Below are positions 1-36,844 of a DNA stretch of 36,844 nt, piece after piece. The stretch spans positions 1 to 36,844 of the IMG/VR virus record IMGVR_UViG_3300042556_002861; one strand, written 5' to 3'. Position numbers and translations under genes: made by a program. The notes beneath the pieces were generated by a model. The model was given only the letters and a program-made list of their open reading frames with translations. It was not told the origin of the DNA and searched no databases. Source of the stretch: a virus. Every line of letters begins with the position of its first letter. Position 1 is the first letter of the stretch.

Positions 1-973
1 AGTCTGTAAGACCCCTCGGGAGGGGGTAGGGCGAGGAGACTCCTTGTGTGGGGGGGCATGCGGTCGCTTTGGTCTGGTGCGTCCACTCCGCGAAATGCTT
101 GAGGACGTGCGGAATGGATTGAGCGTTGGCCCATGAGTCGCCGTCTGCCTTTGGGTATTCGCTTGCGACAAACTCATCCCATCCGTTCGGCTTTGGCGCA
201 CACTTCTTGCCGGTTCCGACCGGCGCTTTCTTCACACGAGGCCGGCGCTTTACGGCCTGCGAAAGCCACCGTCGCCAGCTCTCATCGTCCAGGCTCCATC
301 CCATGCGTTCGCACCGTCGCCTCCAGTTGCGGTCCTCTGATTCGATGTTCACACCCATCGCACGCAGCTCCCCTTCCAATTCAACCACACCCCTTTCGTC
401 GTCGTCGTTCGTCTCAGCATTGCCCGCGGCCTGCGGCCTCGCGCGGTTACTACTATTGTTTTCTTCTTCTTCTTTCTCTACTCTCAATGGAATCGCAGCG
501 CGCTCACGAAGAGGCGCATCGACTTTGCGAGCCTGCAGTGCTGGACGCACCACGCGACTCGGCTCCGGCTCAGGCATCGCGAATAGCGACGGCCCGAAGT
601 TCGGTAGATCCACTTGTTGAACAGGCGGTTCCACCCCGAACGGATCTCTCCCTTTTTCGTAGCGCATCATCTCAGCCACTTCGATCCAGTGCCGGTGTCC
701 CTGAAAATGCCGAATGAGCATCCCCGACGCGGTCAATTCATTGAGCGCGGCGCGGATTCGATTCGGGTTCCAGGCGCGAAAGCGGCGCGGTGGTGCAAAG
801 CAAGCGGTTCTGATGGTGTGTTCGGGGTGAGAAGGGTCGAGCGCAAAGCGCCAGCGCGCATCAGTGCAACTGGATAGGCGGCGGAAAAGAGTTTCGGAAT
901 CATCAGAGAGCCCATTCAAAACGGGATCGGTAATCCATCCCGAGGGCGTGCAGATAAATGAGCGAGGCGTCAT
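1..973 (-). CDS. Winged-helix phage replication-type protein (3' end outside window)
   Basis: Open reading frame with no stop before the left edge (324 codons visible). The ATG overlaps the TGA of the upstream gene as ATGA. Residues about 65-115 read like the winged-helix N-terminal domain of phage replication-initiation (O/DnaD-like) proteins: a helix rich in R and N, then a short beta hairpin (IRHFQGHRHW) and an MRYEK tail. An acidic, Asn-rich linker follows near residue 165 (EKEEEENNSS), then a basic C-terminal part (RRWLSQAVKRRPRVKK) that could bind DNA or a helicase loader. Last gene of the early operon before the edge. The replication role is inferred from architecture and position, not from a clear family match. 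If the molecule is circular, the frame would stop after about eight more codons, near 36822. Confidence 0.75.
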   Translation of the reverse strand, partial: MTPRSFICTPSGWITDPVLNGLSDDSETLFRRLSSCTDARWRFALDPSHPEHTIRTACFAPPRRFRAWNPNRIRAALNELTASGMLIRHFQGHRHWIEVAEMMRYEKGRDPFGVEPPVQQVDLPNFGPSLFAMPEPEPSRVVRPALQARKVDAPLRERAAIPLRVEKEEEENNSSNRARPQAAGNAETNDDDERGVVELEGELRAMGVNIESEDRNWRRRCERMGWSLDDESWRRWLSQAVKRRPRVKKAPVGTGKKCAPKPNGWDEFVASEYPKADGDSWANAQSIPHVLKHFAEWTHQTKATACPPTQGVSSPYPLPRGLTD

Positions 974-1197
974 GTGAGTGCGGTGTGTGGTAAATTGTCA
1001 GCGCCTTCGCGCTGCCGTTGGATCTCCCTGTCCATTCGCGTCACGGGCACGCCGTGCTCGCCATCATCCCAGCACGTCTCACACACCCAGGCTTTCGCCA
1101 CGTCGCTCCAAGCTAGATCCTCGGCGGGCCATGAGTAAGACTCCGCGCAGTGCTTGCACGGATACAGCGCTCGCGGAATTGGCAGACGATCGCTCAT
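970..1197 (-). CDS. Small zinc-ribbon protein
   Basis: 75 aa with two CxxC knuckles (C14-x2-C17 and C39-x2-C42), expected to bind one zinc ion. The rest is polar with a basic, Gln-rich C-terminus. It overlaps both neighbours by four bases (ATGA), so it is probably translationally coupled. Such small zinc-knuckle proteins are common in phage early operons, often as accessory nucleic-acid or protein-binding factors. The target cannot be read from the sequence. Confidence 0.75.
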   Translation of the reverse strand: MSDRLPIPRALYPCKHCAESYSWPAEDLAWSDVAKAWVCETCWDDGEHGVPVTRMDREIQRQREGADNLPHTALT

Positions 1198-1406
1198 GCG
1201 CGGTAGTTCCTCTCATTCCAATTGGACCGCGCCTGTTCCAAGGTCTCGCCGTCGGCCGTCGTCGCGCAGCTTGGCGAAGTACACCATGCCGTGAAGCGCG
1301 CCGGCTTCCCGAACCTTCGGTTGCCTGGCACGCGTTCGACGCGTGGCCACCCGAGACAGCCAAGGCACGTCACGAAGTTCACAGGATGGACCTTTGTTGC
1401 TCTCAT
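1194..1406 (-). CDS. Lar-like restriction-alleviation family zinc protein
   Basis: 70 aa. The start at 1406 is chosen because its ATG overlaps the upstream TGA as ATGA; an in-frame start four codons earlier exists. The layout matches the Lar family: N-terminal CLGC knuckle (C14, C17), central second cysteine pair (C42, C47), then an acidic helix ending in the hallmark WNER (63-66). Lar of the Rac prophage moderates type I restriction, but most relatives of this size are untested, so the activity is inferred from the fold pattern only. Confidence 0.65.
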   Translation of the reverse strand: MRATKVHPVNFVTCLGCLGWPRVERVPGNRRFGKPARFTAWCTSPSCATTADGETLEQARSNWNERNYRA

Positions 1407-2098
1407 TCGCGCTCCCAAGGTTCCTGGTAATCCATCCCCACAAATTCAAACACCTCGCGCTCACTCGTCACCGCGTGACGCTCGATCGCCAGTCCCACCC
1501 TCCGCTGAAAGCCAGCCTCCTCCGGACTCGGCTCCCAATGCCAGCCCATCGCCTGCGCAGCCATACAGATCCGCGTGTTCGTCACCTTTCCGCCCGTGCG
1601 ACACACCACGGTATTCCAGAAGCTCGCCTCCGTGCAGCCGAAGAAATCCACCGGTATCCCGCTCTCCACATGCGTCGCAAAACGGTTCCACTGCCCCCAC
1701 CCCGTCAGCGCCCCATTGCACTTCAGCCGCTTGCGCAGCACACCGCGCGACACCAGATCATCGAGCAGCGCGTGCGTCGCAGGCTCATGCACAGCCGGCC
1801 TCAGCAGCTCCCCCAGGAGATCCCGCTCCTCGGGCTTCACACACACCACCCGCGGCGCAAACACGATCTCCACATCCCCCACCATCTTCCTCCGTCGCCG
1901 CAGCGAACCGCACACCTTCAGCAGCCGCGCGGGATCACCCTCGGCGCAGAGCGGCATGAAAAGGGGACACAAGTCAGCAGCCACATCCAGCGCGAGACGC
2001 GAATCAAACTTCACCTTCTCAGCCGGCCCATCATCATGCGCGAGCGGATCGTCCCACGAATCCGGCATCTCGATCTGTCTCCTCAGCGTCATGCTCAT
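1403..2098 (-). CDS. PolX-type nucleotidyltransferase (phage DNA polymerase beta-like)
   Basis: 231 aa. The ATG at 2098 overlaps the upstream stop (ATGA); the same frame stays open 40 codons further but that part is out of register with coupling. Residues 63-80 carry the nucleotidyltransferase signature: CGSLRRRR, then GDVEIV (acidic pair D75 and E77), and a third acidic residue D151 sits in GIPVDFF. A later RTGGKVTNTR segment fits the sugar/base-binding part of PolX-like proteins. It lacks the 8-kDa and PHP domains of full PolX, as usual in the compact phage version. Expected role: template-directed or terminal nucleotide addition in repair. With the ligase at 6714-7319 it could make a short-gap repair pair. 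Confidence 0.75.
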   Translation of the reverse strand: MSMTLRRQIEMPDSWDDPLAHDDGPAEKVKFDSRLALDVAADLCPLFMPLCAEGDPARLLKVCGSLRRRRKMVGDVEIVFAPRVVCVKPEERDLLGELLRPAVHEPATHALLDDLVSRGVLRKRLKCNGALTGWGQWNRFATHVESGIPVDFFGCTEASFWNTVVCRTGGKVTNTRICMAAQAMGWHWEPSPEEAGFQRRVGLAIERHAVTSEREVFEFVGMDYQEPWERE

Positions 2099-2304
2099 GA
2101 TGCCGGGGGCGGCGTATAGTCCACCTTCACATCGCGGATCTCCCGCACCACATCCGCGCGCGGGTAGAGAAAGCCAGACACACCGCGCTCCTCGATGCCC
2201 TTCATGCACCCGAGCCACAGCAGCTCATTGGACGGCGCGCGCGACGTGATCTCCGGGAACACCGTTCGCACCGTCTTCTCCTTGGTCGTGCCGGGAATGT
2301 TCAC
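2095..2304 (-). CDS. Hypothetical early protein (69 aa)
   Basis: Not recognised. Basic N-terminus (TKEKTVRTVFPE) and a central LLWLGCMKGIEERG helix. Four-base overlaps on both sides place it in the coupled early operon, between the acyl carrier protein and the PolX-like gene. Confidence 0.65.
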   Translation of the reverse strand: MNIPGTTKEKTVRTVFPEITSRAPSNELLWLGCMKGIEERGVSGFLYPRADVVREIRDVKVDYTPPPAS

Positions 2305-2543
2305 GCGACCCTCCTCAGGACGAGTTGGTCGATGAGCGTCACTGCCTCGCCGACGGTCTTCACGCGATCCGCTTCCGCGTCCGCGATGCTGATGCCGAAC
2401 TCCAGCTCCACGGCCATGGTCATCTCCACCTGATCCAGGCTGTCCGCGCCCATGTCGCGGAAAGTCGTCTCCGGCGTCACCAGCCTCGGCTCCACGCCGA
2501 GCAGCTCGATGATGATCTCTTTCAGTTTCTCGTGCGTAGTCAT
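2301..2543 (-). CDS. acpP-like: Acyl carrier protein
   Basis: 80 aa, the usual ACP length and fold: helix I (EKLKEIIIELLGV), an acidic loop, then GADSLDQVEM, the canonical phosphopantetheine site with Ser35 as attachment residue, followed by acidic recognition helix II and a C-terminal helix. The whole chain is acidic and colinear with bacterial AcpP. ACPs carry acyl chains for lipid, lipid A or polyketide synthesis after modification by a host phosphopantetheinyl transferase. No acyl transferase or ketosynthase lies nearby, so this copy probably plugs into host enzymes or acts as a decoy. Four-base overlaps with both neighbours show it is embedded in the phage early operon rather than a stray chromosomal fragment. 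A phage-borne ACP is unusual. Confidence 0.9.
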   Translation of the reverse strand: MTTHEKLKEIIIELLGVEPRLVTPETTFRDMGADSLDQVEMTMAVELEFGISIADAEADRVKTVGEAVTLIDQLVLRRVA

Positions 2544-2908
2544 GATGCCTTCGCTTGTTGGATTGGTTGTCGAAATGCCGTCACCTTCTCGCCGCGATCG
2601 ATGCGCCGACCGGAGATCACCTTCTCACGCGCCGCCGCGATGATCTGAGACAGAAAGAACCGCTCCCCCTCCCGGCCGAACGCCACACTCTTATCGAGCC
2701 CCCACTCCACATGATTGCGCCGCAACACGACCTCCGACTTCCCGAGCAGCTCCGCCGCCGCCGCCGGCGACAGCATCTCAAACAGATTCGCAAGACTGCT
2801 CGCCGCCGCCTCCGAAAGCATGGCCTGATTCTCCGGCCTGGACAGCACGCGCTCGAACCCACGCGCCGCCGCCTCGATCAAATCCTCCTTCGTCAGCTCC
2901 AGGCTCAT
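2540..2908 (-). CDS. Hypothetical early protein, possible helix-turn-helix
   Basis: 122 aa, mostly helical. The middle (LSPAAAAELLGKSEVVLRRN, about 46-65) reads like a MerR/excisionase-type helix-turn-helix in which a site is chosen by an AAELLG turn, followed by a GREGERFFLSQI helix. It could be a small DNA-binding regulator or excisionase-like factor; this is a weak call from pattern only. Coupled by ATGA to both neighbours. Confidence 0.65.
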   Translation of the reverse strand: MSLELTKEDLIEAAARGFERVLSRPENQAMLSEAAASSLANLFEMLSPAAAAELLGKSEVVLRRNHVEWGLDKSVAFGREGERFFLSQIIAAAREKVISGRRIDRGEKVTAFRQPIQQAKAS

Positions 2909-3633
2909 ACGGCACTCCTTTCCGCAAGCGTCATCTGCCCGGACGTCTCGATCTGCCTGCCGATGCGAACTTCTCGCCCAGCGCGCATTCCAGCGAGGAC
3001 AGCATCATCGTTCCGTTTGAACCGCCGCTTGTTCTTTTCCACCGGACAATCGCCATGATACTGCTCCATGTAGTGAGCGACCTCCCGATCCTGACTGCGG
3101 AGAATGATCGCTGTCTTCGAGTCTTCGATCTGCGACTCCGGCTCAGCGACCGCGAGGTCGGCCTGATAGCGATGTTTCACAGCAAACGCCCATCCAAGGC
3201 AGAACTGATGCGCCGCGCCCTCGGGAGTGCGCTGGCGTGACCGCTTCCACCGCCCGCGCTTGAATGCCTTCAGGTCGCGGCCGCACTGCTCGATCACAAA
3301 CGCGTGTGCCGCCACTGCGGCGACGACGTTGTGCTCCATTCCCACATAGGTGGCACTCCGCATGTCGAACAGGCAACGCACGCGGAAGATCGCCATGCAG
3401 AGGGAGGTCGCTGCCTTCTCGACTACATCGAACAGCACGCGACTTTGAAACGTGTGCTCGGCCACGCGAGCACGATCTTCCTCGGCGCGCACACAGCCAA
3501 GATCGATGCTGTGTCGCCGCGCGATGTCAGCAGCCTTCTGCAGCGCGAGCGCCGCCTCGTGTTCATTGCTCGAAGTGCCGAGCTTCAGGAGCCTCCGGAT
3601 CGTCTCGAGCGCCTTGTCCTGGGGATTGATCAT
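2905..3633 (-). CDS. DUF2786-like protein
   Basis: 242 aa. The N-terminal 45 residues (ALETIRRLLKLGTSSNEHEA then an AADIARRH helix) match the DUF2786 pattern, an N-terminal helical motif found in many phage and plasmid proteins of unknown function. A long helical middle region follows, with basic patches (FKRGRWKRSRQR at about 122-133; KNKRRFKRN near 200) that could contact nucleic acid. ATGA coupling on both sides. Function unknown. Confidence 0.75.
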   Translation of the reverse strand: MINPQDKALETIRRLLKLGTSSNEHEAALALQKAADIARRHSIDLGCVRAEEDRARVAEHTFQSRVLFDVVEKAATSLCMAIFRVRCLFDMRSATYVGMEHNVVAAVAAHAFVIEQCGRDLKAFKRGRWKRSRQRTPEGAAHQFCLGWAFAVKHRYQADLAVAEPESQIEDSKTAIILRSQDREVAHYMEQYHGDCPVEKNKRRFKRNDDAVLAGMRAGREVRIGRQIETSGQMTLAERSAV

Positions 3634-3869
3634 CGCGTCCCTCCCGTCAGCACGATCACGCCGCGCAGCGACAGCTCCAGATTCGCCACATGCAACATGC
3701 CGAGCGACTCCTCGGTCTGCGTCCCGCCCTTCGGCCCCGGCTTGTGCCGCACCAGCACCAGCTCCACCATGTCGCCGTGCTCACTCACGCAGCTCCGGAT
3801 CTCCAGTTGATGCGACGTCGCCGCCCCGCTCTGCGACAGCGTCCCGAGCTTGATTGAGAACGAGTTCAT
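3630..3869 (-). CDS. Hypothetical early protein (79 aa)
   Basis: Not recognised. Alternating hydrophobic and polar stretches suggest a small beta-rich fold. No cysteine pairs, signal peptide or membrane segment. Coupled by four-base overlaps with its neighbours. Confidence 0.65.
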   Translation of the reverse strand: MNSFSIKLGTLSQSGAATSHQLEIRSCVSEHGDMVELVLVRHKPGPKGGTQTEESLGMLHVANLELSLRGVIVLTGGTR

Positions 3870-4336
3870 TCGTCCGCGGCCTCCGGTTCAGATTTCTCCA
3901 TCGCCGCCTTGAAGTCCTCGATCTCCGAGGGCAGCGCCGCCACCACCTCGCGCGACGGCAGCGCCTCCACATGGCCGGACATCTTCGCACTCATCATCGC
4001 GCCGACAGCCATCAGCCCAGGCTGAAGGATCCCACGCGCACAAGCGGGACACATCACCATTTGGATGCGTTCCTCCACGCACAGCCAACCCAGCCAGCGA
4101 TGCATCCCGATCCCCGTGCCCACGCACAGCCCCACGCGCCCGCTCGGCGCGTGACGCAACACCTTCTGGAACCGCGCCGCATCCGGCTTCATCCGCCGCT
4201 CACAGCGCCGCCACGCCCACCCCTGCAGCCGTCCCCAAGCGAAGCGCCAGAAGTGCGACACCAGATCGCAAAGCCCCCACATCGCCAGACACAACAGCCC
4301 CGTGCTCCAAGGCTCACTCACGATCACCGCGATCAC
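3866..4336 (-). CDS. Hypothetical membrane-associated early protein with CxxC
   Basis: 156 aa. A Trp-rich hydrophobic N-terminal segment (about 10-25) may be a membrane anchor. A CPAC knuckle near residue 96 and further cysteines suggest a metal site, and the C-terminus is acidic. Not recognised as a known family. It starts by ATGA overlap with the gene upstream, which also has an N-terminal membrane segment and CxxC pairs, so the two may act together. Confidence 0.6.
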   Translation of the reverse strand: MIAVIVSEPWSTGLLCLAMWGLCDLVSHFWRFAWGRLQGWAWRRCERRMKPDAARFQKVLRHAPSGRVGLCVGTGIGMHRWLGWLCVEERIQMVMCPACARGILQPGLMAVGAMMSAKMSGHVEALPSREVVAALPSEIEDFKAAMEKSEPEAADE

Positions 4337-4692
4337 CTGGCGCCGCCTTTCCTCAGATCATCGCAGCCAGGGCAAAGAATGCTCCCCGCGAGAAACGCCA
4401 CACGCTGGCAGCGCGCGCAATAGGCCGCTCGCCGCGTACCGGACTCGGTGACAAATGCAGTCACCGACTGCGAGTCAGACACACCGGAGCCGCACGCCAC
4501 GTCCCCACGCGCGTCATCGGCCCCGGTGCGCTGCCTCACCATGTCACTGGAGAAATCCTGACGCGCCGCCTCGCGCGCCATCCTGCGCAGTCGCAGCGCC
4601 GTGCGGAGGCAGTCGCTCAGCACAAGCGCGATCGCACCGCTCGACACCAAGCCGAGCCCAAAGAACACCCATTGCAGCCATGCGGGAATCAC
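4333..4692 (-). CDS. Small membrane-anchored zinc-ribbon protein
   Basis: 119 aa. One clear transmembrane helix at about residues 8-28 (FFGLGLVSSGAIALVLSDCL), a basic juxtamembrane helix, a Ser/Thr-rich linker and a C-terminal zinc ribbon made of CARC and CPGC. The basic patch after the helix suggests the ribbon is cytoplasmic. Function unknown. Coupled by four-base overlaps. Confidence 0.65.
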   Translation of the reverse strand: MIPAWLQWVFFGLGLVSSGAIALVLSDCLRTALRLRRMAREAARQDFSSDMVRQRTGADDARGDVACGSGVSDSQSVTAFVTESGTRRAAYCARCQRVAFLAGSILCPGCDDLRKGGAR

Positions 4693-5156
4693 GCTGCCCT
4701 CCTCTCACCGTACGCGCGCAGCTCGCGCTCGTGCAGTGCCGATTCGATCGGCTTGATGGCTCGCTTCACCGTGCGCTCAGCCTCGCCGTCCATCTCATCG
4801 AGCAGCGCATCGAGCTTCGCGAGAATGGCGCGCAGCGGTTCCAGCAGCGGATGCTTTCCGAGCCGACGAACGACCCGCTCCACGAAGCCGCTGCCATCCT
4901 CCAGCAACTCCTCGAGCAGCGACAGGCCGTGGCCGTCCACGCGATCCGTCGCGCTCAACGCCTCACTTCGCTTGCGCAGCGTGCGTGCCTGGGCATCGAG
5001 ATCCATCGCCTCCAACCGCAGATCGCACGCCTCGCCTTCGATCTGCGACGCTTTGAGCATCAGCGCGGCCGCTTCCGACTTGCGCGACTTCAGATCGCTC
5101 GCCACAGGGAACATCGTCCCCTGCACATCCGGCACTAGAGCAAAGGTCGCGCTCAT
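4689..5156 (-). CDS. Helical hypothetical early protein
   Basis: 155 aa, almost entirely predicted alpha-helix, with heptad-like Leu/Ala spacing in residues 22-70 that suggests a coiled coil, and a basic end (YGERRAA). No catalytic motif seen. Its ATG at 5156 overlaps the stop of the MazG-like gene (ATGA); the repeat-derived tail of that gene ends here. Function unknown. Confidence 0.65.
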   Translation of the reverse strand: MSATFALVPDVQGTMFPVASDLKSRKSEAAALMLKASQIEGEACDLRLEAMDLDAQARTLRKRSEALSATDRVDGHGLSLLEELLEDGSGFVERVVRRLGKHPLLEPLRAILAKLDALLDEMDGEAERTVKRAIKPIESALHERELRAYGERRAA

Positions 5157-5659
5157 GCCCTTCCCTCCTTCGCTCCTTCGCGGTGAATCTCCGCCTTCTC
5201 CGTCTCCGCGGCGATCCGCTCCTCGGCCTCCTTCGCGAGAAAGGCAACCGCGAGAGATGCCACCTTGTCGATATTGCCGTCGCGAATCAGCTCTGTGACG
5301 GTTTGCTCAGCCGCTTGGACCACATCCGCGAAGTCCTGCGCGGCCTCGGTGACATGTCCGCCCTCCAACAACGCCCGCGCGGCGCTGCCGAGCTTCTGCG
5401 CATCGCACGCCAGCTCTGCAAACATCGGCGGCCCGCACCGCGGCAGCTCATCCCCGAAGTCCGCATCCCCCTCTTCGGCGATGCGAATGGCCACGCACGC
5501 GACTTGGATCGCCTCCTCGCGTTGACGCTGCCGGTCGCGCGGCATCTCATGCGCCAGCTCCCCGACCTCTTCGAGCAGCGCAGCAAAGAGCCGTTCATTG
5601 CTCGGGAACTTCGAGCGAGCCCGCAACAGCTCGGCCGCCAGTGCAATGATGGCGCTCAC
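5153..5659 (-). CDS. MazG-like / all-alpha NTP pyrophosphohydrolase-type protein
   Basis: 168 aa with a GTG start overlapping the upstream stop (GTGA). Residues 18-66 match the metal-binding pattern of all-alpha NTP pyrophosphatases: FPSNERLFAALLEEVGELAH supplies the first acidic cluster (E30, E31, E34), and EEAIQVACVAIRIAEEGD supplies the second helix. Phage MazG-like enzymes are thought to hydrolyse unusual nucleotides or alter alarmone pools. Residues 80-150 are an extra helical region of unknown role. The last 11 codons (HREGAKEGRA) are encoded by a dispersed GCGAAGGA-type repeat also found between other genes, so the natural C-terminus may have been replaced by repeat insertion. Confidence 0.65.
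   Translation of the reverse strand: MSAIIALAAELLRARSKFPSNERLFAALLEEVGELAHEMPRDRQRQREEAIQVACVAIRIAEEGDADFGDELPRCGPPMFAELACDAQKLGSAARALLEGGHVTEAAQDFADVVQAAEQTVTELIRDGNIDKVASLAVAFLAKEAEERIAAETEKAEIHREGAKEGRA
5158..5188. repeat. Family E repeat copy at a gene junction
   Basis: CTCCTTCGCTCCTTCGCGGTG-type; reads in frame as the last codons of the MazG-like gene and touches the start of the 4689-5156 gene. Confidence 0.7.
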
Positions 5660-5898
5660 GCTGCCACCCCCTCACGTTCGGCGTGGTCGCTGCGACGTTC
5701 CGGCACCGGCACGCCGGAGGCGGACAGTGCGGCGAGACAGTTCAGGCCGAGCCTGCGCGCACGGTGCGGCTCCCCGATCCGGATGAGCGCACGCATCGAG
5801 CCCTTCGTCTCCCCGTCAATCACGCCGTAGCAGCGCTTGTCGAACATCTCCGCCGACTTCGCCCCGCACCAAGCACACCGGCTTGGAATGGCACTCAC
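5656..5898 (-). CDS. Small cysteine-knuckle protein (GTG start)
   Basis: 80 aa. The GTG at 5898 is chosen because it overlaps the stop of the gene upstream as GTGA, the same coupling used throughout the operon; the frame stays open much further but only antisense-like sequence lies there. The N-terminus carries CAWCGAK (C8, C11) and another Cys in DKRCYG, consistent with a small metal-binding knuckle. Function unknown. Confidence 0.6.
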   Translation of the reverse strand: MSAIPSRCAWCGAKSAEMFDKRCYGVIDGETKGSMRALIRIGEPHRARRLGLNCLAALSASGVPVPERRSDHAEREGVAA

Positions 5899-6431
5899 GC
5901 TGCCACCCCCTCGCTTTGTTCCCCGGCGAGAAGACGGGCGAGGTGTTCGGATTCGTCTGCCTCGGTGAACCACGTCCACAGACCGGCACCCGCGATCTCC
6001 ATCTTCATCGCGTCGTAGAAGAACGCGACCTTCGGGTCGGCGATGTCCTCGAATCCGAACGCGAGCAGCACCGCGCAGAGCTGCTGCCGGATCTTCCAGT
6101 CGAGCGTGACCAGCTCGATGAGCGACGCCATCTCGCCATTGTACAGCGACCAGAGCAGGCCGCGCACGATGTGCGACTGCCCGGTCTTCTGTCGCATCAC
6201 CTCGCACAGCTCGCGCAGTGCGGGCCGCGCCGCCTCAGCCGCTGCGCGCCGCTCGCGCTGCGTGCGTTTCATCGAGCCGAAGAAGGCATCGAGCGCCGCC
6301 GCGCGATCCTCCTCGCTCGGCAGGACGATGACCGGCCCGCGCGCCGGCAGTGTGTGCCCGTTGGTCTCCTCGGGTGTGGAGCCGCGTGAGGCGTCGTCGC
6401 CTGTTGCGGGGGGTGCAGTGTGTGTCTTCAT
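5895..6431 (-). CDS. Hypothetical early protein (178 aa)
   Basis: Pro/Thr-rich, probably disordered first 35 residues, then a helical domain with conserved-looking Trp and Glu positions (LLWSLYNGEMASLIELV). No signal peptide, membrane helix or known catalytic motif. Not recognised. Sits in the coupled operon between the zinc-knuckle gene and the small gene before the ligase. Confidence 0.7.
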   Translation of the reverse strand: MKTHTAPPATGDDASRGSTPEETNGHTLPARGPVIVLPSEEDRAAALDAFFGSMKRTQRERRAAAEAARPALRELCEVMRQKTGQSHIVRGLLWSLYNGEMASLIELVTLDWKIRQQLCAVLLAFGFEDIADPKVAFFYDAMKMEIAGAGLWTWFTEADESEHLARLLAGEQSEGVAA

Positions 6432-6480
6432 GGTTTAGAGTGCGCGTGCTTGTTCCCGGACGCGCGCCGGGTTTGGTGAA

Positions 6481-6717
6481 TCAGTGAGGGTTCCGGCAGC
6501 CGCGGCTTTGTTTCTCAGGGTATGAAGAGCCCGTCGCGGGATCTCCCATGCGCCTCTCACAGCGCCGCGCACCATGCGCCGCGACTGTCGGAAAGTGTTC
6601 CCCGGCTTGCGTGAGTGCAGCCCGCGCACCCGATGCCCTCGGCTTGAGTTCCATTCTTACCGATGAGAACAGCAGATGCGTGCGTGGCACGGGAAAGAGT
6701 GTGCGAGTCGTCTTCAT
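6481..6717 (-). CDS. Small uncertain early ORF, possibly frameshifted
   Basis: 78 aa. Its ATG overlaps the ligase stop as ATGA, which favours this start. The C-terminal half has unconvincing composition. A second frame (6435-6629, GTG start, 64 aa) continues with a more natural C-terminus and stops four bases before the next gene. The two halves may be one gene broken by a single frameshift, by sequencing error, mutation or programmed slippage. No homology recognised. Confidence 0.4.
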   Translation of the reverse strand: MKTTRTLFPVPRTHLLFSSVRMELKPRASGARAALTQAGEHFPTVAAHGARRCERRMGDPATGSSYPEKQSRGCRNPH

Positions 6718-7319
6718 GCGCGGGATTCGGCAGAGCCGCGTGAGGCGCTCGCGCCTTTTACGCGGGGGAGGAAATGCAGCGATTGACGCTTCACCTTCAG
6801 CAGCCGACGCGTGCGTCCGGCCGTGTAGGGGTTCTCGGGCTGCTGGATCATCAGACCCTCGCCGCCGGCATCGAGGACCGCGCGCAGCTCCGCGAGCAGA
6901 TGCACGCGGTCGCGCAGGACGACCGAGCGCGTGAACTCCAGATGACGCGGGGCGGCAAAGGACTGCCAGGCGGCGAGCATTCGCTCGTCCGCGTTGCGAC
7001 CCTCGTGCTCCGGCGCATCAAAGACGTAGAGCTTTGCCAGCTCCCACTCCGCGCGATTCGTCGTGCGGCGCAGACTCGTCGTGTGATTCGCGCCCTCCTT
7101 GCCAGCGACCAGCTCGCAGCACAGCGGGAAAGAAGGCAGACCTTCGAGGAACCAATCCGGCGCGGCGATCACATTGCCATCGCGGGACAGCAGACGCTCC
7201 CCGTCCCACAGCGCGCAGTGCCCGTCCCACTTCCGCATTGCCAGCCAGCCGGAACATTGCTGCCCGGAGTAATCCACCCCGTGCATGAGCTGATCTGCGT
7301 TGAAGCGGTGAGCAGTCAT
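6714..7319 (-). CDS. Minimal ATP-dependent DNA ligase (adenylation domain)
   Basis: 201 aa. The ATG at 7319 overlaps the upstream stop (ATGA). Ligase motifs appear in order: motif I RKWDG with adenylated Lys30, SRDG at 45-48, motif III-like CCEL near 67-70, motif IV EGLMI at 154-158, and motif V LLKVKR at 173-178. This is the bare nucleotidyltransferase domain; no OB-fold follows, so it is shorter than T7 or Chlorella virus ligase and may need a partner for nick binding. It is expected to seal nicks during phage replication or repair, possibly after the PolX-like enzyme of the same operon. Confidence 0.85.
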   Translation of the reverse strand: MTAHRFNADQLMHGVDYSGQQCSGWLAMRKWDGHCALWDGERLLSRDGNVIAAPDWFLEGLPSFPLCCELVAGKEGANHTTSLRRTTNRAEWELAKLYVFDAPEHEGRNADERMLAAWQSFAAPRHLEFTRSVVLRDRVHLLAELRAVLDAGGEGLMIQQPENPYTAGRTRRLLKVKRQSLHFLPRVKGASASRGSAESRA

Positions 7320-7564
7320 GCCAGGAGCCGGTAGAAGCTGTGCGTCACGCCGCTGCTGGCGCGTTCGTTGCGATGCTCGATTGCGAGGCCGCGCTTGCGA
7401 AGGTCCGCGATCCGCGAATGCACCGCGAATGCGCCGCTGGCCTGCCAGAGGTCCGTCATCGCGACCCACTGGCCGATCTTCGCCCGCAGCGCATCCGCGA
7501 TGCGCTCGCACTGCGAACGCCCCGCGCCGCGCACGGCAAACTCCATCTGGTCGCAGGGCATCAT
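7316..7564 (-). CDS. Small winged-helix-type protein
   Basis: 82 aa; start fixed by ATGA overlap at 7564. The middle reads as a helix-turn-helix (IADALRAKIGQWVAMTDLWQ, then RIADLRKRGLAI) with a wing ending in THSFYRLL, a pattern frequent in small phage helix-turn-helix proteins. It could be a regulator or a replication accessory protein. Coupled to the ligase downstream. Confidence 0.65.
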   Translation of the reverse strand: MMPCDQMEFAVRGAGRSQCERIADALRAKIGQWVAMTDLWQASGAFAVHSRIADLRKRGLAIEHRNERASSGVTHSFYRLLA

Positions 7565-7719
7565 TGCAGCGAGAGAATGTGAAGGATGCAACGCACGACG
7601 CCGAACGCAGCCACCACGCCGAGCGCGATGGTCACGCACAGCGAGCGACGGAAGCGAGCCCGTGTAACAGCGCGATTCTCGCGCACGCAGGCCGCATGGA
7701 ATGGGGATGGCGCGGTCAT
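7561..7719 (-). CDS. Small single-pass membrane protein
   Basis: 52 aa with an Arg-rich N-terminus (about 13-25) followed by one hydrophobic helix (about 27-50, CVTIALGVVAAFGVVRCILHI). The basic flank before the helix predicts a cytoplasmic N-terminus. It starts two bases after the stop of the preceding gene and overlaps the next by four. Function unknown. Confidence 0.5.
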   Translation of the reverse strand: MTAPSPFHAACVRENRAVTRARFRRSLCVTIALGVVAAFGVVRCILHILSLQ

Positions 7720-7721
7720 GT

Positions 7722-7946
7722 TCAGGCAGCGGCTTGGAGCTTGGCCATGTCGCGCACGACGACCTTCCCGTTCTCGATGACGACCGCGCCGCTTTCGAGC
7801 GCCGGGAGAAACATCTCCACGGCGAGGGTGAGGAACTTCGCCTTGCTGGTCACGACACGCCGAACTGTGACGAGCGTGTGGATCTTCTTTCCGGTGGCGA
7901 TGTCTGGGACGTATTGAATCGGGTTTCCGTTGTGCATGGGTTCCAT
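7722..7946 (-). CDS. First gene of leftward early operon (hypothetical, about 74 aa)
   Basis: The frame reaches 7973 with a TTG, but ATG codons at 7946 and 7937 are more likely starts; the second begins MHNGNPIQYV and has GGAA just upstream. The protein looks like a small beta-rich fold (TLVTVRRVV, GAVVIENGKVVV). It is the first gene of the leftward operon and lies next to a divergent palindrome (7968-7988), so it is probably expressed early after derepression. Not recognised. Confidence 0.65.
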   Translation of the reverse strand: MEPMHNGNPIQYVPDIATGKKIHTLVTVRRVVTSKAKFLTLAVEMFLPALESGAVVIENGKVVVRDMAKLQAAA

Positions 7947-7967
7947 TGGAATCCAAATGCGCCCAAG

Positions 7968-7988
7968 TGTCAAAGAAAATCTTTGACA
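7968..7988. promoter_or_regulatory. Divergent operator-like palindrome, TGTCAAAG-5-CTTTGACA
   Basis: Perfect 8-bp inverted arms separated by AAAAT, in the only divergent gap between the leftward early operon and the rightward 8018-10422 genes. Each arm contains TTGACA in outward orientation, so the site could supply two back-to-back -35 boxes or bind a dimeric repressor that silences both directions. No convincing -10 box was seen 17 bp away on either strand. Confidence 0.55.
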
Positions 7989-8017
7989 ATCTTTGTGCGG
8001 GGCCGAATCTCCCAGCC

Positions 8018-8401
8018 ATGAAGACCAAATCGGAAAGGATTTCCGCGCGCATCAGCGTGGATCTGAAAAGGCGGATTGCGAGAGTGGAGGAAGCCACCGG
8101 CATGAGTGAGGCGCAGCAAATCGAAGCGAGCGTTCTTGCCCTCGTGGCGTTCTTCGAGCTGCACGGCTATGTCGCCAATCCCATGACCGTCGCGCCGAAG
8201 GCGAAACCTGCGACGATCCCCACGCCGACTTTTCCCTCAACTGCACGGCCACCCCAACAGGACCCTCACTCAGTCAACGAGTCCGCGCCGACGGCCGATG
8301 CAGTCCCCCTCACTCGCAGCACCACCCCGGCGCAGCCCGACATCACCAAGACCCGCCGCGGCATCCGCGGCATGATCGCCAAAGAGAAAGGAAAGTCATG
8401 A
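8018..8401 (+). CDS. Small DNA-binding-type protein (ribbon-helix-helix-like N-terminus)
   Basis: 127 aa; the ATG at 8018 is preferred over an earlier in-frame start because that would overlap the palindrome. Residues 5-45 (RISARISVDLKRRIARVEEA, then MSEAQQIEASVLALVAFFEL) resemble a ribbon-helix-helix repressor: a basic beta strand then two helices. Residues 55-115 are Pro/Thr-rich and probably disordered, ending in a basic KTRRGIRG tail. It could regulate the divergent promoter next to it. First of three plus-strand genes before the integrase. Confidence 0.65.
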   Translation: MKTKSERISARISVDLKRRIARVEEATGMSEAQQIEASVLALVAFFELHGYVANPMTVAPKAKPATIPTPTFPSTARPPQQDPHSVNESAPTADAVPLTRSTTPAQPDITKTRRGIRGMIAKEKGKS

Positions 8402-8916
8402 ACACACAGCCAGCATCGAAAGACGACCCCGCTATCTCACCCCTCGCGCGCCGCGCGGCTGCCGTGTGCGATCGCATCGCCAGTATTCCGAGCCTCGGAT
8501 GGATCGCCATCATCGCGGTCGCGGTCATACTGATGTTCGGCTTGTCGGGTCAGGAAGCCGCAGACGCCGTCCGTCGGCAATCGCTGCCGCGCGTCTTTCT
8601 GAATGGAACGGTCACGCAGTTTTTCTCAGACGGATTCGTCGTGCGGAAAACTCCCGACACGATGCCGACGACGTCCGCTTCGCGGATTGCCTCGATGGGA
8701 GGGGGCGGCCCATCGCGCACGTTCGCCGGTTCATTCTCAGAAGGCCCATCCATCTACTACGTCTGCGGGTATCCAAAGCAAGGGGCGCTCGGCATCGGGG
8801 ACACGATTGCCATCACCGCAGTGCGCGACGGCAGCAAAGAACTGAAGGCCGGCGAGCAATGGCAGCAAGTCGCGCGTTACTTCTGGATGGCCGAAGGAGA
8901 TCGCACCGGCAAATGA
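8398..8916 (+). CDS. Single-pass membrane protein with extracytoplasmic domain
   Basis: 172 aa, overlapping the previous gene by four bases (ATGA). One transmembrane helix at about 34-50 (GWIAIIAVAVILMFGLSG) follows a positively charged N-terminus, so residues 52-172 are predicted outside the cytoplasm. That part looks like a small beta fold (VFLNGTVTQFFSDGFVV; GIGDTIAITAV). It is not needed for integration, and its position next to the integrase makes it a lysogenic-conversion candidate. No family recognised. Confidence 0.65.
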   Translation: MNTQPASKDDPAISPLARRAAAVCDRIASIPSLGWIAIIAVAVILMFGLSGQEAADAVRRQSLPRVFLNGTVTQFFSDGFVVRKTPDTMPTTSASRIASMGGGGPSRTFAGSFSEGPSIYYVCGYPKQGALGIGDTIAITAVRDGSKELKAGEQWQQVARYFWMAEGDRTGK

Positions 8917-9140
8917 TGCGCGCTCTCGTCATCATCCTCGCGCTCGCATCGAGCGCACACGCGGGCGGCCCGGGCAGCGGACGCCGCTGCAATCCCGACG
9001 CGGCCGTCTGCACCGCGTGCCGCGACTGCACGAAATGCGGAGCCTGCGCGCAGCGAGGCATGAGCTGCAGCGTCATGCGCGACCAGTCCGGTGCCCAACA
9101 GCGCGCACGCGACGCGAAGCGCGCGGCGTTGCGCAAGTAG
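8913..9140 (+). CDS. Small secreted cysteine-rich protein
   Basis: 75 aa from the ATG overlapping the previous stop (ATGA). A typical signal peptide of about 17 residues (MMRALVIILALASSAHA, AxA cleavage site) precedes a mature part with seven cysteines in 30 residues (CNPD, CTAC, CTKCGAC, MSC), then a basic Arg/Lys/Gln tail. The spacing suggests a small disulfide- or metal-stabilised exported peptide. Coupled to the membrane protein upstream; possibly a pair expressed from the prophage. Confidence 0.6.
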   Translation: MMRALVIILALASSAHAGGPGSGRRCNPDAAVCTACRDCTKCGACAQRGMSCSVMRDQSGAQQRARDAKRAALRK

Positions 9141-9153
9141 ATCCGGGAAAGAT

Positions 9154-10422
9154 ATGCCCCCACGCATCCCCAAGACCCTCCGCATCCACGGCCTCGACTT
9201 CAAGGTCTGGCACCTGGGCGACGGCAGCTACTCGTTCGACTTCAAGGACGGCGGACGGCGCCGCGTGGTGAACCGCAAGGACTTCGACAAGCTCCGCAAG
9301 GAAGCCGAACGCATCGCCCTGGCGATCGTGAATGCTGACACGGCCGCGATGGATATGAGCGCTGGCGAACGCCGCATCTACATCGCCGCGCGCGACGCGC
9401 TCGCGCCCGCCGGCATCACAGTGGACGCCGCGGCGGGCATCGTCGCCGAGGCCGCGGGCATCCTCGGCAGTCCGCACGAGCTGATTGCCGCCGCGCGCTA
9501 TTACCTCGCCCGCAATCCGCGCCGCACCGTCGCACCGCCCACCGCGCAGATCGTCGCCGAACTCATCGCCCATCTCACCGACAAGGGCCGCTCCGCGAAG
9601 TACCTCGTCGCACTGAGGCGCGACATGAGCAGCTTCGCGACCGCGCACCCAAAGCTCGACGGACTCGATGAGCAGGCGATTGCTGGCTATCTCCGCGCGC
9701 TGAAGGCAGGCCCGCGCCGGCGAGACAACGTGCGCGATGCCATCGTGACCCTTTGCCGATTTGCCCGCTCGCGTCATTACCTGCCCGACGATCAGCGCAC
9801 GGCCGCCGAGAAAATCGAGCGCATCAATCCGGGCGTCGAGGTCGAGACATGGAGCCCGCACGAGCTGGCCCTGCTCATCGAGCACGTCAGCGACCGCTGG
9901 CGGCCGTGGCTGGCCATCGGTGCCTTCGCGGGACTGCGCACGTCCGAGATCTTCCGGCTCGAATGGCGGGCGGTGAAATGGGAGCAGCGCGTCATCTCCG
10001 TCAGCAGCAAAGTCGCGAAGAAAGTCCGCGTCTCGCGCATCGTCCCGATGAGCGACAACCTGCTCGCATGGCTCGCCCCCTGGCGCGACGCCGTCGGCCC
10101 CATCTACCCGAACCGCGAGACGCACCGCATCGGCCCGGCCTGGACCACGCTCGAGCATCATCACGGCGACGAGATCCGGAGGCTCGCGAAACTCACCGGC
10201 ATCCGCTGGAGCGAGAACGCCCTGCGGCACAGCTTTGGAAGCTACCGCCTCGCGCTCGTGAAGAACATCGCCCAGGTCGCGATGGAAATGGGCAACAGCC
10301 CCGAGAAGGTCCGCGAGCACTACCACGACCCAAAGTCCGAGGACGAGGCCAAGGCATACTTCTCCGTGCAGCCACCCGAGGCCGGAGCCAACATCCTGCC
10401 CCTGCCGCTGGAGTTCCGGTAA
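9154..10422 (+). CDS. int: Tyrosine-family phage integrase
   Basis: 422 aa from ATG 9154, which has GGGAAAG five bases upstream; an upstream in-frame start would lie within the previous gene. An N-terminal arm-binding-like part with beta strands is followed by a core-binding domain (about 125-210) and a catalytic domain. Catalytic signatures: box I Arg in GAFAGLRTSEIFRLEW, a Lys-rich beta hairpin (SSKVAKKVRVSR), box II Arg in NALRHSFGSYR and nucleophile Tyr in REHYHDP. The usual second His before the Tyr is Asn (MGNSPEKV) and the HxxR His is also Asn, a variant seen in some phage integrases. It catalyses site-specific integration and, with an excisionase, excision. It ends four bases before the probable attP repeats. 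Confidence 0.92.
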   Translation: MPPRIPKTLRIHGLDFKVWHLGDGSYSFDFKDGGRRRVVNRKDFDKLRKEAERIALAIVNADTAAMDMSAGERRIYIAARDALAPAGITVDAAAGIVAEAAGILGSPHELIAAARYYLARNPRRTVAPPTAQIVAELIAHLTDKGRSAKYLVALRRDMSSFATAHPKLDGLDEQAIAGYLRALKAGPRRRDNVRDAIVTLCRFARSRHYLPDDQRTAAEKIERINPGVEVETWSPHELALLIEHVSDRWRPWLAIGAFAGLRTSEIFRLEWRAVKWEQRVISVSSKVAKKVRVSRIVPMSDNLLAWLAPWRDAVGPIYPNRETHRIGPAWTTLEHHHGDEIRRLAKLTGIRWSENALRHSFGSYRLALVKNIAQVAMEMGNSPEKVREHYHDPKSEDEAKAYFSVQPPEAGANILPLPLEFR

Positions 10423-10425
10423 TCC

Positions 10426-10447
10426 TGTCAGGAATCTGTCAGGATTC
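10426..10447 (+). repeat. Integrase arm-type direct repeats (P arm, two copies)
   Basis: Two head-to-tail 11-bp copies, TGTCAGGAATC and TGTCAGGATTC, one base different, directly after the integrase stop. A third copy (TGTCAGGATTT) lies at 10611-10621 on the other side of the tRNA-like core. Paired direct repeats flanking a core are the usual layout of arm-type integrase sites in attP. Confidence 0.6.
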
Positions 10448-10479
10448 CGCGCGTCGCCTCAGCCAACAGGTTCACCCGT

Positions 10480-10506
10480 GCGGGTTCGAGTCCCGCTGCC
10501 GGTACC
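10480..10506 (+). other. attP: attP core: 3' end of a tRNA gene (T arm and acceptor)
   Basis: Reads as a tRNA 3' end: T stem GCGGG (10480-10484), loop TTCGAGT, stem CCCGC (10492-10496), acceptor strand TGCCGGT and discriminator A at 10504. No matching 5' acceptor or D arm is found upstream, so it is a fragment rather than a whole tRNA. The preceding GTTCACCCGT would suit the variable arm of a class II tRNA such as leucine (tentative). Phages that integrate into tRNA genes carry this segment in attP so that the host tRNA is rebuilt. Confidence 0.65.
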
Positions 10507-10610
10507 GCTTTTGTGCGGTCAGTTGGTGGGCAGTTGTGCGCGTTCCCTCTGGGCGCGGCTTGAATGCGGGATTCGCGATGACGACTGGCTTCCGACTGGC
10601 GATGCAAAGT

Positions 10611-10621
10611 TGTCAGGATTT
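10611..10621 (+). repeat. Integrase arm-type repeat (P' arm)
   Basis: TGTCAGGATTT, matching the two copies at 10426-10447 at 10 of 11 positions against the nearer copy. It lies about 110 bp downstream of the tRNA-like core and just before the repressor gene end. The rest of 10507-10629 shows no gene and no other structure I can name. Confidence 0.5.
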
Positions 10622-10629
10622 GTTCGGAT

Positions 10630-10881
10630 TCAGCGGCGGGGGAAAAGCTGCTCCATGGGCACGCGGAAGACTTTCGCGAGCGTCAGCAGATCGGTGTCTG
10701 CGAGAACGCGTCTTCGTGATTCAATGGACGCCACGACGAAGCGCGTGATGTCCAAGCCTGCGAGCTGGCATTTGGCGGCGAGCTGTTCCTGCGACCATTC
10801 GCGTGCGGTGCGAAGTCTGCGGATCGTGGGGCCACAGACGTTGCGGTGTTTGTCGGCATCCATGCTTGACGAATCTGCCAT
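10630..10881 (-). CDS. Xre-family repressor
   Basis: 83 aa (an internal ATG at 10863 would give 77). Residues 17-75 are a classical lambda-repressor-type helix-turn-helix: IRRLRTAREWSQEQLAAKC, a recognition helix region (LDITRFVVASIESRRRV) and a final TLAKVFRVPMEQLF helix. It is a one-domain version without a peptidase half. Likely prophage repressor or Cro-like switch protein, placed beside attP and divergent from a small plus-strand gene. Confidence 0.8.
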   Translation of the reverse strand: MADSSSMDADKHRNVCGPTIRRLRTAREWSQEQLAAKCQLAGLDITRFVVASIESRRRVLADTDLLTLAKVFRVPMEQLFPRR

Positions 10882-10896
10882 CGGCGCGGATTGGCG

Positions 10897-10914
10897 TGTT
10901 GCATGGGTGCAACA
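10897..10914. promoter_or_regulatory. Operator-like palindrome TGTTGCA-4-TGCAACA
   Basis: Perfect 7-bp arms around TGGG between the Xre gene and the divergent small gene. The start codon of the latter (10903) lies inside it. Position and size suit a dimeric Xre protein that controls both genes. Confidence 0.5.
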
Positions 10915-11115
10915 AACCGCGCGGCCAACAAACTTCCTGATGCGCTGCTCGTGCGCTATTTCCGCGAGGGGAAGATTGAGGACGTTCGCGGGGTGACGAT
11001 TGCTGGCGACGTGGTCACGGTGACGAGCGGCGCGGGCGATGCCAGGCGCGTGGAATTATGGCGGGATCTCGGGGGCGGGCTCGGCTTTGTGCCGGATGCG
11101 GACGAGGCGCAGTGA
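10903..11115 (+). CDS. Small hypothetical protein divergent to the repressor
   Basis: 70 aa from ATG 10903; a TTG at 10891 is in frame but weaker. The sequence looks like a compact beta fold (VRGVTIAGDVVTVTSG; RVELWRDLGGGLGF). It ends four bases before the convergent amidase stop. Its place opposite the repressor is typical of a Cro-like or antirepressor partner, but no family is recognised. Confidence 0.55.
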   Translation: MGATNRAANKLPDALLVRYFREGKIEDVRGVTIAGDVVTVTSGAGDARRVELWRDLGGGLGFVPDADEAQ

Positions 11116-11118
11116 GGG

Positions 11119-11877
11119 TCAGCGCCCGAGGTCGGCTTCGAGTTCGGAGCGGAGGGCGGTGGTCGTCTTCGTGGTGCGGTCGTAGTGGGACGATTCGATC
11201 CATTTGCCGCCGACGAGGACGTGGCCTTGCGGGTCGAGGATGATCGGGAGCGCTTTGCCGTTGGCTCGCAGCCAGGCGGAGATGGCGACTCGTTCGTCAG
11301 TGCCGACGGGTGCGGATGGCGGGGGCGGCGGCGTCTGTGCGAGGTCCATCGCGGCGCGAACGCCGGCGATCACCCAGGCTTTGGTGATGCTCGTGCCTGG
11401 GCACGTCTTGCTCGTCTTCGGATCGTCGCGGTGGAAGTTGATCGTGTCTGCGCTGGCGGACAGGCCGAGCCATCGCAGGAGTTCCGCGATCGTCCAGAAG
11501 GCGGTCTGCCAGCACGCGCGACCGCGGCCAGCGGTGGCGTCGTCGCGGCCGTCGTAGTCGCCGAGGACTTCGATGCCGAGGCGGGTGCGATTGAAGGACA
11601 CCGCATGGATGCCTTGCTCGCTGGGGGGTGTGAGGCCCCAGACTCGCGAGTCGTCGGGGAAAAAGTGAGGACCGCGATCCCAGCCGCGCTCGTGCGTGTA
11701 GCCGAAGGCGACGTTCTTCATCAGTTGTTTGCTCCATCCGCTCGGGCGCATGGCGAGAGTCGGCGGGGCGGTGTGGTGACACGTCACTCCTCGGACCCAA
11801 GCCGGGCGCGCGATGGCTGCGAGATATTTGCGAAGCTCAGCGCGATTCCACGATTTCCCGGTGTTGGCGTAGCTCAC
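11119..11877 (-). CDS. N-acetylmuramoyl-L-alanine amidase (endolysin)
   Basis: 252 aa. The GTG at 11877 overlaps the lipoprotein stop (GTGA). Residues 30-165 form an Amidase_2/T7-lysozyme-type domain: VTCHHTAPP gives the first zinc His, NFHRDDPKTSKTCPGT gives the second His and the Cys, and HFFPDDSRVWGL with IEVLGDYD complete the active-site shell. A proline-rich linker (PPPPPSAP) leads to a C-terminal domain of about 65 residues that may bind peptidoglycan. It cleaves the amide bond between muramic acid and L-alanine. Last gene of the late operon, with lipoprotein and holin-like genes directly upstream. Confidence 0.9.
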   Translation of the reverse strand: MSYANTGKSWNRAELRKYLAAIARPAWVRGVTCHHTAPPTLAMRPSGWSKQLMKNVAFGYTHERGWDRGPHFFPDDSRVWGLTPPSEQGIHAVSFNRTRLGIEVLGDYDGRDDATAGRGRACWQTAFWTIAELLRWLGLSASADTINFHRDDPKTSKTCPGTSITKAWVIAGVRAAMDLAQTPPPPPSAPVGTDERVAISAWLRANGKALPIILDPQGHVLVGGKWIESSHYDRTTKTTTALRSELEADLGR

Positions 11878-12296
11878 TTGGCCACGGCGAACGCCGCCTC
11901 GCTGAGCGCGGAGGCGACCGCGCTGATGATCGTGCTCTTGCTCACGCTGCCGTGGGCGAGGGCTTCGGTGGCGATGCTTTGCACGGCTTGCGCGGCGACG
12001 GGGTGGCCGGTGGCGTTGCGCACGAGCTGGGCGATGTCGCGCACGTCCACGGCGCTCCATGCGGCGGCGGCGGCGCTGTGGCCGTAGTCGGGGCCGAGGT
12101 TGTCGGCGACGAGGCCGCGGAGCTGGGCGACGGCGACTTTGCCGATGATCGTGCCGGCGTCACGGCGGACGGCGGGCCAGTCGGTGCGCGCGCAGCCGGC
12201 GAGCATGCAGGCGATCGCGAGGGTGAGGATGCGGAGGATTGAACCGCGAAGGAGCGAAGGAAGCGAAGGGGCGGATGTGTTCATGGGTGAGGTCAT
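11874..12296 (-). CDS. Lipoprotein of the lysis cassette
   Basis: 140 aa. Lipoprotein signal with a hydrophobic core (ILRILTLAIACM) and lipobox LAGC, Cys35. The mature part is Ala-rich and helical. Placed between holin-like and amidase genes it could serve as an outer-membrane spanin or other envelope factor. The N-terminal region (residues 9-19, SAPSLPSLLRG) is encoded by a dispersed GCGAAGGA-type repeat on the other strand, so this repeat has been absorbed into the signal region. Start overlaps the upstream stop (ATGA); an internal ATG at 12284 is possible. Confidence 0.65.
   Translation of the reverse strand: MTSPMNTSAPSLPSLLRGSILRILTLAIACMLAGCARTDWPAVRRDAGTIIGKVAVAQLRGLVADNLGPDYGHSAAAAAWSAVDVRDIAQLVRNATGHPVAAQAVQSIATEALAHGSVSKSTIISAVASALSEAAFAVAK
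12241..12271 (+). repeat. Dispersed GCGAAGGA-unit repeat (family E) inside a gene
   Basis: AACCGCGAAGGAGCGAAGGA-type element, here read on the antisense strand as part of the lipoprotein. Related copies: 5158-5188, 32083-32111 and, inverted, 32249-32283. Confidence 0.7.
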
Positions 12297-12775
12297 TTCA
12301 TTGGGATGTCGTCGTGTACGTCGGGCGGTTCGCGCGGTGGATTGGCGCGGCGTGGGAGGTAGCGCTCTTCGAGGCTGGCAAGGATCGAATCTTTGCGGCG
12401 CTCGATGACTGCGCCGACGGCTCGCACGAGGGTCCAGCCGATGAGGCCGGCGAGGAAGCCGAGGCTGGCCCAGACGTGCCAGGTGAATCGCGCGGCCAGC
12501 TCGGGCCAGACGTTGCAGAAGAGGACGCCGGGGAGCATGGAGCCGACGAATGAGCTGCCGAGGATCACGCTCACGGTGTTGGCCGGAGTGCTGTCGCGTT
12601 TGCGGGCATCGAGGACGGCGATGACGGTGGCGAGCATCGCGCCGATCACGGCTACGATGTCGAATGCGCCGGGCGAGATGCCGACGGCGAAGGCGACGAG
12701 GCCGGTGATGGTGGCGAGGATGCAGTCAATCACGAGACAGTAGGGTGTCGAAAGGTGCATTTGCGCCGGGATCAC
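12293..12775 (-). CDS. Holin-like membrane protein
   Basis: 160 aa. Three to four hydrophobic segments (about 12-32, 38-55, 69-88 and 98-116) and a highly charged cytoplasmic-type tail (ERRKDSILASLEERYLPRR). Size, topology and place next to lipoprotein and amidase suit a holin or holin-like protein that opens the inner membrane. The GTG at 12775 is chosen because TTGACA lies exactly 13 bases before it, a pattern repeated at eight other starts in this window; an ATG at 12760 is an alternative. Confidence 0.6.
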   Translation of the reverse strand: MIPAQMHLSTPYCLVIDCILATITGLVAFAVGISPGAFDIVAVIGAMLATVIAVLDARKRDSTPANTVSVILGSSFVGSMLPGVLFCNVWPELAARFTWHVWASLGFLAGLIGWTLVRAVGAVIERRKDSILASLEERYLPRRANPPREPPDVHDDIPMK

Positions 12776-12788
12776 TCCGGCGCGGCGT

Positions 12789-12805
12789 TGTCAAAGGGAT
12801 TGACA
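12789..12805. promoter_or_regulatory. Back-to-back TTGACA palindrome upstream of the lysis genes
   Basis: TGTCAA-AGGGA-TTGACA, perfect 6-bp arms. The left arm is the TTGACA start-proximal motif of the holin-like gene. It resembles the early palindrome at 7968-7988, which uses the same half-site. Confidence 0.4.
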
Positions 12806-12832
12806 GGCGCGAGGCGCGTTTTGCGGCGCTGC

Positions 12833-13354
12833 TCACAGCTTCCCGGCAGCAATGAAAAACGCATCGAGCTTCGCGTCCGTGTCGTAGCCGAGCGCGGCGG
12901 CGAGCTGGATGACGAGCGGGTTGGTCCGCAGGAAATCCACCTCGTAGTCGAACTGCGCGGCCACATCGAGATTCAGCGGCGGCGGGAGCGTCGCGATGAT
13001 GGCCTGCACTTCGGTGCATTCCAGCGGCGCGGCGACTTTGCCATCCACGCGAAGCTGGCGACGAAGCTGCGACGCGGTGATGGACGGCGGCACCGGCACC
13101 ACGATGGGCACCTTGTTCCACACCTTCGCCGCGTCGTCCCAACGCAGACGGATGCCAGCGGCCCGTTGCGCGGCGTGGCTGGTGAGTGCTCCATCGAGCC
13201 AGAGCGGGATTTCCTTCGCGGCCATCATCGTCGCGGCCTGCTCTGACACTTCGTCGGAGACTTCCATCACGGTCGCCTCGGGTGCGTGCCATTCCGGTGT
13301 GGTGTCGGTGATGCGGTTGATGCCGCCACGGGGATTGAGGACGAAGAATTTCAT
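12833..13354 (-). CDS. Hypothetical tail-associated protein
   Basis: 173 aa. The ATG at 13354 overlaps the sulfotransferase stop (ATGA). A first beta-rich region with a Trp (PEWHAPEATVMEV) is followed by an acidic, helical C-terminus. Not recognised. Position between a tail-protein and sulfotransferase block and the lysis genes suggests a tail-fibre assembly or late accessory role. Confidence 0.65.
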   Translation of the reverse strand: MKFFVLNPRGGINRITDTTPEWHAPEATVMEVSDEVSEQAATMMAAKEIPLWLDGALTSHAAQRAAGIRLRWDDAAKVWNKVPIVVPVPPSITASQLRRQLRVDGKVAAPLECTEVQAIIATLPPPLNLDVAAQFDYEVDFLRTNPLVIQLAAALGYDTDAKLDAFFIAAGKL

Positions 13355-14145
13355 AGCGAGTTGATCCAACTGAATTTCTGATTGATGACTGCCGAAAGCT
13401 GGCGTCCGAGAATGTCGTGCCACTCAGGAGCGAGCGGCTTCACTTCGGGGCGGATGACGTGATCCCCGTAGGGCCAGCCCACGTCCACCTCGGTCGTGTA
13501 TTGCGCCACGTTGGAAAAATCGTGCCCGTAGAAGTCCTCGCCAAGATACTTCCACACCGCTGCCATCGTCTCCGCTGGCTTCTCAGTCAGGTCTTCTGCG
13601 TGGACGAAATGCAGCCGGTCTTTGAAGCGGGCCACGGCTTCGTGCAGCCGCTCGATGGCGATGCCGAGCGGTGGAGTTTGCAGCCATGCGGATGCACGCT
13701 TTTCCGGCGTGGTGAAATTCGCAGGGTTCGCCTCCTCCGCTGCGATGAACGGCGAAGGATGCAGGCGGCGTTTCTTTTCCAGGCTGCACAGGATGCCGCG
13801 CACGTCGCGCACCGGCACAAGCACCTTCGCATCCGGGAACACGCGGAAAAGCTGGTCGAGATGCCCGATGTAGGAGCGGCACTTATCCACTACCACGGAT
13901 CGCTCAGTGAGACCGTCGAAAGCCGACTGGCACCCGCCGCGCACGTAGTGGAAATACATGCTCTCCATCACGGGGCCGGTCACGGCTTTGGCTTCCTCCG
14001 TCTGAAATACCTTGCGGGCGATGTAGCCGATTTCGTGCAGCGGCGAGGTCGCGGTGGCATGGACACGCGGGTTCTGCGCGAGCAGGTTTTGCAACAGGGT
14101 CGAGCACGCGCGGGGAAGGCCGGATGTGAAGTGGACGGTTTTCAT
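13351..14145 (-). CDS. Sulfotransferase
   Basis: 264 aa from the ATG at 14145, which overlaps the stop of the tail protein by one base (TAATG). The N-terminus has the PAPS 5'-phosphosulfate loop pattern, TSGLPRACSTLLQNLL, and KVLVPVRDVRGILCSL at about 125-140 matches the 3'-phosphate-binding segment. The overall order (LPR loop, QNPRVHA, TSPL, VPVRD, later WKYLGE) is that of the sulfotransferase family seen in bacteria and some marine phages. It should transfer sulfate from PAPS to a hydroxyl or tyrosine. Its place between tail protein and lysis genes suggests a late substrate: tail protein, host cell-surface sugar, or small molecule. The substrate is unknown. Confidence 0.8.
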   Translation of the reverse strand: MKTVHFTSGLPRACSTLLQNLLAQNPRVHATATSPLHEIGYIARKVFQTEEAKAVTGPVMESMYFHYVRGGCQSAFDGLTERSVVVDKCRSYIGHLDQLFRVFPDAKVLVPVRDVRGILCSLEKKRRLHPSPFIAAEEANPANFTTPEKRASAWLQTPPLGIAIERLHEAVARFKDRLHFVHAEDLTEKPAETMAAVWKYLGEDFYGHDFSNVAQYTTEVDVGWPYGDHVIRPEVKPLAPEWHDILGRQLSAVINQKFSWINSL

Positions 14146-15818
14146 TAGAGGTCTTTTGTCACGGTGATGTCGGTTTTGCCGCCGATGGTCTGCCCTGCAC
14201 CCGCAGTCCAAGTGCCATCCGAGGACCGGGCGTGTATGTCGGTCACGCCTGACGAGAGAAACACGTCGGCCACGTCAATCACCGAGAGTTCGACGTAGGC
14301 ATTGACCGTGGTGAGGCCAGAACAACCAAAGAATACGTAGCTGCCGATGGAGGTAACACTGCTTGGAATGGTCAGAGTGCCGGTGAAGCCGTAGCAGCCG
14401 TAGAATGCGGAGTTTTCGATGGTGGTGACACTGCTTGGAATGGTCAGGTCGCCAGTGAAGCCGGAGCAGCCAGAGAATACGCCATTGCCGATGGAGGTAA
14501 CACTGCTTGGGATGGTCAGAGTGCCGGTGAAGCCGTAGCAGTTTAGGAATGCGGCGGTGTCGATGGTGGTGACACTGCTTGGAATGGTCAGGTCGCCAGT
14601 GAAGCCGGAGCAGCCAGCGAATACCCAACTACCGATGGTGGGGAGCGAATCAGGCAACACTAGCGCACCTGTCAGGTTGCTCTGTCCGTAGAACGCATAG
14701 CTCCCAATGCTTGTCAGACCCGTGAGCAGCGAGAAGTCCAGCGTTGCGCCTGTGTCGAAATCGTCGGTCGTGGTAATTGAAGTGATGCTGCCGGGATCGG
14801 CAAACTTCACATCCGTCCCAACCAGAACGGGCGTGTCGCCCGTCACCGACCATCCGGCGATAGAGGTAACATTCGTGGCAAACGTAGGTAGGTAAAGGAC
14901 GCTATCCTCAAGCCTCGCCCACGCGCCATCCTTCCGCGCATAAGGGTGCCCGTTCGATGGTGCATCGGAGAGGCCCGCTGCGACCGTCGTGAGGGTGCAG
15001 CGCCACTTGGACGTGACTGCATTCCAGACGAACAGCACGTCGAGCCGGTCGGTGGAGACGGTCGTATTCGGCAGGGTAGCCGCACCATTCTCGAAGGATG
15101 CACCCCACGTAATCGCCCGCGCCGCCGTGCCCGTGACGGAAATCCAGAGAGCCTGCCCATTCGTCGGCGTGCCACTGAGATTGCTGGTGAAGCTCGTGAT
15201 GTCCGCCGCCTGCGCGGTGAGATCGTAGCGATCCACGTTGTCGGTGTTGATCGTCGGAGTGGCCGAGGAAGTCGCGGAGCCGATGCGCGGGGTGATGCGC
15301 TTGTTCGTGAGTGTCTCCGTGACAGCGGCCAGCAACGCTGCCTGCGCCGTCGCATCCGCCGCCTGCAGCATCGCAAGCCCGGCGGCGGTGATGCCTGCGA
15401 TGTTCGCCTGCCCGACGATCCAGCTCGTGCCGACGCCAGCCTGTGTGCCGCCCGCATTGTCTGCGACGCACATGATGAGATCCGCGACCTCCACGACGAT
15501 GCCCGATGCACCGCCGACCTTGCCCGCCACAGAGCAGCGGTAGAAATCCCCATTCAGCGCCACCGGGTAATTCGGGTTGGCGCTGCAATCCAGCGGCCCT
15601 TTGTTTTTCGAGACGCCCGCCAGCACCGATGCGACGTAGGCACGCGTCGCCTTCTGGCTCGGTACTTTGGCATCGCTGTCTGCCGCCATTGTGGCGTCGG
15701 TGTCGAGGTCGGAGGCAGGCAGGAGCCCGGCGGCGCTGAGGGCGGCGAGCACGGCGGCGCTGTTGCCGGCGAGCGTGTTGTTCGCGAGGTTGACTTTGAT
15801 GGAAGCGGTCTTCGGCAT
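14145..15818 (-). CDS. Tail protein with C-terminal BspA-type leucine-rich repeats
   Basis: 557 aa. Residues 1-300 look like a phage tail/fibre module, with KVPSQKATRAYVASVL near 50 and an ADSDA repeat-rich stretch. Residues about 395-515 are tandem 24-residue BspA-like leucine-rich repeats of the form LTIPSSVTxIxxxAFxxCxGFTG, the TpLRR subclass. At DNA level the units have a strict 72-bp period (about 14355, 14427, 14499, 14571) and alternate between two versions, giving a 144-bp higher-order repeat. BspA repeats usually bind proteins or surfaces, so this is a likely receptor-contact domain. It follows the 15831-16982 tail protein by 12 bases and precedes the sulfotransferase. Confidence 0.75.
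   Translation of the reverse strand: MPKTASIKVNLANNTLAGNSAAVLAALSAAGLLPASDLDTDATMAADSDAKVPSQKATRAYVASVLAGVSKNKGPLDCSANPNYPVALNGDFYRCSVAGKVGGASGIVVEVADLIMCVADNAGGTQAGVGTSWIVGQANIAGITAAGLAMLQAADATAQAALLAAVTETLTNKRITPRIGSATSSATPTINTDNVDRYDLTAQAADITSFTSNLSGTPTNGQALWISVTGTAARAITWGASFENGAATLPNTTVSTDRLDVLFVWNAVTSKWRCTLTTVAAGLSDAPSNGHPYARKDGAWARLEDSVLYLPTFATNVTSIAGWSVTGDTPVLVGTDVKFADPGSITSITTTDDFDTGATLDFSLLTGLTSIGSYAFYGQSNLTGALVLPDSLPTIGSWVFAGCSGFTGDLTIPSSVTTIDTAAFLNCYGFTGTLTIPSSVTSIGNGVFSGCSGFTGDLTIPSSVTTIENSAFYGCYGFTGTLTIPSSVTSIGSYVFFGCSGLTTVNAYVELSVIDVADVFLSSGVTDIHARSSDGTWTAGAGQTIGGKTDITVTKDL
14355..14591 (-). repeat. 72-bp tandem repeats coding BspA-type LRRs
   Basis: Four near-identical 72-bp units mark the core (ACTGCTTGGAATGGTCAG returns every 72 bp). 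Alternate units share their spacer region (NCYGFTG versus GCSGFTG), implying duplication of a 144-bp pair. Such repeats can change copy number by slippage or recombination. Confidence 0.8.
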
Positions 15819-15830
15819 GGGTGAGATGGG

Positions 15831-16982
15831 TTAGCTGGCTTGCTTCCAGACGCGGGCGTTTGTGCCGGCGTTGTAGTCGTCCGGGCGAATGACGGCGGGG
15901 CTGGCTTCGGCGTCGGTGCCGGCGACGAGCTCGAAGACGACGAAGCCCTCGGTCGCGTGGATGAACCAGACGACTTGGCCGGTGGCGATGGCTCCGCTGG
16001 CGGTGGCGATGCCGTCGAGGTTGCCGCTGCCGCCGATGTAGCCGGTGACGCCCGTTGCGCGGATCGGCACTTCGAGCGAGCTGATGACTGTGAGGCCGCT
16101 CGGCGTGGTGGTCTGGCCGCTGCGATAGAGTGAGTTGTCGAGGCCGAGCTGGAACTTCTTGCAGATCTGGCGCTGGCTGCTGACGACGTAGGAGAACTCG
16201 GCGTTCAGCGTGACGCTGGCGATGTCGGCGAGCGCGCCCGCATTTCCGCCGATGGCGAGGAGCTGCAGCGCGAAGCCGGTGCCGAGCGGGTCGTGCTGTC
16301 CGCACGCGACGACGGTGCTCTTGGTAAGGGTGACGTTTGCGCCGCTGGCCGTGGCGGTGAAGCCGCTGTTCGCGGTCGTGGCATTGATGCGCGCGGTGAG
16401 TGCGGTGGCGACGGCCGTGTCGGCGTCGTTCGCGGCGATGGTCACGGTGTCCTGGAAGTTGCCGGTGCCGGGGACCGTGGCCACGCCGGTCGCGGTGTAG
16501 AAGTCGAAGTAGATGAAGTGCGTGGCGTCTATCGCGATCTTGAGCGTGCTGCCGTCGAGCGAGCCGTCCACGTCGGCGACGCATTGCACGAGGAGCTTCT
16601 CCTTGGCGGTGCGGACTGAGACGCCGAGGAGCTTCGCGAGTTCGAGACGGGCGAGGTCGAGCGTGCCGGTGTACCACACGAGGGAATCGCCGAGGTCGGT
16701 GCGCTTCGTCCACGTCACGCAGCTCGTGAGGGCGGGGCCGTCGTAGTCGCGTGCGCCGTCGGTGGTGATCTCTTTGAGGATGAGTGCGCCGTCGATCGTG
16801 GTGCCGAGGTCGGCGTTCGTCTGGTCGCCGATGGCTGCGAGGAAGCCGAGCTTCCATGCGTCGCCAGCGCCCCACGGGGCGTTCACGGCGGAGGCTCCGC
16901 CGCGGGCGGGGTTGCCGATGTCGCCCTGGGACCGGCCCGAGGTGAGGGTGCCGGTTTGCTGTTGAACGAAGAAGGTCCGCAT
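15831..16982 (-). CDS. Tail protein, probable distal-tail or fibre component
   Basis: 383 aa, Ala/Thr/Gly-rich and beta-dominated throughout, as in phage tail-tip and fibre proteins; the central part (DTVTIAANDADTAVATALTA) reads like a repetitive beta region. No enzymatic motif. ATG at 16982 is preceded by TTGACA at a spacing of 14 bases. It sits between the modular protein 17159-18592 and the LRR tail protein, and probably belongs to the same distal structure. Exact role unknown. Confidence 0.7.
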   Translation of the reverse strand: MRTFFVQQQTGTLTSGRSQGDIGNPARGGASAVNAPWGAGDAWKLGFLAAIGDQTNADLGTTIDGALILKEITTDGARDYDGPALTSCVTWTKRTDLGDSLVWYTGTLDLARLELAKLLGVSVRTAKEKLLVQCVADVDGSLDGSTLKIAIDATHFIYFDFYTATGVATVPGTGNFQDTVTIAANDADTAVATALTARINATTANSGFTATASGANVTLTKSTVVACGQHDPLGTGFALQLLAIGGNAGALADIASVTLNAEFSYVVSSQRQICKKFQLGLDNSLYRSGQTTTPSGLTVISSLEVPIRATGVTGYIGGSGNLDGIATASGAIATGQVVWFIHATEGFVVFELVAGTDAEASPAVIRPDDYNAGTNARVWKQAS

Positions 16983-17026
16983 CGTGGGCGTGGGGGTGTC
17001 AACTGTTCGCGGGCGGGGGAGGGGTT

Positions 17027-17093
17027 AACCGCGGCGGTCGCGGCGGTCGCGGCGGAATTCGGGAGCGCCGCGCTCGCCGCGTTCGCCGCGGTA
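17027..17093. repeat. GC-rich hairpin element (family A)
   Basis: AACCGCGGCGG arm, spacer, then complementary CCGCCGCGGT arm with CGCGGCG units. In the 160-base gap 17002-17158, just before the start of the 15831-16982 gene, together with a family D repeat. No gene in the gap. Confidence 0.7.
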
Positions 17094-17109
17094 ATCTTCC
17101 AAGTGAAGA

Positions 17110-17142
17110 GCGAACGCCCAACGTCCAACGCCCAACGTTCAA
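17110..17142. repeat. Family D repeat (7-base units AACGCCC/AACGTCC)
   Basis: Four tandem 7-base units, alternating AACGCCC and AACGTCC with the last unit degraded (AACGTTC). A second copy lies at 32121-32160. No other feature in this stretch. Confidence 0.6.
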
Positions 17143-17158
17143 TGCAGGAGCAGAGTCG

Positions 17159-18592
17159 CTAGTTCACCACGGCTTCGTCGAAGACTTTTGTTTCCGCGGA
17201 GACGTACGTGATCTGACCTTGAGAATTCAGAGTGGCGTTCCGCACGAATATCAGCAAGCGGTTCCCGCTTTTCACGAATCGCGCGAAGCCTTGAGCGACC
17301 AACTGAATGGAGTCGTAGGTCGGCGCGAGATCCACGGCAGCCGTGTCCTTGCCTTTGCTGGTCAAGGTCAAATCCCAAAAGTCCGTCTGAGCGGTGGTTC
17401 CGCCGCTCGTGTAGTAGTTGCTGCACGCCGTGCCCGGCAGATCGTCAATCGGCCCCCATCGGCTCTGACTGACGACCGGGATGTTTCCGGCCCCCAGTGT
17501 GACAGTGGCGAGCAGGTAGTGGCGCGTCGCCGTGAGGTTGTCGTCTGCCGGCACCGCCGCCGCCGCTTCGATTGTGCGGGTGGAGATCGTGCTGACAATA
17601 TCACCGTTCGCCTTCACGCGCCTGTCCCACGTCACCTTGGCGTAGATTTTGTCGTTGTTCGCGACGGGCAGCGTGACAATCGGGCTGTCATTCACCGAGA
17701 ATCCAGCGGGCAGGCTTCCGAACAGCGTGCCGTTGTAAATCGCGACGTAGTAAGCACTCGATGGCTCGATGTGAAACTCGCGATGTGCGCCGGGCAGATA
17801 TTCCAGCGGCCCCCATCGTGTCTGCTCAACGGTAATGCGCCCACCAGCAATGCTGATGGTCGCAATCGCCGTGTAAAACAAGCCCTGTTCAGGGGCGTCC
17901 GCTGGCATCGTGCCTGCGTGATATGTCAGAGCTGGAGTCGCTGCGTATTTGTCGAGCTTCACGTACACGGTGTCGCCGTCTGCGACGTAGAGCGTGAAGT
18001 ACTCGCCGCGCCCCGGCGAAAAGAATCCGCCAGTGCCTTTGATGCCCATCCATGTGCCAGCCATGATTCGCACGGACGGATCGGAATCGCGAAGCGGGGA
18101 CACGTCGAACTCTCGCAAGTGCTGGTATCGGCCAGAGTATTGCAGCGGCCCCCATAGAGTTTGCTCAGTGGAAACGAGACTGTCGGCAACGCTGACGGTC
18201 GCAAGTTGGCGGTAAAACAAGCCATCCGAAGGAACGTCGGCGGGCACTGTTGCTCCGGCGAGGATGTCCAAGGTTCCGGCTGAGGTGAGTTCGTGGTAGT
18301 CGAGCTTGAGGTAGATCTTGTCGCCGTTCGCGACGGTGAGCGTGTGATACGCGCCGCGCGTGCCCGCCTCGGTAGCTCCGGCCTTGCGGATTCCCATCCA
18401 TGTGCCGTCCATCACCTTCACGGTGAGGTCGGAATGACTGAGCACGGAGATGTCGAACTCGCGCAGCGGGGAAACGGGGTTCGCCTGGGGCGCGGGCGGG
18501 ACGAGGAGCATCGTGTGGCCGGGGCGGTGCAGTGCTTGGAGCTGGCCGCCGACGGGCGGGAAGTTGGCGGCGCTGTGCTTGAAGCGGTTCAT
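17159..18592 (-). CDS. Modular tail/fibre protein with three about 115-residue repeats
   Basis: 477 aa. Three similar modules start near residues 43, 159 and 270, each beginning (L)REFDxSxL and closing with a phrase like EQTxWGPLxY. In between are GTWMGI, a (V)AxGDKIYxKL strand and a GLFYxxLATV strand. The third module is more diverged (HREFHIEPSS; SRWGPI). A unique region of about 90 residues ends the protein. Modular beta-repeat proteins at this place usually form tail spikes or fibres that contact the host surface. ATG at 18592 follows a 28-base gap after the 18621-19385 gene. Confidence 0.75.
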   Translation of the reverse strand: MNRFKHSAANFPPVGGQLQALHRPGHTMLLVPPAPQANPVSPLREFDISVLSHSDLTVKVMDGTWMGIRKAGATEAGTRGAYHTLTVANGDKIYLKLDYHELTSAGTLDILAGATVPADVPSDGLFYRQLATVSVADSLVSTEQTLWGPLQYSGRYQHLREFDVSPLRDSDPSVRIMAGTWMGIKGTGGFFSPGRGEYFTLYVADGDTVYVKLDKYAATPALTYHAGTMPADAPEQGLFYTAIATISIAGGRITVEQTRWGPLEYLPGAHREFHIEPSSAYYVAIYNGTLFGSLPAGFSVNDSPIVTLPVANNDKIYAKVTWDRRVKANGDIVSTISTRTIEAAAAVPADDNLTATRHYLLATVTLGAGNIPVVSQSRWGPIDDLPGTACSNYYTSGGTTAQTDFWDLTLTSKGKDTAAVDLAPTYDSIQLVAQGFARFVKSGNRLLIFVRNATLNSQGQITYVSAETKVFDEAVVN

Positions 18593-18620
18593 GGTTGCTC
18601 GAATCCCTCGCGGTTCATGG

Positions 18621-19385
18621 CTATTCCGTCACGATGTCGTACGCGACTTCGTTCCAGCCGGTCTCGCTGCCGACGTATTCCTGAGTCATCTTCCAGACGG
18701 TGAGCGAGTTCACGCCGCCGACTCGCGCTGCGCTTGGGGCGCTGCGCAGCCAGTTCTTCACGCCGCTATTGTTGACCGCTCCGGAGGGCTTTTCGACGAT
18801 GACGGACTTGAATGGGAAGCTCGGGTCTTTCCACGAATACCATGTCGCGCGGAGCACGGGCGTGTTGCGCTCGTAGAAGCGCATCGGGCGCAGGCTTGCC
18901 GGTGCGTCTGGACCGAGGAAGCCGAGGAAGCCGGTGATCTTGTTGCCGGACTGAGTGACGCTGAAGCGGGCTCCGTTTGCGCCTTCCGCGAAGCCGCTGC
19001 CTGCGCCGCCGAGCGCGGTGATGCTGCCTTCGGTGCCGGCCATTTCCGACGTGAAGAACTTGGGATGCGCCTCGATCGGGATCATCTCCTTGCTCGGCAT
19101 GGGGATGACGATGCGTTGCGTGTCCACGCGTCCTTCGGTGCCGATGCAGTCGAATGTCGCGAGGACTTTCTCCAGACGGCCGTAGCGGAGGCGCATGCCG
19201 TAGAGCATCACGTCGTCCGTCTGCGGATGCGGACCGCCCATGAGGTATCTGAGATTGGCCTCGTTCTGCAGATCGGTCTCGACGACGAGCGTGCCTTCGA
19301 TGAGGCCGTCGTCGTGAAAGATGAGTTCACTGTCTGGCTGGACAGAGTAGCCGCCTGGGAGTTCGCCGAATGTGCGGATGGCCAT
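18621..19385 (-). CDS. Tail protein (254 aa), probable tail-tip component
   Basis: Beta-rich protein with conserved-looking glycine turns (GGYSVQPDSELIFHDDGLIEG) and a Phe/Trp-rich C-terminus. No catalytic motif. It lies directly after the tape-measure-like gene in transcription order (two-base gap), the usual place of distal-tail or tail-tip baseplate proteins. Family not recognised. Confidence 0.65.
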   Translation of the reverse strand: MAIRTFGELPGGYSVQPDSELIFHDDGLIEGTLVVETDLQNEANLRYLMGGPHPQTDDVMLYGMRLRYGRLEKVLATFDCIGTEGRVDTQRIVIPMPSKEMIPIEAHPKFFTSEMAGTEGSITALGGAGSGFAEGANGARFSVTQSGNKITGFLGFLGPDAPASLRPMRFYERNTPVLRATWYSWKDPSFPFKSVIVEKPSGAVNNSGVKNWLRSAPSAARVGGVNSLTVWKMTQEYVGSETGWNEVAYDIVTE

Positions 19386-19387
19386 GG

Positions 19388-20902
19388 TCAGCGCTCCTTG
19401 TCGAAGTTGTCCACGCTCACGGGTCGCGCGGTAGGATAGACGCCGGCGGGCATGTTTGGCCCTTCGCCCTGGGCGATGTGTCCGGGGGTGAAGAAGAAGT
19501 CGCCGCCGGGCCCGAGGATGCGGTCGCGGATCTCCTTCAGGTAGTTCGTGCTCTCCGTGATCTTCACTTCCATGCCGCCGAAGGTCGCCATCGGACCGCC
19601 GCCGCCCATCTCGGCGATGTGACCGGCCTTCACGGTGAGGTTGGACGGCGCGTTCAGCTCCTTGCCGATGGACATGATCTCGGACTCCATGCCTTTGCCC
19701 TTCATGAGCAGATCGAATGCTTTCTTCGGATCCTTCTCGGCGGTCGCGGCAGTGAGGATGCGCAGTCGCTCGCCGGTGAGCGCCTTCAGCTTCTCATCGA
19801 GGTTCACCTGCAAGAGCTGAGAGTTGCGGAAGTCCATCTCGTGCTGGCGCTCCGCCATCGCGGCGCGTTCGCTTGCGTTGCCGAACATTTTCTCCGTCGT
19901 GCCGGTGCCGGTGAGCGCCTTGTTTCCGCCCCCCATCGCGGTCACGGCGCTCTTGACGGTCGTCAGGGGATTGGTGAATGCGGCGCGCTCCGGGTGTGCG
20001 GCGAGTTCCTTCTCGGCCTCTTCTTTCGCGATGCGCTTGCCGCGTGCGCTCATCGGATCGTAGCCGGTGAGGCCAAAGCTGAGCTTGTTGGCGAGCCAGT
20101 TCGCGGTGTCCACGAGCTGCACCACGCCTTCGATGGAGTTCGCGAGGACGGACGTGGCGCCTTGCTTGGCGGTTCGTCCCACGCTCTCCGCATTGAGGAT
20201 CTGCTCCGCCGCGCCGGAGTTTGCCATCGCAGCGCGGGCGGCGGTTTCATCGGCCACCTTGGCTTCCTTGGCCTCGTCGATCTTGGCGAGCGTGTCGTCG
20301 CCGATGACCTTGGTGTCGCTCATGTCCCGCGCGAGTGTGTCGCGGTCGCGTCCGAGGAGCTTCAGCACGCTGCGATTCTTCGTGCCCATCACTTCGAGGA
20401 ATTGCAGCGCGACGTCGCTGGCGGCTCCATTCTTCGAGAGTTCCTTGAACGCGTCCGAGAGCGTGAGCACCTGTTCGGTGAGCGACTGCGCGGCAAATGC
20501 CTTCTCATCAATGCCGAGGTTCGCGAATGCTTCCTTCGCGTTCGGATCGCCGGCGATAGCCGAGCCTGCGAGGGTGCGCAGCTTCAGCATTCCCCTGAGC
20601 GTCTCGCCGCTGTCGGCGTCGGCTCGCTTCATCGCGTAGGAGAAGCGCTGTGCCTCGTCGGCGCTCACGCCGAGGGATGCCTGCACGTCTTCGAGTTCGT
20701 CCTTGAACTGCTTGATGTCCTCGATGCCGTCGCGCAGCGCGTCGAATGCTTTCTCGAACAGACGCTCCGCGCCAATGCCTGCGGCGATCTTCGTGCCGAG
20801 GCCGCCCAGGTGCGTGGCGAATCCGTTCACCTTCGCGCGCATGGAGTCGAGGCCGGACTCGAAGCCCTTCGGGTTCGCGTTGATGTCGATCGTTACGGCC
20901 AT
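19388..20902 (-). CDS. Short tape-measure-like protein
   Basis: 504 aa from ATG 20902, which overlaps the upstream stop by one base (TGATG). Mostly helical, with alanine and charge-rich heptads, opening with the phage tail TMP-style segment (ANPKGFESGLDSMRAKVNGF) and then GVSADEAQRFSYAMKRADAD. A hydrophobic patch lies near 210-240. In siphophages tape-measure length scales with tail length at about 0.15 nm per residue, so about 75 nm is expected if this is the whole determinant. It lies after the 20902-21825 gene, as in standard tail clusters. Confidence 0.7.
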   Translation of the reverse strand: MAVTIDINANPKGFESGLDSMRAKVNGFATHLGGLGTKIAAGIGAERLFEKAFDALRDGIEDIKQFKDELEDVQASLGVSADEAQRFSYAMKRADADSGETLRGMLKLRTLAGSAIAGDPNAKEAFANLGIDEKAFAAQSLTEQVLTLSDAFKELSKNGAASDVALQFLEVMGTKNRSVLKLLGRDRDTLARDMSDTKVIGDDTLAKIDEAKEAKVADETAARAAMANSGAAEQILNAESVGRTAKQGATSVLANSIEGVVQLVDTANWLANKLSFGLTGYDPMSARGKRIAKEEAEKELAAHPERAAFTNPLTTVKSAVTAMGGGNKALTGTGTTEKMFGNASERAAMAERQHEMDFRNSQLLQVNLDEKLKALTGERLRILTAATAEKDPKKAFDLLMKGKGMESEIMSIGKELNAPSNLTVKAGHIAEMGGGGPMATFGGMEVKITESTNYLKEIRDRILGPGGDFFFTPGHIAQGEGPNMPAGVYPTARPVSVDNFDKER

Positions 20903-21825
20903 CAGCGTTTCCTCCGTTTGTCGGGCTTGGGCTCGCGCGGCTTGGGCTGGCCCTGCCACATGCCTTTGCTGCGCACCCATGCGTCGGCGAATGCCTTGCC
21001 GCGCTCGGCGAGGACGCGCTGGTAGTCGCGCCGGCGTGCGAGCCAGCGGTCGGCGAAGGCGGTGCCGTGCAGCTTCACGACGAGGTCGTATTGTTCCTGC
21101 TCCGAGAACGTCGAGATGTCGGGACGCTCGGCTGCCTTCTTCATCGCGGCGGCGAGTTCGGGAGTCATGAAGGAAGTGCCGCATCCGTCTTGCTCGGCGA
21201 TTGCGGCTGCGTAGAAGCGCAGCAGGCAGAGGGGCATCGCGTAGATGCGCTCTTCCGTGAAGGAGCCGGTGCGCAGCAGTCGCACGGCCATAGTCAGGGC
21301 AAAGGGTGCGGTGAGGGAGCGACCGCCGCCGTCGGTATTGTTCAGCAGCTCGGGGCCGGACTGGCAGCGAATCCACCACGGGACGAACTGTTCATTGAGC
21401 GCCTGCTCGATCGGGCTTGGCTGGCCGGCGAACTTCGCGGCCGTGTGCGCGGTGAGCAGCAGCTCTTCCTCGGGAGTCGGCGAGAAATCAATCTCCGCGG
21501 TGAAGGGCCAGCGGGCATCGCGCAGGATGCGGATGGCGGCGAAGAAGTCCGGGATGCCAATCTCGAAGTCGGCGTTGCCGAGCTGGAGGAGCGGCGAGCC
21601 GAGTGCTTGGAGGTAGATGAGATGGCCGAGGCAGACGGGGCGGAGGAGAGAGTGCGCAGTGCTCAGTGCGCAGTGCTCAGTGGCCGGTGGTTCAGTCTGA
21701 GGACTGAGCACTGAGGACTGAGCACTTCCGCCAGCGGTGAGGCCGAAGTCTAGCGCGAGCGGAGCGGCGAACCATGCCTGGTTCCAGCGCTCAAATGGGT
21801 CCTGGAAGTCGGGTGCGTCAGACAC
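20902..21825 (-). CDS. Tail assembly protein (chaperone position) with embedded repeat
   Basis: 307 aa. Residues 60-300 are helical with charged and Trp positions, and the C-terminus is strongly basic (KPREPKPDKRRKR). It occupies the slot between tail-tube-region genes and the tape measure, where assembly chaperones normally lie, but no frameshift signal was recognised. Residues 34-59 are encoded by a dispersed CAGTGCTCAG-type repeat (family C): AQSSVLSPQ and ATEHCALSTAHS. The insertion keeps the frame, so the protein probably carries a disordered loop there. Confidence 0.6.
   Translation of the reverse strand: MSDAPDFQDPFERWNQAWFAAPLALDFGLTAGGSAQSSVLSPQTEPPATEHCALSTAHSLLRPVCLGHLIYLQALGSPLLQLGNADFEIGIPDFFAAIRILRDARWPFTAEIDFSPTPEEELLLTAHTAAKFAGQPSPIEQALNEQFVPWWIRCQSGPELLNNTDGGGRSLTAPFALTMAVRLLRTGSFTEERIYAMPLCLLRFYAAAIAEQDGCGTSFMTPELAAAMKKAAERPDISTFSEQEQYDLVVKLHGTAFADRWLARRRDYQRVLAERGKAFADAWVRSKGMWQGQPKPREPKPDKRRKR
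21651..21725. repeat. Family C repeat (GTGCTCAGT units) inserted in frame
   Basis: CAGTGCTCAGTGCGCAGTGC-type units with an inverted half (GGACTGAGCACTGAGGACTG). It lies inside the 20902-21825 coding sequence without breaking it. Other copies: 24605-24631, 30695-30727. Confidence 0.7.
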
Positions 21826-21829
21826 ATCA

Positions 21830-22021
21830 CTAGACGGGGCTGTGCGGCGCAGGCGCGGGTTCCTCGGCGGGAAGTGTGGCGGCGAGGCGATCGGCCTCGG
21901 CGGTCAGCGAGGCAGAGCGCGCCGGGTTGTCCGCGAGGCACATCTTTGCGCGATGACGCAGACTCTTGAGGGTCTCCTTGCGAGAGGCGAGCTGTTGCGG
22001 AGTGAGGGCGGGAGTGGGCAT
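21830..22021 (-). CDS. Small hypothetical protein between tail genes
   Basis: 63 aa; helical with a Pro/Ala-rich C-terminus (PAEEPAPAPHS). ATG at 22021 lies just three bases after the preceding gene, and the stop is four bases before the next. Not recognised. Confidence 0.5.
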   Translation of the reverse strand: MPTPALTPQQLASRKETLKSLRHRAKMCLADNPARSASLTAEADRLAATLPAEEPAPAPHSPV

Positions 22022-22024
22022 GGC

Positions 22025-22366
22025 TTAGGCGGTGTAGTCGATGTGTTCCGACTTCTCGATGGACAGCTCGACGATGTTGAAGCCGCGATTGTTGAACTTC
22101 CGGCCCACGCGGGTGATGAGATAGTACAGCTCGTCCCAATTCTGGAAGGTCGTGAACGGTTCCGGGAGCACGTAGCCCTCGCGGATGATGAGCGTGACAT
22201 TGCCCGTGGTGGTAATGTCGTCGCCGCGGTTCTGGATCTTGTTGCCCATCTCATCGAGGACGGAGGCCACATTGGCGCACACATCCTCAAAGCTGGCGTC
22301 GGTGATCGTGGCGTCGGCGATAGACCCGTCGATGCCGAAGAGGTGGATTGTGCCGTAGTCTTCCAT
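22025..22366 (-). CDS. Tail-associated protein (113 aa)
   Basis: Mixed alpha/beta protein (TLIIREGYVLPEPFT; VGRKFNNRGFNIVELSIE). Located downstream of the tail-terminator-like gene, where major tail or tube-accessory proteins lie. Start at 22366 is preceded by TTGACA 16 bases upstream. Family not recognised. Confidence 0.65.
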   Translation of the reverse strand: MEDYGTIHLFGIDGSIADATITDASFEDVCANVASVLDEMGNKIQNRGDDITTTGNVTLIIREGYVLPEPFTTFQNWDELYYLITRVGRKFNNRGFNIVELSIEKSEHIDYTA

Positions 22367-22404
22367 GATGAGCGGCGCGGGGTGTCAAAGGGCGGGCGGG
22401 ATTA

Positions 22405-22503
22405 AACCGCGGCGGGCGCGGCGGGCGCGGCGGAGACGGTGAAGAACGGTGGCAACCATCCCGCTTCGCCGCGTTCGCCGCGTTCGCCGCGTTCGCCGCG
22501 GTT
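22405..22503. repeat. GC-rich hairpin element (family A, 99 bp)
   Basis: AACCGCGGCGGGCGCGGCGG arm, spacer containing AGAACGGTGGCAACC, then the complementary GCCGCGTTCGCCGCG arm to GGTT. It fills most of the gap 22367-22502. The spacer is shared with the copy at 30785-30868, and the length (99 bp) equals the copy inside the large terminase gene. Confidence 0.8.
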
Positions 22504-23039
22504 CATTCGGATGCAGGGTCGCCGTTCTGGGCGACGAACTCCAGGGCGAACTGGGCGAGGCGGGCCTTGTCCTTCATGCCGACGGAATCCTCGACTTCGG
22601 AGACGGCGAAGATGGCGAGGCCGGACGTGGGGTGAAGTGTGCCGCCGGGGTTCAGATCGGTTCGCAGGCCACGGAAGCTCGCGCGCTCGGGCGTGCGGTC
22701 GGCGGGGAGGGCGGCTCCGGAGGCGAGCAAGTCCTGCAGTTGGCCGCACCACAGCGCGGCCGTGGTGTGGAAGTCGAGCGACTGATGCACGCGAAAGGTG
22801 AACTCGACTTGCGCGACTTTGGGCAGTCCCGAGCCGACGACTTCGGCGAATTGCGGATGCGTGTTCGCGGAACGGCAGAGGATGGAGAGCCAGGGCACCT
22901 CGGGCACGCCGGGCTCGTGTGCGCCGATGATGGTCAGCTCGGGCACGAAGAGCGCGCCGCGTTTGGCGCGCAGCCACTTGGCGAGCGCGGCCTCGAGCTT
23001 GATCGGGAGCGGGGCGGCGAGCGTGGTGTAGTCGGGCAT
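22503..23039 (-). CDS. Tail terminator-like protein
   Basis: 178 aa, beta-alpha-beta type with a central AEVVGSGLPKVAQVEFTFRV and a helical C-terminus. Size and order (neck gene, this gene, tail genes) fit a siphophage tail terminator that caps the tube and joins it to the head. ATG 23039 has TTGACG 13 bases upstream. Function is inferred from position. Confidence 0.6.
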   Translation of the reverse strand: MPDYTTLAAPLPIKLEAALAKWLRAKRGALFVPELTIIGAHEPGVPEVPWLSILCRSANTHPQFAEVVGSGLPKVAQVEFTFRVHQSLDFHTTAALWCGQLQDLLASGAALPADRTPERASFRGLRTDLNPGGTLHPTSGLAIFAVSEVEDSVGMKDKARLAQFALEFVAQNGDPASE

Positions 23040-23091
23040 GTTTGCGGGGGCGCGTCAAAGTGTGGCCCGGGGAGCTTCTCGGCTCGCGGCT

Positions 23092-23185
23092 GTGATTGGT
23101 GACTGGTGAGAAGTGACTGGTCGGACTCACCACGGGACCGTGGCGGACTATTCACCAGTCACCAGTCACCAGTCACATCTTCCCA
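23092..23185. repeat. Left inverted repeat (94 bp) of a putative invertible segment
   Basis: Family B, built from GTGACTG units. It matches the reverse complement of 24166-24259 over 94 bp with one mismatch (T23096). It bounds a segment of about 980 bp holding the plus-strand gene 23267-24154. A shorter direct copy of its first half lies at 23187-23234. Confidence 0.85.
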
Positions 23186-23186
23186 G

Positions 23187-23234
23187 CGCGGCTGTGATTG
23201 GTGACTGGTGAGAAGTGACTGGTCGGACTCACCA
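23187..23234. repeat. Direct copy of family B element
   Basis: Repeats the 23087-23134 stretch 100 bp further on, ending in GGACTCACCACG. With 23092-23185 this makes a mixed direct/inverted repeat array before the inverted gene. Confidence 0.7.
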
Positions 23235-23266
23235 CGCCGCGACCGCATTGACGCTCCCGCTCTCAC

Positions 23267-24154
23267 ATGCCCGTCGCGCCGCAATTCACCGTGAACACGA
23301 AGGCGCTCTTCGACGCGCTGCGTGAGTTCCAGGCGTCATCGAAGAAGGACTTCGGCGAGAACCTGCTGCTCGCCGGACGTGGCGTGATCCGCAACGTCAT
23401 CGCCATCACGCCGCCGAATCGCATCGAGCAGCGCGACGTGTCCGGCATCGGAGCCGACGGACAGGAACTCACCGGCACGATGAGCACGGCCATCGGCGGG
23501 GTGCAGGCGCGCAAGCAGGGCGAGGCCGCAATCATGTCCGACCTCTACCGCATCTTCTTTCCCGCGAGCGCGGGCTTCATGAAGAAGTTCCTGCACGCAA
23601 ACCCGGACGGCACGCAGGCGCGCGACTTCGCGCACAAGGGGCAGAAGAGCATCGGCACCGTGATGGTGCGCGTCATGTCGCGCGAGCAGATGCGCTCCTT
23701 TCACAGGGGAAAGAAGAACAGCAAGGGCCGAGTCCGAGGCGGCGGCGAAGGCGGACAGCTCAACTTCGACCACGCCGAGTCGCTGAAGACCGGCATGAAC
23801 AAGGCGCAGCTCTCGGGTCTGGAATTCGCCATCGTCTCCCCCGCGGACTTCAAAGCGTATGCCGCCGAGATCAAGACGCACGTCGGCTGGCTCGGCCACG
23901 GATGGAGCGCCGCGGCCTCCAAGCTCAAGGTGAAGATGCCGAAGTTCATGGACCGCTTCGAATCGCAGTCCGGCGGCATCAGCATCGAGATGGGGCCGGA
24001 CAAGTTCTCAATCAAAGCCACGAACACCGTCGGCTACGCAGACGACGTGCGAGGCTACCAGCGCCGGATACAGGAAGCCGTGAACCGTCAAGCCGCCGCC
24101 TTCGCCAAACGCACCGCCTTCTTCCTGGACAAACGCGGGATGAGACTGCGCTGA
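23267..24154 (+). CDS. Neck/tail-completion-like protein on the opposite strand (inverted gene)
   Basis: 295 aa, real coding composition. The early part (ALFDALREFQASSKKDFGEN) and overall basic, helix-strand layout are reminiscent of HK97 gp10-like neck proteins, which sit between head-closure and tail-terminator genes, exactly its slot. Every other structural gene runs on the minus strand; this one runs on plus. It is enclosed by 94-bp inverted repeats, and its own start carries TTGACG 13 bases upstream, the same start-proximal motif as its minus-strand neighbours. Re-inverting the segment would place it in operon order and orientation (start near 24084, end near 23197). As it stands it would need its own promoter. 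Confidence 0.85.
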   Translation: MPVAPQFTVNTKALFDALREFQASSKKDFGENLLLAGRGVIRNVIAITPPNRIEQRDVSGIGADGQELTGTMSTAIGGVQARKQGEAAIMSDLYRIFFPASAGFMKKFLHANPDGTQARDFAHKGQKSIGTVMVRVMSREQMRSFHRGKKNSKGRVRGGGEGGQLNFDHAESLKTGMNKAQLSGLEFAIVSPADFKAYAAEIKTHVGWLGHGWSAAASKLKVKMPKFMDRFESQSGGISIEMGPDKFSIKATNTVGYADDVRGYQRRIQEAVNRQAAAFAKRTAFFLDKRGMRLR

Positions 24155-24165
24155 CGCTGGCGGAA

Positions 24166-24259
24166 TGGGAAGATGTGACTGGTGACTGGTGACTGGTGAA
24201 TAGTCCGCCACGGTCCCGTGGTGAGTCCGACCAGTCACTTCTCACCAGTCACCAGTCAC
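24166..24259. repeat. Right inverted repeat (94 bp) of a putative invertible segment
   Basis: Reverse complement of 23092-23185 with a single mismatch. It fills the gap between the inverted gene and the 24256-24588 gene, slightly overlapping the latter's 3' end. Confidence 0.85.
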
Positions 24260-24588
24260 GCTCCCGGTTGCGCGATGTCCTGCGAGTCGAGGGCGAGCGT
24301 GTAGTCTTGCTCGTCTTCGGAGAGGGTGCCGCTGATGACGTAGTTCACGCCGGCGCGGGTGACGAGCTGGTCGAGCTTGGGCGGATTCGTGAGGCGCGAC
24401 TTGCGGACGATGATCGTGGCGGTGATGCCGACGATGCGGCCCTGCACTTCCATCTCCTCTCGCTTGCTCATGGCGTTCCAGTCCACCTTGACCGGTGCGG
24501 GCTCGCCGTCGAATTCGCAGAGCGTGGTGCCGAAGACTTCCTCGGCGTCGGAGCGGGAGGCGGACATGAAGTCGTCGAAGTCGCTCAT
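24256..24588 (-). CDS. Head-closure or connector-like protein
   Basis: 110 aa, small beta-rich protein (VQGRIVGITATIIVRKS; NYVISGTLSEDEQDYTLALD) of the size and position typical of head-closure/stopper proteins. ATG 24588 has CTGACA 13 bases upstream. No strong family match. It lies upstream of the inverted neck gene. Confidence 0.65.
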   Translation of the reverse strand: MSDFDDFMSASRSDAEEVFGTTLCEFDGEPAPVKVDWNAMSKREEMEVQGRIVGITATIIVRKSRLTNPPKLDQLVTRAGVNYVISGTLSEDEQDYTLALDSQDIAQPGA

Positions 24589-24604
24589 GTGGGGCGGGAG
24601 TTGT

Positions 24605-24631
24605 CAGTGCTCAGTGCTCAGTGCGCAGTCA
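24605..24631. repeat. Family C repeat copy
   Basis: CAGTGCTCAGTGCTCAGTGC-type units between the 24256-24588 and 24629-24709 genes, overlapping the stop of the latter. Confidence 0.6.
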
Positions 24632-24709
24632 GAGCAGCGTGCGGCGGATGCCGATGCTGACGAGGAGCAGGAGCACGATGGTGACCAGGATCTTAAGGGT
24701 CTCACTCAT
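24629..24709 (-). CDS. 26-residue membrane peptide
   Basis: A very short ORF: start ATG at 24709 overlaps the stop of the 24706-25158 gene as ATGA, and the stop is TGA at 24629. The sequence is SETLKILVTIVLLLLVSIGI followed by a basic RRTLL tail, one clear transmembrane helix. The coupled overlap, not the length, is the evidence. Possible roles: holin regulator, small membrane factor; unknown. Confidence 0.55.
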   Translation of the reverse strand: MSETLKILVTIVLLLLVSIGIRRTLL

Positions 24710-25158
24710 GCGTAGCGCAGGGAGGGCTTGCGGCCGGCGAAGGGCTTGCCCTGGACGGCGCAGAGGGCGAGAAGGTCGCGGCTCTTTGCCGGGGTGAGAT
24801 GCGTGGGGGCGACGTTCTCGAAGCCTTCGATCGGGGTGAAGGTCACGGTGCGCTTGAAGAGCACGCCGAACTTGTCGAGTGAGAGTTCGCGCGCGGCGTC
24901 CTCTTTCTCGGCGGGCAGTGCGTAGGAAATCTTGCCTTCGGTCGGAGCTGCGCCGGCAACGACGGTGATGACCTGATCCGGGTTGTCGCTGGAATGCTTG
25001 CCGGGTCCGCGCTCGATGATGGCGGCTTCGACTTCGGCGATCTGCGCATCGAGCTTCGCGCGGTCTTCGCGGAGGATGTAGGCGAGATGGACGAGCTGCT
25101 CTGTGCGCAGCGCGGGCTTCTCAGCGGGTTCGGGAGCGGGAGCGGGAGTCTTGGGCAT
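24706..25158 (-). CDS. Hypothetical late protein (150 aa)
   Basis: Pro/Ala-rich N-terminus, then a helical segment (LREDRAKLDAQIAEVEAAII) and a C-terminal FTPIEGFENVAPTHLTP part. No known motif. Placed between the glycosyltransferase and the head-closure-like gene. Coupled to the 26-residue gene by ATGA. Confidence 0.65.
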   Translation of the reverse strand: MPKTPAPAPEPAEKPALRTEQLVHLAYILREDRAKLDAQIAEVEAAIIERGPGKHSSDNPDQVITVVAGAAPTEGKISYALPAEKEDAARELSLDKFGVLFKRTVTFTPIEGFENVAPTHLTPAKSRDLLALCAVQGKPFAGRKPSLRYA

Positions 25159-25161
25159 GGG

Positions 25162-25902
25162 TCAGAGTGGCGAGGGTGGAGTGGACTGCGGAAGTTCTGC
25201 CGGGACGGACGGCTCCCCCGAACCGCCCGCCCCGGCTCCCAAAGCGGATCCGGACAAGCCGGTGAGTTGCGACTGGAGCGGGAAGACGGCGGTGCCGATG
25301 TGCTTGAGGATCACCTGCGTGTCGCCGAGCACGTCGTAGCCGAGGTCGAGGGCGCGCTGGCAGAAGGCCCAGTCTTCGGAGAGGTAGCGGCCGTCGTGAA
25401 TGCCGACGGGCCAGAGGTCGTGTTCGGCGCGACCGCTGCCGTCGGCGATGTAGGCGCTCTCGGGGTGCGCTTCGATCATGCGCGTGAAGACTTCGCGCTT
25501 CACCAAGAGGAAGCCGGTGCCGATGTAGCGGAGCGACTGGAGGCCGCGGGCGTCGGGTGCCGGGAAGTCGAGCTTCGCATTGCAGACCCACGCGAGCGCG
25601 CCGTCCTGTTTCTTCGGGTAGAAGCCGCCGACGATGGGCACGTCGTGCGCGAGCATTCGTGCGATCTGCTCGCCGGAGAAGATGAGATCCGTGTCGATGA
25701 ACAGGAAGTCCGTGCAGTCGCTCGCGAGGAAGGATGCCGTGAGTGTGTTGCGCGCGCGGGAGACGAGGCTGTCGCCGTCCACGGTGCAGACTTGCAGCGC
25801 GACGGGCGGGTCCATCAGGAGCTTGATGAGACACTTCACGAATCCCATCGGGACGCTGCCGTAGGAGGGGAGTGCGACGAAGAGCTTGCGGGGATTTGTC
25901 AT
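25162..25902 (-). CDS. Glycosyltransferase (GT-A-type, family 2-like)
   Basis: 246 aa from ATG 25902, chosen since the frame upstream of it lacks good sequence. N-terminal LFVALPSYGSVP, then RARNTLTASFLASDCTDFLF and FIDTDL, which supplies the DxD metal site (DTD); later GGFYPKK, an RYIGTGFLLVKR strand and the SEDWAFCQRA acidic segment fit a GT-A fold. The Ser/Pro/Gly-rich C-terminus (SGEPSVPAELPQ) looks disordered. It sits between the decoration-like capsid gene and head-tail genes, so capsid or tail proteins are candidate acceptors; host surface sugars are another. No signal peptide. Confidence 0.7.
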   Translation of the reverse strand: MTNPRKLFVALPSYGSVPMGFVKCLIKLLMDPPVALQVCTVDGDSLVSRARNTLTASFLASDCTDFLFIDTDLIFSGEQIARMLAHDVPIVGGFYPKKQDGALAWVCNAKLDFPAPDARGLQSLRYIGTGFLLVKREVFTRMIEAHPESAYIADGSGRAEHDLWPVGIHDGRYLSEDWAFCQRALDLGYDVLGDTQVILKHIGTAVFPLQSQLTGLSGSALGAGAGGSGEPSVPAELPQSTPPSPL

Positions 25903-25974
25903 GGAAGGAAAAGGCGCGCCGGGCCGTGTGAATGGCACCGGCGCGCCGGGAAAGGGGATGCGGAGAGCCGCGGC

Positions 25975-26382
25975 CTAGAACAGCAGCTCGACGGTGAGGT
26001 TGCCGTCGGCAGCGTTGCCGCCGTTGGCCTCGCCGGTCGCGGCGGCGCGGATGTAGCGCTTGTTCAGATTCGGCGGGAGCTGCACTTCGATGTTGCCGCC
26101 GATGACGTTCGCGGCATTGCCCGCGGCGACGAGCAGCGGAGCGCCGAGGCCGGCGATGTTCACGAAGTTCGCGTTGCTCTCGTTGCTGGCCTGCAGCACA
26201 GCGTTGACGTTCTTCGAGTTCGCGCCGGTCGAGGTGTCGATCGTGATGCGGACGGCGAATTTCTCGCTGACCGGGAACGGTGCAGTCGTGCCGAGATCAA
26301 TCGCGGCGGTGCAAGTCGTGTTCGCCGCGTTCGGCAGAGCGATTGCGGCTTTGAGCGTGGAGTCTTTGAATTGGCGAGGCAT
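25975..26382 (-). CDS. Capsid decoration/cement-like protein
   Basis: 135 aa, Asn/Ala/Val-rich beta protein directly after the major capsid gene in transcription order, the standard place of decoration or cement proteins (Bbp16-type cement proteins have this size and composition). ATG 26382 lies 33 bases after the major capsid stop. No enzymatic residue pattern. Confidence 0.65.
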   Translation of the reverse strand: MPRQFKDSTLKAAIALPNAANTTCTAAIDLGTTAPFPVSEKFAVRITIDTSTGANSKNVNAVLQASNESNANFVNIAGLGAPLLVAAGNAANVIGGNIEVQLPPNLNKRYIRAAATGEANGGNAADGNLTVELLF

Positions 26383-26415
26383 GGCGTGGTGTCGGTGTCT
26401 GCGTGGAGTCGGCGC

Positions 26416-27387
26416 CTAGCTTTCGATGGCGTCGGTGTTGAGGATGTTGTCGGTGATGACGAGTGGGACGCCCTCGAAGGACGTGGGCACGGCCGCGATG
26501 AGTTCCTGGTCGGCGCGGGTCTTGCCTTGGCCGTAGAGGGTGACGGTGCGGCTGTCCTGAAGCTGCTGCAGCGAGCGTCGGCTCATGAAGATGGCGTCGG
26601 GCTTGAAGTTGGCCGGGAAGAGGCGCATCGCGGCGTTCAGCTTCGCATCGGTGCAGGTCTTGCCGCTGTCGGCGGTGAGATTGCAGATGCGTACCACGCT
26701 GTGCGGCGTGGCCGTCTGGAGGCCGAGGTAGCTGGACAGCTCGCTCGTGTAGCCCCACATCTTCTTCTCGTTCGCGTCGAGGATGGACTCGACGATGAAG
26801 TCGGGCAGGTCGATGAGACCGGTGCCGTTGCGTGCGAGGCCGGGCATGAGCTGGATGAACTCTTCGCCGAACTTCACCATGTAAACGCTCGAGGCGGTCG
26901 TGGCCGTGGTGCCCGCGGCGTTCGAGGTGTAGGTGCCACCGAAAGGGGTGAACGCCTTCAAGCCGGGGAAGCCCTTCGCGTCGGTGCTGACGCCATACCA
27001 GATCTGTTTGCCGATGGTCTTCATCGCCTCTTCGGCGACGCCCTTGGCCTCGAATGCCTGGTAGCCTGCGGCTCCGCCGCGGCGCCAGTTGTCAGCGATG
27101 TGTTTCGCCGCCTCGATGCGACCGCCGAAGCGGAAGCACTGGTGTTGCTTGAGGGTCAGCGCGCTCTTGCTTGCGTCGAAGCCTTCACCGGCTCCGGCAA
27201 ACGCGACTGTGGGCCGGGCCGTGCGATGGAGCGTCTCGTAGCTGAGGTCGCCGGGATTCGAGAGCAGCTCGTCGGATGCCGGGAAGACGGACAGCTCGGG
27301 CGAGACGTTTGCCAGGTCTTCGATGATGCCGCCGACGGCGTCATTGGAGTTCGCTTTGGCGAGGTCGAGAAAGGAGAGTGAAGGCAT
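26416..27387 (-). CDS. Major capsid protein
   Basis: 323 aa. N-terminal helix (SFLDLAKANSNDAVGGIIED), then a long beta-rich E-loop-like stretch, a central helix (AEEAMKTIGKQIWYGV) and a C-terminal PLVITDNI motif followed by a short tail, the usual shape of HK97-fold major capsid proteins of this phage group. It lies between the scaffold-like coiled coil and the cement-like gene. Highest-expressed gene expected in the late operon. Confidence 0.8.
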   Translation of the reverse strand: MPSLSFLDLAKANSNDAVGGIIEDLANVSPELSVFPASDELLSNPGDLSYETLHRTARPTVAFAGAGEGFDASKSALTLKQHQCFRFGGRIEAAKHIADNWRRGGAAGYQAFEAKGVAEEAMKTIGKQIWYGVSTDAKGFPGLKAFTPFGGTYTSNAAGTTATTASSVYMVKFGEEFIQLMPGLARNGTGLIDLPDFIVESILDANEKKMWGYTSELSSYLGLQTATPHSVVRICNLTADSGKTCTDAKLNAAMRLFPANFKPDAIFMSRRSLQQLQDSRTVTLYGQGKTRADQELIAAVPTSFEGVPLVITDNILNTDAIES

Positions 27388-27436
27388 GGGTCAGGTGGTT
27401 CGGTGTGCGGTTTGGAGAGCGGTGAGTGTCAAGCGG

Positions 27437-27904
27437 CTAGGCGTTTGCCTTGGGCTGGCGTGCTGCGAGATAGGCGATGGTCTTCTCGCGTCCGGTGAGC
27501 TTGTTCTCCGGCTTGCCGCCGGTCTGCGAGTTGCCGGCGGTGTGATCCTTGGGCGGGAGCGTGCCGCCGTTCTTCGCGGAGATCTCGCGGAGGCGGGTCT
27601 CTGCGCGTTCGTCGGCGGTGACGAGTGCGGCCTCGGCGTTGGCCTTCGCGGTGTTCGCGGTCGCGAGGTCGGTGGTGAGCTTGGTCTTGTCGCTGTTCGC
27701 CGTGGCAAGGTCCTTGGTGAGCGTGGCCTTCTCGCCTTCGAGTGCGAGAACCTTCACGCTCGCGGCGTTCAGATTCGCCTCAATGTCCGTGACCTTCGCC
27801 TTCAGGTCGTCGCGTTCCGTGATGAGAGTCTGGTGCTCGCCTTCGAGGGCGGTGATGCGCTCCTGCGCGTCTTGCAAAAGTTCGAGGTCGGTTTTCTTGG
27901 CCAT
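27437..27904 (-). CDS. Coiled-coil scaffold candidate
   Basis: 155 aa. Residues 10-110 are near-perfect heptads (LELLQDAQERITALEGEHQT and onward) with Lys/Glu/Ala-rich helix, then a Gly/Thr/Lys linker and a basic end (REKTIAYLAARQPKANA). Long coiled coil between protease and capsid genes is the classic scaffold layout; in lambda-type phages the scaffold is also encoded beside the S49 protease. No sequence match claimed. Confidence 0.7.
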   Translation of the reverse strand: MAKKTDLELLQDAQERITALEGEHQTLITERDDLKAKVTDIEANLNAASVKVLALEGEKATLTKDLATANSDKTKLTTDLATANTAKANAEAALVTADERAETRLREISAKNGGTLPPKDHTAGNSQTGGKPENKLTGREKTIAYLAARQPKANA

Positions 27905-27950
27905 GATGAAAGTGCGGGTCGCGGGTTGCGGGTTACGTTGCGCGGGCTTG

Positions 27951-28799
27951 TCAATCCGTGCGCTTGAATCGCTTGAGCGAACGGAGCGCCGTCTCGAATG
28001 GAGCGACGCCGTCGATCAGATTGCGACGGTAGGACTGGCGCGCGCTGAAGCTCTGGCCTCGCATCGTGTCGTCGGCAATTTCCCCGGGCCGATTTGCGCG
28101 GACGTGCGCGGCGAAGTCGTCAAAGATTTCCTGCACGCCTTCCTGCAGGTCAGCGCGCTGCGCTTCGCTCAGCGCCGTGCCGGGATAGCCGGTGCCTTTG
28201 AGGTCGCCCTCCTTGTTCGTGATGAGTTCGACCTTGTATCCTTGGCGCTCGTATGCGGCCGTGCGGTCCACCCACGGGAGATAGACGCCGATGGAGCCGA
28301 CGTCTGCGCTGGCGCTGGCGAAGATGCGATCCGCGCCGCTCGTGAGGTAATACGCCGCGCTGCAATTCATCGAACCGGCGGTCACGTAGGCAAAGGCGGG
28401 AATGTCGAGCGAGGCGATGTGGGCCGCGGCCTCGGGCACGCCGCCGACGGTGCCGCCGGGAGAATTCACCAGGAGCATGAGACGTTGCGCGCCATTCTTC
28501 TGCACGTCGGCGATCTCATTCATCAGGTCGCCGAGGTCGGTGGCTCCGCATTGCTTCTCCAGCTTCGAGAGGCCGACGCCGATGGGGCCGAGGATGTGGA
28601 CGTAGCCGACGCCGTCCTGCACGGAAGGCTCGGGGCGGGCGGTCATCATGTCATCGAGGAAGCCAGCCTGCGGGGCGGACTCGTCGAGCGAGGCGCGCAG
28701 CAGCTTGCGCTCGATGAGCGAGCGAATGGTTTCGTGGCCCGTGGCAGTGATCAGCCAGGGGCGGTGATAGACGAGTTCCTGGACGTGTTGGAGTCTCAT
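27951..28799 (-). CDS. S49 (SppA-like) prohead protease
   Basis: 282 aa, ClpP/crotonase fold: VNSPGGTVGGVPEAAAHI gives the oxyanion loop, AGSMNCSAAYYLTSGADRI contains the nucleophilic Ser, and the Lys of RQGYKVELITNKEGDLKGTG can complete the Ser-Lys dyad. This is the lambda gpC type that matures the prohead. It overlaps the portal stop by four bases (ATGA) and is followed by the scaffold candidate and capsid gene. Confidence 0.85.
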   Translation of the reverse strand: MRLQHVQELVYHRPWLITATGHETIRSLIERKLLRASLDESAPQAGFLDDMMTARPEPSVQDGVGYVHILGPIGVGLSKLEKQCGATDLGDLMNEIADVQKNGAQRLMLLVNSPGGTVGGVPEAAAHIASLDIPAFAYVTAGSMNCSAAYYLTSGADRIFASASADVGSIGVYLPWVDRTAAYERQGYKVELITNKEGDLKGTGYPGTALSEAQRADLQEGVQEIFDDFAAHVRANRPGEIADDTMRGQSFSARQSYRRNLIDGVAPFETALRSLKRFKRTD

Positions 28800-30376
28800 G
28801 CGGCTGCCTGCTCCTCGCTGTCAGTCTGTGCGGCGTTGGTCTCGCTGGCTTTCGTCTTCGCGTCGCCGTTGGCATTTGCCGCGGCGCCGGGGGCGGCGGC
28901 ACGCCAGAGGGGCATGTTCAGGGACCAGCGTTCGAGCATCTTCGTCTGGATGTCGTCGGCGAGCTTGGAAGTCTTCAGCTCCTGCGTGGCCATCTTGATG
29001 AATTCGATGGGCTCGCGGATCCACTGGCGCATGACGTGGCGGTAGTTCTGGCCGCGGGCGTTGCAGTATTCGCGCAGCGTGATCATGCCGTTGGCGAGCA
29101 GTTCGATGAGGACGCTGTTGTCGCGGCCGTTGTCCACAGTGACGCGTGGCGGGGTCTGCCAGCTCAGCTTGAGCGCCCAGTCCTTGTCCGTCGGCCTGCG
29201 CAGCGCGCCGGTGGCCATGCGGTGTTCGAGATAGCGGAAGGCGACGGGATTGCAGAAGCGGTAGATGAGTCCGTCGGCGAGGACTTGGAAAAGGAGGTCG
29301 GCCTTGGAAAGGACGAAGCGGGTGTTTGCACCGCCGAGCTTGGCGATGCTCCAGAAGAATTCCGCGGGGACGCCCCAGCCGGCGCAGACGTCGCGCATGA
29401 GCAGATCGGTGATGAAGCCTTCGACGAGTGGCGTCGGGCTGGTCGGGCTGATCATCTTCGCGTCTCCTTCGGCATCCATGTAGGCGATGCCCGCGCCTGC
29501 CGCGCCGACGAGCGCTTCGAGCTGCGCGGTGTCCTTGTCGGGATTGCCGTCGGTATCCTTGCCGGCGCGGGAGAGTGCGCCGAGCGCGCCGCGGGTCTTC
29601 TTCTTGCCGACGCCCTTCAGCACGAGCGCGATGAGTTGCTGCGCCTTGGCGGTGCGCGTGGTGAGGCGGGTCAGCTCATGGATGTCCACGAGGCGGTTCA
29701 CGGCCTGGGCGAGGTCGCTGATGCCGCGAGTCTGATTGATGGCATGGGGCTTGTACCAGTGGATCATGCGCTCGCGCGGGACGGGCGTGTGCGTGATGCC
29801 GTCGAGTCCGCGCACCCAGTAGCGCATCGCGCGGGAGGCGTCGTTCAGTTCGACGCCGTCGATGACAGCGAGATTCGCGACCGGGCTGAGCGGGCTGCAG
29901 ATTTCCTGCGAGTCGTAGAGCTGGAAGCAGGGTTCGTTGTTCCACTCGGGGTTCTCAGTCTTTGCGGCGAATGCTTCACCGCGAATGACGCGCTGCTCGA
30001 GGATGGCCGTCTGACCTTCGTAGAAGTTTCGCCGTCCGGAGAGGTCGCAGCGCTCGGGCGTGAGCGCGTAGGCTTCAAAGTCATCCTCGGCGAGCTGGTT
30101 CCAGTCGTCGTCCTCGGAATCGATCTGCAGCGACACGCCTTTGCCCACGGTGTGACGCGCGATGCCGGCGACGCCTTCCTTGACGATGCCGAAGTTTTGC
30201 CAGAGCCATTCGGCCTTCTCATTGATGCGCGTGCGCGTGTACTTGCCGAGGTAGAGGGCGCTGTCCTGCGGCAGGATGAAGCGGACGTTTGCGCGATCGA
30301 TGGATTCGACGACGGTGTCCTGGAATGAGTTGCTGCCACCTCCGAAGAGGCCGCGGATTCTGCCGATGATGCTCAT
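28796..30376 (-). CDS. Portal protein (lambda-type)
   Basis: 526 aa. Order of segments matches lambda gpB-type portals: an N-terminal FRGGSN-like basic end, a wing with MIHWYKPHAINQTRGISDL (about 205-223), a LTRLTTRTAKAQQLIALVLK helix, a crown-like IPAEFFWSI stretch and a C-terminal Ala-rich tail (AAPGAAANANGDAKTKASET). It forms the DNA-translocating dodecamer at one capsid vertex. The ATG overlaps the 30373-30666 gene by four bases. Confidence 0.85.
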   Translation of the reverse strand: MSIIGRIRGLFGGGSNSFQDTVVESIDRANVRFILPQDSALYLGKYTRTRINEKAEWLWQNFGIVKEGVAGIARHTVGKGVSLQIDSEDDDWNQLAEDDFEAYALTPERCDLSGRRNFYEGQTAILEQRVIRGEAFAAKTENPEWNNEPCFQLYDSQEICSPLSPVANLAVIDGVELNDASRAMRYWVRGLDGITHTPVPRERMIHWYKPHAINQTRGISDLAQAVNRLVDIHELTRLTTRTAKAQQLIALVLKGVGKKKTRGALGALSRAGKDTDGNPDKDTAQLEALVGAAGAGIAYMDAEGDAKMISPTSPTPLVEGFITDLLMRDVCAGWGVPAEFFWSIAKLGGANTRFVLSKADLLFQVLADGLIYRFCNPVAFRYLEHRMATGALRRPTDKDWALKLSWQTPPRVTVDNGRDNSVLIELLANGMITLREYCNARGQNYRHVMRQWIREPIEFIKMATQELKTSKLADDIQTKMLERWSLNMPLWRAAAPGAAANANGDAKTKASETNAAQTDSEEQAAA

Positions 30377-30666
30377 GCTTTGCTGAAGTCGAGAAACGTG
30401 ATGCCGGTGGGCTCGCTGCCTTCGTCGCCGTCGTAGTACGTGAGCGCGGCGCGGGCGGCGCGGGCGACGTCGAGATTTGTGCAGACGGTGACGCCGGTGT
30501 AGCTCTTGCCGTTCTGCGAGCCGGAATTGACTGCGCGGAGTGCGCCTTTGCCGGCGAGGATCTTGGCCTTGGCGTCGTCGAGCAGCGCGGTGGCGAATTC
30601 GGTATCCTCCGTGGCTTCGAGATCGGCCACGAGGAAGTCGTAGAGTTCTTGGGCGGCGCGCGTCAT
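30373..30666 (-). CDS. Small head-tail connector-like protein
   Basis: 97 aa. Helical first half (TRAAQELYDFLVADLEATED) and beta C-terminus, similar in size to gpW-type head-completion proteins. It lies immediately before the portal. ATG 30666 is preceded by TTGACA 14 bases upstream. Role inferred from position and size. Confidence 0.6.
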   Translation of the reverse strand: MTRAAQELYDFLVADLEATEDTEFATALLDDAKAKILAGKGALRAVNSGSQNGKSYTGVTVCTNLDVARAARAALTYYDGDEGSEPTGITFLDFSKA

Positions 30667-30694
30667 CGGACGCGCGGGGGTGTCAACAGTTGGG

Positions 30695-30727
30695 CAGTGC
30701 TCAGTGCGCAGTGCTCAGTGTGCAGTC
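30695..30727. repeat. Family C repeat copy
   Basis: CAGTGCTCAGTGCGCAGTGC-type units in the 217-base gap 30667-30883. No gene seen in this gap, which also holds a family A hairpin at 30785-30868. Confidence 0.6.
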
Positions 30728-30784
30728 CAGCGGAAAGGCCTTTCCGGTGGGTTGGCTGATTTCGTGGCAGTTACGGCGAGATTG

Positions 30785-30868
30785 AACCGCGGCGGGCGCG
30801 GCGGGCGCGGCGGTGAAGAACGGTGGCAACCTTCCCGCTTCGCCGCGCTCTCTGCGTTCGCCGCGGTT
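30785..30868. repeat. GC-rich hairpin element (family A)
   Basis: 84 bp, AACCGCGGCGG arm, spacer GAAGAACGGTGGCAACC shared with the 22405-22503 copy, then the complementary CGCCGCGCTCTCTGCGTTCG arm. Intergenic. Confidence 0.75.
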
Positions 30869-30883
30869 CATTCGTCATGCCGG

Positions 30884-31450
30884 TCAGACGAGGGCTTTGG
30901 CGGCTTCGTAGGCGCGGACGATGGGCTCGGCTTTCGTGAGGAAGATGCGGCGGTCGGCGGCGGGCCATGTGGAGGGGTCGCCGTCGGGCAGGTGGTAGCT
31001 GAGGCGGAGCTGCGATTGCACGGTGTGCGGGTCGCGGTCGGATTGCTCGGGCTCGGGGAGGATGCCGATCTTGATGTAGGCTTCGGTGAGGGAGCGGCAG
31101 GCGGGCTCGGATTCGTCGGGCGGAAAGAGCGCGTCGCGCTTGCGATAGAGCGTGCGCCAGTTGCGCGCGGTGCGTTCGGTGATGAGGGGATCGCCGTCGG
31201 GCTTCTTTGCCATCGCGCCTTCGAGCCATTCGGCGAATTCGCCGTCGTGACGCGTGAAGAGCTTCTCGAGCACCTGGCCATTTGCGATGGCGATGCGAAG
31301 TGCCTGCGCGGCCGTGGTGACGGTGAGCTGTGTGAGTCGCTCGACTTCGTACGCGCCGACGGCGAGGCGCTGCACGAGGATGCTGTCCGGCATGTCCAGC
31401 TCGCGGTCGCTGATCAGGCTGAGGGGAGAGGCGGTGATAGTTTTGGCCAT
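30884..31450 (-). CDS. DUF3102-like helical regulator candidate
   Basis: 188 aa from ATG 31450. The earlier ATG is in the overlap with the next gene. Residues 45-110 resemble DUF3102: an ALRIAIANGQVLEKLFTRHD helix, then EFAEWLEGA and an ITERTARNWRTLYRKRD segment that looks like a helix-turn-helix. Proteins of this type in phages are often DNA-binding accessory factors. It overlaps the 31414-32037 gene and lies between the large terminase and connector genes. Confidence 0.6.
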   Translation of the reverse strand: MAKTITASPLSLISDRELDMPDSILVQRLAVGAYEVERLTQLTVTTAAQALRIAIANGQVLEKLFTRHDGEFAEWLEGAMAKKPDGDPLITERTARNWRTLYRKRDALFPPDESEPACRSLTEAYIKIGILPEPEQSDRDPHTVQSQLRLSYHLPDGDPSTWPAADRRIFLTKAEPIVRAYEAAKALV

Positions 31451-32037
31451 AGCTTTTGTGCGGCCCAAGGCGCGCGGAGTTTGCGCTTGCCGCGGCGGCG
31501 TTCCTGGCACGCCTTGCGCGCGGCGGGGCTTTTGTCCCCGCGCGATGTCAGAATGATTCCGCGGGCTTCGTAGCGCTTCTGGATGCCGCGGTAGATGGCG
31601 TCCACGGTCGCGCGGACGACGCCGAACTCTGCACCGATGGCATCGAGGGAGCGGCCTTCGTGGCCGAGCAGTCGCAGCCAGCAGAGGGCGCGGATGGCGA
31701 GTGTGTGGTTCTCGTCGCAGCTCAGCATGGTGAGGAGTTCGATGATCTGCGGCTTGCCGGGGGCAACGTCGTCGAGGCCGGCGCTAGCGATCTGCGCGGA
31801 GACGAGGGCTGTTACACGGGTTCGCGAGAGCGGGTCGTAGGCGATGCCGTTGGGCCCGGTGATGACGGCTCCGGTGCGATCGGTGCGCGGGGCGGCGAGA
31901 CGGGCGAGGAGCAGGGGTTCGGCGAGGAGGTCGTGCAGAGAGTCGGCGTCATCGGCCGGTGTGTGACGGGTCGAGGCGAGAGGAGAGGATGCTGGGTCGC
32001 CGCCTGGCATTGGGAGCAAGTGCTGGTTTTGTAGCAC
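31414..32037 (-). CDS. Sigma-like helix-turn-helix late regulator candidate
   Basis: 207 aa, GTG start at 32037 (an internal ATG is possible). Residues 125-165 (RSLDAIGAEFGVVRATVDAI followed by YRGIQKRYEARG) read like a region-4-type helix-turn-helix. A strongly basic C-terminal tail (KACQERRRGKRKLRAPW) could contact DNA or polymerase. Its start lies on a perfect 10-bp-arm inverted repeat (32015-32042), and a 12-bp tandem repeat lies further upstream (32281-32304). Late-transcription regulator is a plausible guess. Confidence 0.6.
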   Translation of the reverse strand: MLQNQHLLPMPGGDPASSPLASTRHTPADDADSLHDLLAEPLLLARLAAPRTDRTGAVITGPNGIAYDPLSRTRVTALVSAQIASAGLDDVAPGKPQIIELLTMLSCDENHTLAIRALCWLRLLGHEGRSLDAIGAEFGVVRATVDAIYRGIQKRYEARGIILTSRGDKSPAARKACQERRRGKRKLRAPWAAQKLWPKLSPPLPSA

Positions 32038-32042
32038 TTGCT
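32015..32042. promoter_or_regulatory. Inverted repeat AGCAAGTGCT-8-AGCACTTGCT at a gene start
   Basis: Perfect 10-bp arms, 8-base loop, overlapping the GTG start of the 31414-32037 gene. As RNA it would sequester the start codon; as DNA it could be an operator. Autoregulation is inferred. Confidence 0.5.
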
Positions 32043-32082
32043 GGAAACTTAGCGAGCAAAGATTTACCGCGATGGCGAATTA

Positions 32083-32111
32083 AACCGCGAAGGAGCGAAG
32101 GAGCGAAGGGG
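32083..32111. repeat. Family E repeat copy
   Basis: AACCGCGAAGGAGCGAAGGA-type, in the 375-base gap 32038-32412 after the large terminase. No gene is seen in the gap; it is almost wholly made of repeats of four families. Confidence 0.65.
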
Positions 32112-32120
32112 AGGAAGAGC

Positions 32121-32160
32121 GAACGCCCAACGTCCAACGCCCAACGCCCAACGTCCAAGG
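32121..32160. repeat. Family D repeat copy
   Basis: Five tandem AACGCCC/AACGTCC-like 7-base units, ten bases after the family E element, matching the copy at 17110-17142. Confidence 0.65.
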
Positions 32161-32248
32161 TCAGAACTTTCTCGGCACATAGGGAACCATTTCCCCGCTG
32201 TCGGCAACATGGTCTGTCGTCTCTATGTTCTCTCAGTTCGCCGCCTCG

Positions 32249-32283
32249 TTCCCCTTCGCTTCTTCGCTACTTCGCGGTGAATT
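32249..32283. repeat. Family E repeat, inverted copy
   Basis: TTCCCCTTCGCTTCTTCGCTACTTCGCGGTGAATT is the inverse orientation of the 32083-32111 element, so the two form a loose inverted pair around 32112-32248. Confidence 0.6.
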
Positions 32284-32304
32284 GACTCTTTTATTGACTC
32301 TTTT
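32281..32304. repeat. 12-bp perfect tandem repeat ATTGACTCTTTT x2
   Basis: Two exact head-to-tail copies upstream (on the minus strand) of the 31414-32037 gene. Could be a regulator-binding site; no -10 box is obvious. Confidence 0.55.
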
Positions 32305-32386
32305 TCCCCACCGTCGCCAGACATCCGGCGCCGTCATGCCTCGCGCCACTGGCGTCGCCGCGATGTCTGGGGAGCGGCTTGCTTTT

Positions 32387-32416
32387 ACCAGTCACTTTTC
32401 ACCAGTCACCAATCAC
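32387..32416. repeat. Family B repeat copy
   Basis: ACCAGTCAC...CACCAGTCACCAATCAC, overlapping the last codon of the large terminase. Same units as the 94-bp inverted repeats. Confidence 0.6.
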
Positions 32417-34587
32417 TTCTTTGCCGAAGACTTCGCCTCAGCTTCGGCGCGCTCTTCGCGGGCGGCGTCGAGTGTGGCCTCCACGGGATCGGCGAGGGCT
32501 CGGTGCATCTTCTCGGTGTCGCCCAGGTGATTGCATTTCTTGCGCGTCGTCCATCCGTCGGGGCCTTGGAATTCGTCGGTGAGCTGCGCGCGGTAGTCGG
32601 CATCGATGTCGGTGGGCAGCCACCATTGCACGGGGCGTCCGAAGGCGATGCCGAACTTGATGCAGTCGTAGTAGAGATTGGCGGTGAAGTAGTCGGACCA
32701 GCAAAGCCAGAGGTCGAGCTGTTCATCGAGCACCTTGGAGATGCGGACTTTCGAGCCGCGCGTGTGCGTGGGCGGGCAGCCTTTGTAGGGATCGAAGATC
32801 TCCGTCTGGTGCAGACAGAACTCATAGACAGACTCGGGCTTGTAGCCGGAATCCACGAGGCCGCTGGTGACGAAGTATTCGCGCACGGTGGCGTCGGCGC
32901 GCGTGAAGGTGAACTTGCGCAGCTCGCCGGCGTCGTTCTCGCGCAGGCCGGCGAGTTCGAGCAGTTCCTCGTAGCTGTGCGCGCTGCCCCAGTCCACGAG
33001 GGCGGACCAGCTCGGGCGCTCCGGGTGATCCCATAGGACGCCCCAGGCGCGGATGCTGTACCAGTACTCGGCACCTTCGGAGTCGCCCTGCTTGTCGATC
33101 GTCATCGTGAGGACTTCGGCTTCCATCGGGATCTGTCCTTTCACGTAGCGCACGGGGGTGCGGAGGATGACGCGGTCGAGATCGTCGTCTTTCACGGCCG
33201 CGCCCTGGCGGATGAATGGGAGGCCGAGTGTGAAGTTGTGGAACTTGATGAGCGCTTCGAGGTGCGACTTCGCTTCGATGAATTCTTTCGCGATGATGCC
33301 CCATCCCTCGAACGGCGAGTAGGCGGCCCAGACGTGCGCGCTGATGCGGTCGCGCGGTGCGTGCGGGTTGTGTGCGACCCAGCGATAGCGCGCGAGCATC
33401 CAGCGGAGTTGCACGAAGGTGATGTCCTTCTTGCAGTGTGCGCACTGGTAGCTCGCGCCGTGCTCGACGTGATCCACGTCGTAGCCGATCTTGTAGCGTT
33501 CGCGCTTGGTGGCGTCGTGTGGCGACGTGCGCTCGCCCCACTTCGCGAATTGCTCGAATCGGATCTGGCCGGTGGTTTCCTCGCGCCAGTGCTCGCGGTC
33601 GGCGGGCTTGCCGTGTTTGTCGAGGAGCGGGTTCAGCTCGGCGTCGAAGGGGACGAGCTTCTTCTCGCTCGCGAAGGTGAGGCGCTGCCAGCCGGTGAGG
33701 TCGGGATCGAGGGACAGCTCGCTCCAGCCGATGGGCCACGGGTCGGAATGAACCGCGGCGGGCGCGGCGGGCGCGGCGGAAGAAGCTCGGGCTGGAGTTT
33801 GCGTGGCGGATTTCTTTGCACCCGCCGCGTTCGCCGCGTTCGCCGCGGTGGCCTTTCTTGCGGCGCTGCAGTGCGGACATGGGAGGTAGCAGTGATGCTG
33901 CGAGCCGCGCTGGAACTTTTGCCAGATGGGGGAGAATTCTCCGGCGACTCCGGGGGTGCTGTTCTCCAGGATGAATCGCGTGTGAGGGAAGAGTCGCGTG
34001 CGGGCGATGATCTTGTCGGGGCTGCTTGCGTCGGCGTCGGTCGCGCCTCGGCAGCGGTCGAGTTCGTTGATGATTGCCAGCTCGGCGTTGAAGCCGTGCA
34101 TGTCGGCTTCGGCTCCGGAGCCCACGATGCGCAGGACTTTTCCACGGAAGGTCTTCCAGAAGACGGTCCACGTCGTCTTGCTGATGATGGCGAGCGCGCG
34201 CACGACTCCGCACTGGCGCAGGAATGGATCGAGTTCGCTGCGGACGAACTTCTTCAGCGAGGCCGTGGAGGGATCGAGCCACACGACGCAGCCGACGCGC
34301 TCGGCGAGCCAGTAGAGCAGGATGACGATGGAGAAGAGCGTCTTGCCCACCCGCGCGCTTGCGCAGAGGGCGAAGTAGTGGACGCCGGGTTTCTGCGCGA
34401 GGTCGTGCAGTCCGCGGAAGATGGCGAAGCGTCCGGTGTTGAGCTGGCCGGGCGCGGGTCCGCCGGACTCGTCGGGGATGATGACGTTGCGATCGGCCCA
34501 CTCCCAGAGCTTGGTGCGCGGTCGCGGGCGGAGCGTGGCGCGGATGAGCGCGCCGAGCCACGAGAGGGTGTTGAGGAAACCGGACAT
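32413..34587 (-). CDS. terL: Terminase large subunit (lambda GpA-type)
   Basis: 724 aa. ATPase part: Walker A-like ASARVGKT (about 79-86) after LAQKPGVHYFALC, and Walker B-like LAIINELDR near 165-173. A CPHC knuckle lies near 236-239. The C-terminal nuclease region carries acidic positions in a MTIDKQGDSEGAEYW segment (about 493-507), VDWGS and later. This is the DNA packaging motor with headful or cos cutting; the cutting mode cannot be read here. Just after the CPHC knuckle, residues 247-279 are encoded exactly by a 99-bp family A hairpin (33751-33849), which inserts an Ala/Asn-rich loop in frame (NAANAAG, AAPAAPAA). The gene has CTGACA 13 bases before its ATG. Confidence 0.88.
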   Translation of the reverse strand: MSGFLNTLSWLGALIRATLRPRPRTKLWEWADRNVIIPDESGGPAPGQLNTGRFAIFRGLHDLAQKPGVHYFALCASARVGKTLFSIVILLYWLAERVGCVVWLDPSTASLKKFVRSELDPFLRQCGVVRALAIISKTTWTVFWKTFRGKVLRIVGSGAEADMHGFNAELAIINELDRCRGATDADASSPDKIIARTRLFPHTRFILENSTPGVAGEFSPIWQKFQRGSQHHCYLPCPHCSAARKATAANAANAAGAKKSATQTPARASSAAPAAPAAVHSDPWPIGWSELSLDPDLTGWQRLTFASEKKLVPFDAELNPLLDKHGKPADREHWREETTGQIRFEQFAKWGERTSPHDATKRERYKIGYDVDHVEHGASYQCAHCKKDITFVQLRWMLARYRWVAHNPHAPRDRISAHVWAAYSPFEGWGIIAKEFIEAKSHLEALIKFHNFTLGLPFIRQGAAVKDDDLDRVILRTPVRYVKGQIPMEAEVLTMTIDKQGDSEGAEYWYSIRAWGVLWDHPERPSWSALVDWGSAHSYEELLELAGLRENDAGELRKFTFTRADATVREYFVTSGLVDSGYKPESVYEFCLHQTEIFDPYKGCPPTHTRGSKVRISKVLDEQLDLWLCWSDYFTANLYYDCIKFGIAFGRPVQWWLPTDIDADYRAQLTDEFQGPDGWTTRKKCNHLGDTEKMHRALADPVEATLDAAREERAEAEAKSSAKK
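33751..33849. repeat. Family A hairpin inserted in frame in terL
   Basis: 99 bp from AACCGCGGCG to CGCCGCGGT, the same length as the intergenic copy at 22405-22503. It begins and ends on codon boundaries (residues 279-247), adding 33 codons without a stop. Confidence 0.85.
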
Positions 34588-34616
34588 GACGTGCGGGGCA
34601 TGTCAGCGGTCGGGAT

Positions 34617-34642
34617 GTGACTGGTGACTGGTGAACAGTGAC
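34617..34642. repeat. Family B repeat copy at terL/terS junction
   Basis: GTGACTGGTGACTGGTGAAC-type between the terL start and the terS stop, touching the terS stop codon. Confidence 0.65.
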
Positions 34643-35685
34643 TAGTCGGCGGCGCGCGGCTTGCGTTTGCGCGCGGGTTTCTTCGCTCGCGATTTCTGCG
34701 GGGCTGTCGGGGAGGTTGCCGGTGCTGTCTGGGGAGCGGGTTCCTCGATTGCGTCCGCGGGTGCAGCGGGGATTTTTTCCGGGGCGGGTTCGCCCTGGTG
34801 GATCTCGGCGATGACGCGCGCGCCGATGGTGCGGAGGGTTTCGATGGCGACGCGGGCGATGAGTTCGCGGAGGGCGGACTTGTCCTGTCCCTCGAAGCTC
34901 ACGAGCTGCAGCAGGCGCGTGCTTTCGGCGTCGAAGGGGAGTTCGTCGAGGATGCGCGCGAGCGTGGTGTCGAGGTAGCGCGCGCCGTGGAGGTCGCCGA
35001 GGTCGCCTTCGATCTCGGCGCGGAGGATGCCGATGACTTCGTTCACGTCCACGAAGCCGACGACTTGCGGCGCGGCGCGTTCGGGGAATTGCGAGAGCTT
35101 CTGCGAGAGCACGACGAACGTCGCGCCGAGGGGGACTTCCAGCTCGCTGGCGACGAGGAGCGTGCCGCGCTGCGTTTCGAGCTTCAGCTTGTTGCGCTCG
35201 TAGTCGATCATCGCGCCTGCCTTGTTCCAGTCGGCGGCGCATCCGCCGATGGGCGGGGGCATGATGAAGCCGGGCTCGTGTGCGGGGTCTTCGGAGTTGT
35301 GACTGGTGACTGGTAACTGGTGACTGGCCACGTGGTCGTCGGCGCGCTTCAGCCCGTGCTTGACCATGAAGGCGAGCCATGCGGCGACATCTTTGCGGCC
35401 GTCGGGCTTGTCGGCGGGAATGTCGCGGAGGTAGCGCGGGTCGCGCCTCCAGTCTTGGATCGCGCGGCGCGTGATCGTGATGCCGGTGCCAGTGCTGAGT
35501 GCGACGGCGAGTTCGCTCCAGTTTGCCGCGAAGCCGTCGGCGCCCGGCTTCTCGGGCTCGAAGAAGACGGTCTGCCGCGGCACAGGCGCGGGAGGTGTCG
35601 GGACCGCGGGTGGCTCCGTGAGTGCGCGGGGCGGGGCGCTGGCGGCGCGGGGCGGGGTGCGTTTGCGTTTGGGTGCGGACTTCAC
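34642..35685 (-). CDS. terS: Terminase small subunit-like protein
   Basis: 347 aa, GTG start with CTGACA 13 bases upstream. Pro/Ala-rich basic N-terminus, then a helix-turn-helix-like region (about 55-90, ITITRRAIQDWRRDPRYLRD) that suits recognition of the packaging site, and a helical oligomerisation part (RNKLKLETQRGTLLVASELE). The C-terminal tail is Pro/Lys/Arg-rich. Residues about 120-129 (SHQLPVTSHN) are encoded by a family B repeat (35299-35327), an in-frame insertion. It precedes terL by 54 bases. Confidence 0.7.
   Translation of the reverse strand: MKSAPKRKRTPPRAASAPPRALTEPPAVPTPPAPVPRQTVFFEPEKPGADGFAANWSELAVALSTGTGITITRRAIQDWRRDPRYLRDIPADKPDGRKDVAAWLAFMVKHGLKRADDHVASHQLPVTSHNSEDPAHEPGFIMPPPIGGCAADWNKAGAMIDYERNKLKLETQRGTLLVASELEVPLGATFVVLSQKLSQFPERAAPQVVGFVDVNEVIGILRAEIEGDLGDLHGARYLDTTLARILDELPFDAESTRLLQLVSFEGQDKSALRELIARVAIETLRTIGARVIAEIHQGEPAPEKIPAAPADAIEEPAPQTAPATSPTAPQKSRAKKPARKRKPRAAD
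35299..35327. repeat. Family B repeat inserted in frame in terS
   Basis: GTGACTGGTGACTGGTAACT-type units inside the small terminase gene; the reading frame is preserved. Confidence 0.7.
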
Positions 35686-35700
35686 GCCAGCGGCGTGCTG

Positions 35701-36717
35701 TCAGCGCTGAGTGCTGGCTGCAGCGGGCATCGCATCGAGCGGGCTGGATACGTTCATCGCCTCCGCGTGCAGATAGCCCATCGTCGTCTCAAGCTGGCTG
35801 TGGCCCATCGCCATCTGGATCGCGCGTGGATTCTGCCCTGCGTTCAGGCAGTGCGTGGCGTAGGCGTGACGGAGGTGATGCGGTGTGATGTCGAGCCCCA
35901 TCGGGCGCGCGGCATCGCGCACGCAGCGCTGGACATTCGCCTCATGACAGCGCCAGCGAACGATCGCGCCAGTGCGCGGATGGACGCACGGCTTATGCGA
36001 CGGGAAAAGCCACGCCCACTTTGCCGAAAACTGCCAGTGCGGATACTTCGCAGCCAGCAATCCCGGCAACGCGACTGGCACGCGCGCCACACGGTCGCGC
36101 TCTGCGACCCCCTTTGCGTATTCCACCTGGGCACGCAGCTCGGACACCAGCGAACACGGGATGGACACAAATCGATCCTTGCCGCCCTTCGCGGCGCGGA
36201 TCACCAGCTTCGACTCCGACATCAGCACATCCTTCAGGCGCAGATTCAGCGGCTCGCTCACGCGCAGCCCGCAGCCATAGAGCAGCCGCACGAGCAGCCG
36301 CGTCGGGTAACTGCTCACATCCTTCGTCGCATCGAGTAAGGCGCGGACCTCATGGACCTCCGGTGCGTAGCGTAGATGGACCGGCTTCTTTGCCCGTAGT
36401 GAATCCACCTTTCCGAGCGTCACCCCGAGAGCCTCACGGTAAAGGAAAAGCAGCGCGCAAAAGGCCTGATTCTGCGTGGACGCGCTCACGTCCTGCTTTG
36501 CCAGTTGAGTGAGAAACGCCTCCATCTTCTGTTCCGGCGTCGAAGTCGCCTGACAGCGTTCAGTGACAAAGCGAGCAAACCGAGAAATCCAAGAGCAGTA
36601 GTTGTCCTCAGTGGAGAGACTGAGATGCCGCAAGCGGATAACGTCGCGCACTTTTTCGAGCACGGCTTCAAGTTTCATATTAGACGAATGGTTAGGTTGA
36701 TTGTGTTGCAGAAACAT
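35701..36717 (-). CDS. intI-like: Integron-type integrase (IntI-like tyrosine recombinase)
   Basis: 338 aa (start 36717; ATG 36678 would give 325). Colinear with class 1 IntI from the N-terminal LRHLSLSTEDNYCSWISRF to the C-terminal SSPLDAMP. Catalytic signatures: box I Arg in GCGLRVSEPLNLRL, Lys in KGGKDRFVSIP, HHLRH, GHSQ and Tyr in TTMGYLHAE. Between boxes I and II it has the extra IntI-specific segment (LLAAKYPHW, then WAWLFPSHK), which distinguishes integron integrases from XerC/D and phage integrases. It lies 15 bases upstream of the small terminase gene. The expected role is cassette recombination at attI/attC; GTTRRRY sites lie just upstream. Confidence 0.9.
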   Translation of the reverse strand: MFLQHNQPNHSSNMKLEAVLEKVRDVIRLRHLSLSTEDNYCSWISRFARFVTERCQATSTPEQKMEAFLTQLAKQDVSASTQNQAFCALLFLYREALGVTLGKVDSLRAKKPVHLRYAPEVHEVRALLDATKDVSSYPTRLLVRLLYGCGLRVSEPLNLRLKDVLMSESKLVIRAAKGGKDRFVSIPCSLVSELRAQVEYAKGVAERDRVARVPVALPGLLAAKYPHWQFSAKWAWLFPSHKPCVHPRTGAIVRWRCHEANVQRCVRDAARPMGLDITPHHLRHAYATHCLNAGQNPRAIQMAMGHSQLETTMGYLHAEAMNVSSPLDAMPAAASTQR

Positions 36718-36725
36718 CGTTAGAT
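36691..36725 (+). other. attI-like candidate: two GTTRRRY simple sites
   Basis: GTTAGGT at 36691-36697 and GTTAGAT at 36719-36725, on the side and strand where attI lies relative to an intI gene. Both fit the GTTRRRY core of integron recombination sites. Short and degenerate motif, so only a candidate. Confidence 0.35.
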
Positions 36726-36844
36726 TTTTTGCGCTTCGGGCACGAGCGTTTCGCCCCCACCGCCACCACTTTTTTGCGCTCCGCGATATGCTTTGGAATC
36801 GCGCGGATTGCGATTGCTGCCTCAGTGGTGACCGGAATGGTTCC
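36692..36844 (-). CDS. C-terminal fragment of an unknown gene (5' end outside window)
   Basis: Open from the right edge, about 50 codons, ending TAA at 36692. Helical then Lys/Arg-rich (AAIAIRAIPKHIAERKKVVA, later KRKKSND). It would precede the IntI-like gene if that starts at 36678. Composition looks coding but the length is too short for a family call; it overlaps the candidate attI sites. Confidence 0.4.
   Translation of the reverse strand, partial: GTIPVTTEAAIAIRAIPKHIAERKKVVAVGAKRSCPKRKKSNDVSATQST

Follow-up and report, generated by a model that had tools for sequence, protein, structure and literature searches.

A putative virion-assembly gene probably inverted by recombination at dispersed heptamer repeats in a phage lineage

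Introduction

In the G segment of phage Mu and the C segment of phage P1, tail-fibre segments are inverted by a dedicated serine recombinase (Gin and Cin, respectively) that is encoded adjacent to them. The late structural genes of tailed phages are nearly always found on one strand, so that, where a conserved assembly gene lies backwards, as it does in several strains, one has to ask how it comes to be expressed. The locus presented here has in common with the Mu and P1 segments that a phage virion-gene segment is bounded by inverted repeats. The repeats themselves may be compared with the TAACTGA intergenic heptamer repeats of Beggiatoaceae and cyanobacteria, for which rearrangement has been considered as one possible role (PMC4679880).

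Results

The window, by which we mean the whole stretch of 36,844 nt analysed (IMG/VR record IMGVR_UViG_3300042556_002861), carries its late genes between 11.1 and 36.7 kb, all on the minus strand with the exception of the gene at 23267–24154. The open reading frame listing thereby confirms the earlier note, which had described a single plus-strand gene among them. The features of the locus are as follows.

22503–23039, minus strand: downstream operon neighbour, in the tail-terminator position (position as gp15 of P8625), with two alleles among the flipped contigs
23092–23185, plus strand: left arm, a full palindromic heptamer-repeat element on the side of the downstream gene, found exactly in L012, L013 and L016
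23187–23236, plus strand: direct repeat of the left arm's outer half (100% identical to 23085–23134), beside the start of the flipped gene
23267–24154, plus strand: inverted gene, an open reading frame of 295 aa for a putative head-tail joining or tail-completion protein (function by position), with homologues in P8625 and L139–L142
24166–24259, minus strand: right arm, an inverted copy of the left-arm element
24256–24588, minus strand: upstream operon neighbour, head-closure-like (Phage_attach, 25.1 bits with a Pfam cut-off of 26; PHROG Hc1, E 0.005)

The arms are 94 nt long, lie 980 nt apart and are 99% complementary with one mismatch, as had been reported from the letters alone, and they go far beyond chance: the longest exact inverted match less than 2 kb apart in the window is 89 nt, compared with 12–16 nt in 15 first-order random sequences. 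Each arm is itself palindromic and gives a strong hairpin (−53.7 and −56.2 kcal/mol, z about −7), and the right arm extends over the stop codon with which the head-closure-like gene ends. The reading frames of the flipped gene and of both its neighbours are intact in either orientation.

The 295-aa protein has no match in Pfam, PHROG or PDB, and its structure model (pLDDT 38) is too poor for a fold search. The proposed label of a gp10-like neck protein thus agrees with the position of the gene, after the Phage_attach-like gene and before the one in the tail-terminator position (itself without a family match in Pfam or PHROG), and finds no counterpart in those databases. The neck role is taken from gene position only, and the exact role is uncertain, since the L139 homologue directly precedes a tape-measure gene. 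The start of the flipped gene had also been said to share a TTGACG-N13-ATG pattern with its minus-strand neighbours; this is exact for the 22503–23039 gene only, the other neighbours having a looser T(T)GAC, so that the shared motif is weak. Several late genes with no clear Shine-Dalgarno sequence (15831–16982, 22025–22366, 22503–23039, 23267–24154 and 30373–30666) have a T(T)GAC element about 18–22 nt ahead of the start codon, which may be a start signal in this phage group.

The flipped gene was used as query for a search of IMG/VR, in which five other contigs carry it; flank-pattern searches and searches with both neighbouring genes gave none beyond those known. Three of the five (L012/L018, L013/L019 and L016/L017) are flipped as in the window and have arms identical to it, and the gene is identical in these and in the window, although L019, whose compared stretch matches the window at 100% identity, may not be an independent assembly. 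The two others (L014/L134 and L015/L133) are 96–97% identical to the window in this region, and about 97% in the gene, and have the gene in operon orientation, the comparison with L015/L133 covering most of the gene and its head-closure flank. The opposite orientation was found in no contig of the flipped lineage by any of these searches (by gene, flank patterns or both neighbours). Outside this group, the homologue in the isolated Verrucomicrobia phage P8625 (NC_029047) is gp14, which matches 52% of the query at 29% identity; it has a head-closure-like gene on one side and gp15 on the other, and the three share a strand. The homologues in L139–L142 are co-directional with portal, protease or capsid genes. 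Among 388 genomes of one phylum there was one distant homologue (a weaker match in the bacterial genome L138), and it shares its strand with the portal gene there. Bacterial genomes searched with the capsid protein gave no relative, and the other capsid relatives (L020, L021 and L023) have no comparable cassette. The viruses carrying the flipped gene, a few close relatives from environmental samples, probably infect Verrucomicrobiota.

The earlier note had proposed that re-inverting the segment restores operon order and direction, and had suggested looking at the orientation of the homologue in related phages. Both sister contigs and P8625 show the predicted order and, because these and the distant relatives are all co-directional, the flipped state is the derived one. 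On sequence comparison, the gene has therefore been inverted relative to its ancestral operon position, in a flip that is real and fairly recent. In the literature searched, no inverted neck gene has been described.

Compared with its sister homologue, the flipped gene has a dN/dS of 0.066 and is the most conserved of seven genes compared, with no sign of decay. Along the whole flipped branch, about 34 amino-acid changes would be expected under neutrality (about 680 non-synonymous sites and a dS of 0.10, half of which was assigned to this branch), and about 4.5 are seen between the lineages in total. The absence of decay means that the flip took place recently or that the protein continues to be used. 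The flipped allele also occurs in contigs that differ at neighbouring genes, and between 23,080 and 32,426 the window does not differ from L017; the allele is therefore either young or has been spread by recombination.

The arms belong to a dispersed family of palindromic repeats of the heptamer TGACTGG, which is abundant in genomes of Spartobacteria/Verrucomicrobiota. TGACTGG arrays are dispersed through many bacterial genomes: exact 17-mers number 18–36 per genome in five Verrucomicrobiota-labelled genomes and one in a sixth (0–1 for the reversed control), palindromic versions with other loops occur in Verrucomicrobiota-labelled genomes, and in one Spartobacteria genome there are elements that match most of the arm at about 78% identity. 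The family thus has the unit and the palindromic form of the arms and occurs in many copies at unrelated bacterial loci, so that the arms are not sites peculiar to a phage invertase. In the window, inverted TGACTGG repeats also flank the large terminase gene (32387–32421 and 34610–34659; 33 nt, 88%), which is unflipped, and this pair is present in L133 as well. A second heptamer repeat, CCAACGY, is found at 17105–17142 and 32114–32165; read on the other strand it gives tandem matches to the integron core GTTRRRY, probably by coincidence. Patches of diverged alleles between near-identical phages (compared with L017, L018 and L132) abut TGACTGG repeats at 22515, 23079 and 32427. Three of five patch boundaries thus lie next to repeats (P about 0.003), a count of few events for which the list of repeats was made by hand once repeats and boundaries were both known, and which is only suggestive of these repeats being joints for gene exchange between the phages.

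The unflipped sister indicates how the inversion could have come about, as its gene already lies between inverted repeats of the same kind (34 nt, 91%). The junction at 23187–23266 corresponds to the sister's downstream-side repeat followed by the sister's sequence before the gene start, as a simple inversion predicts, and the extra full element outside the left junction requires one further duplication. The arms differ in one place only, with GTGAC towards the head-closure gene and GTGAT on the other side, and this difference stays with its flank in both orientations; the exchange therefore took place inside the arms. The immediate ancestor, unflipped and with long arms, was not found among the contigs recovered.

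Some other features of the window were noted. An integron-integrase-like gene (35701–36717) adjoins the terminase small subunit gene, with an attI-like core, GTTAGAT, at 36719–36725, just before its start. The related contig L132 ends inside this core, at window position 36721, and the sister L133 has another gene there; the gene and the core are possibly a phage-borne or neighbouring integron platform. The early region has an acyl carrier protein gene (2301–2543; TIGR00517, above cut-off), and there is a sulfotransferase-like gene at 13351–14211. A BspA-type leucine-rich repeat protein with 72-bp DNA repeats is encoded at 14145–15818, in the tail-fibre position.

Discussion

Recombination at dispersed inverted repeats probably accounts for the flip, without a dedicated switch, and the flip is then either recent compared with the split from the sisters or the gene has been used while flipped. 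This had been one of the alternatives in the earlier note, and it fits best with sisters that are unflipped and already have inverted repeats. We infer that inverted copies of the palindromic heptamer-repeat element sat in the gaps on either side of the gene, that homologous recombination between them would have turned this single virion-assembly gene round with the frames intact, and that the further duplication would have added the full element outside the left junction. Reversal may take place, at a rate as low as inverted repeats of 94 bp would be expected to give.

The inversion could instead be programmed, a site-specific recombinase turning the segment and thereby switching virion assembly on and off, for example so that a prophage stays silent. 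The near-perfect arms, the survival of all frames upon inversion and the conservation of the gene would agree with this, as would the two tyrosine recombinases encoded by the phage (9091–10422 and 35701–36717). However, the nearest recombinase genes are about 11.4 and 12.7 kb away and none adjoins the segment, the long arms are absent from the sister lineage, and their repeat family is found in many bacterial genomes. The on/off switch raised from the sequence alone is left unsupported by a flipped lineage in which every contig shows one orientation, and we consider it unlikely that a conserved virion-assembly protein is under an active, reversible switch in a phage or prophage population, operating through a repeat family shared with bacteria. 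Were the inversion active, it would be a new way of gating virion production. A permanent rewiring, with the gene now transcribed from a plus-strand promoter of its own, would explain that the flipped state is found in contigs differing at neighbouring genes, that the gene is intact and conserved, and that the start region moved along with it. We consider this unlikely as well; no promoter-like or terminator site was found in 22300–25300 on either strand, in a promoter scan covering sigma-70-type sites only.

The orientation in the window could also be an error, the true orientation being that of the operon, if short reads were joined wrongly across the repeats during assembly. Assemblers can be misled by 94-bp inverted repeats, and the close sisters are unflipped, but three other assemblies (one of them identical to the window over the stretch compared) agree on the orientation and on the additional half copy, reads that exceed the arm in length would settle the matter, and the arms differ from the repeats of the sisters. 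The artefact is very unlikely because the other assemblies share the flipped orientation. An integron-type cassette, in which the arms would be attC-like hairpins recombined by the protein of 35701–36717, is suggested by the presence of this integron-integrase-like gene on the same contig (TIGR02249, 261 bits with a cut-off of 265) and by the folding of the arms into long imperfect hairpins. The core GTTRRRY (or RYYYAAC) is however absent from both arms, the GTTRRRY matches of the window all lying elsewhere, and elements of the arm family occur at unrelated places in bacterial genomes. The missing core sites rule out reading the arms as attC, and a cassette of this type is extremely improbable.

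Recombination at dispersed repeats remains the preferred reading, and suggests that heptamer repeats of a family common in bacteria are joints for gene inversion, and perhaps for gene exchange, in these phages. The segment differs from those of Mu and P1 in that these switch between alternative fibres, while here the segment sets one assembly gene against the direction of its operon and no recombinase is encoded next to it. In P8625 the homologue, gp14, has the same neighbourhood but shares its strand with the rest of the late genes. The repeats resemble the TAACTGA family in having a heptamer unit, in being dispersed and mostly intergenic, and in their spread over distant lineages (PMC4679880), and differ from it in that the heptamer is another one, palindromic, carried by a phage and tied to an observed inversion.
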